Shown here: positions 1-64,000 of the stretch, one piece after another | Position numbering within the stretch: position 1 is the first letter of the stretch | Layout of the letters: each line of letters opens with the position of its first letter | Assembly: GCF_030643825.1 (NCBI RefSeq) | Contig: NZ_CP101717.1 | Span: forward strand, 1,364,001-1,428,000 | DNA: 64,000 nucleotides | From: Salinispirillum sp. LH 10-3-1 | GTDB lineage: Bacteria > Pseudomonadota > Gammaproteobacteria > Pseudomonadales > Natronospirillaceae | Reading direction: 5' to 3' | Notes under the pieces: model-generated | Seen by the model: the letters and a program-made list of their open reading frames with translations, nothing else | Database searches by the model: none | What the model was told of the DNA's origin: nothing | Program-made: the position numbers and the translations under genes

Positions 1-6
1 AGAAGT

Positions 7-231
7 ATGACACTGTTTATAACCGTTTTCGTTTTTATGCTGTTGGTGGTAATGGCCATGGCAGTGGGTGTGATCTTTGGACGTAAGCCTATTGCGGGTA
101 GTTGCGGTGGCTTGGCGGCTGTCGGTATTGAGGGCAAGTGCGAGATCTGTGGCGGCGACCCGGAGAAATGTGACGCTGACGACGAAATAAAGGGCGCACA
201 GAGCGAGTTTTACGACGCGACCAAAAAATAG
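7..231 (+). CDS. nqrM: Na+-NQR maturation protein NqrM
   Basis: Small 74-residue protein with one N-terminal membrane segment (about residues 4-24) followed by a cysteine-rich tail. The order GVIFGRKPI, GSCGG, CEICGGDP is the signature of NqrM (former DUF539). In the family this protein is needed to assemble the sodium-pumping NADH:quinone reductase, probably by delivering iron to the Cys site between NqrD and NqrE. The four cysteines are all present. The nqr structural genes and apbE, its usual upstream neighbours, would lie left of the window and cannot be checked. The start at the window edge fits the family length. Confidence 0.9.
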   Translation: MTLFITVFVFMLLVVMAMAVGVIFGRKPIAGSCGGLAAVGIEGKCEICGGDPEKCDADDEIKGAQSEFYDATKK

Positions 232-287
232 GTTAAGAGCGCGTAGAGAGTATCGCGGATACGGCGCAGTAAAAACAGGTGAGAGCT

Positions 288-310
288 GTAGGGCGGGTAT
301 TTATACCCGC
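288..310 (+). repeat. REP element, family B
   Basis: GTAG followed by a near-perfect palindrome GGCGGGTATTTATACCCGC. Same unit as at 11764, 22121, 38438 and other places in the window. It lies in the leader of sthA, about 30 nt before its start codon, so it would be transcribed as a hairpin in that mRNA if the promoter is upstream. Confidence 0.85.
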
Positions 311-341
311 AAACTTCCCACCTAAATAATTCGAGGATTTT

Positions 342-1739
342 ATGGCAAAACACCAATTCGATGTGATTGTAATAGGGACTGGTCCTGCAGGCGAAAGTGC
401 TGCAATGAATGCAGCCAAGAAGGGCAAGAGCGTTGCTATTGTTGATCGCCGTGCTGATGTGGGCGGCAATTGCACGCATCAAGGAACCATTCCGTCGAAA
501 GCCCTGCGCCATGCCGTCGATGCCTTGATGAAGTTCAACCGAACGAGTTTGTTTCGCGCCATCTCTGACCCCAAGGTGCTGGATTACCAGACCATGCTCA
601 ACAGCGCGCGCGGTGTTATCCGCAAGCAGGTTGAGATGCGGGCGCGTTTTTATGCGCGCAATCATATTTCCGTTTTTCATGGCGATGCCAGTTTCGTAGA
701 CAGCAATACGGTGCTGCTGAAAGAAGGTGAGCACGCCAATGAACTGTTGCACGGTGAGAATATTGTCATCGCTACCGGCTCACGGCCTTATCGTCCGCCG
801 GAAGTGGATTTTGACCATCCGCGGATGCATGACAGCGACACCATTCTCACAATGACAGAAACGCCTAAGCGCATCGTTATCTATGGTGCGGGGGTCATTG
901 GTTGTGAATACGCCTCGATATTTAGCGGGCTGGGCGTCAAGGTGGACTTGGTGAACCCAGGTTCTCGGCTGCTGGCCTTTATGGATGACGAAATCTCTGA
1001 CGCACTCAGCTACCACATGCGCAATCACGGTGTGCTGATTCGCCACAACGAAACCTTTAAAAGTGTGAAGGGCTTTGAGGATCATATCGAACTGACGCTG
1101 GAGAGCGGCAAGGTATTGAAGGCTGAAGCCTTTATGTGGGCCAATGGCCGGGCGGGTAACACCGAGACATTGAATCTGAGTGCCATCGGCCTTGAAGCGA
1201 ACTCACGCGGTCAACTTGAAGTCGATAAGGAATACCGGACGTCAGTTGAAAATATTTTTGCCGTTGGCGATGTCATCGGTTGGCCCAGTCTGGCCAGTGC
1301 AGCTTACGATCAGGGGCGCAGCGCATCGGGGGCCATTCTTGATGACTTTACCGCGACCTTCTTCTCCGATATTCCTACGGGTATCTATACCATTCCGGAA
1401 ATCAGCTCAGTGGGTAAGAACGAGCGCGAGTTGACCGAAGCAAGGGTTCCTTACGAAGTCGGTAAGGCGTACTTCAAAGACACGGCACGGGCGCAAATTA
1501 CTGGCGAAGACACCGGCGTTTTGAAAATTCTCTTTCATCGGGAAACCTTGGAGTTGCTAGGCATTCACTGTTTCGGTGAGCAAGCCGCGGAGATCCTGCA
1601 CATCGGGCAGGCCATCATGGTGCAGAAAAATGGCGGCAATACGCTGGAGTACTTTGTGAGCCATACCTTCAACTACCCAACCATGGCCGAAGCCTATCGG
1701 GTGGCGGCGTTGAACGGTCTTAATCGTCTCGACGATTGA
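342..1739 (+). CDS. sthA: Soluble (Si-specific) NAD(P)+ transhydrogenase
   Basis: 465-residue flavoprotein of the dihydrolipoamide dehydrogenase fold that equilibrates NADPH + NAD+ with NADP+ + NADH in the cytoplasm. FAD-binding GTGPAG at residues 12-17, second dinucleotide fold [11 protein letters not shown] near residue 180, FAD-contacting AVGDVIGW near 305 and a C-terminal dimerisation domain. At residues 41-53 it reads [13 protein letters not shown]: the second redox cysteine of lipoamide dehydrogenases is replaced, which is diagnostic for SthA. Length matches the family (about 464-466). An SD-like GAGG lies 8 nt before ATG. It stands alone; the next gene is convergent. Confidence 0.95.
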
Positions 1740-1753
1740 TCGGAACCGTCGTT

Positions 1754-2590
1754 TCAGCGGTAGCGGTACACTCGTAAGCTAGGCACAAAGGGGTGATCCT
1801 CCAGCTTTTGATCACTCCGCGTAGCCCGGCTGCGCTCGGTTGGCGGAGCATCGGGTGGCGCAATGATGTCCGGAAAGGCATGGCCGCCTTCGGTGGGAAT
1901 GAAGATCGGCATAGCAACGTTAAAGGCTTCTCGCTCGCCGGTTTCGTAGCGCACGTTGGCACGGATCAAGGGTGCTTGGGTTTGTACCTGTGCAAGTGCT
2001 TCAGCATCCGGTAATTGTGCAACCTTTTGGTATTGAATGCGGATATGTGTCTTATCGGCGCCCAACTTCTCAAGCTTCTGTAACACCTCTGCCTTACTCA
2101 ACCGCTTAATGCTGCGTCCACTGCTATACCAGTTGAACGCTATCCTAGTGGGCAAGGTATGCAGGATCGGCACGGTGCGACTGAATTGCTTTAGATGCAA
2201 TCGAACCAGACCTTCGCGTTCCAAGGAGCCCTGTACGGCCTGTGCACGTTTGGCTAGGCGCGCCGAGGTTTCCGGCCACAAGCCTGGTTGCTGTTTTTTA
2301 AGGTTCAGCAAGTGCAGATGAAAGCGTTGGCGCAGGTCATTAGTGCGTTGCACCAACTCTAGGGTGCTGGGTGTTACCTTCACCACACCGATATGATTGC
2401 GTGTCGCTCGGCCATCCTGGCCATCCAAATACCAGATGTCGGACAAGGCATAGCACAACCGTTTGATGGTCTCATTGAGGTGGTTGGTGCCCCACATCCA
2501 GCTTTGTGGCACTTCAGAGCGAATCCGCAAATTCAGTTGCTGAGTGACTACTAACCAGTCATCAAAAAGGTAGGTTAGCTCTCGTGGCAT
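1754..2590 (-). CDS. Tus-like DNA replication terminus site-binding protein
   Basis: 278-residue protein that I align by eye with Escherichia coli Tus over its C-terminal two thirds. Matching blocks are LPTRIAFNWYSSGRSI-KRLSKAEVLQKLEKL (Tus [27 protein letters not shown]), IQYQKVAQLP (Tus REYQDIAALP), IRANVRYETGEREAFNVAMPIFI (Tus [22 protein letters not shown]) and the closing PSLRVYRYR (Tus PRLHLYVAD). Tus binds Ter sites and stops replication forks from one side. The N-terminal 100 residues are less similar. The ATG overlaps the dusA stop by 16 nt, so the two genes are probably co-transcribed and translationally coupled. No convincing Ter site was found here. Confidence 0.75.
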   Translation of the reverse strand: MPRELTYLFDDWLVVTQQLNLRIRSEVPQSWMWGTNHLNETIKRLCYALSDIWYLDGQDGRATRNHIGVVKVTPSTLELVQRTNDLRQRFHLHLLNLKKQQPGLWPETSARLAKRAQAVQGSLEREGLVRLHLKQFSRTVPILHTLPTRIAFNWYSSGRSIKRLSKAEVLQKLEKLGADKTHIRIQYQKVAQLPDAEALAQVQTQAPLIRANVRYETGEREAFNVAMPIFIPTEGGHAFPDIIAPPDAPPTERSRATRSDQKLEDHPFVPSLRVYRYR

Positions 2591-3588
2591 ACGGACTCTA
2601 CGGCTTCCAAATTGGGTGATACCTTATCTAAGGCAGCAAGAAACACCTCAATGCCGGCACCCTTTACGTGGGCGTGCTCGCTTAAATAGCGGCGATATTG
2701 GCGCGCGCCCGTGCATTCATGAAACAGATTAAACAGCGGTTTAATCACGTGGTTTAAACGTTGACCGCTGGTCAATTGTGCTTCCAGATAGGGTAGCATG
2801 CGCTCAGCAACCTCTGTCGCTGAGCGAGGCGCTGTGTGACTGCCATAGAATCGACCGTCGACCTGCGCTAAGAGCATAGGGTTGTGCCAAGCTTCGCGGC
2901 CGACCATGACGCCATCCAGGTGTTCTAGCTGTGCGGCGCAGTCGTCGAGTGTTTTTAAGCCGCCGTTTATCAGTATTTCCAAGTCGGGAAAGTCCCGTTT
3001 TAACTGATAGACACGAGCATAGTCCAGCGGCGGTACCTCGCGGTTTTGCTTTGGACTGAGCCCTGACAGAATAGCCTTGCGCGCATGCACGATAAATGTC
3101 TGGCAACCACTCTCACTGACCGTGCCGACGAAGTCGCGCAGAAATTCATAGCTGTCGAGATCGTCGATACCAATACGGTGTTTGACCGTCACGGGAATGT
3201 CTACCGTATCCAGCATCGCTTTAACGCCGTCGCGTACCAGGTCGGCATGGCCCATAAGCACGGCCCCGATCATGCCGTTTTGCACACGGTCACTGGGGCA
3301 GCCAACGTTCAGATTAACTTCGTTGTAGCCCCAAGTTTGCGCCATCATGGCACACTGTGCCAGGTCGGCTGGCTCATGTCCGCCCAGTTGCAAGGCTACG
3401 GGTTGTTCCTCGGTATTGAAATCGAGAAATCGATGTGGATCACTGCCGTGGATTAAGGCGCCGGTGGTGACCATTTCGGTATAAAGCACTGCGTGATCGG
3501 TAATCTGACGCCAAAAATAGCGGCAATGCCGATCAGACCAGTCCATCATAGGAGCAGTAGTAAAGCGACGATTCAAAACAACAGGCAC
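2575..3588 (-). CDS. dusA: tRNA-dihydrouridine(20/20a) synthase DusA
   Basis: 337-residue FMN-dependent TIM-barrel enzyme that reduces U20/U20a in the tRNA D-loop with NADPH. APMMDWSDRH at the N-terminus (residues 12-21), NLNVGCPSDRVQNG with catalytic Cys97, VKHRIGIDDLDSYEFL, and HARKAILSGLSPKQNREVPPL are DusA hallmarks, and the length fits DusA rather than DusB or DusC. The usual GRFGACLM segment after the active site reads GMIGAVLM, a mild deviation. The start is GTG; the first internal ATG would remove the conserved N-terminus. The gene overlaps the downstream Tus-like gene by 16 nt. Confidence 0.93.
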   Translation of the reverse strand: MPVVLNRRFTTAPMMDWSDRHCRYFWRQITDHAVLYTEMVTTGALIHGSDPHRFLDFNTEEQPVALQLGGHEPADLAQCAMMAQTWGYNEVNLNVGCPSDRVQNGMIGAVLMGHADLVRDGVKAMLDTVDIPVTVKHRIGIDDLDSYEFLRDFVGTVSESGCQTFIVHARKAILSGLSPKQNREVPPLDYARVYQLKRDFPDLEILINGGLKTLDDCAAQLEHLDGVMVGREAWHNPMLLAQVDGRFYGSHTAPRSATEVAERMLPYLEAQLTSGQRLNHVIKPLFNLFHECTGARQYRRYLSEHAHVKGAGIEVFLAALDKVSPNLEAVESVCHES

Positions 3589-3844
3589 AGTAGACTCGGG
3601 TAATTATTTCCAAAAGAGACATTTTAATGATTATATGGGGGAATGAAACCGTTAAGAAATTCTAACCACAACGTGATGCTATCCCCACCTTGAGCATTTA
3701 CGCCGTTGAATCTATTTAATTTTGACGACGTCTCCCATAGAATCGGGACGCGAATAATAAATACGGATGATACACAGTAGGTAATCAGCCTTTGTTGGGT
3801 GTTTATCGCAGTTACATCCTTGGACGCTATGGAATGACGTTTTT

Positions 3845-5509
3845 ATGACCAATAACGCAACCCTTTCAGCCCTTAAAACAGAGCTGGAGAAAACCGTCGA
3901 GGATGCGCAGCGGGCACTGGAACAGTATCTGTCCTACTCTCAAAGCCTGCAGGATTGGCAGCAGACGGTAGACGGGTTTCAGCAACTGCGCGGCATTTTC
4001 GTTATGCTGGAGCACCAGGGTGCCGCACTGATGTGCGAAGAGGCTGTTCAGCTATTGCAGTTTTTACCGGTAGAGTCGGTAGCGCAACACGATAAAGAAT
4101 TTGAAGTATTAACACGTTCCCTAGTGTTGATTCAGAAGTATCTGGAGTTTCAGGAATTAGGCAAGGCGCCCTTTCCAGAAATACTGCTTCCGACCGTGAA
4201 CGACCTGCGTCGTGCGCGCAAGGCGGTGATACTGCGTGAGGGGTGTTTTCATCGCTTCAATTACACAATTAAGGCAACAACCAATGCCGACAACCGGCTG
4301 ACCCGAGAAACCAAAGAGGCGCTGCGCAAGTACCGTCATATGTTTCAGGCTGGCCTGCTGTACGCTATGCGCGAGGCGCAGCCAAAGCGTGCTCTGGGCT
4401 ATATGGCGTTGTGTTTGAATCGGGTACAGAGTGCGTTACGGCAAACCGATGCGGCCGACTTCTGGTATCTCGCAGCGTTGGCCGCTGAAGGCATTTCCAA
4501 AGCCGATGACCACAGGCTCAGCGCCGCACGGCGAAGATGGTACGGCCAGCTGGATCGTCAATTACACAACCTGATTCGGCAGAGTAACAAAGCGTTGCAA
4601 GCAGCCCCCGTCAGCTCCTTGGTCCAGGACAATTTGTACTACATAGCTCTGACGGCTGCGCACTCGCCGCGTTTACAGTCCTTTCAAGAGGCTCATCCCG
4701 ATATTCGTTTGTCATACAATGACCGTCAACTGCGTGAGCAGGAACAACTCTTACTGGCGCCCGGTTCTTCGGTCTTGCAAAGCGTTTCAACGGCCTTGCA
4801 GGAAGAGTTTGTGAAGGTGAAAGACACGGTAGATCAAGCCGCAGTGCCCAATGGTCAGTTCTCGGCGTATGGATTGCGGGATCATTTGGCGCGTATTGCC
4901 GATACCTTGGATATGGTGGGGCTTAACAGTCCAGCCAACGTGGTTCGGCGGATGTGGGAGTTGGTGCGCGGCTGGCCAGACAACGCCGTACCCCGACAAG
5001 ACGATTTGATGACCATAGCCGACGCCATTTTGTACGCCGAATCCGCTGTATCGCGTTTGAACCAGAACGGCACGCGATATACTGCCGACGATGAAGCTGC
5101 CGGTGCGCGCAATGTGATGCTGCAAGAGGCGAAGGCTGCGGTACTGGATGAAACCGAAGCCGGTCTGTCTGTGGCTAAACGCGCGGTTACTGCCTATATG
5201 GAAAGTCAGTACGATAACGTTCACTTGGCGAATGTACCCGCCACCCTCGGGGGTATAAAAGGTGCACTGATGTTTTTGCAGGCAATGGAGGCGGTAGTGG
5301 TGGTCGATCAGTGTATTCGTTTCGTTACCGGTTTGCAGCGCAATGAAGTTCGGGCGACCGATATTCAACTTGAAGCCTTTGCTGACGCATTGAGCAGCCT
5401 TGAGCTGTATTTGGAGGGGCTGTTGGCGGGACAGGATAACCCTGATGTGTTGCGTATGGCGCGAGCCAGTGTGGCGCAGCTACCCAGTAAGGTGAAGGGA
5501 GAAGCCTAA
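3845..5509 (+). CDS. fimL: FimL-like pilus/cAMP regulatory protein
   Basis: 554-residue soluble, largely helical protein that resembles FimL of Pseudomonas aeruginosa in length and in the N-terminal pattern (QQLRGIFVMLEHQGAALMCEEA, ending in LLPTVNDLRRARK). FimL is related to the N-terminal part of the ChpA/PilL histidine kinase but lacks phosphotransfer histidines. It works with FimV and the Chp system in type IV pilus twitching and cAMP control. No kinase or receiver domain is present here. The call rests on recognition of the pattern and length, not on a search. It shares one base (TAATG) with the next gene, implying translational coupling. Confidence 0.62.
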   Translation: MTNNATLSALKTELEKTVEDAQRALEQYLSYSQSLQDWQQTVDGFQQLRGIFVMLEHQGAALMCEEAVQLLQFLPVESVAQHDKEFEVLTRSLVLIQKYLEFQELGKAPFPEILLPTVNDLRRARKAVILREGCFHRFNYTIKATTNADNRLTRETKEALRKYRHMFQAGLLYAMREAQPKRALGYMALCLNRVQSALRQTDAADFWYLAALAAEGISKADDHRLSAARRRWYGQLDRQLHNLIRQSNKALQAAPVSSLVQDNLYYIALTAAHSPRLQSFQEAHPDIRLSYNDRQLREQEQLLLAPGSSVLQSVSTALQEEFVKVKDTVDQAAVPNGQFSAYGLRDHLARIADTLDMVGLNSPANVVRRMWELVRGWPDNAVPRQDDLMTIADAILYAESAVSRLNQNGTRYTADDEAAGARNVMLQEAKAAVLDETEAGLSVAKRAVTAYMESQYDNVHLANVPATLGGIKGALMFLQAMEAVVVVDQCIRFVTGLQRNEVRATDIQLEAFADALSSLELYLEGLLAGQDNPDVLRMARASVAQLPSKVKGEA

Positions 5510-6123
5510 TGGCGGCCATTGTCTTGATGGTGTTTGCCTTTTCCTTTTTATTCATGCTGGCTGGCTTGTGGTTACTTACGCGCTATCGCTGGGTCAAAGG
5601 CTTTTTAGCTGGCACGTTGGGCTTGTTGTTTTTTGCCAGTGCGGTGTTGGGTGGGTTGGCTGCATGGCGTCTCAGTGAGTATGAGCGCGTAACCGACACC
5701 ACCTTGCTGGGTACTATTACGGTGCGCGACATCAGTAGTAATCGTTACGCTGTGACGCTGGCGCAGGATCGCGTGGCGCGGCGTTTTGAGTTGGAAGGCG
5801 ATCGTTGGCGCGGCGTGGGCCAGCGGGTAGTCGCTCCTGAATGGCTGTTTTTCGGTCCGTCGGTGGAGTTTGTGACTCTGATACAAATGGAAGGACGCTA
5901 TTTACGGCTGGAAGATGAAATGCGGGCGCAACGCCCTGTTCAGGGCGGGAACTGGTATCGTCGATTGGGCGACGAGTTGCTGGCAATGCTGTTCGAAACA
6001 GACGAACTGTTCACGCCATTGTTGCCTTTAACACTGCAGGCTTTATTTACGCTGGAGTTTCGCGGCGATACCTTTGTGCTGCAGGGTATTAATGAGCCAG
6101 CGCAGGAGGCCCTGCGCCGTTGA
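5509..6123 (+). CDS. Membrane protein of unknown function downstream of fimL
   Basis: 204 residues with two hydrophobic segments at the N-terminus (about 3-23 and 31-53) forming a hairpin, then a soluble domain of about 150 residues rich in beta-forming sequence. Databases have sometimes labelled relatives as cation or multidrug efflux pump proteins, but nothing here supports transport. The ATG overlaps the fimL stop codon by one base, so production is probably tied to FimL and the two may act together at the membrane. Function not recognised. Confidence 0.7.
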   Translation: MAAIVLMVFAFSFLFMLAGLWLLTRYRWVKGFLAGTLGLLFFASAVLGGLAAWRLSEYERVTDTTLLGTITVRDISSNRYAVTLAQDRVARRFELEGDRWRGVGQRVVAPEWLFFGPSVEFVTLIQMEGRYLRLEDEMRAQRPVQGGNWYRRLGDELLAMLFETDELFTPLLPLTLQALFTLEFRGDTFVLQGINEPAQEALRR

Positions 6124-6131
6124 TTGTTCGA

Positions 6132-6443
6132 TTACAAGCCGAACAAATCGCCCAATTTAGTCGCCAGCATCATGTTGCCTTCTACTTTCAGTGAGCCACT
6201 CATAAAGGCTTGCATGCCATTGGTTTCACCCGCCATCAGGTCTTTCATGGTGTCTTCTGACAAGCTCAGCGTAACGCTAGGATCGTCGTGTTCGCCTTCG
6301 GCCATGTCGCAGGTGCCATCGTTCACTGCGATATAGAAAGTCTTACCGTCAACGTCGAATTGAAACACTTCTTCAAGGTCTTCTGCAGCGCTGGGGTTGA
6401 AACGTGACTGGAAGGCCGCAAATTGATCTGTCATGCTGGTCAT
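6132..6443 (-). CDS. SCP2 sterol-binding domain protein
   Basis: 103-residue single-domain protein of the SCP2 lipid-transfer fold. The line VFQFDVDGKTFYIAVNDG, followed by DPSVTLSLSEDTMKDLMAGETNGMQAFMSGSLKVEGNMMLATKLGDLF, is the typical SCP2 layout with the hydrophobic tunnel strands and the C-terminal helix. Bacterial stand-alone SCP2 proteins probably bind fatty acyl-CoA or other lipids; the ligand is not predictable from sequence. It is monocistronic and convergent with the fimL pair, with only 8 nt between stop codons. A second ATG three codons in is an equally possible start. Confidence 0.88.
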   Translation of the reverse strand: MTSMTDQFAAFQSRFNPSAAEDLEEVFQFDVDGKTFYIAVNDGTCDMAEGEHDDPSVTLSLSEDTMKDLMAGETNGMQAFMSGSLKVEGNMMLATKLGDLFGL

Positions 6444-6548
6444 AATCTTGTTCTCATACAGGTGTTTAAAACGCTAGTTTAAACATATGGGGTAGGGAAA
6501 GCCAAGTTACTTCCTGAGCACCACATGCTATTTGTTACCGGAGGAAAT

Positions 6549-7589
6549 ATGTGGGCTGATTATCTGATATTCCTGTTAAAAACCGTCACAATTGTTGTGG
6601 CTATAGGCTCTGTTGTAATTCTTGTTGTGGGTGCGGCAACACGCCATAGAGATGATGACGACAAAGGTCACATCAAAGTAGAAGATCTCAGTAAGAAGCT
6701 GGATCGCGTGCGTCAGCGTTTAGAGGAGGCGATGGCAACCGATCATAAGCTGCTAAAGAAACAACGCAAAGCGGAAAAGAAAGCTGAGAAGCAGGAAGCA
6801 AAAGTGCGTGCCAAGTCAGACCAGGATTCGGCGAACGCCAAGCCGACGGCCTGGGTGGTGGATTTCAAAGGCGACATGAGCGCGTCTCAAGTTAAGTCGT
6901 TGGCTGAAACGGTAACCGCCATTGTTACCATTGCGCAGCCAGGAGAAACCGTCCTGATACGACTGGAAAGCCCCGGAGGGGTTGTTCATGGCTATGGTTT
7001 GGCAGCCTCTCAATTGGCGCGCCTGAAACAGCATGGTTTAAAGCTGGAAATTGTCGTCGATAAGGTGGCCGCTAGCGGCGGGTACATGATGGCGGCGCTG
7101 GCTGATCGTATCATTGCCGCACCGTTTGCCGTGGTCGGTTCCATTGGTGTGGTGGCACAGCTGCCGAACATTCATCGTTTTTTGAAGAAGAACGACATTG
7201 ATGTTGAGCTGCATACGGCCGGCGAGTTCAAACGCACCTTGACCATGATTGGCGAGAATACCGACGCTGGGCGCGCCAAATTCAAAGAAGACTTGGAGAA
7301 CACACACCGCTTGTTTAAAGAACATGTCGCTAAGGCACGGCCAAGTCTAGATATTGATGCCGTCGCAAATGGTGAGTTCTGGTACGGTAGTGACGCGGTA
7401 GAGAATGGGCTGGTGGATGAGATCAGTACCAGTGACGATGTGATTCTGAAGTTACATGATGCTCACCGCGTTATGAAAGTCAGTTTCGAGACACCGAAGC
7501 CGCTGGCCAAACGCTTGTCTATTGGCGTCATGGCTATGTTTGACGATGTATTGGCTCGCTTGTCATCACGCCATACACCGTATTTCTGA
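6549..7589 (+). CDS. sohB: Inner-membrane peptidase SohB (S49 family)
   Basis: 346-residue membrane-bound serine peptidase related to SppA. One N-terminal membrane segment (about residues 4-26), a charged coiled linker (about 45-90, rich in Lys, Glu and Gln), then the S49 domain. The catalytic serine lies in AASGGYMMA and the lysine of the Ser-Lys dyad in GEFKRTLTM. E. coli SohB has 349 residues. I start at ATG 6549, which has GGAGG 4 nt upstream and opens directly into the membrane segment; an in-frame ATG 24 nt earlier lacks an SD. A strong terminator follows. Confidence 0.93.
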   Translation: MWADYLIFLLKTVTIVVAIGSVVILVVGAATRHRDDDDKGHIKVEDLSKKLDRVRQRLEEAMATDHKLLKKQRKAEKKAEKQEAKVRAKSDQDSANAKPTAWVVDFKGDMSASQVKSLAETVTAIVTIAQPGETVLIRLESPGGVVHGYGLAASQLARLKQHGLKLEIVVDKVAASGGYMMAALADRIIAAPFAVVGSIGVVAQLPNIHRFLKKNDIDVELHTAGEFKRTLTMIGENTDAGRAKFKEDLENTHRLFKEHVAKARPSLDIDAVANGEFWYGSDAVENGLVDEISTSDDVILKLHDAHRVMKVSFETPKPLAKRLSIGVMAMFDDVLARLSSRHTPYF

Positions 7590-7603
7590 GAACAAGCAGA
7601 TAC

Positions 7604-7631
7604 AAAAAAAGGGGCTTGAAGCCCCTTTTTT
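7604..7631. terminator. Bidirectional intrinsic terminator between sohB and mltD
   Basis: A-tract (7604-7610), GGGGC / GCCCC stem around a 5-nt loop with an extra TT/AA pair, then a run of T (7626-7631). A-tract and T-tract on either side of the stem let it work for sohB from the left and mltD from the right. Confidence 0.88.
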
Positions 7632-7668
7632 ACTCGTTCATGTAACGCTGCGTAGCGTCAGTTGCCGG

Positions 7669-9375
7669 TTATTGTCCGTTGGTCACATCGACGTACAGGG
7701 TCAACGACTGACCGGGTTGCAGATACTGCCGACTGGCTGCATCGGGATTCCATTGACGAATTTGATTCACTGAGACGTTGAAACGGTCCGCAATGCGGTG
7801 CAACGAATCGCCACTGCGTACCGTATACCCAACACGGCGAATTACCGAGCGCTGGTTCGGCCCGGCTTGCGCAGCGCGGTCCGGCGTGGTCCAGATCACC
7901 AAAGTTTGACCCACGATAATAGGATCTGTTGGTGCCTTGCCGTTCCATTGGGCCAATTGACGCATGTTCACATTGTACTTCCGTGATAAGTCCCAGAAGG
8001 AATCGCCCGGTTGTACGACATGATCCACACGCTCTAAGCCGTTGCCGGGCTGTTGGTTCTGGCGTCGATCCAGGCGCTGGTCAGCGCTCAAGCGGTATGC
8101 AGTGTTGGATGCCGACGCGGTGGGGATCAATAAGTGGTCGCCAGCGCGAATGACATTGGAGCGCAGGTTATTGACGTCACGCAGTACATCAACCGTCGTT
8201 TGATGCGCGCGAGCGATGGTGATGAGTGAGTCGCCCGATTGGATGCGGTAGCGGGTCCAGTTCACGCGTTGGTCGGGTGGCAAATAGGCCAGCTCTTGGC
8301 GCATCAAATCAGCTGATTCCACCGGTATTAGCAAGTAGTGCGGGCCATCAGGGTGAGTAGCCCACTGATTATAACCGGGGTTCAATAAATAGAGCTCGTC
8401 CAAACTGATGTCGGCTAAGCGTGCGGCCTGAGCTAAGTCTATCTGACCGTCAATTTCTACCACGTCGAAATACGGTTCAGTACTCATGACCGGAAGCGTC
8501 AAACCGTATGCGGCAGGGTCTGACACAATGCGGGCCAATGCGACCATCTTGGGGACATAGGCGCGTGTCTCTGCGGGCAAGCCGAGATGCCAGAAAGTGG
8601 TCGGCAGTCCACGCTCCCGGTTTATACGCTGGGCACGCCGCACCGTGCCAGCGCCCGAATTGTATGCCGCGAGTGCCAGTTCCCAGTCGCCATTAAACTG
8701 GCGGCCGAGGTCCTGTAAAAAGGTGATGGCCGCGTCCGTTGATGCCAAAACATCACGGCGACCGTCATACCACCAGTCCTGCTTTAATCCGTAGTAAGTG
8801 CCTGTGCCGGGAATAAACTGCCACATGCCAGAGGCTCTACCGTGCGAATAGGCAAAGGGGTCGTAAGCGCTTTCGATGACTGGGAGCAGAGCCATCTCCA
8901 TGGGGATGCCAGATTCGAGAACCTGTTCGTAGACGTAGGGTAAATAGCGGCGAGCTCGATGGGATACGCGGTCAAAGTAGCCTTGATTACGGCTGTACCA
9001 GCGTATCTCTGCGTCAATGCGCGGGTCTTCTACCGTTAAGTCCATAACAAAGCGTGAGCGCATTTCATGCCACAGGTCCCGTTCGTAAGCGGCAAGTTGG
9101 CGTGGCCAGGCAAAGGCTTCTTCGGTGTTAAACTCCTGTGGAAACAATAAGGCCATGTCTTCAAGAATATGATCTTCGGCGTAATCCGGTAGGGGCGATA
9201 AATGGGTGCGTTCAGGAGTTGGAGTGATCGGTCCGTCGATCTGCATGATTTCCAGAGCATCTGCGGTGTCTAGGCTGCTTTGCGTAGAGTCGGGGCCAAA
9301 TACCTGACAAGCTGTGATGGTGAAGGCCAAGAAGAGTGTTAGGAAGGTTCTAATTATATGTTGCATAATGTCCAT
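7669..9375 (-). CDS. mltD: Membrane-bound lytic murein transglycosylase D
   Basis: 568-residue lipoprotein that cleaves peptidoglycan glycan strands to 1,6-anhydro ends. N-terminal lipoprotein signal with lipobox ITAC (Cys near residue 23). SLT domain with catalytic Glu in ALLPVIESAYDPFAYSHGRASGMWQF, GTGTYYGL and AAYNSGAG. Three C-terminal LysM repeats (about residues 379-423, 449-494, 518-561), each opening with a GDS motif. The start could be the ATG three codons further in (9366); both keep the signal. As in Pseudomonas, the neighbouring divergent genes are a methyltransferase, rnhA and dnaQ, but gloB, normally between them, is absent. Confidence 0.95.
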   Translation of the reverse strand: MDIMQHIIRTFLTLFLAFTITACQVFGPDSTQSSLDTADALEIMQIDGPITPTPERTHLSPLPDYAEDHILEDMALLFPQEFNTEEAFAWPRQLAAYERDLWHEMRSRFVMDLTVEDPRIDAEIRWYSRNQGYFDRVSHRARRYLPYVYEQVLESGIPMEMALLPVIESAYDPFAYSHGRASGMWQFIPGTGTYYGLKQDWWYDGRRDVLASTDAAITFLQDLGRQFNGDWELALAAYNSGAGTVRRAQRINRERGLPTTFWHLGLPAETRAYVPKMVALARIVSDPAAYGLTLPVMSTEPYFDVVEIDGQIDLAQAARLADISLDELYLLNPGYNQWATHPDGPHYLLIPVESADLMRQELAYLPPDQRVNWTRYRIQSGDSLITIARAHQTTVDVLRDVNNLRSNVIRAGDHLLIPTASASNTAYRLSADQRLDRRQNQQPGNGLERVDHVVQPGDSFWDLSRKYNVNMRQLAQWNGKAPTDPIIVGQTLVIWTTPDRAAQAGPNQRSVIRRVGYTVRSGDSLHRIADRFNVSVNQIRQWNPDAASRQYLQPGQSLTLYVDVTNGQ

Positions 9376-9714
9376 ACTGGTCAGATTAACGTCGATTCAT
9401 GGTTACAACTCGAAAGCAGCCACTTAATTGTGCTTAAAACATATTGCACATGACAGCTGGCGGAAAACGTTTCGAGTGCGTGAAAAAGTGTCGTGTTATA
9501 CCATTAGTGCTAGCAACACTCCGGTGTCGTTCAGCGCTGTTACCACGGTATCGGCCGACACTTGAGTCTGCTCCACAGATTTTACATTCGATAGAGTCAG
9601 CAGTATCAGCCGAGCAGGCTTAGTAATTGAGCATCATTGTTCAGTATCCCTGTAACAGCGTCAAGGTTCGTAGTAGGCTGAACCCGTTGGCTTTACAAAC
9701 ATGATGAGTGTTAC
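9376..9714. other. Intergenic region between divergent mltD and methyltransferase genes
   Basis: 339 bp with no credible gene. It must hold the promoters of both flanking genes but I see no strong sigma-70 match. In many relatives a glyoxalase II gene (gloB) lies here; no trace of it remains. It contains one GTTACAAC octamer (9402-9409), discussed as a rejected Ter site. Confidence 0.5.
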
Positions 9715-10512
9715 ATGTCGGTTTCTCAGTGGTACAAAAAGTGGTTGCAGTGGTGGCGTCCAGCGCCTCTCCAGCCGCATGCCCGTGAAGTGCAACTGAA
9801 CCGTTGGTATCGCACCGAGCTGGGTGAAGCGCTGTACCGCACAGAACGTGATATGGTCGCTCCCGTGCTCGCTCAAGGCTACCATCCGTTTATCGTCCAG
9901 GTAGATGGTGGGTTGTATCGCCCGCTCTTTGATGCACAGAAATGCCGCAGCAAAGCGGCGGTATTGATTTCGCGATACGAAAACAACGCGGTGTGTCCAA
10001 CGGTTCAGTCTGACCCGGAGCATTTGGCTCTGTTGCCAGAAACGGTCGATATGATGATCATGCATCACGTCATCGAGTACGCGCAAAACCCGCACCGAGT
10101 TTTGCGCGAAGCGGTGCAGGCTCTGCGACCTGGCGGACAACTGATTGTTATGGGTTTTAATCCTTACGGTTTTTGGGGCCTGGCGCGCTTGCTGCGCCGA
10201 CAAAGCCAGGTACCTTGGGTGGGGCGGTTTGTGTCTGCCCGTCGGGTGGCTGATTGGTGTACTCTGTTGGATTGTGATGAGGAGCAAACGGCCTATTACT
10301 ACCACTGGCCACCGATGACCCAAGCCTCCTGGAAGCGGCGAGTACGTTTATTAAATGCCTTTTTTCGGGTAGTTATGCCGATGACGGGCGCTGGATACAT
10401 GTTGGTGGTGCGAAAAAATCAGGTAGAGTTATTGCACGATCATAAGTGGAAGCCAGCTTTTTTTATGCAAGACAAAGTGATGACAACGCAAAGAGAGCAG
10501 GTGACAGGATAG
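9715..10512 (+). CDS. SAM-dependent methyltransferase (YafS / PA1814 type)
   Basis: 265-residue class I methyltransferase. The core is seen in [50 protein letters not shown], the motif IV to post-motif V stretch of this family. The N-terminal region carries a degenerate glycine motif, as in other members found between gloB and rnhA. Substrate unknown. Its stop codon TAG shares its last base with the GTG start of rnhA, so the two are translationally coupled. It is the first gene of a methyltransferase-rnhA-dnaQ set that is conserved in Pseudomonas-like genomes. Confidence 0.85.
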
Positions 10513-10943
10513 TGGAAGTAGTGATTTACACGGACGGCGCATGCAAAGGTAATCCGGGCCCTGGAGGCTGGGGTGCATTTATGCAGTATGGTAAACACGC
10601 TAAAGAGCTGTTTGGGGGTGAAGCAAACACCACCAATAATCGTATGGAGCTGCGTGCGGCCATCGAAGGCTTGTCGGCCTTAAATAAGCAGAGCGTCGTG
10701 AAGCTCTACACCGATTCATCTTACGTCAAAAATGGTATTGAAAAGTGGATGACAGGCTGGAAGCGCAATGGTTGGAAAACTGCATCGAAACAGCCGGTGA
10801 AGAATGTCGATTTATGGCAGCAGCTGGATGAACTCGTAAAGAAGCATGAAGTTCACTGGCATTGGGTGAAGGGGCATGCTGGCAACCCCGGCAACGAGAA
10901 AGCCGATGAGTTGGCTAACTTAGGCGCGCAAAAGTATCTTTAG
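10512..10943 (+). CDS. rnhA: Ribonuclease HI
   Basis: 143-residue RNase HI that degrades RNA in RNA-DNA hybrids (R-loops, primers). Catalytic carboxylates are in place: Asp8 ([15 protein letters not shown]), Glu46 (NNRMEL), Asp68 (TDSSYV) and the C-terminal Asp in [10 protein letters not shown]-type context (here [10 protein letters not shown]). The basic protrusion WKRNGWKT is present. I choose the GTG at 10512, giving MEVVIYTDG in line with the family. An upstream in-frame ATG (10446) would add 22 residues that are just the methyltransferase C-terminus in another frame. dnaQ follows after 74 nt on the same strand. Confidence 0.95.
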
Positions 10944-11017
10944 ATTTTTATGATAGATTAGCTCGGCTAAACGCTTAAGCAATGAGTGTTCGGCGAAAGT
11001 AGGAGATAGATGAGGCA

Positions 11018-11728
11018 ATGCGCCAAATAGTATTGGATACCGAAACCACGGGCTTGGACCCATCGCAGGGGCATCGGGTAATTGAGATTGGTTGTGTGGA
11101 GGTGGTAGACCGCAAGCTAACCGGCAACCATTACCACGTGTACATCAATCCGCAGCGCAATGTGCCCGAAGATGCCATCGCTATTCACGGCATTACCAAT
11201 GAGTTTTTGGCTGACAAGCCGGTGTTTGCAGACATTGCAGAATCATTCTTCGACTTCGTGCGTGGTGCGGAGTTAGTGATTCACAACGCACCCTTCGATA
11301 TGGGGTTCTTGAATCATGAATTACGGACGTTGCGATCCCCGGCAGCGCCACTGGAAAACCATTGCACAGTCTTGGATACCCTCTACCTGGCCCGTCAAAA
11401 ACATCCCGGCCAGAAGAATAATCTCGATGCATTATGTAAGCGCTACGGCATCGACAATGGTCACCGTGATCTGCATGGGGCATTGTTAGACGCTGAGATT
11501 CTAGCGGATGTTTATCTGTTTATGACCGGTGGGCAGACGGCGCTGGAGTTGGCAGCGGAAACCCCTAAAGACAATGTGCAGGATGCCGCATTGGCTTTTG
11601 CGGCCGAAGCCAGTGGTAGGGATTTACCAGTAATCGAAGCTAACTCCGCCGAGCTTGCAGCGCATGAGCATTTGCTGGCGCTGATTGATAAGAAGTCGGA
11701 CGGGGCTTTGTGGAAGCATAGTGGATGA
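11018..11728 (+). CDS. dnaQ: DNA polymerase III epsilon subunit
   Basis: 236-residue 3'-5' proofreading exonuclease of the replicative polymerase. ExoI VLDTETTGLD (residues 5-14), ExoII VIHNAPFDMGFLNHEL near 89-104 and ExoIII HRDLHGALLDAEILADVY near 150 give the DEDDh set of residues. A flexible C-terminal tail (about 185-236) corresponds to the part that binds the alpha subunit. Located 74 nt after rnhA on the same strand, unlike E. coli, where dnaQ and rnhA diverge. Confidence 0.95.
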   Translation: MRQIVLDTETTGLDPSQGHRVIEIGCVEVVDRKLTGNHYHVYINPQRNVPEDAIAIHGITNEFLADKPVFADIAESFFDFVRGAELVIHNAPFDMGFLNHELRTLRSPAAPLENHCTVLDTLYLARQKHPGQKNNLDALCKRYGIDNGHRDLHGALLDAEILADVYLFMTGGQTALELAAETPKDNVQDAALAFAAEASGRDLPVIEANSAELAAHEHLLALIDKKSDGALWKHSG

Positions 11729-11763
11729 TGCTGCGCTCTTCCGCCCTACGGTAGGCTGTAAAC

Positions 11764-11819
11764 GTAGGGCGGGTATTTATACCCGCATGGCCTCCTTCGA
11801 CCAGAGGGCTGGCCTCCGC
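11764..11819. repeat. Adjacent REP elements of families B and A between dnaQ and lexA
   Basis: A perfect family B unit (GTAG plus GGCGGGTATTTATACCCGC, 11764-11786) followed by a decayed inverted family A unit (TTCGACCAGAGGGCTGGCC, 11796-11819). They fill the gap between the convergent dnaQ and lexA genes and directly abut the lexA stop codon. They may serve as a transcript-end structure for both genes; no T-tract is present. Confidence 0.8.
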
Positions 11820-12452
11820 TTAATGTAACTGACGGCGAATAACGCCTACATACTTCCCTTCAATGGCAAAGAAGTCTTCTGGGGTTACTATGATGTCTTC
11901 AAAGGCGTCATTCTCCGCTACCAATCTAATGACGTTTTTTTCCCGAAAATAACGCTTCAATGTCACATCTTCATTGATGCGCGCGACAATGATGTCACCG
12001 TCTCGCACTTGCGTGGTTTTAGCGACTGCAACCAGGTCATCGTCATACACGCCAATGTCTTTCATGCTCATGCCATTCACACGCAACAGGAAGTCGGCCG
12101 GAGGTGAAAAGAAGTCAGGTGCCACTGGGCAGTACTCATCAATGTGTTCAGTCGCCAGGGTAGGGCTGCCTGCTGCTACTCGACCAATCACCGGTAATCC
12201 AGGGCCAGCACTCACAGTCTCATCATTTGCCGGTGCTTCAAGATGGGGCAAGCGAATGCCGCGTGACGCGCCGGGTATCATCTCTATAGCGCCTTTGCGA
12301 GCTAATGCCTTAAGGTGTTCTTCGGCCGCATTGGCTGATTTAAAACCCAGTTCGCGCGCGATTTCTGCGCGTGTCGGTGGCATACTATGCGCTTCAATGT
12401 AGGTGCGCAGGAAATCCAGAACCTGTTGCTGACGAGCCGTAAGCTTGATCAT
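11820..12452 (-). CDS. lexA: SOS repressor LexA
   Basis: 210-residue repressor and self-cleaving S24 peptidase. Winged-helix DNA-binding domain at residues 1-65 ([26 protein letters not shown]), cleavage site Ala94-Gly95 in RVAAGSP, nucleophile Ser129 in NGMSM and Lys166 in EDVTLKRYF. The start is the ATG at 12452 (MIKLTARQ), which matches the family. A longer frame runs on through the promoter and SOS box and is not coding. Expression is autoregulated through the SOS box at 12480-12495. Confidence 0.97.
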
Positions 12453-12479
12453 GATAAAGACCTGTTTTTTTATCCATGT

Positions 12480-12521
12480 CTGTTTGCATATACAGTATAA
12501 TGGGCGACCTACCGAAGTCAA
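12480..12521 (-). promoter_or_regulatory. lexA promoter with SOS box
   Basis: On the minus strand: -35 TTGACT (12516-12521), 16-nt spacer, -10 TATACT (12494-12499), overlapped by the LexA site CTGTATATGCAAACAG (12480-12495, CTG-N10-CAG). The geometry is that of an autorepressed lexA promoter. The same box lies about 120 nt upstream of the divergent gene at 12616. Confidence 0.9.
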
Positions 12522-12615
12522 CGATGGTTGAGAAGGGTCGACGTAATTCTCGCAACCAGACACACTTCAAAATTTTGCTAAAACGCATTTGCGACCGGTC
12601 ATATAAGGACGATAA

Positions 12616-13461
12616 ATGAAAAGCAGCTCTGAACTGTTCCCTGTTACTCTACTGACAGCCGAACTGAAAGATGACTGGAATGAAGACACCTATTTATTGA
12701 AGCCGAATAACTCCGGCGACACGACGGTGGAGTTTGCTTTAACGCGCTTCAGTGCTGATCACGCACGTTGGGGCATACCTGTATTGTGGTTGCCGCCTTT
12801 TCTGCAAGGGCGCAGTGAATGGTTGATGCGCTCGGAAGAGCGTCTTCGCGTTTTACTGGCTGCCGGTTATGACGTTTGGTTTTTGGAATGGCGTGGACAT
12901 GGGGCCAGCGTGGTAAATGACAACTGGGCAAGTAACAGCCTGGATGTAATCGCCTGTTGTGACCTGCCGGCGGCGTTGGATTTTGTGCGCGAGCAAGCCA
13001 AGCAAGAGCCGTTGTTGGTGACTGAATCTTCTGCGGCACAAGTCTGGGCTCGGGCACACGGTATGGAGCGCACCCTGCCACTGGCCGGTAGCATTCTACT
13101 TTGGCCTGCCTTGGGTAAAGTATTATGCGCTGATTACGCTGCTCGTATGGGGTGGTTGGGGCATGAGCTCGAAGTTTCTCGGAGCGGAGTAAAACGTCTG
13201 GATGGGCACGAAAGCATCAACCGGCCATTGTTTGATGAATTATTGTTAGGACAGCGTGCCGTTTTGGGGGAGTGGCGTTATATGCAGTCACCGCAACCCT
13301 TTTACGTAGCGGATCGCGCGAGCGCGCAAAAATCCACTGTTCGTTGGCTGAGTAAAGTGCCCGGCGAACGCTATGTGTCGGTGCAGGCGGATGAGGCGGA
13401 CATGAAGCCTGAACATCTCGTAGAGTGGCTGCGCCGCTTGCAGCTGATGGCAAGTGAATAG
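12616..13461 (+). CDS. Alpha/beta-hydrolase-like protein divergent from lexA
   Basis: 281 residues with alpha/beta hydrolase features: strand-turn VLWLPPFLQGRSEWL, then GYDVWFLEWRGHGAS, an early-strand block characteristic of the fold. The expected nucleophile elbow G-x-S-x-G is replaced by TESSAAQ around residue 138, so catalysis is uncertain. AAGGA lies 8 nt before ATG. It is transcribed away from lexA across the SOS box, and a TATAAT (12496-12501) overlaps the end of the box on this strand, so LexA control is possible. It is not SulA, which occupies this spot in some pseudomonads. Confidence 0.65.
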   Translation: MKSSSELFPVTLLTAELKDDWNEDTYLLKPNNSGDTTVEFALTRFSADHARWGIPVLWLPPFLQGRSEWLMRSEERLRVLLAAGYDVWFLEWRGHGASVVNDNWASNSLDVIACCDLPAALDFVREQAKQEPLLVTESSAAQVWARAHGMERTLPLAGSILLWPALGKVLCADYAARMGWLGHELEVSRSGVKRLDGHESINRPLFDELLLGQRAVLGEWRYMQSPQPFYVADRASAQKSTVRWLSKVPGERYVSVQADEADMKPEHLVEWLRRLQLMASE

Positions 13462-13475
13462 GTCTGTGATTGTAT

Positions 13476-13505
13476 AAAAAGGGAGCCTCTTTAGGCTCCC
13501 TTTTT
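13476..13505. terminator. Bidirectional terminator between hydrolase-like gene and DAHP synthase
   Basis: AAAAA, GGGAGCC (13481-13487), loop TCTTTA, GGCTCCC (13494-13500), TTTTT. A perfect 7-bp GC stem with tracts on both sides serves the two convergent genes. Confidence 0.92.
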
Positions 13506-13513
13506 AGTTGGGC

Positions 13514-14596
13514 TTACGACGCGCTGTTATTCATCCGCGCGGGTAAAACATCTTTCAATTTCTGATGCATTTTGCGAATACTGGTTTCAGTCGTCGTCCA
13601 GTCAATACAGCCATCCGTCACTGAAACGCCGTATTGCATATCAGAGAGGTTAGGCGTCAACTTTTGATTGCCGAAGTTGATGTTACTTTCAATCATCAGG
13701 CCTATGATGGACTCATTTCCTTCCAATATTTGATTGCTGACGTTTTCCGCGACCAAGGTTTGCAGAGCAGGGTCTTTATTCGAGTTGGCGTGCGAACAAT
13801 CCACCATGATATTGGGTGTCAGACCGGCTTCGCGCATTTCTTGTTCACACAGAGCGACACTGACTGAGTCATAGTTCGGCTTGCCGTTACCGCCGCGCAA
13901 TACCACGTGGCCGTGCGGATTGCCCTTGGTATGGATAATCGCTACCTGGCCGTCGCCGTTGATGCCCAGAAAACGGTGCGGCTTGCTGACCGATTGTAGG
14001 GCGTTAATAGCAACTTGCAGGCCGCCATCAGTGCCATTCTTAAAGCCTACAGCCGATGACAAACCACTGGCCATTTCGCGGTGCGTTTGGGACTCGGTAG
14101 TTCGTGCTCCGATGGCCGACCAAGAAATCAGATCCTGCATATACTGGGGTGAAATTGGGTCCAAGGCTTCGGTGGCCGTTGGTACGCCCATCTCGGCAAT
14201 TTCACACAGCAGTCGACGACCAATTTCCAAGCCGTCTTGAATTTTGAACGTGTCGTTCAGGTACGGGTCGTTGATCAGGCCTTTCCAGCCCACGGTAGTG
14301 CGGGGCTTTTCAAAATACACGCGCATGACCAGTAACAGGGTGTCCGAGACTTCTTCGGCCAACGTCTTGAAACGCTGGGCATAGTCCTTTGCGGCGTCCA
14401 GATCGTGAATAGAGCAGGGGCCAACCACCAAAAATATACGATGGTCTTTGCGGTTTAAAATGTTGTTAATGGCGTCGCGCCCTGCATTGATGGTTTCTGC
14501 TGCGGCATCGGTCAAAGGGACTTTCTGCTTCAGCATCGCCGGCGTGATCAGTATCTCTTGCGATTCAACGTTTAAATTCTCGGTAACGGCGGTCAT
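13514..14596 (-). CDS. 3-deoxy-7-phosphoheptulonate synthase, class I
   Basis: 360-residue DAHP synthase of the AroF/AroG/AroH type, joining PEP and erythrose 4-phosphate in the first step of aromatic amino acid synthesis. VVGPCSIHD (PEP site), MRVYFEKPRTTVGWKGLINDP, SWSAIGARTTESQTHREMASGLSSAVGFKNGTDG and IMVDCSHANSNKDP (metal-binding) are all present. Which feedback-inhibited isoform it is cannot be read with certainty. It is a single gene with its own terminator, and its 5' side faces an unassigned 371-bp gap, where no trp or tyr operator was recognised. Confidence 0.94.
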   Translation of the reverse strand: MTAVTENLNVESQEILITPAMLKQKVPLTDAAAETINAGRDAINNILNRKDHRIFLVVGPCSIHDLDAAKDYAQRFKTLAEEVSDTLLLVMRVYFEKPRTTVGWKGLINDPYLNDTFKIQDGLEIGRRLLCEIAEMGVPTATEALDPISPQYMQDLISWSAIGARTTESQTHREMASGLSSAVGFKNGTDGGLQVAINALQSVSKPHRFLGINGDGQVAIIHTKGNPHGHVVLRGGNGKPNYDSVSVALCEQEMREAGLTPNIMVDCSHANSNKDPALQTLVAENVSNQILEGNESIIGLMIESNINFGNQKLTPNLSDMQYGVSVTDGCIDWTTTETSIRKMHQKLKDVLPARMNNSAS

Positions 14597-14967
14597 TATT
14601 CTTCCACTTCTTTATGATTATGGCTTTTCCAGTGTGCATATCTGGATTGCCTGTTTTTACGGCATATCTCGGGATGCCTCAGAGCCTCCCTAGTACGCCT
14701 TTTACTCTCTTGGTCGGCTATTTTAACACCAATCTAGCAACCACTCCCAGCGTTGAAGCGCTGTAGATTGTGTAATCTTTGTGGGCTAGGGAAGCTCAGA
14801 AGTATTCCCTTGTTAGCAATTTTGCTGCCATGTGCTAAATTTAGAGGGTGGCCTCGCGAGGAAGGCTGTGCAACTGTGGGCTCTCATTATGCAGTCGCAG
14901 ACCATTATAAAGCGGTACCTGACAGTAGGATGCTGGTTAGGATGCTGCCAAAGCGGAAATATTTGCT
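14597..14967. other. Intergenic region with no recognised gene
   Basis: 371 bp between divergent genes. Short reading frames inside it have no ribosome-binding site and no protein-like composition. It presumably holds the DAHP synthase promoter. I see no repeat, operator or RNA structure that stands out. Confidence 0.5.
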
Positions 14968-15438
14968 ATGAGTCGTAATGTTAAACGCGATTCCACGAAG
15001 GACTTGATCTTGGTAATTGGTGCTTTCGCTGGGGTGATTATCATCGCCGTGGTATTAACGCTGTTTTTTCGTTCCATCGCGGCCACCCAGAGTACGGGTC
15101 AAGGCAACTTTGTGACCAATTTGCTGGGTTTGGTACCGCCTCCGGAGGTTGTGCCAAATGAATTGCCTATGCAAGAAGCCTACGCTGCGTGCCGAGCACG
15201 CGTGATCAGTGAGGCCGGCAGTAATCTGATGAGTACGCGTTTTGACAATCGTTCGTCACGCTATAATGCATCAAATCGCGAGTACATTATTTTTCTCAAC
15301 GTCTACATGCGTCCTACTGATCGTGGTGGTGAAACCATGGAGCTCTGGTCGCGATGCAACGTCTCTGCTGTGACCGCACAGATCACCGAGTTTCGCTTGA
15401 ACAGCGATGCGGGCTTCTTCGGTTTGTTTACTATGTAA
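14968..15438 (+). CDS. Unknown single-span membrane protein
   Basis: 156 residues with a short basic N-terminus (MSRNVKRDS), one strong membrane segment (about residues 13-36) and a periplasmic domain of about 115 residues holding two cysteines (one near residue 70 in AYAACRARV, one near 128 in SRCNVSA) that could form a disulfide. No family recognised. Monocistronic; cysB follows 133 nt later on the same strand. The SD is weak, so the start is less certain than the frame. Confidence 0.6.
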   Translation: MSRNVKRDSTKDLILVIGAFAGVIIIAVVLTLFFRSIAATQSTGQGNFVTNLLGLVPPPEVVPNELPMQEAYAACRARVISEAGSNLMSTRFDNRSSRYNASNREYIIFLNVYMRPTDRGGETMELWSRCNVSAVTAQITEFRLNSDAGFFGLFTM

Positions 15439-15544
15439 GCATTCTTAGCCAGCAGAGGGGTGCAGAGGAGGACGGTCGGCCTTCTATTAACCTTAATACA
15501 ATAAAATTCTGATTGACCTCGCTATTCTGAAAAAGCATATTTAG

Positions 15545-16546
<1,002 letters not shown>

Positions 16547-16614
16547 AAACCTCCCTAACCATATTTTCGCCTCTGAGGAGAATTTTAACGCTGCCAGAGC
16601 GAGCGCAGTAGTTT

Positions 16615-17328
16615 TTAGGTGCTGTGCAGCCCACACTCTTTCTGCGTAGCTTCCTCCCACCACCAACGACCCTCACGCTCATGTTGGCCCGGTAACACGG
16701 GTCGCGTGCAGGGTTCACAGCCGATGCTGATGAAGCCGCGCTCATGCAGTGGGTTAAAAGGCACATCAAACATCCGGATGTATTCCCACACCTGTTGAGA
16801 AGTCCAGTTCGCCAGTGGGTTAAATTTCACCAAAGGCTTGTCTGGCGATCCGAATACAGTGTCCAGTTCAACCGTGGCGACGCTGGCACGGGTGCTGGGG
16901 CTTTGGTCTTTACGCTGGCCGGTAATCCATGCGTCCACTGTTTGCAGCTTGCGCTTCAAGCTGTCAACTTTGCGTACGCCGCAACACTCTTTGTGGTCGT
17001 CTTCATAAAAGCTGAATAAGCCTTTGGTGCGTACCAAGGCTTCTAACTTGGCTTGATCCGGTGACAGTATGTCTAGATCCAAGTTGTAGTGCTTGCGCAC
17101 CTGATCAATGAACCGGTAGGTGTCGGCATGCAAGCGGCCAGTGTCGAGCGTAAACACCTGCACATGCTTGCTGACCTTTTTTGCCAAGTCGATCAACACC
17201 ACATCTTCAGCACCACTGAATGAAATGACAATGTTATCGAACTGCTCGTGCGCAAAACGCAGTATGTCTTTTGGGGTTTGAGGCGCCAGTGCTTCTTGCC
17301 ATTGGTCGATCAATGCAGGGGATGTCAT
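16615..17328 (-). CDS. cysH: Assimilatory adenylyl-sulfate (APS) reductase, [4Fe-4S] type
   Basis: 237 residues of the CysH family, reducing activated sulfate to sulfite with thioredoxin. [12 protein letters not shown] is the nucleotide loop, and the catalytic cysteine lies in the C-terminal ECGLH. Four further cysteines, CC in [14 protein letters not shown] and C-x-x-C in IGCEPCTRP, are the [4Fe-4S] ligands found in APS reductases and missing from E. coli-type PAPS reductase. The substrate is therefore most likely APS, as in Pseudomonas aeruginosa. Next to cysB, on the opposite strand. Confidence 0.92.
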
Positions 17329-17516
17329 ATTATGAGTAGGGTCTTTTCTATGAGCTGAGCGAGGAGAATAGCAAAGGCCTGCGGCATCACAAAATATCGA
17401 ATACCTATAATCTTATTCCCTGTGCCGGAGTAAGCTGAACAGTTCTCTAACGGAGCACGAACAGGCATAATGCTGCGCCATTACACTTACGCAATAATAA
17501 CGACAGGAGAGAACAC

Positions 17517-18131
17517 GTGGAAATTGCTTGCCTTGACCTCGAAGGTGTATTGGTACCAGAAATTTGGATCGCTTTTGCCGAAAAAACCGGTATTGAAGAG
17601 CTGAAAGCCACCACGCGCGACATCCCCGACTACGATGTTCTGATGCGTCAGCGGCTGGCGATTCTGGATCAGCACGGTTTAGGGCTGCCGCAGATACAAG
17701 AGGTCATTGCGACACTGAAGCCTCTGGATGGCGCGGTGGAGTTTGTTGACTGGCTACGTGAGCGTTTCCAAGTTGTTATCCTGTCGGATACCTTCTACGA
17801 ATTCTCACAGCCGTTGATGCGCCAGTTGGGTTTCCCAACGTTGTTCTGTCACAAGTTGGAAGTGAACGACCAGGGCCGTGTGGTGGATTACCACATTCGT
17901 CAAAAAGACCCGAAGCGTCAGTCTGTTAAAGCGTTTCATAGCCTGAATTATCGATGCATTGCTGCTGGCGACTCTTACAACGACACTACCATGCTCGCCG
18001 AAGCAGATGCCGGTATCCTGTTTCATGCACCAGACAACGTGATTGCGGAGTTCCCTCAGTTTCCGGCGGTGCATACCTACGCCGACTTGAAACAGGAATT
18101 CATTAAAGCCAGCGTGCGAGATATCGCGTAA
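17517..18131 (+). CDS. thrH: Phosphoserine phosphatase / homoserine phosphotransferase ThrH
   Basis: 204-residue HAD-superfamily enzyme. Motif I CLDLEGVLVPE (residues 4-14), motif II ILSDTFYEF near 86, and motif III/IV GDSYNDTTMLAEADAGILF near 152. In P. aeruginosa ThrH dephosphorylates phosphoserine and can transfer the phosphate to homoserine. The Asp-x-Glu form of motif I (DLEG) is typical for ThrH. The start is GTG, with AGGAGA 9 nt upstream. A REP pair follows and joins it to the convergent pabB. Confidence 0.93.
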   Translation: MEIACLDLEGVLVPEIWIAFAEKTGIEELKATTRDIPDYDVLMRQRLAILDQHGLGLPQIQEVIATLKPLDGAVEFVDWLRERFQVVILSDTFYEFSQPLMRQLGFPTLFCHKLEVNDQGRVVDYHIRQKDPKRQSVKAFHSLNYRCIAAGDSYNDTTMLAEADAGILFHAPDNVIAEFPQFPAVHTYADLKQEFIKASVRDIA

Positions 18132-18150
18132 ACATTTTTTGGCCTTTACC

Positions 18151-18202
18151 GTAGGAGGCCAGCCCCCTGGCCGAAAATTCGCGCAGAGGGCTGCGCTCCT
18201 AC
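18151..18202. repeat. Inverted pair of family A REPs at the pabB 3' end
   Basis: Unit 1 (18151-18175) reads GTAGGAG then GGCCAGCCCCCTGGCCGAA. Unit 2 (18178-18202) is the inverted variant with GCGCAGAGGGCTGCGC. The TAG of unit 2's GTAG, on the minus strand, is the pabB stop codon (18199-18201). The pair fills the gap between convergent thrH and pabB. Confidence 0.88.
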
Positions 18203-19563
18203 GGCAACGCCAACCCTAACGACGCCAACAGACTTCGAATCTTGTCGTGGGTCTCTTCGAACTCAGCCGCCGTTTCGGAATCCCACACAATACCGCCTCC
18301 GGCCCAGGTCCACAGGTGGTTGTCTTGAATCGCCATGGTGCGAATCAAAATATTACTGTCCAGCAAGCCAGTTACATCCTGATAAAAAATCGAGCCGCAG
18401 TAAGGGCCGCGCTGGTGCGGTTCCAGTTCCGCAATAATTTCCATCGCCCGCCGTTTGGGCGCACCGGTGATCGAACCACCGGGAAAGGCTTTCAATAAGG
18501 CGCCTAATGGCGTTTCGCCCGGACTCAGCGTAGCCGTCACTGTGCTCACCAACTGATGCACATTGGCAAAGCTCTCTAGGTCAAACAACTTGGGAACCTT
18601 GACACTGCCCGGCACCGCACTGCGGCCCAGATCGTTGCGCAGCAAGTCCACAATCATTAGGTTCTCCGCGCGATCCTTGGTGCTTTGCAGCAGCGACTGT
18701 TTCAGCGCTTCATCTTCTTTAGGGTCTGGGCTACGTGGACGGGTCCCTTTGATGGGTTTGGTTTCCATCTGCCCGTCAGCAATACGCAGAAAGCGCTCTG
18801 GCGACAGACTCAAAAGCTGTGTGTTGCCAAGGTCAAGATAAGCCGAAAAGGGCATCGGGGTCGCATTGCGCAATCGAGCATAGGTCGCCAACGGGGCATT
18901 GGGCCAAGGAGCATCAAACTGGCGCGTCAGATTCACCTGATAGCAGTCGCCAGCGGCAATGTAGTCTTTCAGGCGCTGCATCCGTTGCTCGTATTGGTGT
19001 TGATCTAAGCTGGTGTGAACCACCGTGTCGGACGCCATGGCGACATCCCTGGGCGGCAAAGTGGGTTGCCACTGCGCAGCATCGCCGATGTAGAGCACAC
19101 GCTGTTCTTGGTGGTCAATAACGACCGCGTGGTCATAGTCGCCCACCCATGCCAAGGGCATGTCGATCACTCGGCTCAGTGTTTGGCGACGGTGGTCCTG
19201 TAAGGGAACCCCTTGTTGAAGTTGGCCCAGGTCGTAATTAAGTAGGCCAATCAAACCACCATTGAAGCCACCGTTTGGTTTGGTCGGCAACGCAACGCGA
19301 GACTGTATTGCCGATAAGGCGGCGATCACTGATCCGCGTTGGATATTCGTTAATCGATAGCTGCCGTCGGCTTGGCGCTCCCACTCTTCCAGCGCTTGCA
19401 ACGTAGTCACCACAAAATATCGCTGCGGCATCGCCGCCACCACGCTGTAACGCCCAAAGGGTGCTCCCGGCAGGCAACTGTCCAGCAACACAGGAAAGTG
19501 CTGTGAGTCTAGGGCACTTAGCCAGCAGAGCGGGTTAAGAGGGTCAATCAGGGCGTCAGACAT
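18199..19563 (-). CDS. pabB: Aminodeoxychorismate synthase component I
   Basis: 454-residue chorismate-binding enzyme that makes 4-amino-4-deoxychorismate for folate. C-terminal catalytic block with IKGTRPRSPDPKEDEALKQSL, KDRAENLMIVDLLRNDLGR, FPGGSITGAPKRRAMEII and the final GGGIVWDSETAAEFEETHDK. In the first block the lysine (PIKGTRPR) marks PabB rather than TrpE. I use ATG 19563 (MSDALIDPL); an upstream TTG in frame would add 26 residues without family support. The stop codon is supplied by a REP. Confidence 0.93.
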   Translation of the reverse strand: MSDALIDPLNPLCWLSALDSQHFPVLLDSCLPGAPFGRYSVVAAMPQRYFVVTTLQALEEWERQADGSYRLTNIQRGSVIAALSAIQSRVALPTKPNGGFNGGLIGLLNYDLGQLQQGVPLQDHRRQTLSRVIDMPLAWVGDYDHAVVIDHQEQRVLYIGDAAQWQPTLPPRDVAMASDTVVHTSLDQHQYEQRMQRLKDYIAAGDCYQVNLTRQFDAPWPNAPLATYARLRNATPMPFSAYLDLGNTQLLSLSPERFLRIADGQMETKPIKGTRPRSPDPKEDEALKQSLLQSTKDRAENLMIVDLLRNDLGRSAVPGSVKVPKLFDLESFANVHQLVSTVTATLSPGETPLGALLKAFPGGSITGAPKRRAMEIIAELEPHQRGPYCGSIFYQDVTGLLDSNILIRTMAIQDNHLWTWAGGGIVWDSETAAEFEETHDKIRSLLASLGLALP

Positions 19564-19696
19564 GCAAAGGATGTGGTGCCTTAAGAATAAACGAGCACCG
19601 AGCTTAGCGATTTTCAGTATGAAATCAACGGCTTGTTGCAATGCGGTCCATTCACTCTGGCAACTCGTATAGACAACAGAAAGCTACACAAAAAGG

Positions 19697-19725
19697 TTGA
19701 CAGGCAGCTGAATTAAGGCTGTTAT
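19697..19725 (+). promoter_or_regulatory. Predicted sigma-70 promoter for the gene at 19922
   Basis: TTGACA (19697-19702), 17-nt spacer, TGTTAT (19720-19725). This would give a leader of roughly 190 nt before the start codon. The leader contains a GCGGCCA / TGGCCGC hairpin (19866-19884). Confidence 0.6.
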
Positions 19726-19921
19726 GAAGGTGAAAACGGCAAAAAGTTACACGGGTATATCAAAAAACGTCACGAATGCAGTGGTTTTAGGTATGCCCGC
19801 ACAGTTCACTCACAACAATACGAGTGGAGCCGTAAGGGCATGATAGCCCACCTCGGGTTATCTGCGCGGCCAATGACTGGCCGCCAACGTCCTTCACGCC
19901 CTCTGCCACTAGGAGGTGTCT

Positions 19922-20539
19922 ATGACTGCTCAAGCGCAATCCGGTGTTTTTTGGCGAATAGTAGACGAAAGTGGGGCTGGACCTGACTCGGTAACGCTGG
20001 TGTTTCAAACACCCAGCGAAACCAGTAACAGCATGCAACTTGAAACCGACATTGTGACGGCGGAATACCTGTCTTACATTGGCAAGCAACACATTGATGT
20101 GGCTTGGACAACGGAAGACTCGGAACTGCTGACCATCCTGCTGCAAAAGCAATTTCCCGATCGATTCGATTCTGAACAAGGTATGCACCTAGACCTGGGC
20201 GATGAAGCCATTGTTGATACGCTGGCGGTTATCGCAGCCGCTCGATTTGGCAATGCCCAAGACAGTACCGATTGGATATCCGAACGTCCTTGGAATACCT
20301 TGCAGCGTTCTTACGAAGTAGGGGATATGGTTGCCTTGGCGACCGATGAGGGCTTTTGCCTAGGCGTATTAGTGGAACTGGATGCAGTAGAGGCGCAAGT
20401 CGTATTGCTGCAATGGGTTGATGGGCAAACCGCAGAGTGCGAAGCCCGTTTGCACGAACTGATTCGGGTTTATAAAGCTGATCTGCTGCCCGATACCTTT
20501 GGCCACGTCATGCCAGTTGCAGGAGAGCTGGTGCACTGA
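19922..20539 (+). CDS. Unknown soluble protein
   Basis: 205 residues, acidic, no signal peptide or membrane segment. The second half (from about residue 120) has a small beta-barrel look (YEVGDMVALATDEGFCLGVLVELDAVEAQVVLLQWVDG), with alternating strands typical of an SH3-like or PilZ-like domain, but no motif is decisive. AGGAGG ends 5 nt before ATG 19922, so I prefer it to the GTG two codons earlier. Upstream of phoH on the same strand with a 130-nt gap. Function not recognised. Confidence 0.6.
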   Translation: MTAQAQSGVFWRIVDESGAGPDSVTLVFQTPSETSNSMQLETDIVTAEYLSYIGKQHIDVAWTTEDSELLTILLQKQFPDRFDSEQGMHLDLGDEAIVDTLAVIAAARFGNAQDSTDWISERPWNTLQRSYEVGDMVALATDEGFCLGVLVELDAVEAQVVLLQWVDGQTAECEARLHELIRVYKADLLPDTFGHVMPVAGELVH

Positions 20540-20669
20540 TATCCGTTAGATAAATGAGAGCGGCGGCGTTGGTCTGCAAGCTGACGCCGCCCGTTTCGGG
20601 GGCGAGACATTCTGGTATGCCTCCAATTGCGAATTCAAACCATGCCATAGACTGGCTAAGGAACGTTGA

Positions 20670-22052
20670 ATGAGTGAGATCAAGATTTACGCGCTGGACA
20701 CGAATGTACTGATTCACGACCCTAACGCACTCTTTAATTTTGAAGAACACGAAGTCCTTATTCCCATGGTGGTACTCGAAGAGCTCGACAAGCTCAAAGT
20801 GGGTACCACGCCACTGGCTGCCGATTGCCGTCAAGCGGTTCGTACCATCGACCGGATCATTGGCGACGCCTCACCCACAGATGTTATCCGCGGTGTTCCC
20901 ATTCCACGTCTCGACGGCGGCCATCAAGGCAAACTGTCAATTTTAATGCCACACGGAGAAGCCGCTGCGGGTGGCACGCTGCAAGCCCACGTAAACGACA
21001 ACAAAATCATCAATGACTTACTGCACCTACAAGGGCGTTACCAAGCCCGCAAAGTAGTGCTGGTCACCAAAGACATCAATATGCGTCTCAAGGCACGGGG
21101 CTGTGGCCTAGACGCTGAGGATTACCATAACGACCAGTTGATCACTGACATTGATCGACTGAACAAAGGTTACATCACTGTTGAAGGTGATTTCTGGGAC
21201 GCCATGGAATCTCAAGGCCATATTGACATCGACGGCCAGAAGCAGCAAAAGATACCGCGTGCGCACCTGGACAACCTAATTGGCACCGAGTACTTCCCCT
21301 GTCAATTCATTGTCGACGAACGCGACTTTATTGGGCGAATTGTTGCCGTAGAACCCGATACCGTCACCCTGGAGTTGTTCAACGAAGGTATTTTGATGCG
21401 CCAGAAAGCGTGGGGATTAAACCCGCGTGATGCTTTTCAGGCCATGGCCATGCGCCTGTTGTTAGACCCGGAAATCGACTTGGTATCGCTTAATGGCCCC
21501 GCCGGCTCTGGTAAAACCATTTTGGCGTTAGCCTGCGCTTTGGAACAAACGGTAGAAACCAAGCTCTACAAGCGCATCGTGGCGACGCGGAGCACCCGTG
21601 GGCTCGATGAAGACATCGGCTTCTTGCCCGGTACCGAAACGGACAAGATGGCGCCTTGGTTAGGCGCCTTTACCGACAACTTAGAAGCGCTGCATGCGGA
21701 AGATTACGACCCGAACAGCAGCGAGCATTACGTGGGCGCAAACATGCCATTGCACTTCAAGTCGATGAACTTTGTGCGCGGGCGTAGCTTCCAACATACC
21801 TTGCTGATCGTAGATGAGGCGCAAAACCTGACGCCGCATCAAATAAAAACCATCATCACGCGGGCCGGTGAAGGCACTAAGGTGGTGTGTCTGGGCAATC
21901 TGGCGCAGATAGATACACCGTATCTGGGGCCAACCAGCTCTGGTCTGACCTACATGACCGAGCGCTTTAAAAGCTTTGAGTTTGGCGGTTCGCTGAGCTT
22001 GCTGGGGGTAGCGCGCAGTCGTTTGGCTGCATACGCCGAACAGTATTTGTAG
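20670..22052 (+). CDS. PhoH-family protein with N-terminal PIN domain
   Basis: 460 residues. A PIN ribonuclease-like domain (about 1-135) has acidic residues in YALDTNVLIHD, VVLEELDKLK and VTKDINMRLKA. A PhoH ATPase domain (about 240-460) has Walker A GPAGSGKT near 276, Walker B LLIVDEAQNL and the arginine-rich RSTRGLDEDIGFLPG. This fusion (PhoH2) is reported in other bacteria as an RNA helicase with RNase activity. The RNA substrate is unknown here. A family B REP pair follows. Confidence 0.9.
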   Translation: MSEIKIYALDTNVLIHDPNALFNFEEHEVLIPMVVLEELDKLKVGTTPLAADCRQAVRTIDRIIGDASPTDVIRGVPIPRLDGGHQGKLSILMPHGEAAAGGTLQAHVNDNKIINDLLHLQGRYQARKVVLVTKDINMRLKARGCGLDAEDYHNDQLITDIDRLNKGYITVEGDFWDAMESQGHIDIDGQKQQKIPRAHLDNLIGTEYFPCQFIVDERDFIGRIVAVEPDTVTLELFNEGILMRQKAWGLNPRDAFQAMAMRLLLDPEIDLVSLNGPAGSGKTILALACALEQTVETKLYKRIVATRSTRGLDEDIGFLPGTETDKMAPWLGAFTDNLEALHAEDYDPNSSEHYVGANMPLHFKSMNFVRGRSFQHTLLIVDEAQNLTPHQIKTIITRAGEGTKVVCLGNLAQIDTPYLGPTSSGLTYMTERFKSFEFGGSLSLLGVARSRLAAYAEQYL

Positions 22053-22082
22053 GAAACTGCCCGCTGGTCGGATGATTCGCCC

Positions 22083-22144
22083 GGCGGGTGTAAACACACC
22101 GCCCTACGTCCCGGCTAACCGTAGGGCGGGTATTTATACCCGCC
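22083..22144. repeat. Inverted pair of family B REPs
   Basis: Left unit in inverted orientation ends GCCCTAC (22083-22107). Right unit starts GTAGGGCGGG (22121-22144). The pair lies in the phoH-gacA gap and could form one long hairpin in the transcript. Confidence 0.88.
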
Positions 22145-22262
22145 GTATAGCGGTCTATCAGGTCACGGCTGTCCTAATCAAACAAAACACTGCATTCACA
22201 TCTTTGCACTACTTTGACGGTAAGGTAGACTCAACCTATAGCCTGTGGCAAGAGTACATAAC

Positions 22263-22922
22263 ATGATCAGCGTGATATTGGTCGATGATCACGATCTCGT
22301 GAGAATGGGCATCAGAAGGCTGCTCGAAGACATCGACAGCATCAAGATTGTGGGTGAAGCGAACAGTGGTGAGCAAGCGCTCATTTTGGCGCGTGAGCTG
22401 AAGCCACAAGTGATTTTGATGGACGTCAAGATGCCCGGCATCGGTGGGCTCGAGGCCACAAGACGTCTGCACGCCGCACAGCCGGAAACCAAAGTAATTG
22501 TGGTGACTTCGTGCACGGAAGACCCATTCCCCAGCCGCTTGCTGAAAGCCGGTGCTGCAGGTTACCTCACGAAAGGTGCCGGCATCGATGAAATGGTCTT
22601 GGCGATCAACAGCGTCGCCCGTGGTCAGCGCTATTTGAGCCCTGAAATTGCCCAGCGTATGGCGTTAAACTCTTTCTCTGGTGAAAACACGGAGAACCCA
22701 TTGGATGCCTTGTCCGAGCGGGAAATGCAGATCACTATGATGATTGTGAACTGTCACAAGGTGCAGGCCATTTCAGACAAGCTGTGCTTGAGCCCCAAAA
22801 CGGTGAATACTTACCGTTATCGCATCTTTGAAAAACTGAACATTGGCAGCGACGTTGAGCTGACACATTTGGCTTTACGCCATGGTCTAGTAGAAACCAG
22901 TGACATGGAGCGTCTAAACTGA
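22263..22922 (+). CDS. gacA: GacA/UvrY response regulator
   Basis: 219 residues: receiver domain with phospho-acceptor Asp54 in VILMDVKMPG and acidic pocket VDDHD, then a LuxR-type helix-turn-helix (LSEREMQITMMIVNCHKVQAISDKLCLSPKTVNTYRYRIFEKL). It is the response regulator of the Gac/Bar system that activates small RNAs titrating CsrA/RsmA. Its place directly before uvrC, 4 nt apart, is the classical GacA-UvrC pair. I start at ATG 22263 (MISVILVDD); the GTG 18 nt earlier adds residues outside the domain. Confidence 0.95.
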   Translation: MISVILVDDHDLVRMGIRRLLEDIDSIKIVGEANSGEQALILARELKPQVILMDVKMPGIGGLEATRRLHAAQPETKVIVVTSCTEDPFPSRLLKAGAAGYLTKGAGIDEMVLAINSVARGQRYLSPEIAQRMALNSFSGENTENPLDALSEREMQITMMIVNCHKVQAISDKLCLSPKTVNTYRYRIFEKLNIGSDVELTHLALRHGLVETSDMERLN

Positions 22923-22926
22923 CGTC

Positions 22927-24780
22927 ATGACTGAGTTTTCTGATTCTTCCGCGCGTGCGGTGTTCGACCATCAATCTTTTCTAAAAACGCTCACCCCCAA
23001 GCCGGGGGTGTATCGTATGTTTGGCGACGACGGCGACCTGTTGTACGTCGGCAAAGCCAAAAACCTCAAAAATCGCGTCAGCAGTTACTTTCGCGCCCGT
23101 GGTCTGACCAATAAAACGGTTGCTCTGGTGCAACGCATTGCACGCATCGAAATCACCGTCACGCACAGTGAAACCGAAGCGTTGTTGTTGGAACAAACGC
23201 TGATCAAAACCCATCGCCCGCCATACAACATCATGCTGGTGGACGACAAAGGCTACCCTTATATCTTTCTGTCTTCCGAGCAGCAGTGGCCGGGTTTACA
23301 CCTGCATCGCGGTGCCCGTAAAAAGAAAGGGCAGTATTTTGGTCCTTTTCCCAGCGCCAGTGCAGTGCGTGAAAGCCTGTCGACCCTGCAGAAAGCTTTT
23401 AAAGTTCGTCAGTGCGAAGACAGTGTTTTCCAAGGGCGCTCGCGACCGTGTTTGCAGTATCAAATAAAACGCTGCAAAGCGCCCTGTGTTGGCTACGTAA
23501 CGGAAGACGAATACGCCGACGACCTGCACAAAACCGAATTGTTTTTGACTGGCAAAAATCAGGACTTGTTGAATGACATCCATCGGCAGATGGACGAAGC
23601 TGCAGCCGAGCTGAAATTCGAGCAGGCCGCTGAGTATCGTGACCAAGTGCTCCTGCTGCGTAAAATCCAAGAGCAACAGCACGTCGAGGGCAAGCAGGGC
23701 AATGTGGACATCATTGCGGCGGTTTACGAAGGACGAGGCTGTTGCGTGCATCAACTGATGGTGCGTAATGGCCGCTTGATCGGCAGCAAAACCCATCACC
23801 CGAAACCCGGTATCGCTGAAACGGCTGAAGAACTGATAGAGGCCTACATTGGGCAGTACTACCTAGGTGCTACCGGCCGCGAGATCCCGCCAGAGATTAT
23901 TCCAGTGCCCAACCTCGGTGCCGACAGCATCAGTGTACTGAGTCAGGCACTTACGGAAAGCGCGCAGCGTAAGGTTACCTTGCGAGGGCAGGTGCGAGGT
24001 GACCGTGCTAAATGGCGCGACCTCGCTCTGACCAACGCCACTGAACAATTGGCCATGCACATTGCGGGCAAAGACAGCGTTGAAGCGCGCTTTCGCAAGC
24101 TGGAAGAAGCACTGAAGTTGCCAGAGCCCATTCAGCGCATGGAGTGTTTCGACATCTCCCACAGCCATGGCGAGGCCACCGTTGCCAGTTGCGTGGTGTT
24201 TGACCGCCAGGGGCCAGCGAAGCGATTGTATCGTCGGTTTAATATCGAAGGCATCACGGGCGGTGATGATTATGCCGCCATGCAGCAAGCGCTTACACGG
24301 CGCTACAGTCGCCTGATGAAGGAAGAGACTCCGTTGCCGGACCTCATCATCATCGATGGCGGCAAAGGCCAACTAGGCGTAGCGCAGGAGGTTATGGCCG
24401 AGCTGGGTATTCAACCGCGCTTACTGGGCATCGCCAAAGGCATCACCCGTAAAGCCGGTATGGAAACCCTGTATCTGGATGACGCGCAGCATGAAATCGT
24501 CATCGACAAGCATTCGCCGGGCTTGCACCTGTTGCAGCACATTCGTGACGAATCGCACCGCTTCGCCATAGCCGGGCACCGAGCGCGCCGTGACAAAACG
24601 CGTACGCGTTCGTTGTTGGACGATATTCCCGGTATTGGGAATGAACGCCGCAAGGCCTTGGTGCGGCATTTTGGCAGCGGTATCGTGGTAAAAAGCGCCA
24701 GCGTGGATGAAATAGCCAAGGTGAAGGGCGTCAGTCGAGCGCTGGCACAGTCGATCTATGACTTCCTGCACTCTGCCTAG
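22927..24780 (+). CDS. uvrC: UvrABC excinuclease subunit C
   Basis: 617-residue nucleotide excision repair nuclease. GIY-YIG 3'-incision domain at the N-terminus (GVYRMFGDDGDLLYVGKAKNLKNR), UVR motif near 210 (AAAELKFEQAAEYRDQV), an RNase H-like 5'-incision domain (FDISHSHGEATVASCVVF, PDLIIIDGGKGQLG) and paired helix-hairpin-helix motifs at the end (LLDDIPGIGNERRKALVRHFGS). Full length. Follows gacA by 4 nt; no pgsA follows as it would in E. coli, a REP pair does. Confidence 0.97.
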   Translation: MTEFSDSSARAVFDHQSFLKTLTPKPGVYRMFGDDGDLLYVGKAKNLKNRVSSYFRARGLTNKTVALVQRIARIEITVTHSETEALLLEQTLIKTHRPPYNIMLVDDKGYPYIFLSSEQQWPGLHLHRGARKKKGQYFGPFPSASAVRESLSTLQKAFKVRQCEDSVFQGRSRPCLQYQIKRCKAPCVGYVTEDEYADDLHKTELFLTGKNQDLLNDIHRQMDEAAAELKFEQAAEYRDQVLLLRKIQEQQHVEGKQGNVDIIAAVYEGRGCCVHQLMVRNGRLIGSKTHHPKPGIAETAEELIEAYIGQYYLGATGREIPPEIIPVPNLGADSISVLSQALTESAQRKVTLRGQVRGDRAKWRDLALTNATEQLAMHIAGKDSVEARFRKLEEALKLPEPIQRMECFDISHSHGEATVASCVVFDRQGPAKRLYRRFNIEGITGGDDYAAMQQALTRRYSRLMKEETPLPDLIIIDGGKGQLGVAQEVMAELGIQPRLLGIAKGITRKAGMETLYLDDAQHEIVIDKHSPGLHLLQHIRDESHRFAIAGHRARRDKTRTRSLLDDIPGIGNERRKALVRHFGSGIVVKSASVDEIAKVKGVSRALAQSIYDFLHSA

Positions 24781-24792
24781 CAACGGCTTGCT

Positions 24793-24861
24793 GGCGGGTG
24801 TAAACACCACGCCCTACGTGGTTGAGTTTGACTCGGTGTAGGGCAGGTGTTTACACCTGCC
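24793..24861. repeat. Inverted pair of family B REPs after uvrC
   Basis: Inverted unit GGCGGGTGTAAACACCACGC ending CCTAC (24793-24817) and direct unit GTAGGGCAGGTGTTTACACC ending TGCC (24838-24861), about 12 nt after the uvrC stop. Confidence 0.88.
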
Positions 24862-24943
24862 ACTGCCTACTTAGTATCCTGCTGCCAGTAGTTATTCCCC
24901 TCACGTTCGAGTAAACTCTCCGCGTCTTTTCTGACTTCTTATC

Positions 24944-25786
24944 ATGAATCTCATTTCATTCGATTCTTTACGAACATTGCATTTATCCGGCGTTCGCTAC
25001 GTAAAACCCGAACATTTTTTGCGCCATGAAACAGAAATTCGTGCCGCCGATTGGGTGCTGTTCCCCGAGTATTGGCAACTGAATACATTGCACTACGCAT
25101 GGAATTGTCGCGTCTTTCCCAGCCCTGCTACCTACGTACTTGGTCACGACAAGATAGAGATGACGCGAGTGTTTCGCGCTGTTGTACCGCGGAACACGCC
25201 AGATACCCTCATTGCACCAAACACACCGTATGAGCAGGAGCGCGTTTGGGAGTACATGGACACACCCTTTGTGGCCAAAATCCCGCGCGCCAGCATGGGG
25301 GAGGGGGTGTTTCTGATCAATGAACGCCACCAGTGGCGTGAATACTGCGCGCAGACCCCTGTACTCTATGCCCAAGAATATCTGCCCATAGACCGTGATA
25401 TGCGCATCATTGTAGCCGGTAAGCAAATACTGGGCGGATACTGGCGTTTGCAGTCAGACAACGGCTTCCACAACAACATCAGCCAGGGTGGCATCGTCGA
25501 GCACGCACCATTGCATCCCGCGGCGGTTGAGCTGGTGGTGAATTTGGCTCAGCGTTTGAACATTGATCACGCCGGGTTCGACGTTGCTATGGTCGGCGAC
25601 CATCCTTATGTCTTCGAGTTCAATAGGCTCTTTGGTAATCAGGGCATGCCGAGAATGGATCAGGCCTTGGCCGCAGCAATTCAGCCCTACCTCTACGACC
25701 AATTGTCGAAAGCCAGTGGCACGCCAGCGGATATTCTTCAGGCGGCGGGCGTCACAGTGCTACCGGATATAGACACCGCAATCTAG
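24944..25786 (+). CDS. ATP-grasp (RimK-like) protein of unknown substrate
   Basis: 280 residues. The ATP-grasp core is visible: TPFVAKIPRASMGEGVFLI (first ATP-binding lysine and glycine-rich loop), LYAQEYLPIDRDMRIIVAG (hinge and metal region), NISQGGIVEH and, at the end, HAGFDVAMVGDHPYVFEFNRLFGNQG with the metal-binding Glu-x-Asn. This is the RimK / glutathione synthetase-like layout for carboxylate-amine ligases. Substrates cannot be read from sequence and no peptide precursor gene is next to it. The stop codon overlaps that of the convergent lysE-type gene. Confidence 0.75.
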   Translation: MNLISFDSLRTLHLSGVRYVKPEHFLRHETEIRAADWVLFPEYWQLNTLHYAWNCRVFPSPATYVLGHDKIEMTRVFRAVVPRNTPDTLIAPNTPYEQERVWEYMDTPFVAKIPRASMGEGVFLINERHQWREYCAQTPVLYAQEYLPIDRDMRIIVAGKQILGGYWRLQSDNGFHNNISQGGIVEHAPLHPAAVELVVNLAQRLNIDHAGFDVAMVGDHPYVFEFNRLFGNQGMPRMDQALAAAIQPYLYDQLSKASGTPADILQAAGVTVLPDIDTAI

Positions 25787-26400
25787 CCCTTGCCTGCTAA
25801 AAACAACCCGGCAGCAATCATCAACGAGCCTGCACTGCGGTTCATCGCTTTCATCGCCTTTTCGGACTGGAAGAAGCGTCGAGCGGTCGAAATGCCTCCA
25901 GCAATCAGCATAAGACCTAACATCAGTCCCAGCATAGTCAGGCCGACTACCAGGCCGATGTCGGTGCGCGTTAATCGCGTCAGATCGATGAACGTCGGTA
26001 AGAAGGCAATGTAGAACAGAATGACTTTGGGGTTCGATGCCGAAATCAAGAAGCCTTGGAAGAAACTGGCCATTGAGCTAGGTAAAGCGGTAGCACCTGT
26101 CAGAGACTGTACCTTTACCGGTGTTGTCCACATTTTCCAGCCGAGATAAACCAAGTAGACCGCACCAACGATACGAATAACGGTGAACAGCTCGCTCCAG
26201 TTCTCTGCAATGGCGGCCAAACCGAAGCACGCCAACAGCAAGTATATGATGTCACTGACCGTCATGCCAAAGGCCAGAGGGAAGCAAGAGGCGATACCCG
26301 AAGTCATACCGCGAGCCAATAAGGCAAAGATGCCCGGTCCCGGGGTGATGGCGAAAATAAAGATCGCAATGAAATAAGTAATCGCGCTTTCGATGGTCAC
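25783..26400 (-). CDS. LysE/RhtB-family amino acid exporter
   Basis: 205 residues with six hydrophobic segments. The N-terminal block ITPGPGIFALLARGMTSGIASCFPLAFGMTVSDIIYLLLACFG is the family signature, and NPKVILFYIAFLPTFI follows mid-protein. The members export amino acids or homoserine lactones; the substrate is not predictable. I choose GTG 26400 (MTIESAIT), which has AAAGG 11 nt upstream, over a TTG three codons earlier that sits too close to it. Stop codon shared in antisense with the ATP-grasp gene. Confidence 0.88.
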   Translation of the reverse strand: MTIESAITYFIAIFIFAITPGPGIFALLARGMTSGIASCFPLAFGMTVSDIIYLLLACFGLAAIAENWSELFTVIRIVGAVYLVYLGWKMWTTPVKVQSLTGATALPSSMASFFQGFLISASNPKVILFYIAFLPTFIDLTRLTRTDIGLVVGLTMLGLMLGLMLIAGGISTARRFFQSEKAMKAMNRSAGSLMIAAGLFLAGKG

Positions 26401-26520
26401 GGCGAGCAAAGCCTTTAAAGGTGTCTACCATATATGGTTGCAGAATAGGCCAAGCAGCGCCAGACTCTTCGTCTGCATCACTGTAGACAGATCGTATCAC
26501 TAACCGTACAGGAGTAGTTT

Positions 26521-26715
26521 ATGCCCACCATTCATGTGGAATTATGGGAAGGTCGGCCGTTGGCCGCACGCAAGCAGTTAATCGAAGAACTGACGGAAAC
26601 AACCACGCGTGTATTGGGTTGCAGCAAGGCTTCCGTTCAAGTGATCTTAAACGAAGTTAAAAAAGAAAACTGGGGTATGGGCGGTGAACTGTGCTCGGAA
26701 CGGTTCCCTGACTGA
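26521..26715 (+). CDS. 4-oxalocrotonate tautomerase-like protein
   Basis: 64 residues beginning MPTIHVELWEGR. Pro2, which becomes the N-terminal catalytic base after Met removal, is present. The family tail (SKASVQVILNEVKKENWGMGGELCSERFP) matches the 4-OT fold, including the ENWGMGG stretch. Members act as tautomerases on small oxo-acids, usually as hexamers; the physiological substrate is unknown without a catabolic context. Followed after 30 nt by a GFA-family gene, possibly in one transcript. Confidence 0.88.
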   Translation: MPTIHVELWEGRPLAARKQLIEELTETTTRVLGCSKASVQVILNEVKKENWGMGGELCSERFPD

Positions 26716-26745
26716 CCATTAAATATTTGAACAGGAGAGGGTGTA

Positions 26746-27135
26746 ATGCATAACGGAAATTGTTTGTGCGGGCAGGTTAGCTATGAGCTGAATGCTGAAC
26801 CGGATCGCATTGATCTGTGCCACTGTTCAGTGTGTCGCAAGGCGCATGGCAGTGTGTTGTCCGCTGGTGCCTCCGTGCCTGCCGGCGCGTTCAATATTCT
26901 AACCGGCGAAGCATTGCTGCACTATTTCGAGTCTTCTCCGGGCAAGCGTCGCTATTTTTGTCGTAACTGCGGCACCCACCTATTTGCTCGCACCACAGCA
27001 AATCCAGATGTGGTACGACTTAGAGTGGCAACGCTCAACACAGACTTAACCCACCCTGTTGTAAAAACGCTGCACCTTGACTCCGCCCCGCACTGGTTTG
27101 CCGATACCGTGCAGTATCAAGTGCCTCCTGCCTAA
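26746..27135 (+). CDS. GFA-family zinc protein
   Basis: 129-residue protein of the GFA (glutathione-dependent formaldehyde-activating enzyme-like) fold. Zinc-binding cysteines in NCLCGQVSY, DLCHCSVCRKAHGS and YFCRNCGTHLFA. Most members, this one included, carry no evidence for formaldehyde activity and the role is unknown. SD AGGAGAGG lies before ATG. It converges on the acyl-CoA synthetase with 11 nt between stop codons. Confidence 0.88.
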   Translation: MHNGNCLCGQVSYELNAEPDRIDLCHCSVCRKAHGSVLSAGASVPAGAFNILTGEALLHYFESSPGKRRYFCRNCGTHLFARTTANPDVVRLRVATLNTDLTHPVVKTLHLDSAPHWFADTVQYQVPPA

Positions 27136-27146
27136 AGGAGGGTGAT

Positions 27147-29054
27147 CTAGGGCAGGTCGGCAGGCTCCAGCAGACAACGATTCACCAAGGCCTGCTGAAT
27201 TTCCGGCAAGCACGCCGGGTCGTCAATGGTTGAGGGCACTGTGTAGGCTTCGCCAGCGGCGATTTGACGCAGCAGTTTGCGCAGTATTTTCCCTGATCGC
27301 GTTTTCGGCAGTCGTGCGACCTGCAAGGCATGATGAAAGCAAGCAACGGCGCCGATGTTGTGACGCATATGCTCAACCAACACGCGTTCAAGCTCTGCTT
27401 CAGTGATGTCTGCTCCGTCTTTCAGCACCACCAATCCGAGGGGTTTTTGTCCCTTCAAATCATCCGGCATGCCGATCACGGCGCATTCGGCTACCGCTGG
27501 ATGGGCTGCGATGATTTCCTCCATCTCGCCAGTCGACAAACGATGGCCTGCGACATTGATCACGTCGTCTATGCGCCCCATGATGAAGACATAACCGTCC
27601 GCATCACAATAGCCACCGTCTCCCGTCAGGTAGTATCCGGGGTAGGTTTCCAAGTAACCACGCTGATAGCGCTCATGGTCTTGCCACAGGGTCGCCAAAC
27701 AGCCTGGTGGCAGAGGTAAGCGGAGAGCAATGGCGCCTTGTTCGCCGGTGGGTACAGGTTGTCCCGCTTCATCGAGCACCGCGACTTGATAGCCCGGCAC
27801 CGGAAAGGTGGCTGAGCCGGCTTTGGTGGGTTTGGGTTCGATGCCCATCAGATTCGCACATACCGGCCAGCCGGTTTCGGTCTGCCACCAGTGGTCGATC
27901 ACCGGCTTGCCCGTTTTCTCACTGATCCAGTCATAAGTGGGTGGGTCCAGACGCTCACCCGCTACAAAAATGTATGTCAGGGCTGATAGGTCATGGTGGC
28001 GCAAGCCCTCGGCATTAGGGTCTTCTTTCTTGATGGCGCGAAACGCCGTTGGCGCGGCAAACAGCGCCTTCACACGGTACTCCGCGCACACCCGCCAAAA
28101 GGCACTGGCATCGGGTGTGCGCACAGGCTTGCCTTCGTACAACACCGTGCTGCAACCGGCGATCAAGGGTGCGTATAGGATAAAAGAATGACCGACTACC
28201 CAGCCAATGTCCGACGCGGCCCAAAATACCTCGCCGGGTTTCATATCATACACGGCACGCATGGCGAAGTTGAGCGCCACGGCATGCCCGCCATTGTCAC
28301 GCTGCACCCCCTTGGGCTTGCCGGTGGTGCCAGAAGTATAGAGCACATAGAGTGGGTCAGTACCGGAAACCGGTGTGCAACCGACTGGTTCAGCCTTGGT
28401 CATGGCTTGCTGCCAATCAATGTCCCTTGGCTCTTGCAAGGCCGCCGTTTGTTCCGGGCGCTGAAAGATGATGCAGCGCTGGGCGGGGTAGTTAGCTTGC
28501 GCTAAGGCTTCGTCCAGCAGCGGTTTATAGGGAATGACCTTGGCAATCTCGATGCCGCAGGAGGCGGATACCACAACTTTAGGGCGTACATCATCAATGC
28601 GCACGGCTAATTCATGCGGTGCAAAACCGCCAAACACCACCGAATGAATGGCCCCCAGGCGTGCCACCGCCAACATAGCCACCAAGGCTTCTGGAATCAT
28701 GGGCATATAAATCACCACGGTATCGCCTTTTTCCACACCTTGGTTGCGTAACACGCCGGCAAATAAAGCGGTGTCTTCCAGTAGCTGCTGATAGGTGATG
28801 GCGCGCTTCTGGTCGGTCACGGGGGAGTCGTAATAAATGGCAACTTGATCGGCACGGCCATTTTGAACATGATGGTCTAAGGCCATGTAACAGGTGTTCA
28901 TTTCGCCGTCCGCAAACCAGCGGGCAATACCATGCTCATCCTGAGAGATGATTTTTTGGGGCGCTTTAAACCAGGGGAGGCGAGCTGCTTCCGCATCCCA
29001 AAAGGCTTCGGGCTGATGGAGAGCGAGTTCGTATTGATCGTTATAGGTCATCAT
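27147..29054 (-). CDS. prpE: Propionyl-CoA synthetase (acyl-CoA synthetase, PrpE type)
   Basis: 635-residue acyl-adenylate-forming enzyme. LYVLYTSGTTGKPKG (phosphate loop), HWWQTETGWPV, YLTGDGGYCDADGYVFIMGRIDDVINVAGHRLSTGEME (hinge) and PKTRSGKILRKLLRQIAAGE with the acetylatable lysine. The mid-protein HSVVFGGFAPHELAVRIDDVRPKVVV fits propionyl-CoA rather than acetyl-CoA synthetases. Close paralogues using other short acids remain possible. I start at ATG 29054 (MMTYNDQ); the longest frame would run into an operator palindrome at 29116. Fits with propionyl-CoA made by the valine pathway nearby. Confidence 0.88.
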   Translation of the reverse strand: MMTYNDQYELALHQPEAFWDAEAARLPWFKAPQKIISQDEHGIARWFADGEMNTCYMALDHHVQNGRADQVAIYYDSPVTDQKRAITYQQLLEDTALFAGVLRNQGVEKGDTVVIYMPMIPEALVAMLAVARLGAIHSVVFGGFAPHELAVRIDDVRPKVVVSASCGIEIAKVIPYKPLLDEALAQANYPAQRCIIFQRPEQTAALQEPRDIDWQQAMTKAEPVGCTPVSGTDPLYVLYTSGTTGKPKGVQRDNGGHAVALNFAMRAVYDMKPGEVFWAASDIGWVVGHSFILYAPLIAGCSTVLYEGKPVRTPDASAFWRVCAEYRVKALFAAPTAFRAIKKEDPNAEGLRHHDLSALTYIFVAGERLDPPTYDWISEKTGKPVIDHWWQTETGWPVCANLMGIEPKPTKAGSATFPVPGYQVAVLDEAGQPVPTGEQGAIALRLPLPPGCLATLWQDHERYQRGYLETYPGYYLTGDGGYCDADGYVFIMGRIDDVINVAGHRLSTGEMEEIIAAHPAVAECAVIGMPDDLKGQKPLGLVVLKDGADITEAELERVLVEHMRHNIGAVACFHHALQVARLPKTRSGKILRKLLRQIAAGEAYTVPSTIDDPACLPEIQQALVNRCLLEPADLP

Positions 29055-29115
29055 GGTGGCTGCCTTTTTTGTTGTTATTGCGGTACCGAAGTACGGACGT
29101 CCAATGTTTTTGGTT

Positions 29116-29223
29116 ATTGTCGACAATCAACTGCTGTGATGATTCGTGTGCGTCTAAGAGTAGCCCTTCATTAGCCATAAATAACTACGACAATTGTCTA
29201 ATGCGTGATTGATTGTCGACAAT
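29116..29223 (-). promoter_or_regulatory. Operator cluster upstream of the propionyl-CoA synthetase
   Basis: Two identical perfect palindromes ATTGTCGACAAT at 29116-29127 and 29212-29223, with the inward-arranged half-sites GACAATTGTC at 29189-29198 between them. Centre-to-centre distance of the two full sites is 96 bp. The form resembles operators of GntR/FadR-type regulators (TNGT...ACNA). No regulator gene of that type lies in the window. Confidence 0.6.
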
Positions 29224-29348
29224 GTGAGGGGGCTAGGTGAACTTGAATATTATATGTGGCGCGGCGGGCTGGGATAGGCTACGCCGCCTAGTGGCGAAGG
29301 TCACTGTCGTCTACTAAGCTCAATTAAAAATGCCGCCGGGGTGTTGTG

Positions 29349-30071
29349 ATGGTTAAGCGCATTCTGTTTTCGATTGTGGTCATTACATGCCAAGGGCTCG
29401 CCTTAGCGTCCGACGCTCCGCCAAAACTGGTGTTCTATACAGAGGATTACCCTCCCTTCAGCTATACACGTGATACCCGTATGACTGGCATTAATACCGA
29501 GCTTCTGCGTAACGTTGCCCGGGAAATTAATCTCGACGTCACCTTTATGGAGGTGCCCTGGGCTAGGGCGCAGGCGTGGACACAAGAGCGCGATAACGCC
29601 TGCTTTTTCTCAGCGGCTAGAACAGAGGCAAGAGAAAGTATTTATCAGTGGGCTGGCCCCCTAAGTATTGAACGGATTACTTTGTTCAGTGCGAATGAAT
29701 CGATTTCACCGCTGGCAAGCATATCCGAAGCTGAAGCCTATAGCATTGGTGGAAGAAGCTTGGACTTTTATACGCAATTCGTACAGCAGCAAGGGTTAGA
29801 GGTTGATGTGGTGTCTGAAAGTGGTCTTAACCTTGAGAAGCTCAGCCGAGGCCGTATCGACCTCTGGATCGCCGGCTCCATAGGTGGGCCCTATATCGCC
29901 GCGCAATTCGGTGCATCGATATTTCCTGTCGTAAGCAGTGAGGAATCCTTCCCACTCTGGTTAGCCTGCAACCTGGGTGTAGCCTCTGACCTGGTCCGCA
30001 AGATTGATCAATCCATTGAATCTATAAGGAACTCTGATTTTTTGGAGAATATGATGCAGAACTATCGTTAA
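29349..30071 (+). CDS. Periplasmic solute-binding protein, family 3
   Basis: 240 residues with a Sec signal peptide (about 1-21, ending ALAS-DA) and a family 3 binding-protein fold (LVFYTEDYPPFSYTRDTRMTGINTELLRNVA; FMEVPWARAQAWTQ). Stand-alone members of this type are common in marine gammaproteobacteria and often have no cognate transporter; here too none is adjacent. Ligand unknown, probably an amino acid-like compound by fold. GTG at 29346 directly precedes the ATG and is an alternative start. Confidence 0.82.
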   Translation: MVKRILFSIVVITCQGLALASDAPPKLVFYTEDYPPFSYTRDTRMTGINTELLRNVAREINLDVTFMEVPWARAQAWTQERDNACFFSAARTEARESIYQWAGPLSIERITLFSANESISPLASISEAEAYSIGGRSLDFYTQFVQQQGLEVDVVSESGLNLEKLSRGRIDLWIAGSIGGPYIAAQFGASIFPVVSSEESFPLWLACNLGVASDLVRKIDQSIESIRNSDFLENMMQNYR

Positions 30072-30151
30072 GGTGCCGCTGCTCTGTAAGTGCAGCCTTT
30101 CAATTGGTGAGTTCCGTGAATTCTGGATTTTTGATCGATTAGATCAAGAAG

Positions 30152-30239
30152 TGGTGCCCGGAGCCGGACTTGAACCGGCACGATCGCAATGATCGGGAGA
30201 TTTTAAGTCTCCTGTGTATACCAATTTCACCATCCGGGC
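30152..30239 (-). tRNA. leuZ: tRNA-Leu (UAA)
   Basis: 88 nt with encoded CCA. Acceptor GCCCGGA pairs with TCCGGGC, the anticodon stem-loop GGAGA-CTTAAAA-TCTCC gives anticodon TAA, a long variable arm (CGATCATTGCGATCG type) marks a leucine tRNA, and the T-loop GTTCAAGTC is intact. Same anticodon as E. coli leuZ, which also follows pgsA and cysT. Confidence 0.96.
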
Positions 30240-30344
30240 CCTGAAAACGCTGTTGCAGGGGTAGCGCAGGTGAGGCGCGCTTAACGAACTGAGGTGTCTG
30301 TTAGAATAAGAAAACCGACATTAGCTGTCGACTTCTTGCAAAAA

Positions 30345-30418
30345 TGGAGGCTGGAGTCGGAATCGAACCGGCGTTCACGGAGTTGCAGTCCGCTGCATGA
30401 CCACTCTGCCATCCAGCC
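30345..30418 (-). tRNA. cysT: tRNA-Cys (GCA)
   Basis: 74 nt with encoded CCA. Acceptor GGCTGGA pairs with TCCAGCC, the anticodon loop is CTGCAAC (GCA) and the T-loop is GGTTCGATTCC. Lies between pgsA and tRNA-Leu on the same strand, so likely co-transcribed. The tRNA-Gly that accompanies it in E. coli is not present between pgsA and this gene. Confidence 0.96.
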
Positions 30419-30488
30419 ATTTTGTGCAGCGCATTGTAAGGGAATTACGTGCGGTGTCAACCTAAAGGCCTGATTTACCGTAGGTTTT

Positions 30489-31049
30489 TCATTCCCAATG
30501 TATTTCCGGCCAGGCTGCACGTAAATAAACAAACATTGACCACAGCGTCAGTACGGCTGATGCCTGCAATAGCAGTAAACCTAAACCATAGACACCAATA
30601 TCGGCCAGCCAGCTTCCAGGCAGGGCAGCCAACAATATGGCAATGGCGGTCATCTGCATGGCGGTTTTTACTTTGCCGACCATCGACACCGCGACACTGG
30701 CGCGTTTACCCAGTTCAGCCATCCACTCGCGCAGAGCAGAAATAACAATTTCGCGACCAATGATGATGACAGCGGGAATGGTTAGCCAGAACGAGGCGTG
30801 TGTTTCCACCAGCACCACCAGCGCCGCAGCAACAATGAGTTTGTCGGCTACTGGGTCAAGAAAGGCACCAAACGGGGTAGACTGGTCGAGCTTGCGCGCT
30901 AGGTAGCCATCAAGCCAATCGGTAATCGCCGCCAGAATAAAGATGGCAGACGCAGCCAGGCCAGCCCACCACGCAGGAATATAGTATATCGCTACGCACA
31001 CCGGAATCATCACGATGCGCGCAGACGTCAGGATATTAGGTATGTTCAT
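30489..31049 (-). CDS. pgsA: CDP-diacylglycerol-glycerol-3-phosphate phosphatidyltransferase
   Basis: 186-residue integral membrane enzyme that makes phosphatidylglycerophosphate, the committed step to phosphatidylglycerol and cardiolipin. The CDP-alcohol phosphotransferase motif D-x2-D-G-x2-A-R-x8-G-x3-D-x3-D is complete: TDWLDGYLARKLDQSTPFGAFLDPVADK (residues 43-70). Four to five hydrophobic segments. Followed on the same strand by tRNA-Cys and tRNA-Leu, as in other gammaproteobacteria, but its usual partner uvrC is 5.7 kb away in the opposite orientation. Confidence 0.96.
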   Translation of the reverse strand: MNIPNILTSARIVMIPVCVAIYYIPAWWAGLAASAIFILAAITDWLDGYLARKLDQSTPFGAFLDPVADKLIVAAALVVLVETHASFWLTIPAVIIIGREIVISALREWMAELGKRASVAVSMVGKVKTAMQMTAIAILLAALPGSWLADIGVYGLGLLLLQASAVLTLWSMFVYLRAAWPEIHWE

Positions 31050-31199
31050 AAGTACACGCTGTTAGTAATCAGCGGCAGTATACCTGAGTTGATTGAAAAT
31101 GCATGCCTTAGGGCCTAAAGGGAGCATCTAAAAAGTAAGTGATAAACCTTCAGAGGTTTTTAAATGCGCCCATGCTCATCGAAGATCAATAAGTGAAGT

Positions 31200-31958
31200 T
31201 TACACCCGAGTGCCGCCGTCAATTTCCAGAATTCGACCTGTGTAAAAGTCATTCTCAATGATGTATTGCACGCTGTGTGCGATCTCATCTTGCTCACCTA
31301 AGCGCCCCAGTATGGCCCATTGCTCCATGCGCTTTAAGGCTTCCGGTTTCATTTGCGCGGTCATATCGGTGGCTATGGCACCCGGTGCAATTCCGGCAAC
31401 GCGCACGCCATACCGTCCCAGTTCTTTCGCCCAGGTAACCACCATCGCCGACACTCCTGCTTTAGATGCGGAGTAGTTGGTCTGACCCATGTTGCCCGCC
31501 CGCGAGACGGAAGCGATGTTGATGATCAAACCGCTTCCTTGTTCCGCCATAATGGCTGCGGCTTCACGTCCACACAGAAAAGTACCGGTCAGATTGACCT
31601 GAATGACACTGTTGAATTGCTCAAGAGACATTTTTTTCTCTAGCTTGCCGTCTTTCATCTTCACCAGCAGACCATCGCGCATAATGCCCGCATTGTTCAC
31701 CAACACGTCCAGCCGTCCCATGGTGCTGACGATCTGGGTAAAGGTCAGTTCGACGGCCGCCTCTTGGCTGATGTCTGCCTGAAAATAATGCGCGTCCGCC
31801 CCGAGCGACTGGCATTCCGCGGCTGTTTTATCCAGTTGCTCTTCATTGAGGTCAATCAATGCCAAGCGCGCGCCATGCCGTGCCAGTAGGAGTGCCATGG
31901 CGCGTCCCAGTCCTTGCCCGCCGCCAGTGATGGCGATTACCGCGTCTTTAATTTGCAT
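31200..31958 (-). CDS. Short-chain dehydrogenase/reductase in the mms cluster
   Basis: 252-residue FabG-like SDR. NAD(P) loop GGGQGLGR (residues 12-19), NNAG, catalytic Ser in ASVSRAG, Tyr/Lys in NYSASKAG and C-terminal DGGTRV. It is the last gene of the leftward valine/isoleucine operon, 31 nt after mmsB. This suggests a beta-hydroxyacyl-CoA dehydrogenase, for instance 2-methyl-3-hydroxybutyryl-CoA dehydrogenase of isoleucine breakdown, but the sequence alone does not separate that from a FabG-type reductase. Confidence 0.8.
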
Positions 31959-31989
31959 AGGTAGTTCTCGTTCTGTGTTTGTTCAGAGT

Positions 31990-32874
31990 TTATTGTTGAT
32001 AGCGCAGAAAGATGCTGGAAAAATCTCTCTGCCCATTACCCTTGCTCGCGTGTTGGCTGAACAGGGTGTTCGCTTGTTGGCCCATGGGTGTTTCTGCATG
32101 GCAATGCTTGGCCGCTTGCAGGGCTAGGCCCAAGTCCTTGACCATCAGGTCGACCATAAAACCGCCTTCGTAGTTGCGGCTGGCAGGGGCGTTTTCCATC
32201 ACGCCCGGCACCGGATTATAGACCTGCAACGCCCAATTGTTGCCCGAACTGTTTTTCATGATTTCAGACAATACCTTGGGGTCTAGGCCGTTCTTAATGC
32301 CCAGACTCAGGGCTTCCGACACTCCAGCCATCTGTATGGCCAGCATCATGTTGTTGCAAGCCTTCGCCATTTGTCCGGCACCGACATCGCCGGCGTGGAA
32401 AATATTCTTACCCATGTGTGCCAAAATGGGTTTGGCTTGCGCGAATACCGCGTCGGTGCCGCCACAAATAAAGGTGAGTGTTCCCGCTGCCGCTCCTGCG
32501 GTTCCGCCCGATACTGGGGCATCCATAAACAATATGCCATTTTCGCTCGCGGCCGCTGCAACTTCCTTAGCCACCGCACTGTCGATGGTGCTGCAATCCA
32601 CTACCAAGGTGCCCGCTGGCAGGGTGCTGAAAAGTCCGTCAGGGTCACAGTATAGCCCTTTCACATGCTGGCTGGCGGGCAACATGGAAATGACGCAGTC
32701 GGCACCCTTAATGGCTTCTGCTGCACTGGCGGCTTTGCGTGCTCCGGCCGCAGCCAAGGTATCCATAGTGGCTTCTACGCGGTCGTACACGGTCACTGAG
32801 TGTCCCGCGCGCACCAAGTTCGTTGCCATGGGTCCCCCCATGTTGCCTAGGCCAATAAATGCTACTGTTTCCAT
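31990..32874 (-). CDS. mmsB: 3-hydroxyisobutyrate dehydrogenase
   Basis: 294 residues, converting 3-hydroxyisobutyrate to methylmalonate semialdehyde with NAD+ in valine degradation. GLGNMGGPMATNLVRAGHSVTVYDR (residues 7-31) is the dinucleotide fold, DAPVSGGTAGAAAGTL the substrate loop, and GQMAKACNNMML holds the catalytic lysine. Full length. Fifth of six genes in the leftward operon that starts with mmsA. Confidence 0.95.
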   Translation of the reverse strand: METVAFIGLGNMGGPMATNLVRAGHSVTVYDRVEATMDTLAAAGARKAASAAEAIKGADCVISMLPASQHVKGLYCDPDGLFSTLPAGTLVVDCSTIDSAVAKEVAAAASENGILFMDAPVSGGTAGAAAGTLTFICGGTDAVFAQAKPILAHMGKNIFHAGDVGAGQMAKACNNMMLAIQMAGVSEALSLGIKNGLDPKVLSEIMKNSSGNNWALQVYNPVPGVMENAPASRNYEGGFMVDLMVKDLGLALQAAKHCHAETPMGQQANTLFSQHASKGNGQRDFSSIFLRYQQ

Positions 32875-32947
32875 GTTTGTTTCCCCCGTTATGCACGAAA
32901 GTGGGTGGTGTTCATCAGTGCGTCAGTGCGCGCTGTCGGTATCTGGT

Positions 32948-34072
32948 TTACCACGGCGCGACAAAGTGGCCGCGGATATAACTTGGGTCTACCGTTGCTA
33001 TGTCCTCAAAACGCCATTTCGGCTGTCGGTCTTTATCAATCAGCAGGGCTCGAACACCTTCTTGAAACTCGCCATAGCGGCAGCAGTTGGTGGACACAAT
33101 GAGTTCCTGTTCGAAGGTCTCAGCTAACGACCAATGCTTGGCGCGACGGAGTTGCTCATAAATCAGCACGGCCGAAGCTGGGCTACCCTGTTTCAAGGTA
33201 GTGGCCGCTTTCTGCAGCCAGGGGTCGGCGTCCTGCAATTGTGTGATCGACGTGTAGATAGACGCCAGATCAGCCTGATCCGTGAGGCGGATAATTCGAT
33301 CAAGATGCTTTCGTACCAGAGATTCGGCCAGCAAATCAGGCTCATGGGCAATGGCCTGCAGGGAAGCATCCCGCAGCAGCTGGCTCAGCAGTTGCTCGTC
33401 GGCGCGCGGCTCGCCATACCAGTTTTGCGCCTTCAGTGTTTCTAGCAGTGCATCGTGTTGTGAGTTGGGTAGAAATCGATCCGCCAAACCGCAAAAAAGA
33501 GCGTCTGCGGCATTGATCTGCGCGCCGGTTAAGCCCAAGAACAAGCCTGTCTTGCCCGGTAAGCGATTCAGGAACCAGCTGGCACCTACGTCAGGGTAGA
33601 GGCCGATGGTGATTTCCGGCATTGCCAGGCGCGACGTTTCGGTCACGACGCGAAAGCGGGCACCCTGCATCAAGCCCATACCACCGCCCATGACCACACC
33701 GGAAGCCCAGCACAGTAGCGGTTTGGGAAAGGTGTGTAGACGCAGATCCAACTCGTATTCCAGACTGAAATACTCTTGTGCTAATCGGGCGTCTGGCAAG
33801 GAATCCGTCGGTGCCTCCGCGCGCGCAGCCACCATGTCGCGATACACCTGAACCACGTTGCCGCCCGCGCAGAAGGCTCGATCGCCTGCACCATCCAGCC
33901 AAACCATGACCACTTGCGGATTGTCTTCCCACTGTTGTAGCTGCGGCAGCAACCGTTCAATCATCTCTCGGCTGAGGGCGTTCAGCGACTTCTCGTGGTT
34001 CAACGTGGCACGGCCCATAAGGTAGCCGTTGCTGAGTGGGATTTCCTGAAAGAGTACGACGTCTTGAGTCAT
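32948..34072 (-). CDS. 3-hydroxyisobutyryl-CoA hydrolase
   Basis: 374-residue crotonase-fold thioesterase. At this length and with AFCAGGNVVQVYRDMVAARA plus ASGVVMGGGMGLMQGARFRVVTETSRLAMPEITIGLYPDVGASWFLNRLPG it is the HIBCH type, releasing free 3-hydroxyisobutyrate from its CoA ester for MmsB. The catalytic Glu lies in MPEITIG. Starts 9 nt after the enoyl-CoA hydratase gene. A distinct C-terminal half of about 130 residues, characteristic of HIBCH, is present. Confidence 0.92.
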   Translation of the reverse strand: MTQDVVLFQEIPLSNGYLMGRATLNHEKSLNALSREMIERLLPQLQQWEDNPQVVMVWLDGAGDRAFCAGGNVVQVYRDMVAARAEAPTDSLPDARLAQEYFSLEYELDLRLHTFPKPLLCWASGVVMGGGMGLMQGARFRVVTETSRLAMPEITIGLYPDVGASWFLNRLPGKTGLFLGLTGAQINAADALFCGLADRFLPNSQHDALLETLKAQNWYGEPRADEQLLSQLLRDASLQAIAHEPDLLAESLVRKHLDRIIRLTDQADLASIYTSITQLQDADPWLQKAATTLKQGSPASAVLIYEQLRRAKHWSLAETFEQELIVSTNCCRYGEFQEGVRALLIDKDRQPKWRFEDIATVDPSYIRGHFVAPW

Positions 34073-34081
34073 GATGCCTTC

Positions 34082-34870
34082 CTATTTGTTTTGCCACACG
34101 GGCGAGCGCTTCTCTAAGAAAGCGTGCACGCCTTCGCGTTGATCATGCAAGTCGAACAGTCCAACAAACTTTTCCCGTTCCATCACCAAGGCCTCGGCGT
34201 GCGCGCCATAGCGCGTGTGTTGAATCAGTTGTTTGCACGCCGCGACCGCTTTCGGGCTTTGCTTGCAGGCCTGTTCCGCCATAGCCAGAGCTGCCGCCTG
34301 CGACTCGCCTTTTGCGACCACCTCTTCAACCAATCCAATAGACAGTGCGAGTTCGGCTGACACGCGTTGATTGCATAAGATCATCCGCTTGGCCCAACCT
34401 TCACCGACCAGTCGAGTCAGATTTTGCGTACCTCCGGCACAGGGTAACAAGCCCACGCTGGCCTCCGGTAATGCCATCTGTACGCCCGCTTCGGCAATAC
34501 GCAGGTCACAGGCTAGTGCCACCTCCAGCCCGCCGCCCATGGCCCAACCATTAATGGCTGCAATAGAAACACCACGAAAGGCGCTGAGCGCTTCAAAGGC
34601 AGCCCCAAAAGCGTCCGCCATGGTTTGGGCCGTCTTTGGGTCACCGTCGGCAAATATCTTGAGGTCAGCACCAGCGGAAAAGAACTTCTCGCTGTCGCTC
34701 TGCAGAATAAGCGCGTACACAGAATCATCTTTATTGAGTTCAGTTACCAAAACCTCCAGTGCGTTCAGGCTCTCCAGCGTCCAGGTATTGGCCGGTGGGT
34801 TGTTGAAGGTGATGGTGCCAATATGGCCTTGCTGGGAATAGCGCAGTAAGTCTGTTTTGCTGTTGATCAT
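34082..34870 (-). CDS. Enoyl-CoA hydratase (valine pathway)
   Basis: 262-residue crotonase. FSAGADLKIFADG forms the first half of the oxyanion hole, AAINGWAMGGGLEVALACDLRIAEAGVQMALPEASVGLLPCAGGTQNLTRLVG contains the active-site glutamates. From its position between the acyl-CoA dehydrogenase and the hydrolase it should hydrate methacrylyl-CoA to 3-hydroxyisobutyryl-CoA; broader use on tiglyl-CoA is plausible. A REP pair separates it from the dehydrogenase gene. Confidence 0.9.
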   Translation of the reverse strand: MINSKTDLLRYSQQGHIGTITFNNPPANTWTLESLNALEVLVTELNKDDSVYALILQSDSEKFFSAGADLKIFADGDPKTAQTMADAFGAAFEALSAFRGVSIAAINGWAMGGGLEVALACDLRIAEAGVQMALPEASVGLLPCAGGTQNLTRLVGEGWAKRMILCNQRVSAELALSIGLVEEVVAKGESQAAALAMAEQACKQSPKAVAACKQLIQHTRYGAHAEALVMEREKFVGLFDLHDQREGVHAFLEKRSPVWQNK

Positions 34871-34906
34871 TGAATTCGTTCCCGTACCTGTTAGATGTCT
34901 CGGTTG

Positions 34907-34983
34907 GTAGGAGCGCAGCCCTCTGCGCGAATAAATTGGCCATGATTAAACACGGAAATTCGGCCAGAGGGCTGGCCTCCTAC
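34907..34983. repeat. Inverted pair of family A REPs
   Basis: Unit 1 at 34907-34931 (GTAGGAG with GCGCAGCCCTCTGCGCGAA). Unit 2, inverted, at 34959-34983 (TTCGGCCAGAGGGCTGGCC then TCCTAC). The GTAG of unit 2 starts 4 nt after the acyl-CoA dehydrogenase stop codon on the minus strand. Confidence 0.9.
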
Positions 34984-34987
34984 GAGG

Positions 34988-36142
34988 CTAAAAGGCTCCG
35001 GCACCCTCGGCCAGCACACGCCGTGCGATGATCAAACGCATGATCTCGTTGGTGCCTTCCAAAATGCGATGCACCCGCGTATCACGCACATGGCGCTCCA
35101 TGGGGTACTCTTTAATGTAGCCGTAACCTCCGAACAGTTGTAACGCATCGTCGCAAACTTGGAATCCGACATCGGTCGCATAGCGCTTCGCCATGGCGCA
35201 ATACGCCGAGGCTTCCGGGTCTTGTTGATCCAGCTTGAACGCTGCCAAGCGCACCAGTTGGCGTGCCGCGGCAAGCTCGGTCACCATATCCGCCAGCTTG
35301 AACTGCACGGTTTGAAACTGGTCGAGTGACCGCCCAAATTGCGTGCGCTCCTGAATGTAAGCCTTGGCTTCGTTAATGGCCTGCTGCGCCGTACCAATGG
35401 AGCAGGTGGCGATGTTGATTCGCCCGCCATCCAAACCTTTCATCGCAAAAGTGAAGCCTTCGCCTTCTTCTCCCAAGCGATTCGCCACAGGTACACGTAC
35501 GTTTTCGAATGTGACCAAACGCGTCGGCTGGCTGTTCCAGCCCATTTTTTCTTCCGCCTTGCCGTACACAACGCCTTCAGCGTCGGCCGGAACCACGATG
35601 GCCGAAATGCCTTTCGGGCCTTCACCACCCGTACGCGCCATCACCACCAACACATCGGTGGAACCCGCCCCGGAAATGAACATCTTCGAGCCGTTCAGCA
35701 CATAGTCATCGCCATCACGGGTGGCCTTGGTGCGCAACGATGCCGCATCCGAACCGGCTCCAGGCTCGGTCAAGCAATAAGAGCCTAAGCGCTCACCGCT
35801 CACCATATCGGCTACCCAGTGGGCGCGCGTGGCGTCATTGCCAAAGCTGGCAATCATCCAGGTCACCATATTGTGAATGGTGAGATAAGCTGTGGTAGAG
35901 GTACAGCCCATGGACAGTTGCTCGAAGATCAAACTGGAATCCAGCCGCGACAACCCCAGTCCACCTTGGTCCTCTGGCGTGTACAGACCACAAAAACCCA
36001 TGTCAGCGGCTTTGCGAATCACATCCACTGGAAACACATGGTCACGATCCCATTCCGCCGCCATGGGTGCCAGTTCCGCCTCGGAAAACTGCCGAGCACT
36101 CTCAACAAAGGCTCTCTGGTCGTCATTCAGATTAAAATCCAC
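34988..36142 (-). CDS. Acyl-CoA dehydrogenase, probably isobutyryl-CoA dehydrogenase
   Basis: 384-residue FAD enzyme. CLTEPGAGSDAASLRTKA and FISGAGSTDVLVVMARTG are the FAD-site strands, and the C-terminal QLFGGYGYIKEYPMERHVRDTRVHRILEGTNEIMR carries the catalytic Glu region. In the mms operon it should oxidise isobutyryl-CoA (valine) and perhaps 2-methylbutyryl-CoA. I start at GTG 36142 (MDFNLNDDQ) because GAGAGGA lies 7 nt upstream; the longer frame runs into the intercistronic palindrome region. Palindrome P1 (36221-36314) lies just upstream. Confidence 0.9.
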   Translation of the reverse strand: MDFNLNDDQRAFVESARQFSEAELAPMAAEWDRDHVFPVDVIRKAADMGFCGLYTPEDQGGLGLSRLDSSLIFEQLSMGCTSTTAYLTIHNMVTWMIASFGNDATRAHWVADMVSGERLGSYCLTEPGAGSDAASLRTKATRDGDDYVLNGSKMFISGAGSTDVLVVMARTGGEGPKGISAIVVPADAEGVVYGKAEEKMGWNSQPTRLVTFENVRVPVANRLGEEGEGFTFAMKGLDGGRINIATCSIGTAQQAINEAKAYIQERTQFGRSLDQFQTVQFKLADMVTELAAARQLVRLAAFKLDQQDPEASAYCAMAKRYATDVGFQVCDDALQLFGGYGYIKEYPMERHVRDTRVHRILEGTNEIMRLIIARRVLAEGAGAF

Positions 36143-36220
36143 GTTCTTATCCTCTCTGGTATACATCGCACTCTTAGCTGTGGGCCTGACCATCTAACGC
36201 TGGCTTATCAGTTGCCGGCA

Positions 36221-36314
36221 GAGACAGGGGGTGGCAATGTCAGAGGGCAGGACGCCCTCGTAGCGCGTTAAGACCATGGATGGTCTTTCGCGCGGACATG
36301 CCACCCCCTGTCTC
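36221..36314. repeat. Long nested palindrome P1 in the mmsA-acyl-CoA dehydrogenase gap
   Basis: Outer arms GAGACAGGGGGTGGCA (36221-36236) and TGCCACCCCCTGTCTC (36299-36314) pair perfectly. Inside are AGAGGGCAGGA (36242-36252), a GCGCG / CGCGC clamp and the hairpin AAGACC-ATGGAT-GGTCTT (36270-36287). The core is shared with palindromes at 41556 and 41741. Confidence 0.85.
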
Positions 36315-36364
36315 GGTTGGCAACGGTCTGTCCTGTGGTCGGTTAACGCTAGCAGCAGCTTTTG

Positions 36365-37861
36365 TTAGCCCAGTTTTATCGTCATATTGGCCTCGCCAGC
36401 CGGAATATCACTGTCGAACCAGCGTGCCGTAATGGTCTTGGTTTCGGTGTAGAAGCGAATCGCCTGCTTGCCATAGGCATGTTGATCGCCATAGAACGAG
36501 CCTTTCCATCCGGTGAAAGAAAAGAAGGGCAGAGGTACAGGAATAGGCACGTTGATACCGACCTGGCCTACCTCGATTTCATGCTGGTATTTACGCGCCG
36601 CAGCACCGCTGGCCGTGAATATAGAGGTGCCGTTGCCGTAAGGGTTGGCATTCACTAACGCAATGGCGTCGTCCAGCGTGTCTGCCGACATGCATGAAAG
36701 AACCGGCCCGAAAATCTCTTCTTTATAGATCGTCATGTCAGCGGTCACACCGCTGAACAAAGTTGGCCCCACCCAGTTGCCGTTAGGGTAGCCTTCGACA
36801 CTGTGGCCGCTGCCATCTAATAAGCATTCCGCGCCTTCTTTTTTGCCTTGGTCGATCAGGCTTTCAACACGCGCTTTGGCTTGCGGGCTGATCAATGGGC
36901 CAAAGCCAGAATCGGGTTGGCTCCAAATGCCGGGTTTAACCTTCGCCAGCGCATCGCGCAACTCGGGTATCCACGCTTGCGCCTCACCAACAAACACCGC
37001 CACGGAAATCGCCATGCAACGTTGTCCGGCTGCGCCGACAGAGGCGCCGACCAAACTGTTAATGACCTGCTGCTTGTTGGCGTCAGGCATTACCACCATG
37101 TGGTTCTTGGCGCCCGCGAACGCCTGCACGCGCTTCAGATGCTGGGTGCCGGTGCGGTAAACGTGTTGTCCTACGGCGACCGAGCCGACGAAGGAAATGG
37201 CTTTAATGTCCGGGTGCGTCAGTAGCGTATCCACTTGGTCTTTCGCCCCGTGAACAACCTGTAACACTCCGGCTGGCGCACCGGCTTCGTTGAACAGCTC
37301 GGCCAGACGGTTAGGGGTCAGAGGATCTTGTTCAGACGGCTTAAGTACGAAGGTGTTACCGCAGGCAATCGCCATGGGGAACATCCAAAGCGGGATCATG
37401 GCTGGAAAGTTAAACGGGGTGATACCCGCACAAACACCTAAAGGCTGAATGTACGAATAACCGTCGATCGAGCGCGCCACGTTTTCCATGGTTTCGCCCA
37501 TCATGCCCGAAGCCACATTGGCCGCTTGTTCTACTACTTCAATGCCACGCCAGATATCGCCCTTAGCGTCTTCAAACGTTTTGCCGGTTTCCTGTGCCAG
37601 CGTTTCTGCCAGCTCATCATGATGTTCTTTTAACAATGCCTGATAGCGCAGCATAACGCGCGCGCGTTCACTGACCGGCACTTCCTTCCACGTTTTAAAA
37701 GCTGTTTTTGCACTGGCGATGGCCCGCTCCATCTCGTCGGGGGTCGCACAAGGGACAGTACACAACACGTCTTGAGTGGCCGGATTGGTAACTGGAATTT
37801 GTTGTGTCGACTGGCTGGATACAAATTCGCCGTCGATAAATAGCGGGATCTCACGAGCCAT
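36365..37861 (-). CDS. mmsA: Methylmalonate-semialdehyde dehydrogenase (CoA-acylating)
   Basis: 498-residue aldehyde dehydrogenase that converts methylmalonate semialdehyde to propionyl-CoA. Catalytic Cys in [17 protein letters not shown] (near 285), [21 protein letters not shown] and [21 protein letters not shown] are MmsA-specific blocks. A strong SD, GAGGAGG, lies before ATG. It heads the leftward operon; 157 bp separate it from the divergent liuR, with a palindromic operator in between. Confidence 0.95.
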
Positions 37862-37956
37862 GGTAGCTCCTCCTCACAGTATGGGTTCCGGTGGCGCACA
37901 CAGCCGCCTGCCGATGTTGTTTTTGTTGTTGTATTGAAAAATAGCATCACATTAAC

Positions 37957-37974
37957 GTTTACGCAAACGTAAAC
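37957..37974. promoter_or_regulatory. Putative LiuR operator between mmsA and liuR
   Basis: Perfect inverted repeat GTTTACG-CAAA-CGTAAAC in the 157-bp divergent control region. LiuR is a MerR-type regulator, and its family binds such dyads between promoter elements. One site could control both the valine operon and liuRABCDE. Confidence 0.7.
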
Positions 37975-38018
37975 TTGGGCTATCGTTATTACATGGATAG
38001 CAGGACAGGCAAGTAAAG

Positions 38019-38441
38019 ATGACAAAAGCGACTTGGAGCATTAACGAGTTGTCGCGGGAGTTTGATATTACACCGCGCAGTATTCGCTTTTACGAAGACG
38101 AAGGGCTGTTGTTTCCCACCCGACGTGGGCAAACACGTATTTACAGCAAGCAAGATCGGGTGCGTTTGAAACTGATTTTGCGCGGTAAACGCCTAGGCTT
38201 TGCCTTGGCCGAAATACGCGAGTTGTTTGTACTGTACGACGCCACCAGTCAGAACAACGACAAACAGTTGCAAGCCATGATCGCCAAAGTGCATGAGAAG
38301 CAGGCGGTGCTGGAGCAACAACTACAGGATTTAAAGATTGTGCAGGAAGAACTGCGCAACGCCGAAATTCGCTGCTGGAATTCGATGACCGAAAGCGGGC
38401 GGCGCAAATTGGAAGAAGAATTGGCGAATGAAACCCCGTAG
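38019..38441 (+). CDS. liuR: MerR-family regulator of branched-chain catabolism LiuR
   Basis: 140 residues: MerR winged helix (WSINELSREFDITPRSIRFYEDEGLLFPTRRGQTRIYS, residues 6-43) and a C-terminal coiled coil (about 85-135) for dimerisation. One Cys only (RCWNSM), so not a metal sensor. It heads the liu operon and diverges from mmsA. In related bacteria LiuR represses leucine catabolism. The stop codon TAG (38439-38441) is part of the REP that follows. Confidence 0.92.
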   Translation: MTKATWSINELSREFDITPRSIRFYEDEGLLFPTRRGQTRIYSKQDRVRLKLILRGKRLGFALAEIRELFVLYDATSQNNDKQLQAMIAKVHEKQAVLEQQLQDLKIVQEELRNAEIRCWNSMTESGRRKLEEELANETP

Positions 38442-38500
38442 GGCAGGTATTTATACCTGCCAGCTCGCGGGTGTGGCCATACAGAAAGGCACCCGCTCTA
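38438..38500. repeat. Family B REP overlapping the liuR stop codon, plus decayed partner
   Basis: Unit GTAGGGCAGGTATTTATACC-TGCC at 38438-38461, whose TAG ends liuR. A decayed inverted partner (GCGGGTG ... CACCCGC, then TCTAC) extends to about 38500, leaving 37 nt before liuA. Confidence 0.85.
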
Positions 38501-38537
38501 CGTCCAAACGAATAAAGATAAAAATGAGGATTGCCCA

Positions 38538-39707
38538 ATGATCACCCCATACAAAGGTCTGAACTTTGAACTCGGCGAAATGGTCGACATGGTGCGCGAC
38601 CAAGTGAATGCTTTCGCCCAGCAAGAAATCGCCCCGCGCGCGACCGACATCGACCACGTCAATGAATTTCCGAACGACCTGTGGCGCAAATTTGGCGACC
38701 TCGGCGTGCTCGGCATCACCGTCTCTGAAGAAGAAGGCGGCGCGGGCATGGGTTATTTAGCGCACGTCGTTGTGATGGAAGAAATCAGCCGTGCTTCTGC
38801 CTCTGTTGCACTGTCGTATGGCGCGCACTCCAACCTGTGCGTGAACCAAATCAAGCGTAATGGCACGCCTGAGCAACGCGCGAAATATTTGCCCAAACTG
38901 ATTTCCGGTGAGCATATAGGCGCTCTCGCCATGAGCGAACCCGGTGCAGGTTCCGACGTCGTCAGCATGAAGCTGCGTGCCGACAAAAAAGGCGACCACT
39001 ATGTGCTGAATGGCAACAAAATGTGGATCACCAACGGCCCCGACGCCCATACCTATGTGGTGTACGCGAAAACCGACCCGAACGGCGGCTCGAAAGGCAT
39101 TACCGCCTTCATCGTCGAACGTGATTACCCTGGTTTCGAACGCGCACAGAAACTCGACAAGCTAGGCATGCGCGGCTCCAACACCTGCGAACTGGTGTTC
39201 CGCGATTGCAAAGTACCCGCCGAAAACATTCTTGGCCAAGAAGGCCGTGGTGCTCAGGTACTTATGAGCGGCCTCGACTACGAGCGCGTAGTGTTGGCCG
39301 GTGGCCCATTGGGCATTATGCAAGCCTGCATGGACATCGTGGTGCCATACGTTCACGACCGTCAGCAGTTCGGTCAGTCCATCGGTGAGTTCCAGTTGGT
39401 GCAGGGCAAGTTGGCCGATATGTACACCACCTTGAATGCTTGTCGGGCCTATGTCTACGCCGTAGCCAAGGCGTGCGACCGGGGTGAAACCACACGCAAA
39501 GACGCCGCTGGCGTCATTCTTTATGCCGCTGAAAAAGCCACGCAAATGGCGCTGGACGCCATCCAGCTACTCGGCGGCAATGGCTACATCAACGAATACC
39601 CGACAGGGCGATTGCTTCGGGATGCCAAGCTCTATGAAATCGGTGCAGGCACCTCAGAAATTCGCCGGATGTTGATTGGGCGAGAACTGTTCACCGAGTC
39701 TAAATAG
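38538..39707 (+). CDS. liuA: Isovaleryl-CoA dehydrogenase
   Basis: 389-residue acyl-CoA dehydrogenase of leucine degradation (isovaleryl-CoA to 3-methylcrotonyl-CoA). [36 protein letters not shown], and [11 protein letters not shown] are family marks. [35 protein letters not shown] carries the Glu typical of the isovaleryl enzyme, and the tail [41 protein letters not shown] is complete. GAGG lies upstream of ATG. First structural gene after liuR. Confidence 0.95.
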
Positions 39708-39714
39708 CGAGTCT

Positions 39715-39865
39715 GTGGATGATGCGGCCGCACTGAGCGGGTTCTGTGGGTATCACGTGGGACGCCGTAAATACGTCCCTGTAGGCTCGACAAGCGCATC
39801 CATGCGCTTGAACGCCCACTTAGACACCGCACAGAACCCGCTCAGTGCGACCGCCGATCATCCAC
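39715..39865. repeat. 151-bp palindrome P4 between liuA and liuB
   Basis: Outermost arms GTGGATGAT (39715-39723) and ATCATCCAC (39857-39865). Next, a perfect 19-bp pair GCACTGAGCGGGTTCTGTG (39730-39748) and CACAGAACCCGCTCAGTGC (39830-39848). Inside are two hairpins, GGGACG...CGTCCC and CAAGCGCATCC-ATGCGCTTG. It begins 8 nt after the liuA stop. Confidence 0.88.
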
Positions 39866-39924
39866 GGTAGCCCAACGGCAGGTATTACATTCTTCCGTTC
39901 GTTGAAATTGAAGAGAAAAGACAA

Positions 39925-41532
39925 ATGACCCAACTGACGACCCAAATCAATACTCGAACGCCGGAGTTTTTGGCGAACGACGAAGCCATGCAAGCGCTGG
40001 TGGATGATCTGCACGCCAAGCTTGAAGAATTGAAACTCGGTGGCGGCATAAAGTATCAAGAGCGCCACGTATCGCGTGGAAAACTGCTGGCGCGTGACCG
40101 TATTCGTCATCTGTTGGATGATGGCTCGCCGTTTCTGGAAATTGGCCAGATGGCCGCTTATGGCATGTATGATGACAACATCGCCTGCGCGGGCGTGGTG
40201 GCCGGTATTGGTCGGGTCAGCGGCGTCGAATGTATGATCGTCGCCAATGACGCCACGGTAAAAGGCGGTACGTATTTCCCCGTGACGGTGAAAAAGCACC
40301 TACGCGCGCAAGCCATTGCCGCGCAAAACCATCTGCCGTGTATTTATCTGGTGGATTCCGGTGGCGCTAACTTGCCGCAACAAGATGAAGTCTTCCCCGA
40401 CCGCGAACATTTCGGGCGTATCTTCTTCAATCAAGCCAATATGTCCGCCGAAGGCATACCGCAAATCGCCGTGGTCATGGGTTTGTGTACGGCGGGCGGT
40501 GCCTATGTGCCTGCCATGGCTGATGAATCCATCATCGTTAAAGACCAAGGGACTATCTTCTTGGCCGGGCCGCCGTTGGTAAAAGCCGCCACCGGTGAGG
40601 TGGTTTCCGCGGAAGAACTCGGCGGTGCCGACGTGCACACCAAGGTATCTGGTGTGGCTGACCATTACGCCTTGAACGATGAGCACGCCTTGCACCTCGC
40701 CCGGCGCAGCGTGGCACGCTTAAATAGACCTAAACGCGTGGACATCGACAAGCAACCCAGCGTACCGCCGAAGTACGACCCGAAAGAGCTGTACGGCATT
40801 GTCGGCGCTGACTTGCGTAAGCCGTACGACGTACGCGAAGTCATCGCGCGGGTGGTTGATGGATCTGATTTCGACGAATTTAAGCAGTTATACGGCCCAA
40901 CTTTGGTTTGCGGTTTTGCACGTTTATACGGTTACCCTGTCGGTATCGTCGCCAATAATGGGGTTTTGTTCAGTGAGTCGGCGCAGAAAGGCGCACACTT
41001 CATCGAGCTGTGTGCACAGCGCAAAATCCCGCTGATTTTCCTGCAAAACATCACCGGCTTTATGGTCGGTAAGAAATACGAGTCAGAAGGCATCGCCAAG
41101 CACGGTGCCAAGCTGGTGACGGCGGTATCCTGCGCGAAAGTACCGAAGCTGTCGATGATCATCGGCGGTAGTTACGGTGCAGGTAATTACGGTTTGTGTG
41201 GTCGGGCGTACGATCCGAACTTTTTGTGGATGTGGCCAAATGCGCGCATTTCTGTCATGGGGGGCGAGCAGGCTGCCGGGGTGATGGCGCAGGTGAAGCG
41301 TGATGGTATGGCGGCGCGGGGTGAGACATGGACGGCAGAGGAAGAGGCTGCCTTCAAGCAGCCAATTCAGGAGCAATACGAGACGCAAGGTCATCCTTAT
41401 TACGCGAGTGCGCGGTTATGGGACGATGGCATCATCGATCCAGCCCAAACCCGAGAGGTTCTAGGCCTCGGGCTTTCAGCAGCGCTGAACAAGCCCATCG
41501 AGGAGACTAAATTCGGCGTCTTCCGGATGTAG
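39925..41532 (+). CDS. liuB: Methylcrotonyl-CoA carboxylase, carboxyltransferase subunit
   Basis: 535 residues of the biotin-dependent carboxyltransferase fold, joining with LiuD to carboxylate 3-methylcrotonyl-CoA. [46 protein letters not shown] and the C-terminal [41 protein letters not shown] are MCC beta features. Full length. Preceded and followed by long palindromes in the operon gaps. Confidence 0.96.
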
Positions 41533-41555
41533 TTGGTCATTATCGGAGCGAGCTT

Positions 41556-41644
41556 GGCTGGGGGTATTCCTTTCCCGCGCCTTGGGCGTCCTGCCCAAAA
41601 GGCGCTAATCGGGCTCCTGCCCTCTGGAAAGGAATCCCCCAGCC
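41556..41644. repeat. Nested palindrome P2 in the liuB-liuC gap
   Basis: Outer arms GGCTGGGGG-T-ATTCCTTTCC (from 41556) and GGAAAGGAATCCCCCAGCC (to 41644). On the minus strand the core AGAGGGCAGGAGCCCGATTA followed by GCGCCTT (41599-41625) leads into the hairpin TTGGGC-AGGAC-GCCCAA. Confidence 0.85.
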
Positions 41645-41740
41645 AGCCCACTCCTCAGGCCAACCCTGTAGCACCGCCACAATCCACGAGTTCTCTATTG
41701 TGGCTGGAGAAAGCTCAGACTTATCGGGAAGGGGTCGAGG

Positions 41741-41831
41741 GGGTTAGGGAGGACTTTTCCAGAGGGCAGGAGCCCGATTAGCGCGTTACGTACAGGACGT
41801 ACGTTCGCGCGGGAAAAGACCTCCCTAACCC
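41741..41831. repeat. Nested palindrome P3 in the liuB-liuC gap
   Basis: Outer arms GGGTTAGGGAGG (41741-41752) and CCTCCCTAACCC (41820-41831). On the plus strand the core AGAGGGCAGGAGCCCGATTA then GCGCGTT (41761-41787) leads into the hairpin ACGTAC-AGGAC-GTACGT and the clamp CGCGCGGG. P2 and P3 share the core in opposite orientation and fill most of this 347-bp gap. Confidence 0.85.
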
Positions 41832-41879
41832 GCGACGAACCCGTTCTCATGCTGAATGGCGCGATAGAGGAATTAGGAA

Positions 41880-42641
41880 ATGAGTGACTTGCTGAAAAGT
41901 GTAGATGAAAGAGGGGTGCTGACCCTCACGATGAATCGGTTGGAAAAGAGCAATGCCTTTGATGATGGCTTAATTGGGTTGCTGAATGCCGCGCTGTTGG
42001 ACGCTGCGGGTGATTCGAATGTCAAAGTTGTGTGCCTGCGAGGTGCTGGCAAACACTTCAGTGCTGGCGCTGACTTAGGTTGGATGCAACGCATGGCCAA
42101 GTACAGCGAAGCGGAAAATCAAGCGGATGCCTGGCAGCTCGCGCAGTTGATGAACAACCTGTATCGGCTGCCGAAACCGACGGTTGCCGTGGTGCAGGGG
42201 GCGGCTTATGGCGGTGCGGTGGGGCTGGCTGCGTGTTGCGACATGGTGTTTGCCAGCGAGCGTGCCAGCTTTTGTCTGAGCGAAGTGAAGGTCGGGCTGG
42301 TCCCCGCCACGATTTCGCCCTTTGTGATTCGAGCGATTGGAGAGCGCCAAGCGCGGCGGTATTTCTTGAGCGCGGAAGTGATTCGCGCCGACAAAGCGCT
42401 GGCCATTGGCTTGGCACACGAAGTGATTGCAGCGGATGCCTTAGACCAAGCGGTAAACGAATGGTGTGACGCGGTGCTGGGCAACAGCGCGGTAGCAGTG
42501 GCGGCAGCCAAGCAACTGATTGACGATGTAGCCGGTGCAGATATCAACGAAGACCTGCTGCGCATGACAAGTGAACGCATTGCTGCCATTCGCGTATCGC
42601 CAGACGGGCAAGCCCGCCTAAAACAGTTTCTTGAGCGCTAG
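41880..42641 (+). CDS. liuC: Methylglutaconyl-CoA hydratase
   Basis: 253-residue crotonase that hydrates 3-methylglutaconyl-CoA to HMG-CoA. FSAGADLGWMQRMAKYSEAENQADAWQLA is characteristic of the methylglutaconyl enzyme; AAYGGAVGLAACCDMVFASERASFCLSEVKVGLVPATISPFVIRAIG follows. Position between liuB and liuD supports the assignment. The stop codon (CTAG, 42639-42641) is the first part of a family A REP. Confidence 0.93.
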   Translation: MSDLLKSVDERGVLTLTMNRLEKSNAFDDGLIGLLNAALLDAAGDSNVKVVCLRGAGKHFSAGADLGWMQRMAKYSEAENQADAWQLAQLMNNLYRLPKPTVAVVQGAAYGGAVGLAACCDMVFASERASFCLSEVKVGLVPATISPFVIRAIGERQARRYFLSAEVIRADKALAIGLAHEVIAADALDQAVNEWCDAVLGNSAVAVAAAKQLIDDVAGADINEDLLRMTSERIAAIRVSPDGQARLKQFLER

Positions 42642-42740
42642 GAGGCCAGCCCTCTGGCCGAACCAATGAATAGCACGTAGGAGGCCAGCCCTCTGGCCGA
42701 AAAATTCGTCGGGGGTTCGGCCAGAGGGCTGGCCTCCTAC
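42638..42740. repeat. Three family A REPs between liuC and liuD
   Basis: Direct units at 42638-42662 (CTAGGAG, contains the liuC stop) and 42677-42701 (GTAGGAG), and an inverted unit at 42716-42740 (ending CTCCTAC). Units share the palindrome GGCCAGCCCTCTGGCC. They occupy nearly the whole gap between the two genes. Confidence 0.92.
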
Positions 42741-42761
42741 AAACCAAACAGGATCACGACT

Positions 42762-44774
42762 ATGTTCAACAAAATCCTCATCGCCAACCGTGGTGAAATC
42801 GCGTGCCGAGTGATCAAAACCGCTCGCGCTTTGGGTGTGCGCACGGTGGCGGTTTATTCCGATGCCGATGTGCAAGCGCAACATGTTTTGCTCGCTGACG
42901 AAGCGGTACATATTGGCCCTGCACCCAGTCGTGAATCCTATTTGCTGATTGATAAAGTCATTGCCGCAGCAGTGAGTACGGGTGCCGAAGCCATTCATCC
43001 GGGTTACGGCTTTCTATCGGAAAACGCCGAGTTTGCTCGTGCCTGCGCTAAGGCCAACATCGTCTTCATCGGGCCGCCCATCGGTGCCATCGAAGCCATG
43101 GGCTCGAAAAGCGCGGCGAAGCAGATCATGGAAAAGGCCGGTGTACCCTTGGTGCCGGGCTATCACGGTGCCGACCAAAACCCTGAGATACTGCGCAAAA
43201 CCGCCGAAGACATGGGCTACCCGGTGTTGCTGAAAGCGGTGGCCGGTGGCGGTGGGAAAGGCATGCGTGTGGTGTGGCAGGCCAGCGAGCTGGACGAAGC
43301 CATTAAGGCCGCGCGCCGTGAGGGCGAAAACGCCTTCGGTAATGGCGATCTGCTGGTGGAAAAATACCTCACCAAGCCGCGTCACGTGGAAATTCAGGTG
43401 TTTTGCGACCAGCACGGCAACGGTGTGTATCTGGCCGAGCGCGACTGCTCCATTCAACGTCGCCATCAAAAAGTGATCGAAGAAGCGCCTGCGCCCGGTC
43501 TGAGTGAAACCACGCGCCAAGCCATGGGCGAAGCGGCCGTGCAAGCTGCGCAAGCCATCAATTATGTGGGCGCAGGCACAGTAGAGTTTTTGTACGACGA
43601 AGACGGTTCGTTCTATTTCATGGAAATGAACACCCGCTTGCAGGTTGAGCATCCGGTGACGGAGATGATCACCGGGCAAGACTTGGTTGAATGGCAACTG
43701 CGCGTGGCCGCGGGCGCGCCGCTGCCGCTGACGCAAGAGCAGATCAGCATTAACGGTCATGCGCTCGAAGTGCGCATCTACGCCGAAGACCCCGAGCAAG
43801 ATTTCTTGCCCGCTACCGGCACGCTGACCTACCTGAAAACACCTACCGAGAGCCGCCATGTTCGCGTCGATACTGGCGTGGTGCAAGGCGATGAAGTGAG
43901 CATGTACTACGACCCCATGATCGCCAAGCTAATCGTGTGGGATGTCGACCGCGCCAGCGCTATTCGGCGCATGGTGAAAGCGTTGGAAGACTATCGCATC
44001 GGTGGTTTGACTACGAACGTCAGCTTTTTGCGGCGGTTGGCGAATCACCCTGCGTTTGTGGCGGCAGACCTCGATACAGGGTTCATTACGCATCATGAAG
44101 CGGATCTATTTCCTGCACAGTCGGTTCATGCCGCAGAGCTGCCGATTCTAGCGGCATTTATTGCCAATCAAGCCTTGCGCCGCCACCGCAGTGGTGACGA
44201 CGACCCATGGAGCTGTTTGGACGACTGGCGCTTAAACGCCAGCCCACGACAAGCCATTGAGCTGGTGCAACAGGAAGAATCGACGCATTTTGAACTCGTG
44301 CCAGAAGGTAAAGGCGGGTTCGATATTCACCGTATGGCAGCGCCGGGTGAAGCGTCTGCATCACTCGGTCATATCCAAGGGCAGGTTGGTATAGACGAAG
44401 CCACCGTGGTGTTGAACGAACATCGATTCACGCTGGGTTATCACTTAGCGACTAAGCCGGAAGGGCAAGAGTTGAGCTTGTTCTGGCAAGGCGAGCGGCA
44501 TGTGTTCTTGTGTCAGCCGACGCCGAACTTTGGTACGCGGGAGCAAGACGCGCACGGCCTTACCGCCCCAATGAACGGCACCATGGTGGCCTTGTTGGTC
44601 GAGCCGGGGCAGCGTGTGGAAGCCAATACGCCGTTGTTGGTGATGGAAGCGATGAAGATGGAGCACAGCATCCGCGCACCGAAAGACGGCGTAGTGAACG
44701 CTTTCTATTTTCAACCGGGTGAAACGGTGTCGGCAGGCGCCGAATTGGTGGACTTTGAGGAGGCCAAGGCATGA
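42762..44774 (+). CDS. liuD: Methylcrotonyl-CoA carboxylase, biotin carboxylase/carrier subunit
   Basis: 670 residues: biotin carboxylase domain (about 1-450; [43 protein letters not shown] loop, [22 protein letters not shown]), a linker domain, and a C-terminal biotinyl domain with MEAMKMEHS (biotin on the Lys). Length fits MCC alpha. It supplies carboxybiotin to LiuB. Overlaps liuE by 4 nt (ATGA). Confidence 0.97.
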
Positions 44775-45667
44775 GTTTTCCGCAACGTGTTCGCATCGCT
44801 GAAATGGGGCCGCGAGACGGCTTACAGAACGAGTCCATGCACCTGACGGTGGACGATAAAGTGCAACTGATCGACCAGTTATCGCACACCGGTTTAACGT
44901 ACATTGAAGCGGGCAGTTTTGTGTCGCCGAAGTGGGTGCCACAAATGGCTGATTCGGCGTCTGTGTTGCAGCAGATCAGCCGAAAGACCGGCATCACCTA
45001 CAGTGCGCTCACACCCAATATGCGGGGCTTTGAGGATGCGCTGGCGGCCGGCGCTGACGAAGTTGCAGTGTTTGGTGCCGCTTCGGAAAGCTTTACGCAA
45101 AAGAACATCAACTGTTCCATCGCCGAGAGCCTGGAGCGCTTCGAATCCATTATGGGAACCGCGCAAAAAGCCGGTATTCGAGTGCGTGGATATGTGTCGA
45201 CCGTGGTCGGTTGTCCGTATGAAGGTGACATCAAACCGGAGCAAGTGGCGTGGGTTGCTAAGGCACTGCTGGGCATGGGCTGCTATGAAATCTCATTGGG
45301 TGACACCATTGGCGTCGGTACGCCGTTGAAAGTAAAACGGATGTTAGAGGCCGTGCGCAAGCAGGTACCGGTTGAGCAACTGGCCGCGCACTTTCACGAC
45401 ACCTACGGCCAAGCTGTCGCGAATCTGTACGCGGTGTTGGAAGAGGGTGTTGCCGTGATCGACAGCTCGGTCGCTGGCTTGGGTGGTTGCCCCTATGCAC
45501 CGGGTGCAGCGGGTAACGTAGCGACCGAAGACGTACTGTATTTGTTGCAGGGTTTGGGTATCGAAACCGGCGTAGACCTCAAAGCCATCGCTAAGATCGG
45601 CCAGCAGATCAGCGTTAAATTGCAACGCCCCAATCGATCCAAAGTCGGTATGGCGCTGGCGCCGTAG
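44771..45667 (+). CDS. liuE: Hydroxymethylglutaryl-CoA lyase
   Basis: 298-residue TIM-barrel lyase that splits HMG-CoA into acetyl-CoA and acetoacetate, the last step of leucine breakdown. [12 protein letters not shown] (metal-binding Asp), [14 protein letters not shown] (metal His) and the active-site loop [26 protein letters not shown] with catalytic Cys. Start overlaps the liuD stop by 4 nt. The stop codon TAG (45665-45667) lies inside the REP that starts at 45664. Confidence 0.96.
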
Positions 45668-45739
45668 GAGCGCAGCCCTCTGCGCGAAAATTTGGCCTTG
45701 GGGCCGTGATAGGGTTCGGCCAGGGGGCTGGCCTCCTAC
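45664..45739. repeat. REP pair joining liuE and the RAYT gene
   Basis: Direct unit GTAGGAG + GCGCAGCCCTCTGCGCGAA (45664-45688) and inverted unit TTCGGCCAGGGGGCTGGCC + TCCTAC (45715-45739). The direct unit ends liuE, the inverted unit ends the RAYT gene: both stop codons are the TAG of the REP. Confidence 0.93.
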
Positions 45740-46170
45740 AGCCAAACGCAATCCCAATGGGGGTAATCCCCTATATGCTCCACAATATTCGCTCGCAAAG
45801 GGTTTGCGACGATATAACGCGCGGTCGCCAGTAAATCCTCCTCCGCGCGAATAGCGTGGTCGTAGAAACCAGACTGCCAGACTGAGAAGCCTATTCGTTT
45901 AGATGTCACTGACTTAACGCGTTTAACCATCTGCGATAAATCACCGGCTTGCAGGGTAAACAACCAGTGAAGGTGGTCTGGCATAACCACAAAAGCCAAA
46001 GTCTGGGTGGTTGCTATGGCATCTTCTTGTTTGAGCGATTGAATGAGCGTTCGGGCAGCCGAGAGATCAGAGAAGAAAGGTCGACGATGTTGGGTTGCGG
46101 TGGTGATGTGGTAAACATGACCGGGTGCAGAAAACCGCCCTTTGCGTAGATTCCGTCCGTGGTAGTGCAT
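45736..46170 (-). CDS. REP-associated tyrosine transposase (RAYT, TnpA-REP)
   Basis: 144-residue single-domain HUH/Y1 nuclease of the IS200/IS605-related Y1_Tnp fold. HUH motif in VMPDHLHWLF, catalytic Tyr in ATARYIVANPLRANIV, and the N-terminal RKGRFSAPGHVYHITTATQHRRPFF typical of RAYTs. Such proteins cleave and join single-stranded REP DNA next to the GTAG foot and are thought to have spread REPs. It is flanked on both sides by family A REPs that begin GTAG, the arrangement called a REPtron. The stop codon is the TAG of the flanking REP. Confidence 0.93.
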   Translation of the reverse strand: MHYHGRNLRKGRFSAPGHVYHITTATQHRRPFFSDLSAARTLIQSLKQEDAIATTQTLAFVVMPDHLHWLFTLQAGDLSQMVKRVKSVTSKRIGFSVWQSGFYDHAIRAEEDLLATARYIVANPLRANIVEHIGDYPHWDCVWL

Positions 46171-46270
46171 GATAGTTCGTCGCTGTCGAAGGGATGTTAT
46201 TGTGAAGAATAACGTGGGTCATGGGTACTCACCCTAGGGGTAGGAATGCAGTGTTAACGCGAATTGTCCC

Positions 46271-46404
46271 GTAGGAGCGCAGCCCTCTGCGCGAAAGTTT
46301 GGCCTTGGGGCTGGGTTGGGGTTCGGCCAGGGGGCTGGCCTCCTACGGAAAAAACGCCAGGCCTTGGTCAATGTGCATGTTCGGCCAGAGGGCTGGCCTC
46401 CTAC
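46271..46404. repeat. Three family A REPs upstream of the RAYT gene
   Basis: Direct unit 46271-46295 (GTAGGAG + GCGCAGCCCTCTGCGCGAA), inverted units 46322-46346 and 46380-46404 (both ending CTCCTAC). The first two mirror the pair on the other side of the RAYT gene. Confidence 0.92.
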
Positions 46405-46431
46405 GTGCCGGCGCTGGTATGATCGCGCGCT

Positions 46432-46962
46432 ATGCAGCACGACTACCAAGACCTCATTCGGATCTTCAACGACCTCTTTCTGCCGACGCTCAACACGGAA
46501 CTGGTGGCGGGTGATGGCGAGCCCATCTATTTGCCCGCCGATGCTCAGTATCCGCATCATCGCATCGTTTTCGCCAATCACTTTTATTCGTCGGCCTTGC
46601 ACGAAATAGGGCATTGGTTGGTCGCCGGACCGGAGCGTCGCTTGCTGGAAGACTTCGGCTATTGGTACAAGCCCGATGGGCGGACCGCCGAAGAGCAAAT
46701 AGAGTTCGAGCGGGTAGAGGTTAAGCCACAAGCGAACGAATGGATGTTGTCGGTCGCGGCTGGACACCCGTTTCATTTCAGCGCCGACAATTTGAGCACT
46801 GGACTGGGTGCGTCGCATGCCTTTAAATGTCATGTGCAGCAGCGAGTATGGTCGCTACTGGATAACGGTTTGCCAGAACGCTTGCGTGTGCTGGTTGAGC
46901 GGTTAACAGCCTTTTATGGGCGCGCACCCTTGCAGCGCGACTGTTTCAGTATTGAACAATAA
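46432..46962 (+). CDS. epmC: Elongation factor P hydroxylase
   Basis: 176-residue YfcM/EpmC protein that hydroxylates the beta-lysylated residue of elongation factor P. SSALHEIGHWLVAGPERRLLEDFGYWYKPDGR holds the metal-binding H-E-x-x-H, and EWMLSVAAGHPFHFSADNLSTG is a second conserved block. Family length (about 180). It starts 28 nt after the REP cluster of the RAYT locus. The epmA and epmB genes are not in the window. Confidence 0.92.
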   Translation: MQHDYQDLIRIFNDLFLPTLNTELVAGDGEPIYLPADAQYPHHRIVFANHFYSSALHEIGHWLVAGPERRLLEDFGYWYKPDGRTAEEQIEFERVEVKPQANEWMLSVAAGHPFHFSADNLSTGLGASHAFKCHVQQRVWSLLDNGLPERLRVLVERLTAFYGRAPLQRDCFSIEQ

Positions 46963-46991
46963 CGCAAAAAAATAACGAAAAGGATCACGAC

Positions 46992-47570
46992 ATGGCGTAT
47001 TTGATTTTGGGTCTCGTACTGTTTCTCGGCATACATTCTGTGCGCATGTTTGCGGACGGTTGGCGCACCAATATGGTTGAAAAACTCGGTGAAGGTGGCT
47101 GGAAAGGCCTCTATACCGTCGTTGCCATTGTTGGCCTGGTATTGGTGGTTTGGGGTTACGGGCAGGCGCGCTTGAACATGGTGTGGGTGTGGATACCACC
47201 TATTTGGACCGCGCATTTGGCCGCCTTGTTGACCGTTCCGGCATTTATCCTACTGGCGGCTGCCTATGTACCGGGCACTCACATGAAAGCCAAGCTGGGT
47301 CACCCCATGGTGTTGTCCGTTAAGGTGTGGGCACTGGCGCACTTGTTGGCTAACGGTACTTTGGCCGACATCGTGCTGTTCGGCAGCTTCTTAGTCTGGG
47401 CCATTGTTAACTTTGCGAAATCTCGCCGTCGTGACCGTGCGGAAGGGGTCGTGCGTACGGCGGTCGGCGCATCGCGTGATGCCATTGCGGTGGTGATTGG
47501 ATTGGTGGCTTGGGTTGCTTTTGCATTCTATCTGCATGCTGTATTAATCGGAGTGCGCCCGTTCGGCTGA
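46992..47570 (+). CDS. NnrU-family membrane protein
   Basis: 192 residues with five to six membrane segments and the NnrU pattern: FLGIHSVRMFADGWRTNMVEKLGEGGWKGLYTVVAIVGLVLVVWGYGQAR, then HPMVLSVKVWALAHLLANGTLADIVLFGSFLVWAI. NnrU was named for nitric oxide-related gene clusters, but the family is widespread and related to isoprenylcysteine methyltransferase-like membrane enzymes; no denitrification genes are near. AAGGAT precedes ATG. Twin hairpins follow the gene. Confidence 0.9.
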   Translation: MAYLILGLVLFLGIHSVRMFADGWRTNMVEKLGEGGWKGLYTVVAIVGLVLVVWGYGQARLNMVWVWIPPIWTAHLAALLTVPAFILLAAAYVPGTHMKAKLGHPMVLSVKVWALAHLLANGTLADIVLFGSFLVWAIVNFAKSRRRDRAEGVVRTAVGASRDAIAVVIGLVAWVAFAFYLHAVLIGVRPFG

Positions 47571-47590
47571 TGGGCCGGTAGGGCGCAAAA

Positions 47591-47667
47591 TGCGACGCCG
47601 TTAATTCCTAACTACGGCGTCGCAGGCTTACTCGCCGTCGCTGCACTTTATCCCGCGTGCAGCGACG
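47591..47667. repeat. Two adjacent 11-bp hairpins in the nnrU-DUF1127 gap
   Basis: Hairpin 1: TGCGACGCCGT (47591-47601) with ACGGCGTCGCA (47614-47624). Hairpin 2: CGTCGCTGCAC (47636-47646) with GTGCAGCGACG (47657-47667). Both stems are perfect. No T-tract follows, so they may act as a structural transcript end for two convergent genes. Confidence 0.8.
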
Positions 47668-47671
47668 ACCT

Positions 47672-47959
47672 CTAGGTACTTCGCGTTTGAAGCGGCGGCT
47701 CTGGTGCGTGCTCCTGCGCATTCTCTAAGGGTTTGGTCGCGTTCTTTTTGGGTAGCTGAGCCTGGGTTTGAGGGCGTGTTTGCGCGCTTGTCTCCCAGTC
47801 CTGCTCATCAATCGTACCCATGTCAAACAAACCAATATCACGCAGCAGGTGATCGCTCATAGGTGGCAGACCACGTACCTTGCCGTGTGTTTTACGATCA
47901 GCGCGCTCGCTTTGTTTCAAACGCAAAACAGCCAGAGAGTTTATAAGTAAAGTTAACAT
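47672..47959 (-). CDS. DUF1127-domain small protein
   Basis: 95 residues. The motif LPPMSDHLLRDIGL (residues 31-44) is the core of DUF1127 (YjiS-like) proteins. The basic N-terminus LRLKQSERADRKTHGKVRG precedes it. The remaining 45 residues are a low-complexity Gln/Pro/Thr-rich tail. In alphaproteobacteria some DUF1127 proteins bind RNA and affect phosphate and carbon metabolism; in gammaproteobacteria the role is unknown. GGAGG lies 9 nt before ATG but is buried in a hairpin (47969-47987). Confidence 0.82.
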   Translation of the reverse strand: MLTLLINSLAVLRLKQSERADRKTHGKVRGLPPMSDHLLRDIGLFDMGTIDEQDWETSAQTRPQTQAQLPKKNATKPLENAQEHAPEPPLQTRST

Positions 47960-47968
47960 CGAAGATTT

Positions 47969-47987
47969 CCTCCAAGTGGTTTGGAGG
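47969..47987 (-). promoter_or_regulatory. Hairpin masking the Shine-Dalgarno of the DUF1127 gene
   Basis: In the minus-strand mRNA: CCTCCAA, loop ACCAC, TTGGAGG. The 3' arm contains the ribosome-binding site GGAGG, 9 nt from ATG 47959. The 7-bp stem would block ribosome entry until opened by heat, a small RNA or a protein. Confidence 0.65.
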
Positions 47988-48162
47988 CTGCGGATGGTTC
48001 AACGCGGAAGAGAGAGGAAAATCAACCTACTGCCCATGCAGACGCACGGATCCCATGATCAGGAAAAACCTGAGACGTGGTATTTTGAAGGGTGATTTGT
48101 CGAACTCGGCAGCTGCGGTGAAGATCCGCAGCCGTGATTTACTCAATCAGTCACTGCGAATT

Positions 48163-48228
48163 TCAAGCGGCATGACACCAGCGTTTAAGCGGTGTAGCCA
48201 TTCGAAAATTGACTGTTGAGGTATTCAT
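48163..48228 (-). CDS. Possible 21-residue leader peptide
   Basis: ATG with AGGA 8-11 nt upstream opens a 21-codon frame, MNTSTVNFRMATPLKRWCHAA, ending in TGA. It lies in the leader of the DUF1127 gene on the same strand. It is listed for its RBS and position; composition alone cannot show it is translated. Confidence 0.25.
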   Translation of the reverse strand: MNTSTVNFRMATPLKRWCHAA

Positions 48229-48342
48229 AGTTTTGTCCTATTTTTCTTCGCCAGTAAGGACGAAGTAAATCCAGTCTAAACGGCTTATAAATATATCGTC
48301 AACCCTTATAATCAAAAAAATTTAAATTAACTCAATCGGCGA

Positions 48343-48849
48343 CTAGGGCGTCGTGTTTTTCAATTGAGCCCGCAACAACTCGACCACAGGTTCAAACGCT
48401 GTACGATTGGCGTCATTCAATTCCACTAAAGCCTCATGCGCGCGCAGTATCATCCGAGCTTTTTTATCCTCTGAGTGTTCACTGCTGGTGACCGCAGAGA
48501 AATCAACCGCCTGGTCGGTTGGTTGAGTAATCAATTCAAACACTTCGTCCAGACGCAAACTGACCAACTGATCGTTGATTTCCAGATGCGTAGAAAACAG
48601 CGTGGGAGCAGGTAAGTCCTGCGCCTTACAGTGGCGAGCAATACTGGCAAGCAGGCCTATGTGTGTGCTGTCCATGAAGGTGGCTTCATTGAGATCAATC
48701 ACTACTTGAGCGCAGTGCAACTGGCCCTGACGAAACAGCCGATCGATCAAGTCATCCATCGCCGTAGCGTTGGTATGGCGCAGCTCACCACGTAACTTAA
48801 AAAAGCAGGTGTCGTTATGTTGGGCAAACAAAATGTGCTCTTGGGGCAT
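48343..48849 (-). CDS. STAS-domain anti-sigma factor antagonist-like protein
   Basis: 168 residues. STAS domain (about 1-105): CFFKLRGELRHTNATAMDDLIDRLF, then AQVVIDLNEATFMDSTHIGLLASIARHC, where DST holds the predicted phosphorylation site (DSS in SpoIIAA). A helical extension of about 55 residues (110-168) is unusual for simple antagonists. I start at ATG 48849, which has GGAGAG 8 nt upstream; longer frames overlap the preceding gene. It is 14 nt downstream of the phosphatase gene, so the phosphatase probably acts on it. No anti-sigma kinase of the RsbW type is adjacent. Confidence 0.85.
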   Translation of the reverse strand: MPQEHILFAQHNDTCFFKLRGELRHTNATAMDDLIDRLFRQGQLHCAQVVIDLNEATFMDSTHIGLLASIARHCKAQDLPAPTLFSTHLEINDQLVSLRLDEVFELITQPTDQAVDFSAVTSSEHSEDKKARMILRAHEALVELNDANRTAFEPVVELLRAQLKNTTP

Positions 48850-48863
48850 GATTGACTCTCCGT

Positions 48864-50183
48864 TCATTGCGCGCTCCGACGTTCCAGCTTGAGCAGGGTG
48901 AGGTCGTCGGGCATAGCCGGGCGTGAGGGTAGGTCTAAGGCCTCGATGATTTGGTCCACCGTTGCATCTGGCGTACAAAGTTGTTCGCTGAGGTAAGCTA
49001 ACTTGGCGTCGTTAGTGGGTTCGTCGAGTAAGTCCATAATGCCGTCTGAGAACAGAAAAAGGCAGAAATCGTCGGGCAGTGACATCTGGTGGTTTTGATA
49101 GGTGGCGAAGTCGAACATGCCCGCAGGCGTGCTTTTCAGTTCCAGATACTCCGCTGGACGACTCGGATAGCGCAGCAAGGGCCACGGATAGGCACCTGCG
49201 TTTGAGTACGTCAGCTCATGCGTACGAATGTCCAGCACCCCGTAAAACAGGGCGATGTACTTGGTCATGTTCTCGCGCAGTAATTCAGCATTCAGTGCCG
49301 ATAGCACTTCGGCCGGATTTTCAATGCTGCCCGTGCCTTCACGAAGATAAGTATCTAAACAAGTGCTCATAAAGCGTTTCAGATAGACGGTCACAAACGC
49401 CGAGGCAACGCCATGGCCGGACACATCGGCGATGTAAAAGGCGACCCGGTCGGCATCAATCACAAAGTAATCGAGAAAATCACCGCTCATAAACTCTGAC
49501 GGCTTAAGTTTGTGTGAAAAGCAGTATTCACCAAATCTTTGCTCGCGCGGTGGCAGTAACTTGAATTGCACGCGCTTACCGGCTCGCTCACCTTCTTCCA
49601 GCTCGGTAAGCGAGGCTTGCAGTTTGTCGTGTGCAGCTTGAAGTTCTTGCGTCCGCTCCGCAACCTGAGCCTCGAGGTTGCTGTTGAGTACGTCAAGGTC
49701 CTTAATGGCGATGTAAGAGCGCAGCGCCGACACCACACTGGTGATCAAGCGCTGCGCCGTCATCTCCGTTTTTGACCGGTAGTCGTTGATGTCGTATTGC
49801 AGCACCACCCTCTGTTCCGGAGCCTGACCAGGTTGCCCGGTGCGCAAAATAATTCGAATGAGCTTGTTGCCAATGGTATCGCGAATGTGGCGTGCGAGGT
49901 TCAAACCGGCGTCTTCCGATTCCATTACCACATCCAGCAGTATCAGCGCGATATCGTCTTGTTGCTCCAACACAGCACGGGCTTCGGAGCCGCTGTAGGC
50001 GCTATAAAATTCTGCCCGATGGTTCTGAAAGCGAAATTCACGCAACGCCATACGGGTGACTTGGTGCACTTCCGGTTCATCGTCCACAATGAGAATTTTC
50101 CAGACGTGGAGGCCGTCGTCGCTTGGATTTTCCTCGGCGAATTGCAGCGCATCGTCGTTGGTCTGTGGCTGCGAGCTGGTCAT
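48864..50183 (-). CDS. Response regulator with PP2C-like (SpoIIE/RsbU) phosphatase domain
   Basis: 439 residues. Receiver domain (about 29-155) with DDE pocket ILIVDDEPEVHQ, phospho-acceptor in LILLDVVMESEDAG and the long IILRTGQPGQAPEQRVVLQYDINDYRSKTE form seen in DUF3369-type regulators. A coiled coil (about 170-205) follows, then a PP2C-like phosphatase (about 205-430) with metal ligands in SGDFLDYF, ADVSGHGVASAF and LFSDGIMDLL. Probably dephosphorylates the STAS protein downstream when its receiver is phosphorylated. Resembles HsbR/RsbU systems. Confidence 0.9.
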   Translation of the reverse strand: MTSSQPQTNDDALQFAEENPSDDGLHVWKILIVDDEPEVHQVTRMALREFRFQNHRAEFYSAYSGSEARAVLEQQDDIALILLDVVMESEDAGLNLARHIRDTIGNKLIRIILRTGQPGQAPEQRVVLQYDINDYRSKTEMTAQRLITSVVSALRSYIAIKDLDVLNSNLEAQVAERTQELQAAHDKLQASLTELEEGERAGKRVQFKLLPPREQRFGEYCFSHKLKPSEFMSGDFLDYFVIDADRVAFYIADVSGHGVASAFVTVYLKRFMSTCLDTYLREGTGSIENPAEVLSALNAELLRENMTKYIALFYGVLDIRTHELTYSNAGAYPWPLLRYPSRPAEYLELKSTPAGMFDFATYQNHQMSLPDDFCLFLFSDGIMDLLDEPTNDAKLAYLSEQLCTPDATVDQIIEALDLPSRPAMPDDLTLLKLERRSAQ

Positions 50184-50299
50184 CCTATTCTCCTAGTTCA
50201 CTGAACAATGCGTGGAACTTAGATGCCCCTAAGATAAACATAGTCAGGGTAGGGGGGAACTGCAACGTTGTTCAGCCACACTTAGTATTCAACGTCTTA

Positions 50300-52135
50300 C
50301 TAGGTACCGGCGCTTAGACCACGAGGGTTACGCGGGTAAAACTTGTCGGGCAATCGATCCAACAGGGCGAATTTCCGAGTGTTCTTATACGGCATCTTCA
50401 TAAAGCCAGACACCCCAAGCCCGGTGATCAGCGGCACCGCCTGAATAATGCGGTCTAGCGCCTCGGTAAAATCTTGCTGGCGTGTTTCATCCAGCAATAC
50501 GTAATAGTTGTGAATCTTCAGGTGCGTCGGCAGCGACTCGAAGATGATCAACCCGGTGTGTCGAATGTCATTCAACAAGGCGATTTCGCGCATGATCTCT
50601 TCGGGCAGGCTGAGAAACTCATCGGGGTCTTGGCCGTCTTCAAAGTAAGAGTGATTGCGGCTTTTGTCCTCGCTCAGGGGCGCGGCGTGCACGTCGAATG
50701 GAATGCGCATGTCGGCGGGCGGAATAAAAGGCTCCGACTCAGAGGCACGGTCAATGTGCTGGGTGATCTTGGCATTGAACATACAGCACTTAAATACCCC
50801 TTCACGCTTGATCGCCCGGGCGAGCGTGACGATGTTGTTGACCGCTGTCACAAAGGATTTCTTCAGACTGACATCGTGCATGTTCATACTGGAATCAATG
50901 AACACCTCGTCGCCTTCCCAGCGCACCGCCAAGCCGCCCAGTACGGGATACTTGCCTAAACGGCTGATCGCGGCCAGAAACGCCCGCTCGGTGTGTCCCA
51001 TGCCGTGCATAAAATTCTTGTAGTACTTCTCCAACTCCACGTCGTCCACCTCGGCCATCAGATAGTGGTCGAGATTACCGGCGCGCAGAAAGCTCTTGCG
51101 TGAGCTGTACACCACCGACTCGATATCCGGCACATCATCGAAAGCCCACACTGGAATCTGCGGTTTTTCGTCTTCCTGCGGTAAGTCCACCATCACGATA
51201 TGGCGCATGTGCGGCATGCGACGCAACAAATAGTCGCCGGCTTTGCGGCGCTCTTGGTCGTTACCGGCCAGCAAAGTTTGTAAGGTCACGGCGAACTCTT
51301 GGGGCAGGCCTAACGAAGTGACTGGAATAGCGTCATAGCCATAGCGGCAGCTTTGTCCTGAGGCGAGGGCATAAAGCGTACCGGCAGCACCTTGCTCATC
51401 GAAGCGTGGTGAGCTGAGGCCACCGTTCAGTTGGTCTTCGCCGATGAAATACACGTCGCCCAATTTGGCGTTGGTGCTGTTCATATCTTCGCTCATCAGG
51501 CTGAACTGGTTGCGCCCGACCGGTTGGCCGTTGGCATCGGTCTGCGCGAACACGCTGGAACCCCAGTCGATCAGCTTGATGGTTTCGGTTTGTGGATCAA
51601 AAACGATATTGGACGGCTTGATGTCGCCATGCACGATGGGGCTTTCTGCACCTTCGTGTTGAAACTCGCGCAGGGCGAGCAGAACGTCGATTAACTGCGC
51701 TGCAATCTTTATCACCAAACGCGGCGACAGCTTGCCATAGCGCACTGAAAAGGCTTCGAGGTCCATGCCGCGCGCCCGTTCCATCATTAGCACCGACTGG
51801 CGTGAAATCTTGGTGTATTCGCTGACCTCGGGGATTTGCGGATGGACGACCTGGCTTTGCATCCAGGCTTCGTCTTCCAGGCGGTCTTGAATGTGTTGCG
51901 GCAGGTTGATGCGGGAGAACTTGAACACGTAGTCGGTGTCGTCGGTGGAGCGTCCACCAAACACAAACCCGTAAGCGCCCTTGCCGATGAACTCGATGTG
52001 ACTGAAACCCAGCTGGCGTAACTGCGCCATACACAACTGCACCCAGTCTTTTATCTTTTGAGCGTCTTGGTGGCTCATCAGATAAATGGACTGTTCTTCG
52101 TTGATGTAGAACTGCTGCAACACCGGTTGGGTCAT
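50300..52135 (-). CDS. Serine/threonine protein kinase-like protein with novel C-terminal domain
   Basis: 611 residues. Kinase domain at about 40-310: glycine loop IGKGAYGFVFGG, lysine in YVFKFSR, catalytic loop VHGDIKPSNIVFD and metal motif as DWGSS in place of DFG. The C-terminal 290 residues (from about 320) match no family I know; they include LGGLAVRWEGDEVFIDSSMNMHDVSLKKSFVTAVNNIVTLARAI and end with a basic stretch. It precedes the phosphatase-STAS pair on the same strand with a 116-nt gap, so it may phosphorylate the STAS protein or the phosphatase. Confidence 0.82.
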   Translation of the reverse strand: MTQPVLQQFYINEEQSIYLMSHQDAQKIKDWVQLCMAQLRQLGFSHIEFIGKGAYGFVFGGRSTDDTDYVFKFSRINLPQHIQDRLEDEAWMQSQVVHPQIPEVSEYTKISRQSVLMMERARGMDLEAFSVRYGKLSPRLVIKIAAQLIDVLLALREFQHEGAESPIVHGDIKPSNIVFDPQTETIKLIDWGSSVFAQTDANGQPVGRNQFSLMSEDMNSTNAKLGDVYFIGEDQLNGGLSSPRFDEQGAAGTLYALASGQSCRYGYDAIPVTSLGLPQEFAVTLQTLLAGNDQERRKAGDYLLRRMPHMRHIVMVDLPQEDEKPQIPVWAFDDVPDIESVVYSSRKSFLRAGNLDHYLMAEVDDVELEKYYKNFMHGMGHTERAFLAAISRLGKYPVLGGLAVRWEGDEVFIDSSMNMHDVSLKKSFVTAVNNIVTLARAIKREGVFKCCMFNAKITQHIDRASESEPFIPPADMRIPFDVHAAPLSEDKSRNHSYFEDGQDPDEFLSLPEEIMREIALLNDIRHTGLIIFESLPTHLKIHNYYVLLDETRQQDFTEALDRIIQAVPLITGLGVSGFMKMPYKNTRKFALLDRLPDKFYPRNPRGLSAGT

Positions 52136-52177
52136 TAGGTTTTCGTTTGAATTTCAACGTTTGATGGTTGTGTTGGC

Positions 52178-52280
52178 GTAGGAGGCCAGCCCTCTGGCCG
52201 AATCTTCGCGCAGAGGGCTGCGCTCCTACGTCCTTATCTTCGCGCATGCGGTGCCCTGCGGGTGTAAAAACCCGCCCTAC
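52178..52280. repeat. REP cluster between the kinase and bkdC genes
   Basis: Family A direct unit (52178-52202), family A inverted unit (52205-52229), and an inverted family B unit (52258-52280). The last starts 4 nt after the bkdC stop codon on the minus strand. Confidence 0.9.
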
Positions 52281-52284
52281 GGGA

Positions 52285-53538
52285 CTACCGCAAATCCGCC
52301 ATCATACTCGCGGGCTCTTCCAAATACACTTTCCACTGGTTGCAAAAACGCGCAATGGTACCGCCATCAATCACGCGGTGGTCGCCGGACCAACTGACTT
52401 GCATGATCTTGCGCGCCGTCACTGAACCATCGGCGGCGAAACGCGGCAACGACTGCACTCGCCCTAACGCCACAATGGCCACTTCGGGTTTGTTGATGAT
52501 CGGCGTGGCCACCGTGCCACCCAAGGCACCGATGTTGGAGATACTGATGGTGCCCGACTTCATATCGCCGGGTGCCACGCGGCCCGCGCGGGCGGCGTCG
52601 GTTAGGCGATTCACCTCACGTGCGACGTCCTTCAATGTCAGGTTTTGTACGCCTTTCACATTGGGCACCAGAAGGCCCATTGGGGTGTCTGCCGCCATAC
52701 CGATATTGATGTCGGCCAAGTACGTCAGCTCCGTACAATCGCTATTCACTCGGCTGTTCAAAACCGGGTAGTGCTGAATCGCCAGCGCCATGGCTTTCAT
52801 GATGAATGGCATCATACTCAACTTGATGCCATCCGCAGCGAACGACTCTTTTAGGCGCGCGCGCAGGGCGTCCAGCTCGGTCACGTCGATTTCATCCACA
52901 TAGGTGAAGTGCGGAATGGTCGAGGCTGAATCCATCATCTGCTTGGCCATGGCCGCTTTGATGCCCTTAATAGGCTCGGTGCGGTCGGTGGCCGACGGTT
53001 GCCAACTAACGGTTGAAGCAGGCTGTTTAGGATGCGGCGATGCGTCCGTCGACCCATTCACCACAGGCAAGAGGTCTTCTTTCAGCACTCGACCGTCTTT
53101 ACCAGAGCCCTGCACCTGAGCCAAATCCAAGTTGTGCTCACGGGCAATGCGGCGCACCGCCGGGCTGGCGAGGGTTTTATGGCCGCGCAGCAGTGATGGC
53201 GCGGAGTTCTGGCTCGGTTCATTAGACTGAGTCGTTTGCGGTGTCGGTGCGGCTGCGGTCGGCGCTGGTTGGTCGGTTGTGCCTGCCGCGCTGTTATCAC
53301 TGGCAATCTCAATTTCAAACAGCGGCTCGTGTACCTTGGCAATGTCGCCTTTCTGGCAATAAAGCTTGCTGACGGTGCCGGTGTGCATGGCGGTGATTTC
53401 CACCAACGCCTTGTCGGTCATCACGTCGGCAACAGGCTGGTCTTCCTGAATGTGTTCGCCTTCGGCCACATGCCATTCCACCAACTCGCATTCCACGATG
53501 CCTTCGCCGATGTCGGGCAGAATAAAATCAATTTTCAT
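52285..53538 (-). CDS. bkdC: Branched-chain keto acid dehydrogenase E2
   Basis: 417 residues: one lipoyl domain (1-80; lysine in VMTDKALVEITAMHTG), a Pro/Ala/Thr-rich linker, a peripheral subunit-binding domain (about 120-155; ASPAVRRIAREHNLDLAQVQGSGKDGRVLKEDL) and the acyltransferase core with catalytic His in VSWSGDHRVIDGGTIARF. It transfers the branched acyl group to CoA. Last gene of the bkd operon here; the E3 gene lpdV that follows in Pseudomonas is absent, so a shared lipoamide dehydrogenase must be used. Confidence 0.94.
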   Translation of the reverse strand: MKIDFILPDIGEGIVECELVEWHVAEGEHIQEDQPVADVMTDKALVEITAMHTGTVSKLYCQKGDIAKVHEPLFEIEIASDNSAAGTTDQPAPTAAAPTPQTTQSNEPSQNSAPSLLRGHKTLASPAVRRIAREHNLDLAQVQGSGKDGRVLKEDLLPVVNGSTDASPHPKQPASTVSWQPSATDRTEPIKGIKAAMAKQMMDSASTIPHFTYVDEIDVTELDALRARLKESFAADGIKLSMMPFIMKAMALAIQHYPVLNSRVNSDCTELTYLADINIGMAADTPMGLLVPNVKGVQNLTLKDVAREVNRLTDAARAGRVAPGDMKSGTISISNIGALGGTVATPIINKPEVAIVALGRVQSLPRFAADGSVTARKIMQVSWSGDHRVIDGGTIARFCNQWKVYLEEPASMMADLR

Positions 53539-53568
53539 AGCGTTTCGTGCTCCACAAAATTCGGCTGA

Positions 53569-54546
53569 TCAATAAGCGAGACTGGCCTTAATGGCCTCAT
53601 ACGTCTTCAGGTGATCGGGCATGTACTCTTTTTCCAGCGCGAGCGGGAAGGGAGTATCCATGCCGGTTACGCGCACTATGGGCGACTCCAAATAGAGGAA
53701 GCAGCTCTCTTGAATGGACGCCGCGATTTCCGCGCCAAATCCGCTGGTACGCGGCGCTTCATGGTTGATCAACAAGCGGCCGGTTTTCCTTACGGATTCG
53801 GCCACGGTGTCACGATCCCATGGCAGCAGGGTACGCAGGTCGATGATCTCGCAAGACACACCATCGTTTGCTGCCATGTCGGCCGCTTTCTCAATGGCTT
53901 CCATCTGCGCGCCCCATGCCAGCAGAGTAATGTCGGTGCCTTCGCGCACAACTTCTGCCTTGCCGAGAGGTAGCTCATAGTCGGTGTCGGGCACTTCCCC
54001 TACCGAAGCGCGATAGAGCTTTTTCGGCTCGAAAAACAACACCGGGTTGTCATCACGAATCGACGCCAACAGCAGGCCCTTAGCTTGCTCGGGGTTACGC
54101 GGCACCACCACTTTCAAGCCGGGCGTGTGCGTGAAATAGGCTTCAGGCGACTGCGAATGGTAGTGACCGCCATTGATACCACCGCCGTAAGGCGTGCGAA
54201 TGGTCAAACTGCCGACATTGAATTCGTTACCGGAGCGGTAACGGAACTTCGCGGTCTCATTCACGATCTGGTCAAAAGCGGGGAAGATGTAATCCGCGAA
54301 TTGGATCTCGGCAATCGCTGTCATACCTTGTGATGCCAAACCATTAGCGAAACCAATAATGCCTTGCTCGGTCAGCGGAGTATTGAAACAGCGCGCCCGC
54401 CCGTGTTTTTCCTGCAGGTGGCTGGTGGCGCGAAAAACCCCACCAAAGTGGCCCACGTCTTCGCCAAAACACACGGCTTTTTCGTCTGCACTCATCGCGG
54501 TATCGAGGGCGTTATTGATCGCCTGCAATAGATTCATCTTACTCAT
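53569..54546 (-). CDS. bkdA2: Branched-chain keto acid dehydrogenase E1 beta
   Basis: 325 residues of the transketolase-like beta fold. [41 protein letters not shown] and [27 protein letters not shown] are the ThDP-facing and subunit-contact blocks. I start at ATG 54546 (MSKMNLLQ): GGAGG lies 8 nt upstream and it overlaps the bkdA1 stop by 8 nt (ATGAGTAA). The longer frame, starting 57 nt earlier, lies inside bkdA1. Confidence 0.95.
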
Positions 54547-55729
54547 CGGCAAACCTCCACGATGACTTCTTGTACTGATCAGGGTATTTGCGAATGTGTG
54601 CACGCAAGGCGGCTTCTTGCTCTTGCAGGTGCCAAGGTATTTCGCTGTATACGTCAGTAAACAAGTCTTCCAGCGGTGGGGCAGGGATCTTTTCCGCCAC
54701 TTTCATGGCGTCGACCACCGCTTTGCGATGGGCTTCTTTGGTGGCGGTGTCTTTTTCTTCGTCCCACCAGCCTTTTTTCATCAGGTAGTTTTTCATGCGC
54801 AGCACCGGGCATTTGGCACGCCAGGTATCCTCTTCCGATTTGCTGCGGTAACCGCTGGGGTCATCGGAGCTGGAATGCGCACCCAAACGGTAGGTCATGG
54901 CTTCAATCAACACCGGTTGGTTTTGTTCCACCGCCAGCTTGCGGGCTTCTTGCGTTGCCAACAACACGGCCAGCACGTCGTTGCCGTCGACGCGAATGGT
55001 CTTGATGCCATAGGCCGGACCACGTGGAGCGATGCCATCACCGGCGAACTGTTCATGCGCGGGTGTGGAAATGGCGTAACCGTTGTTGCGACAGAAGAAG
55101 ATGGCCGGTACTTTTAATACGCCCGCCATGTTCAGTGCTGCGTGAAAATCGCCTTCCGAAGCAGCGCCTTCGCCAAAATAGCAGATCACGCAGTTCTTCT
55201 TGCCTTGCGCTTTGAACCCATAGGCATAGCCAGCAGCTTGCGGCAGCTGTGTACCCAAGGGGGAGGAAATGGTCATGTAATGCAGGTCGTGCGAGCCGTA
55301 GTGGATCGGCATCTGGCGGCCTTTGCCCAAGTCTTTCTCGTTGGAAAAGATCTGGTTCATAAACTGTTCGGGGGTGAAACCTCGAAACCGCAGCGCCCCC
55401 TGCTCACGATACTGCGCCATGATCATATCTTCTTGATCCAAGGCGGCAGCGCTGCCAATGTCGGTCGCTTCCTCACCGGTTTCGGTCAAATAGAAGCTGA
55501 TGCGGCCTTGCCGTTGCGCCGCCAACATGCGCTCGTCCAGCGCGCGCACGAACAGGAACGTGTCGTAGATTTTTAACGCCAGCGCCTTGTTGATCTTCGG
55601 CAATTTGGCATCCGGGTAGATGTCGCCATCCTGCTGCAATACGCGCAGCGTCGGGATGGTCAGGTCGCTGCCGTCGATAAATACCGGCTTATGCACGATG
55701 CGGGCATCGGTTTGTCGTTTGTCACTCAT
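54539..55729 (-). CDS. bkdA1: Branched-chain keto acid dehydrogenase E1 alpha
   Basis: 396 residues. The ThDP motif runs from [31 protein letters not shown] to GYAISTP. The phosphorylation-loop equivalent is [59 protein letters not shown] and the longer N-terminus distinguish it from pyruvate dehydrogenase alpha. It decarboxylates the keto acids of leucine, isoleucine and valine. First gene of the operon; control region of 369 bp upstream. Confidence 0.95.
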
Positions 55730-56098
55730 AAGCTACCTTCTTGTTGTTGTCGCTACACTACCGATTTTGTCAGCAGCGCACTTTCTTGCGCGGCGGGGTC
55801 ACCACCGACACAGACATTGGTTTCACTCAGTAACATTAGCTGAGGATGGGCCGCTTGTCCCGATCCGCAGTTTACGTAAAGGTTAGCTTATGAGGTAAGA
55901 TTGTGCTCGTTTTTTCGCGGTACGCTTGTCTGGCTTGCGGGCAAAACTGGAATCATTTCTGAACACTTCAAGTTTTGCTCAGCCTAACAGGCGGTGCATC
56001 GCAATATTGTTATTTATCGTTAAACTTATACCGATGATTGCCGCTATCAGCTATAACAGCTACTAGAATAATAACACCGAGGCCGAATTCAGAGTTGT
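55730..56098. other. Divergent control region between bkdA1 and the EAL gene
   Basis: 369 bp with no credible gene. A perfect 10-bp palindrome TTTACGTAAA (55871-55880) shares TTTACG/CGTAAA half-sites with the putative LiuR operator at 37957. No Lrp or BkdR gene is adjacent. A firm promoter could not be assigned for either gene. Confidence 0.5.
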
Positions 56099-58645
56099 AT
56101 GAATAGACCCGCGCGCTGCCCATACTGTTTTCGTGTATCTGTGATTGGCGCGGCCGCGTTGGTGTTCGTGATCCTCATGTTACAGCCGTCACGTTTCGCG
56201 ATTTCAGAGCTGCCCTTTGTGTTGTATGAGTGGACAGGTGAGCCCGGTGCCTCCCTTGATGACTTGGCGGTGGCGGATGATGCACGTTGGCAACCCTTGC
56301 CACCTCGAACGGATGGCCTCGGATTTCGCCAGCCGGAAGTGTGGTTGCGCTTAACCCTGCCTCGGCAGTTACAAGAAGCTCCGGCGCTGGTGTTCAGTGC
56401 GCCTTACATAGATTACTTGGACGTTTATAGGTTGACTCCTGGGTCAGCCCCTGAATTGTTGGCGGCGGTGGGTGATCAACGGCCGTTCTTCGATCGACCC
56501 GTGTTGGTGCCGCAGGTAGTAATTCCTCTGCCAGCCGACATAAATGCCAATGATGAGCTACTCTTATACGTAGCCAACGATGGCGCATTGTTGTTTCCCC
56601 TGATATTGGCACCCTCTATGGATGCAGTGCTGGGCAGTTATTCTGCCCAGCTTTATTTTCATGGGCTCATGAGTGGTATCTTTCTCTTCACAGCAATGTT
56701 GGCGATTGCCATGGGGCTCACCCTTCGGCGCTCGGCGGAGTTGCTCTTTGCTGGTCTGATCATCAGCATCTTAGGGGTGCAGGCAGAACTTAACGGCGTG
56801 CTGTACGCCTTCCTATGGCCCACCTTGCCGCAACTGAATATCGCCATTTTCCCCGGCACCATGGCCGCGGCGATCTTTGGCGCGACCTTCACACTGTTGT
56901 TTCTGAACACCAACAAACAACCTAACCGGCTCAACGGTTGGATACTAAAGGGTTGGGTCGTCGTTCTCTGTTTATTGTTGGTGACTTGGTTTATTAACCA
57001 CTTTTTCCTCGGATTCTCCGGCCAAAGGTTAGTGCAGATCAGCCAGATCGTGGCTGCGCTGGTCGGTGTCAGCATGGTGGTTGAAGGTATTCGAGCCTCG
57101 CTACGCGGCAGCGAAAAAGGGCAGATATTCCTCGCCGCTATGCTGCTGATCATTACAGGTGCTTGCCTGTTGTTCGCACGTTCGGCTGGTTTGCTGCCGG
57201 ATTCTTTATTGACGGGTTCAGCTCTGGAGGTAGGGGCTGTGCTGGCCGTTATTATCCTCACCGGTGCTGTAATTCGAGAAACCTATCTCGAGAAAACTCA
57301 ACGCATCGATACGCAAAAGGCACTGATTGAGCAGGAAGAGAAGAACGCTGAGCTGCAAAATAAGATGATTCGCCAAGCGCTGACGAATGACATCCTGGGC
57401 TTACCCAATCGGCAATCTCTGGTCATGTTTTTGGATAAGCACACCGAGAACAAGGCCTGCTTAATACTTATAGAGTTCCGGCACTATCACAATATAGAAC
57501 GCACCATGGGCGTGTCGGTAGCGAACGACGCCTTAGTGTCCTTGGCAAGTCGATTGAAACTGTGGATAGCAAACCAGCGACAGCAACTCGCGTACCCGGA
57601 TCATCCTGACCAATTGTACGCTGTGCAAGACAACGTCATGGGAATACTGGTCACAAAGGATTCCGTGAAACGTCTTCTGGCTTCCCTGCGCGTGGCATTG
57701 GAGCCCGGTGTATCCATCGGCAACTTCGAAGTAGACATGTCACCGGTGTTTGCATCCATAGACTGCCAAAAATACGGTATGAATGCCGAAGGTTCCGTGT
57801 TGGCGGCATTGGCGTCATTGGATCGCGTGGTGATCAGTCCAGACCATTTGGCCTATGAGCCAGCGCACCAACAAGAAGGGCGCGACAAACTGTTCCTGCT
57901 CAGCGCCTTGGCGTCGGCCATCGATCAGTCGGATTTAGAATTGTATCTACAACCGGTTATGAACCTGGATGACGACTCCGTGCCCGCAGCGGAGGTGCTG
58001 TTGCGTTGGAACCACACAGTACTGGGTGAGGTGTCGCCTGCGGTATTTGTGCCATTGGCCGAAGAAACGGGCATTATCACACGCCTTACGCTGTGGTTGG
58101 CAGGCGAGGTATGCCGTGTACACCATGAACTGCGCGCCGCGGGTATTGATATCGGGCTTTCCATCAATATATCCGCCGAAGATCTGGCTCACCCAGAAAC
58201 CATTTCACGCGTGCTGTCGATTGCTCGGGAACGCACCGGCGGCAATTTGCGATTGAAGTTGGAGCTTACGGAAACCGCCGTGATGCGGTCAGGCAATGCA
58301 GTGCGTCAGTCGGTCGATATGATCAAAGCGTCCGGACTGGGTTTTTCAATAGACGATTTCGGAGCCGGGCATTCGTCGTTATCGCGTATTCATGAATTAC
58401 CGGTGAACGAACTCAAAATAGATCGTTCAATTCTGGAACAGGCGCTGAATAGACAAGAGTTTTCAGTACTGGAGTCCGCTATAGGGTTAGCGCGCAGCTT
58501 GAAATTGCGGGTCGTCGCGGAAGGGGTATCATCGCAAGAGCAATTGACCCTGTTGCGCCGACTGAACGTCGACGCGGTGCAGGGCTTTCTCATTGCGCGA
58601 CCGATACCCGTTTCTGAGTTTATTGAATGGTATGGCCGCCGTTAA
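56099..58645 (+). CDS. 7TM-sensor protein with degenerate GGDEF and EAL domains
   Basis: 848 residues. N-terminal membrane anchor, a periplasmic 7TMR-DISM extracellular-type domain (about 45-180), seven membrane segments (about 185-400), a short coiled coil, a GGDEF-like domain (about 430-570) that keeps LGLPNR but has lost the GGDEF signature, and an EAL domain (about 595-845). EAL residues remain: AEVLLRW, NIS, ELTETAV, IDDFGAGHSSL, LKIDRS, VAEGV, QGFLIARP. It is thus likely a c-di-GMP phosphodiesterase or receptor, not a cyclase. Its 3' end overlaps ltaE by 26 bp in antisense. Confidence 0.88.
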   Translation: MNRPARCPYCFRVSVIGAAALVFVILMLQPSRFAISELPFVLYEWTGEPGASLDDLAVADDARWQPLPPRTDGLGFRQPEVWLRLTLPRQLQEAPALVFSAPYIDYLDVYRLTPGSAPELLAAVGDQRPFFDRPVLVPQVVIPLPADINANDELLLYVANDGALLFPLILAPSMDAVLGSYSAQLYFHGLMSGIFLFTAMLAIAMGLTLRRSAELLFAGLIISILGVQAELNGVLYAFLWPTLPQLNIAIFPGTMAAAIFGATFTLLFLNTNKQPNRLNGWILKGWVVVLCLLLVTWFINHFFLGFSGQRLVQISQIVAALVGVSMVVEGIRASLRGSEKGQIFLAAMLLIITGACLLFARSAGLLPDSLLTGSALEVGAVLAVIILTGAVIRETYLEKTQRIDTQKALIEQEEKNAELQNKMIRQALTNDILGLPNRQSLVMFLDKHTENKACLILIEFRHYHNIERTMGVSVANDALVSLASRLKLWIANQRQQLAYPDHPDQLYAVQDNVMGILVTKDSVKRLLASLRVALEPGVSIGNFEVDMSPVFASIDCQKYGMNAEGSVLAALASLDRVVISPDHLAYEPAHQQEGRDKLFLLSALASAIDQSDLELYLQPVMNLDDDSVPAAEVLLRWNHTVLGEVSPAVFVPLAEETGIITRLTLWLAGEVCRVHHELRAAGIDIGLSINISAEDLAHPETISRVLSIARERTGGNLRLKLELTETAVMRSGNAVRQSVDMIKASGLGFSIDDFGAGHSSLSRIHELPVNELKIDRSILEQALNRQEFSVLESAIGLARSLKLRVVAEGVSSQEQLTLLRRLNVDAVQGFLIARPIPVSEFIEWYGRR

Positions 58646-59723
58646 CCGGGTTCGAAAACGCTGATACGGCTTGAATCGCCTTGCTGATGTCTTTATCTCC
58701 CACATCCATATGCGTTACCCAACGAATACGCACCATTTGTCCGGAAGGGGCCTGATGGTAGCCATTGGTCACCAGTACATTGTCGGCCGCTAAATACGCC
58801 AACAAGTCTTGTGCGATATCAGGCTGCACGTCCATAAACAGAATGTTGGTGTTGGGCGAGTGCACAACCACCTTGCCTTTTAACAGCGGCGACTCCTCAC
58901 AGACTCGGCGCAGCTCGCTGGCCAGCGTTAATATGTTTAAGTGATCTTCCGCCAAACGGTGCACATTGTTCTGCAAAGCATAATGACCGGCAGCAGCCAG
59001 AATACCGGCTTGGCGCATCCCGCCGCCCAGCATCTTGCGCACGCGGCGTGCTCGTTTGATCAGTTCGTGTGAGCCTAGCAGCAACGAGCCTACCGGCGCG
59101 CCCAAGCCTTTTGACAAACAGATGGACACTGAATCGTAGCCCTGGCATAACCGTCGTGCGGTGGCGATGGGGTCGCTGCCATCTTCCTGCGCGACCGACA
59201 CCGCTGCATTAAATAAGCGTGCGCCATCGATATGCGTGGCTAAACCCCGTGACTTCGCCAGCTCGGCCGCCGCTTGCATGTATTCAGCAGAGAGGACCTG
59301 CCCGCCCACGGTGTTTTCGATCACCAACAACCGAGTGCGGGCGAAGTGCATGTCATCGGGCTTGATAGCCCCAGCGATATCGGCCAAGGCCAATGAACCG
59401 TCGGGTTGATTGGCAACGGGCTGTGGTTGAATAGAGCCGAGTACCGCCATTCCACCGGCTTCCCAGCGATAGGTGTGCCAGTCTTGGCCGACAATGGCCT
59501 CATCACCACGTTGGCAATGGCTCATGAGCGCGATTAAGTTGGTCTGTGTTCCGCTAGGGGCAAACAGCGCGGCCTCATAGCCTAACATCTCTGCGGCCAT
59601 GGTTTGCAAGGCGTTCACCGTCGGGTCACTGCCAAACACATCGTCGCCTAAGGGTGCGGCCATCATAGCCTCTTTCATCGCAACAGAGGGTTGCGTGACC
59701 GTATCGCTGCGGAAGTCGCTCAC
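58620..59723 (-). CDS. ltaE: Low-specificity L-threonine aldolase
   Basis: 367-residue PLP enzyme splitting L-threonine or allo-threonine into glycine and acetaldehyde. FRSDTVTQPSVAMKEAM (residues 3-19), FGSDPTVNALQ, FAPSGTQTNLIALMSHCQRGDEAI, ATHIDGARLFNA and the PLP lysine in SICLSKGLGAPVGSLLLGS. I choose GTG 59723 (MSDFRSDTV) because AGGAG lies 7 nt upstream; the longer open frame has no family match. The 3' end overlaps the convergent EAL gene by 26 bp. Confidence 0.93.
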   Translation of the reverse strand: MSDFRSDTVTQPSVAMKEAMMAAPLGDDVFGSDPTVNALQTMAAEMLGYEAALFAPSGTQTNLIALMSHCQRGDEAIVGQDWHTYRWEAGGMAVLGSIQPQPVANQPDGSLALADIAGAIKPDDMHFARTRLLVIENTVGGQVLSAEYMQAAAELAKSRGLATHIDGARLFNAAVSVAQEDGSDPIATARRLCQGYDSVSICLSKGLGAPVGSLLLGSHELIKRARRVRKMLGGGMRQAGILAAAGHYALQNNVHRLAEDHLNILTLASELRRVCEESPLLKGKVVVHSPNTNILFMDVQPDIAQDLLAYLAADNVLVTNGYHQAPSGQMVRIRWVTHMDVGDKDISKAIQAVSAFSNPVNGGHTIQ

Positions 59724-59801
59724 ATGAATACTCCTGATGAAGATACTGCAAAAACAACAATGTGCCTTCAGATGTCGACGAATGCAACAGAAGCTAACGG
59801 A

Positions 59802-59853
59802 GTAAGGCAGGTGTTCACACCTGCCGCGGTGCGGCGGGTATAAATATCCTCCC
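59802..59853. repeat. Family B REP and decayed partner upstream of ltaE
   Basis: Unit GTAAGGCAGGTGTTCACACC-TGCC (59802-59825; GTAA instead of GTAG) and a decayed inverted unit GGCGGGTATAAATATCCTCC (about 59832-59853). They sit between the ltaE leader and the terminator of the DUF883 operon. Confidence 0.75.
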
Positions 59854-59873
59854 AACATGTTCTGTGGCAGAAG

Positions 59874-59899
59874 CAAAAAAACCCGCTATATTAGCGGGG
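59874..59899 (-). terminator. Intrinsic terminator of the DUF883-YqjE-type operon
   Basis: On the minus strand: CCCGCTA-ATA-TAGCGGG stem followed by seven T (59875-59881). It lies about 80 nt after the last gene of the operon. A weaker A/T flank on the other side may let it work in reverse. Confidence 0.88.
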
Positions 59900-59976
59900 A
59901 AAAGGTCTCTCTTGAATGAGTCGAGTGTTGAGCATACCGAACTGTTTAAGCTCACTCCGTGCGCTTCCACACTAAG

Positions 59977-60285
59977 CTACTTGATGCTGACGACCAGAGC
60001 ACGCCACAGACTCGACCAGATATCAGGGTAGAAAATTTTCCAATACCCCAGAATGTCAGCCGCGCCATCGGCCAGCGTATAGCGCAAGCCAGCATCGCGC
60101 TTCTGTAGCCATAGACCAAGGCCTGCCCCGGAAAGGGTAGCAACCGCGAAGGCCTCCGGTGAAGTGAGTTTGTTGCGCAGTACAGTGGTGAGTGTACCGG
60201 TCTGAGACTTCAACTGTTGCCGCTTTACCGGTAACCGAAATGCCAGCTCGTCGATGCGTTGATCCAGATCTCGCGATGAAAACAC
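59977..60285 (-). CDS. Small protein of the DUF883-YqjE-type operon
   Basis: 102 residues. Begins MFSSRDLDQRIDELAFRLPVKRQQLKSQTGTL, a charged helical start, followed by a hydrophobic stretch near 46-60 and an amphipathic end. It occupies the position of YqjK in the enterobacterial yqjD-yqjE-yqjK operon and has a similar size, but the similarity is too weak to name it. One base separates it from the preceding gene's stop, so it is surely co-translated. Confidence 0.65.
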   Translation of the reverse strand: MFSSRDLDQRIDELAFRLPVKRQQLKSQTGTLTTVLRNKLTSPEAFAVATLSGAGLGLWLQKRDAGLRYTLADGAADILGYWKIFYPDIWSSLWRALVVSIK

Positions 60286-60286
60286 T

Positions 60287-60715
60287 TTAATGCTCCTCAG
60301 TATCTTCTGCTATTGGGCGTAGGCTATGTAGCGTGGCAGGGAAACGCAGCAATCGACTGTAATGCCTGCGGCGACGTAGCACATACCACAGGCCAAACAG
60401 GTTGACGACCATGGCCAGCCCTAGGGATTGCCAGGCCTCCAGTGCCGTATGTTGAGCCAGCATGATGACTTGCGCCAACAGGCCCAGCCACAATGCCAAC
60501 CCAAGTAAGCCGACCAACAAGCTGTAGGCCAGCAATGCCATTACACTGTTAGCAGCACGTTCGCCTTCGAGTGTGAACAACTGCAATTGATCGTGCAGGA
60601 TGCTCTTGATCTGTCGCCACCAGCCGGAAAGCTCTACAGAGAGCTCAGGCGGTGCAGAAGCACCCGCCGAAGCGGGTGCTTCTGTGGTCTCAGCAGCCTT
60701 TTCAGCTGGCATCAT
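60287..60715 (-). CDS. YqjE-type inner membrane protein (phage holin family 3.6 fold)
   Basis: 142 residues with two central membrane segments (about 60-84 and 88-112) and a basic cytoplasmic end (LRRRRHYSRLLRFP). The Pfam name 'holin superfamily III' is historical; no phage genes are near, and the partners DUF883 and a YqjK-sized protein point to the ElaB/YqjD-YqjE ribosome/membrane stress operon. I start at ATG 60715 with GGAG 8 nt upstream, overlapping the DUF883 stop. Codons 12-20 form a 13-bp UUCG hairpin in the mRNA (60655-60684). Confidence 0.8.
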   Translation of the reverse strand: MMPAEKAAETTEAPASAGASAPPELSVELSGWWRQIKSILHDQLQLFTLEGERAANSVMALLAYSLLVGLLGLALWLGLLAQVIMLAQHTALEAWQSLGLAMVVNLFGLWYVLRRRRHYSRLLRFPATLHSLRPIAEDTEEH

Positions 60716-61070
60716 GCCCACCGGAGCGGCTGTTCAGCCACATGGCGAACAGGGCTCCGCCGGCCACCGCTACACCCAAGGACAATAGCGGGTTGTTGCG
60801 AACATGAGATCGGGTGCTGTCGGTTAATTGCTGTTGCAAATTGTGCAATTGCGCATTCTTTTCTGATATCGCATCGGCTGCGTTATGTGCACCCTTTGCC
60901 ATGCTGTCCACTGTATCGTGTGCGGTGCTCGTGGCTTTCTTGATGGCGGGACCGGCAGCATCCGATGCACTATCAATGGCTTTGTGCGCGCTGCCAGACG
61001 CAGAATCGACGCCGCTATCAAAAGTATTCTTGGCATCTTTAGTGGTGATTGACTCTATTGATTTACTCAT
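60702..61070 (-). CDS. DUF883 / ElaB-YqjD family protein
   Basis: 122 residues: a long amphipathic helix rich in Ala, Asp, Lys and Ser (about 10-90), then a C-terminal membrane segment LLSLGVAVAGGALFAMWL and a basic-polar tail. In E. coli relatives (YqjD, ElaB) the tail anchors the protein in the inner membrane and the N-terminal part binds ribosomes in stationary phase. The DUF883 glycine-containing GVAVAGGAL segment is conserved. Start ATG 61070 has GGAG 5 nt upstream. First gene of a three-gene operon. Confidence 0.85.
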   Translation of the reverse strand: MSKSIESITTKDAKNTFDSGVDSASGSAHKAIDSASDAAGPAIKKATSTAHDTVDSMAKGAHNAADAISEKNAQLHNLQQQLTDSTRSHVRNNPLLSLGVAVAGGALFAMWLNSRSGGHDAS

Positions 61071-61272
61071 TGGAACTCCGTTGATGCGCAACGTGGCGGA
61101 TTTGCCATGGTTTGCTATTTAACTGGTTCTGAAGAGTTTATCGGTGGGGGAATGTTTGGTCGGTGCGCTATCGCGCATAGGAACAGTGAAGTGCGTCAAG
61201 TGTCAGCAAAGAAAGAATGCTCATGGCAGTTTTTACGCGATGGGTTTGCGCTCAACGTAGCGACAGAACGGT

Positions 61273-61296
61273 GGCGGGTGTAAGCACCCGCCCTAG
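61273..61296. repeat. Family B REP supplying the stop codon of the mechanosensitive channel gene
   Basis: On the minus strand CTAGGGCGGGTGCTTACACC-CGCC. Its TAG (61293-61295) is the stop codon of the preceding channel gene. Confidence 0.88.
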
Positions 61297-63905
61297 GGTT
61301 TCTCTCGCGGCTCAATTAACCGCTCTATGCCCTCGCTGTTGCGCAACCGTATATCCACCTGCTGGAAGGCGATTTCAATGCCGGCTTTGTTGAACTCACG
61401 GTCGATGTATCGGTTTATCTCGTCGATACCAGGGTTACGATCCCCCAATGCTTTTACGTGAATACGCAACTCATGGTCGAGCGTGCTGTCACCAAAGTTC
61501 AGGAACAAAACCTGTGGTTCGGGGTCTTTTAACACGCGCGTATTGGCGTGGGCGGCCTTGAGTAAAATCTTGCGTGTCTTTTCCAAATCAGACCCATAGG
61601 CCACGCCGACTTTCACGATCACGCGCGTCACCGTATCGGTGAGCGTCCAGTTGATCAGTTGCTCTGTAACAAAGGTCTTATTCGGCACAATGATGTCTTT
61701 GCGGTCAAAATCGGTAATGGTCGTGGCGCGGATGCGAATTTGTTTAACACGTCCAGACAGGTTGCCCAGCGTCACAATGTCACCAATGCGCACCGGGCGC
61801 TCAAACAGAATGATCAAGCCCGATACAAAGTTGGCGAATATTTCCTGCAAGCCAAAACCCAAACCGACACTGAGCGCGGCGACCAGCCATTGCAGTTTAT
61901 CCCAGCTCACGCCCAGGCTCGACAGCGCGAGCACCAAGCCCACGGTGGTGATGATGTAGTTCATCAGGGTTGTGATGGCATAGGAGCTGCCCTGTTGTAA
62001 GGTCAAGCGCGACAACACCAGCATTTCCAGTAGCCCTGGCAGGTTTGCCGCCAGGAACAGCGTAACACCCAGAATAAACAACGCCGAGCCAAGGTCCGCC
62101 AAGCTCATGGGGGTCAGGCTATCCGCATCGCCGTATTGCCACAGCACGAAACTGTCGAGGTAGCCAAAGGCCGTGAACAAGTCGGCCCATACCCAATACA
62201 GCAATCCACCAAAAACCGCCAACAGTAGGAAACGAGCCAAGCGCAACGTCTGCAAGCGCACCTTTTGCACTTCCGCTTTGATTTCCGGCTCAACCGTAAT
62301 GCTCTGTCCGTCAGGCGAAGGGGCAGGGTTGGCCAAGCGAGCAGCTTGCGCTTCGCGGTCTCGATGCAATTGCAGGCGTGAGGTCGACAGTTCAACACCG
62401 CGCATGACCGTGACCTCCGCGATCACCCAACCAGTCAAAACATAGAACGTCGCCAAGAAGCGGCCCGTCAACTGCAAGGCGGAGTAGTAGTACCCAAACG
62501 CCGTCAGGACGACCAAACCAAGCGGCAGCAACACCAGTACCAAGGTCAGTAGCCAGTGTATGCCTTCCGATTGATAGAGCTTCGGCAACTGCTTCAAGAG
62601 TCGTGAAAAAAGGATAGCGATCCCGATACCGGCAGCCAGCATCACAAATACACCGAGTATATCGTCCGCCAATGCCATGGTTTGTTGCTCGGCCAAGGCC
62701 AGCACGAAACTTGTTGGCAGCAATACCCACGCAAACCGGCTGAGAAACAACAATAACGTGTGGCGTTGGCCGGACGACCAACTGAAATGCAGTTTGGCGA
62801 TTCCGCTAGAACTGAGAAAACGGCGAAGAAACTGCACCACAAAAAGACTAAAAGCAAAGGCGGTTAAGGCCGGGCCAACGGCAGGAATGCCGTCGCTGCT
62901 GGTGTTACTGAGCAGAGTGCCAAAGGAAAGCACCAACAAACTGAGGGGTAAGGCTTGTAAGGCAACCCACACCAGGGCCGTAGGCGTTAGCCAAGGCGAA
63001 GGCGGGGTGGGTGCTTCGGGCAGATCGACTGCAGCGCCTTCCATCGGCGGTGCCTCCGCTTCGGACTCCGGCGTTACCTCCGCGGTCATAGCGGCCGCTG
63101 CCCAAAGCGCCTGGGCGTCATTGTAGACCTGGATCTCATTGTTTATGTCGGTGATGCGCTGCGCCAACCGAGCACGGATCGAGAAGAGGCCAAACGCCGA
63201 GATAAACAAAGCGATGGCGAGCAATACACGCCACGTCGGTAAATGCGCAGGGTCGAGCCCTAAACGAATACTGCCGGGTAAATTGGTGATCTGATTCGTT
63301 AGCTGGCCCGGCAAGGCCAGCAACCAGGTGACACCCAGAGGGCGATTACTGGGTATCCAAAACAACTGTTCCTCTAAGGAATCGCGCAGCCGGGCACTGG
63401 TCTCCGCCAAGGCGCGTTGTTCGGACTGCAAGGTCACTGCACTGGTCACCAGGTCCTGCAGTTCGTCGAGCAATTCTTCCAAAGGTAAAAAGGCGGAGAA
63501 CCGCAGTGGCTCATCGCGCACCATGCGTTGCAGCTGCGTGACCTCGAACTGACGTAGGCGAGTTTCTGCAATGAGGTCAGACAATTGAGGGTCAATACTT
63601 ACATCGGGCAGCGCTGTGCGTTGCTCTTGCAGTACGCGGTAAATTTGCACACTGCCCGACAAGGCGAGGATGTGTTCGTTCAGCGCTGCTTCATTTTGCT
63701 GCAAGCGTGCGTGTTGTGAACGGACGCTGTTAAGGCGTTCTTCCAACGTCTGCCGCGTGACGTTCAGCCGAATGATCTCAGCCCCTAGCGTTGCCGAATC
63801 GATCGTCGCTGTTTCAGCCGTTACAGTGGCGTTTTGACCCAGCACCGTGCCGCTTGACCACAGCAGCAGGGTGAAGAGCGCCAAGCGACGAAAGAGAGCA
63901 GGCAT
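61293..63905 (-). CDS. MscK-like large mechanosensitive channel
   Basis: 870 residues: signal peptide (about 1-23, ending VLG-QN), a periplasmic coiled-coil domain (about 25-215), about eleven membrane segments and the C-terminal MscS fold (about 640-850). In that fold the pore-lining helix and beta domain are GLGFGLQEIFANFVSGLIILFERPVRIGDIVTLGNLSGRVKQIRIRATTITDFDRKDIIVPNKTFV. It protects cells from hypo-osmotic shock; E. coli MscK has 1120 residues, so this one is shorter in the periplasmic part. I start at ATG 63905 with AAGGA 8 nt upstream. The stop codon is provided by a REP. Confidence 0.9.
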   Translation of the reverse strand: MPALFRRLALFTLLLWSSGTVLGQNATVTAETATIDSATLGAEIIRLNVTRQTLEERLNSVRSQHARLQQNEAALNEHILALSGSVQIYRVLQEQRTALPDVSIDPQLSDLIAETRLRQFEVTQLQRMVRDEPLRFSAFLPLEELLDELQDLVTSAVTLQSEQRALAETSARLRDSLEEQLFWIPSNRPLGVTWLLALPGQLTNQITNLPGSIRLGLDPAHLPTWRVLLAIALFISAFGLFSIRARLAQRITDINNEIQVYNDAQALWAAAAMTAEVTPESEAEAPPMEGAAVDLPEAPTPPSPWLTPTALVWVALQALPLSLLVLSFGTLLSNTSSDGIPAVGPALTAFAFSLFVVQFLRRFLSSSGIAKLHFSWSSGQRHTLLLFLSRFAWVLLPTSFVLALAEQQTMALADDILGVFVMLAAGIGIAILFSRLLKQLPKLYQSEGIHWLLTLVLVLLPLGLVVLTAFGYYYSALQLTGRFLATFYVLTGWVIAEVTVMRGVELSTSRLQLHRDREAQAARLANPAPSPDGQSITVEPEIKAEVQKVRLQTLRLARFLLLAVFGGLLYWVWADLFTAFGYLDSFVLWQYGDADSLTPMSLADLGSALFILGVTLFLAANLPGLLEMLVLSRLTLQQGSSYAITTLMNYIITTVGLVLALSSLGVSWDKLQWLVAALSVGLGFGLQEIFANFVSGLIILFERPVRIGDIVTLGNLSGRVKQIRIRATTITDFDRKDIIVPNKTFVTEQLINWTLTDTVTRVIVKVGVAYGSDLEKTRKILLKAAHANTRVLKDPEPQVLFLNFGDSTLDHELRIHVKALGDRNPGIDEINRYIDREFNKAGIEIAFQQVDIRLRNSEGIERLIEPREKP

Positions 63906-63941
63906 GGTAACCGTCCTTTGTGTGCAGTTGGTTATTACATT

Positions 63942-64000
63942 GGCGGGTGTGAACACCCGCCCTACTAGTTATCAGCCCCGAGAAACGGGTGTTCACACCC
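63942..64000. repeat. Family B REP pair at the window end
   Basis: Inverted unit GGCGGGTGTGAACACCCGCC-CTAC (63942-63965) and a second palindromic stretch CGGGTGTTCACACCC from 63986 running into the window edge. Located upstream of the channel gene. Confidence 0.75.

Follow-up and report, generated by a model that had tools for sequence, protein, structure and literature searches.

Y-shaped palindromes in the mms–liu gene region of Salinispirillum sp. LH 10-3-1 as putative dispersed elements of the TwoAYGGAY (RF01731) kind

The window, a stretch of 64,000 nt of Salinispirillum sp. LH 10-3-1 (contig NZ_CP101717.1, positions 1,364,001 to 1,428,000), contains in its mms and liu operons four elements, P1 to P4, which, judged from sequence and predicted fold, appear to belong with dispersed elements of the TwoAYGGAY kind (Rfam RF01731). 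The original prediction, which described P1 to P3, knew of no named family for them; at the level of kind this was mistaken, although P1 to P4 all score below the Rfam threshold. The fold, its compensation, its strand polarity, the dispersal of the elements, their occurrence as divergent twins and their kinship with RF01731 are supported by the data presented here, and the dispersal, the divergent twins, the compensated arm changes at orthologous loci and an excess of G.T mismatches on the GGA-loop strand are new. Our best explanation, which we regard as close to an even call, is that these are structured RNAs offering two hairpins of the CsrA/RsmA type; the fold is supported, and CsrA would be its putative ligand.

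Anatomy of the elements and kinship with RF01731

P1 to P3 have the shape of a Y, a nested palindrome in which a long outer stem carries two hairpins with GGA loops (GGA is present in six of six). P1 (36211–36324, plus strand) has an outer stem of approximately 36211–36241 paired with 36295–36324, a hairpin A at 36243–36259 (loop AGGAC) and a hairpin B at 36263–36293 (lower stem GCGCG/CGCGC, upper stem AAGACC/GGTCTT, loop ATGGAT); it lies between an mmsA-like and an acyl-CoA dehydrogenase gene, both on the minus strand, and its GGA strand is antisense to both. P2 (41546–41654, minus strand; outer stem at least 41556–41575 with 41626–41644; hairpin A 41611–41622, loop AGGA; hairpin B 41577–41605, loop AGGAC) and P3 (41741–41831, plus strand; outer stem 41741–41760 with 41812–41831; hairpin A 41764–41775, loop AGGA; hairpin B 41781–41810, loop AGGAC) share the gap between a carboxyltransferase (liuB-like) and an enoyl-CoA hydratase (liuC-like) gene, to which P2 is antisense and P3 sense, and form a divergent twin with P2 as its left and P3 as its right half. 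All three contain AGAGGGCAGGA, which is followed by GCCCGATTAGCGC in P2 (minus strand) and P3 and by the variant CGCCCTCGTAGCGC in P1. The original prediction had correctly described this shared core, the variable inner stems (AAGACC, TTGGGC and ACGTAC), their loops (ATGGAT, AGGAC and AGGAC) and the location in gaps of the mms and liu operons; it had drawn P1 and P2 somewhat too short, as pairing extends beyond the ends that it gave. Its statement that the outer stems differ completely yet pair was also borne out, in that they have no sequence kinship between copies and pair nearly, but not fully, perfectly (one bulge or mismatch each). P4, an additional element absent from that prediction, lies within the same operons at 39724–39854 (minus strand), antisense to both the isovaleryl-CoA-dehydrogenase-like and the carboxyltransferase gene that flank it, with outer arms at 39724–39748 and 39830–39854 and a conserved core at approximately 39757–39821 (loops ATGGAT and AGGGAC). 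The match of the loops of P1 to P4 to AYGGAY is partial, GGA being kept throughout.

Three models were used, all with rough E-values: R1, a structural model from P1 to P3; R2, from 20 related-core sequences; and R3, a covariance model from 13 loci found by RF01731 search of other genomes only and chosen by eye for a clear fold among 30 such loci. The four best R3 matches in the window were P1 (38.1 bits, E 2.4e-8), P4 (19.0 bits, E 0.0065), P3 (13.9 bits, E 0.18) and P2 (11.8 bits, E 0.72), the last two not being significant alone and an unrelated fifth match (11.7 bits) standing next to P2; P1 was the best R3 match in the whole genome (E 1.2e-6). Conversely, R1 recovers RF01731 loci with E-values down to 1.7e-7, its best matches (L320, L324, L297 and L302) lying among the 30 loci and two of them, L302 and L320, within R3. 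P4 scores 74 bits against R2 (E 2.2e-16), being itself one of the 20 sequences of that model, and the RF01731 cut-off of 43 bits is passed by two R2-type elements, L264 from another genome (52.1 bits) and L063 from this one (43.5 bits), the latter alone among 20 own-genome loci scored. With a threshold as lax as E ≤ 2, a search of window positions 36000–42000 matched none of P1 to P4 to RF01731, and none reached the Rfam gathering score; R3 at E 0.01 recovered none of the Microbulbifer copies, and the subfamilies therefore appear to lie far apart. Nevertheless, a three-way junction, two GGA-loop hairpins, a two-part hairpin B and a long outer stem are all found in P1 to P4. Matches to Rfam Ysr224 and to microRNA families were under the cut-offs of those families, and these identities were rejected.

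Copies, twins and gene context

The 11-base core of P1 to P3 occurs four times in the 3.47-Mb genome; the fourth occurrence (360202) was not recovered by R1, and the core search that the original prediction had proposed thus yielded no further folding copy of this core, whereas the related core of R2 type brings the genome total to 51 element matches, 41 of them with arms of at least 10 bp. Thirteen of 14 close pairs are divergent twins, i.e. two elements pointing outward (four of the 13 include a match with arms below 9 bp), as are eight of ten close pairs among the 150 RF01731 matches listed. With genes called by simple scripts, and 10 of the 51 matches (arms below 9 bp) omitted, the GGA strand was antisense to flanking tandem genes in 19 cases and sense in 12, and all 19 antisense elements sit 12–53 nt past a stop codon. 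The corresponding Microbulbifer count was 15 antisense and 23 sense, using 43 of 47 matches (42 flanked by genes on both sides), many of them mutually orthologous; post-stop placement was not seen among the Microbulbifer elements examined, for which some start distances were negative, indicating miscalled starts. Clustering at the mms–liu genes is weak, since, when 38 loci were placed at random, three or more fell within 5.7 kb in 6.6% of trials. GC skew puts the origin near 0 and the terminus near 1.7 Mb, and inspection of coordinates by eye gave no clear replichore or replication-strand bias in this genome. A REP family of GTAG type, distinct from these elements and with a Y1 match of its own, is also present in the window.

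Across the order, related elements were found with R2 in 150 of 390 genomes sampled; as no more than 13 to 16 candidates were scored in each genome (no more than seven for RF01731), the copy numbers are minimum values. R1 gave only seven weak matches in six genomes beyond its three own copies, some folding as nested palindromes and some apparently gene-internal. A Microbulbifer genome, G160, has 13 copies with nearly identical cores, these being the 13 candidates scored there and thus picked for likeness to the model; further copies within 240 kb, a region selected around known matches and so biased in element density, diverge more strongly (22 to 71 bits), and its pairs within 600 nt comprise one divergent pair with an intervening gene and one tandem pair. 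At the rpmG–mutM gap, the whole element is present in seven Microbulbifer loci, missing in L188 and L192 to L197 and reduced to a remnant in L191. Copies at orthologous sites retain the fold, and four of seven also the core, despite diverging flanks; between L185 and L189, whose arms are nearly identical, hairpin 1 has been swapped as a block. The liuB–liuC gap measures 347 nt here and 13 nt in a Marinobacter plasmid that has no R2 match in that stretch.

Compensation and strand polarity of the fold

RNA folding z-scores were −12.5 for P1, −9.0 for P2 and −7.9 for P3, with none of 200 shuffles equally stable, and −13.2 for P4. In the alignment of P1 to P3, the 19 pairs give 56 cells, every one of them a standard pair, as against 85% after shuffling, and six of the 19 are altered on both sides; in alignment A3, both-sided changes occupy 84 cells and one-sided changes three. 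Among 262 differing cells at three orthologous Microbulbifer loci, 189 carry changes in both partners that preserve pairing, 50 are wobble changes and 23 break the pair, the innermost 11–14 pairs having been taken as anchors on account of their pairing and the pairwise cells not being independent (L187 and L190 on the right, where the 3′ module is shifted, and L184, L189 and L191 on the left were excluded). The claim that structure is kept rather than sequence is therefore supported both within this genome and at orthologous loci in Microbulbifer. The GGA loop is kept in 20 of 20 aligned elements in hairpin 1 and in 18 of 20 in hairpin 2, of which hairpin 1 alone is a free test, the GGA of hairpin 2 being part of the search pattern that found 19 of the 20; junction letters are also conserved.

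When the outer arms of 99 elements were read on the GGA strand, G.T mismatches outnumbered A.C by 62 to 18, in a set collected by a regular expression demanding GGA loops (weak arms led to the omission of 13 of the 112 contexts) and including related, non-independent copies. Over 83 distinct arm pairs the ratio was 20:0 in Microbulbifer, 28:6 in other genomes and 6:9 in this genome, where the polarity is thus not seen; isolated mismatches numbered 27 G.T to 6 A.C (p 3e-4). The excess implies the GGA strand as the one that folds. However, folded single-stranded DNA also tolerates G.T, so that this polarity is no proof of RNA.

Possible functions and comparison with known systems

Our current working hypothesis is that the GGA-loop strand folds into a Y whose long outer stem is free in sequence, whose hairpin A bears one GGA loop and whose hairpin B, in which a small asymmetric internal loop separates the lower from the upper stem, bears the second; stem sequence would drift among copies while the shape is retained. 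The folded strand is most likely RNA, arising when a transcript traverses the gap, and its two GGA hairpins would hold one CsrA/RsmA dimer, such that many copies jointly may act as scattered CsrA-binding sites of local or titrating effect on expression. Gardner and co-author noted two strong CsrA-motif matches in TwoAYGGAY (PMC4333381); the published proposal that it sequesters CsrA carries no validation in the portions of the literature consulted. GGA hairpin loops do occur in pairs in our elements, for hairpin 2 partly through the search pattern, and a CsrA gene is present in 148 of 150 R2-positive genomes against 224 of 240 others (p 0.013). It was not found in the R2-positive G241 (99% complete, one contig) and G200 (88% complete), nor in G083, whose RF01731 match lies below the cut-off. 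The mixed orientation to genes counts against the CsrA reading: with the GGA strand antisense about as often as sense, roughly half of the copies could exist as RNA only through antisense transcription.

That orientation is independent of transcription would suit a reading which we consider somewhat unlikely, namely that the folded strand is single-stranded DNA and that a putative enzyme recognises the Y as the end of a small unit that it moves, this unit probably being the divergent twin. The parallel would be REPIN doublets, whose movement is attributed to a Y1 transposase; copies standing alone might be remnants. Tens of copies dispersed in intergenic gaps, the near-identical G160 cores (with their selection for model likeness), the variable presence at rpmG–mutM, the short Marinobacter liuB–liuC gap and the preponderance of divergent twins here and among the RF01731 matches listed all fit, and folded DNA would likewise show strand-specific wobble. 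However, idle mobile remnants would not be expected to keep fold, and often core, at orthologous sites as flanks diverge; no cleanly joined empty site came to light; of the two close G160 pairs, one is tandem and the other, divergent, is interrupted by a gene; and replichore bias is not apparent on inspection. A Y1/RAYT enzyme was rejected as the mover: unlike in REP/REPIN, R2 at E 0.05 gave no match within about 1.5 kb of any of 18 Y1 loci. These loci come from 13 of 18 element-rich genomes, and no Y1 gene was found in the other five. In genome G119 the two halves of a twin flank a GIY-YIG/DUF4357 gene; its protein, with no relative better than E 4.6 in the other loci compared, is mentioned only in passing. 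Literature searches on GIY-YIG single-strand nucleases with palindromic repeats and on palindromic repeats in these genera returned nothing relevant. The suggestion in the original prediction of mobile palindromes acquiring new arms thus agrees with the dispersal and with presence differing between species, but not with Microbulbifer arms that are homologous and drift with compensation; its other suggestion, structured RNA or DNA sites, was the better half.

Two further explanations were considered. General mRNA-level hairpins, which shield 3′ ends or are cut by RNase III and have no specific ligand, would account for the very high stem stability and for the post-stop position of the 19 antisense elements, as in intercistronic stabilizers, yet leave the kept GGA loops, conserved junction letters, second hairpin and wobble asymmetry unexplained and do not fit the Microbulbifer placement; we consider them improbable. 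It is very improbable that the structure is unselected and that template switching during replication repeatedly copies one arm onto the other: the rarity of one-sided changes in A3 and the block replacement between L185 and L189 are as expected, but strand-symmetric copying predicts equal G.T and A.C, contrary to the counts both overall and for isolated mismatches, and conservation extends to the loops and junction letters.

Returning to the CsrA reading, an extension that we regard as unlikely is that TwoAYGGAY, rather than being one regulatory RNA gene, spreads itself through the genome as an array of docking sites for CsrA/RsmA, frequently placed as divergent twins. A divergent twin would then show a transcript from either side one folded GGA element, and gain or loss of copies would alter both the amount of free CsrA and the post-transcriptional control of nearby operons, here those that break down valine and leucine. 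TwoAYGGAY was reportedly catalogued in 2010 and has been an orphan since. The question now shifts from the function of a small RNA to why tens of copies per genome retain one fold, and extragenic palindromes that had lacked an explanation are brought together across the order.

REP, REPIN and BIME sequences resemble these elements as extragenic palindromes with inverted doublets and many copies, and REP features a GTAG foot; our elements have free stem sequence, lack that foot and adjoin no Y1 (RAYT) gene in the loci tested. Integron attC sites likewise combine a conserved fold with variable pairing arms, whereas our elements are dispersed singly or as twins, with no cassette array at these places and, by eye against the consensus, no attC box. 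CsrB, CsrC, RsmX, RsmY and RsmZ also present GGA in hairpin loops, and paired sites fit the CsrA dimer (PMC4333381); in contrast to them, our elements have two loops only, tens of copies and both gene orientations. The portions of the TwoAYGGAY literature consulted do not mention copy number, divergent twins or dispersal, and P1 to P3 differ from TwoAYGGAY in their private core (AGAGGGCAGGA, TAGCGC) and mostly 4–5-nt loops. TwoAYGGAY nevertheless shares with P1 to P4 a long, poorly conserved outer stem, a three-way junction, a hairpin A, a two-part hairpin B and, on both hairpins, loops with GGA that agree with AYGGAY in part, and P1 heads the window matches of R3, which derives from TwoAYGGAY loci, followed by P4, P3 and P2.

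Fold of the nested palindromes and a wider family

The sequences of P1, P2 and P3 match the original prediction, which had described nested palindromes with a constant core and variable, still-pairing stems. Each folds as a Y, P1 (36211-36324, plus strand) with a z-score of -12.5, P2 (41546-41654, minus strand) of -9.0 and P3 (41741-41831, plus strand) of -7.9, and for each of them equal stability was reached by none of the shuffled sequences. All 19 pairs common to the three are standard, and both sides are altered in 6 of these 19. When the genome was searched with a covariance model built from P1-P3 (R1), the only confident matches were these three (E 1e-23 to 9e-21), the next best being at 1544657 (E 0.4). 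This weak match was itself another nested palindrome, with a core different from that of P1-P3, and led to a family with a related core: a 19-letter pattern of the second core, with up to two mismatches, was present at 21 genome sites and the reversed pattern at none. Nineteen sites fitted the layout (loci L060 and L071 did not, and were left out), and the resulting alignment, A3, has 20 members, the twentieth being P4, a further palindrome of the window (39724-39854, minus strand). The layout is outer stem, CGT, hairpin 1, CGAGCC, hairpin 2, TTYACGGCGT and outer stem; pairing holds in 96.8% of 377 cells, with both-sided changes in 84 cells and a one-sided change of a standard pair in only 3.

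The model built from A3 (R2) gave 48 genome matches at E<=1, of which 38 were at E<1e-8. Arms are shorter than 9 bp in 10 of the 48; the others carry arms of 10-32 bp and, measured on the best segment of each element, 22 of these 38 longer-armed matches are mismatch-free. At 691711, 2292692, 2490460, 3223781 and 3342883 of genome G000, a further GGA-loop hairpin follows the second GGA (example ACAAATTCGT-CTGGA-ACGAATTTG), a CACGA ending being common; these variants are perhaps another subfamily.

Spread across the order and drift in place

With up to 13 candidates scored per genome, R2 had matches in 150 of the 390 genomes sampled across the order, representing 68 of 142 genera. In G160, a genome assigned to Microbulbifer via the relatives of its mutM, the 53-nt cores of the 13 scored copies are near-identical and the outer arms vary around a common consensus by compensated changes; 240 kb selected around already known matches contain 18 R2 matches at E<=0.1, the weaker ones having more divergent cores. 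The same genome carries five palindromes of a different kind within 7.2 kb (L179:11195-18386), variants of TATGCAC...TTTTG that are possibly an integron cassette array.

The rpmG-mutM gap holds a whole element in seven Microbulbifer loci and, at the contig end in L183, a visible right half; the element is absent in L188 and L192-L197, and L191 has a remnant. Cores at mutM are identical or almost so in L175, L184, L187 and L190, and in L185, L186 and L189 the arms are retained with an altered or enlarged core. When orthologous arms at three loci were compared, anchored on inner pairs, the 262 differing cells comprised 189 both-sided changes that kept pairing, 50 wobble changes and 23 changes leaving a broken pair. 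The 3' part of hairpin B has repeatedly been swapped for nearly one block, GGGGGGGCGCCTAGC, in L185 and L189 at mutM, in the right-hand elements of L187 and L190 and at 16228 of L187, as if a second small module were inserting at the internal loop. The mutM element of L186 (approximately 9800-9935) has additional hairpins between outer arm and hairpin 1.

Placement, strand polarity and mechanism

Among the 41 well-armed elements of this genome, 19 are antisense in tandem gaps, every one 12-53 nt past a stop codon; the remainder comprise 12 sense elements, 8 in divergent gaps and 2 in convergent gaps. The 42 Microbulbifer elements, 23 sense and 15 antisense, have no preference for positions after stops. 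Match pairs less than 600 nt apart in this genome are divergent in 13 of 14 cases (p 1.6e-7), with cores spaced 94-170 nt, and P2 and P3 form a tight twin of this kind. The list of matches to RF01731, the Rfam TwoAYGGAY RNA, has 8 of 10 such pairs divergent (p 4e-4); the G160 sample has only two, one divergent and enclosing a gene, the other tandem. The elements enlarge gaps in this genome, since liuB-liuC is 347 nt here versus 13 nt in a Marinobacter plasmid, where the R2 search found no element at liuB-liuC. A divergent twin of genome G119 (L263:3640-4830) has between its halves a 294-aa ORF that matches DUF4357 at E 1e-19 and, weakly and short of the cut-off, GIY-YIG; this single instance is a candidate for either cargo or mover.

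On the strand with GGA in the hairpin loops, outer-arm mismatches in 99 elements are G.T in 62 cases, A.C in 18 and other in 90; isolated arm mismatches have a G.T:A.C ratio of 27:6. Among 83 distinct arm pairs the ratio is 20:0 in Microbulbifer, 28:6 in others and 6:9 in this genome, where, taken alone, the polarity is absent. Because of the G.T excess, whereas pure arm-onto-arm copying would be strand-symmetric, the strand under selection to fold is probably the GGA strand, as RNA or single-stranded DNA.

The loops mostly retain C-A-(N)-GGA-(N)-G, which corresponds to the CsrA/RsmA site, and the two GGA hairpins of each element would suit one CsrA/RsmA dimer. A CsrA gene is present in 372 of 390 genomes and in 148 of the 150 R2-positive ones (exceptions G241 and G200), a distribution that is compatible with a CsrA role but weak. 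G241 (Microbulbifer, one contig, 99% complete) has 13 scored R2 matches and no CsrA match, reflecting either real loss, sequence error or missing sequence. We rank first the reading of the elements as CsrA-type RNA, at just short of an even chance; their mixed orientation to genes speaks against it. That orientation, together with the twins, would be accounted for by a REPIN-like DNA doublet, which we nevertheless consider rather unlikely: it leaves in-place conservation at orthologous loci unexplained, and the search for a mover came up empty, with Y1 genes not close to the elements in the loci tested.

The window also holds a separate GTAG-type REP family (GTAGGAGGCCAGCCCTCTGGCCGAA plus a GCGC variant) in inverted doublets at 18146-18207, 34907-34983, 42639-42740, 46264-46353 and 52177-52230, one of which adjoins a Y1 transposase match (45892-46119, minus strand); this is a REP/RAYT system distinct from the nested palindromes.

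Kinship with TwoAYGGAY RNA

Two reports on this RNA are those of Weinberg et al. (2010) and of Gardner and Eldai (2014). In the passages concerned, TwoAYGGAY was listed in 2010 as probably RNA and probably not cis-regulatory, occurring in human gut, gamma-proteobacteria and Clostridiales (PMC2864571), and was described in 2014 as having two strong CsrA-motif matches and a poorly conserved outer stem, CsrA sequestration being proposed with validation yet to follow (PMC4333381). Rfam 15 adds two further covarying pairs (PMC11701678) and a preprint treats the loop energies (PMC11661157); the passages on TwoAYGGAY in these four sources mention neither dispersal nor twins.

At E<=0.01, RF01731 has matches in 73 of the 390 genomes, its cut-off being exceeded in 32 of these; R2 and RF01731 share 41 positive genomes. 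One R2-type element of another genome passes that cut-off (52.1 versus 43 bits), as does L063, one of 20 loci of this genome scored (43.5 bits); P1-P4 fail membership by Rfam's own score, and the stricter search of the order (E<=0.01, 7 of 78 candidates scored) gave none in this genome. R1 picks up RF01731 loci (best E 1.7e-7) and R2 some of them, the best match centred on one having E 4e-12. R3, a model from 13 RF01731 loci of other genomes with no window sequence, found no Microbulbifer copy at E 0.01; its best match genome-wide is P1, and its top four in the window are P1, P4, P3 and P2 in that order, an unrelated fifth scoring just under P2. Because of these cross-matches between models, and of the RF01731 matches above cut-off, we treat P1-P4, the R2-type elements and TwoAYGGAY as one kind with distant subfamilies.
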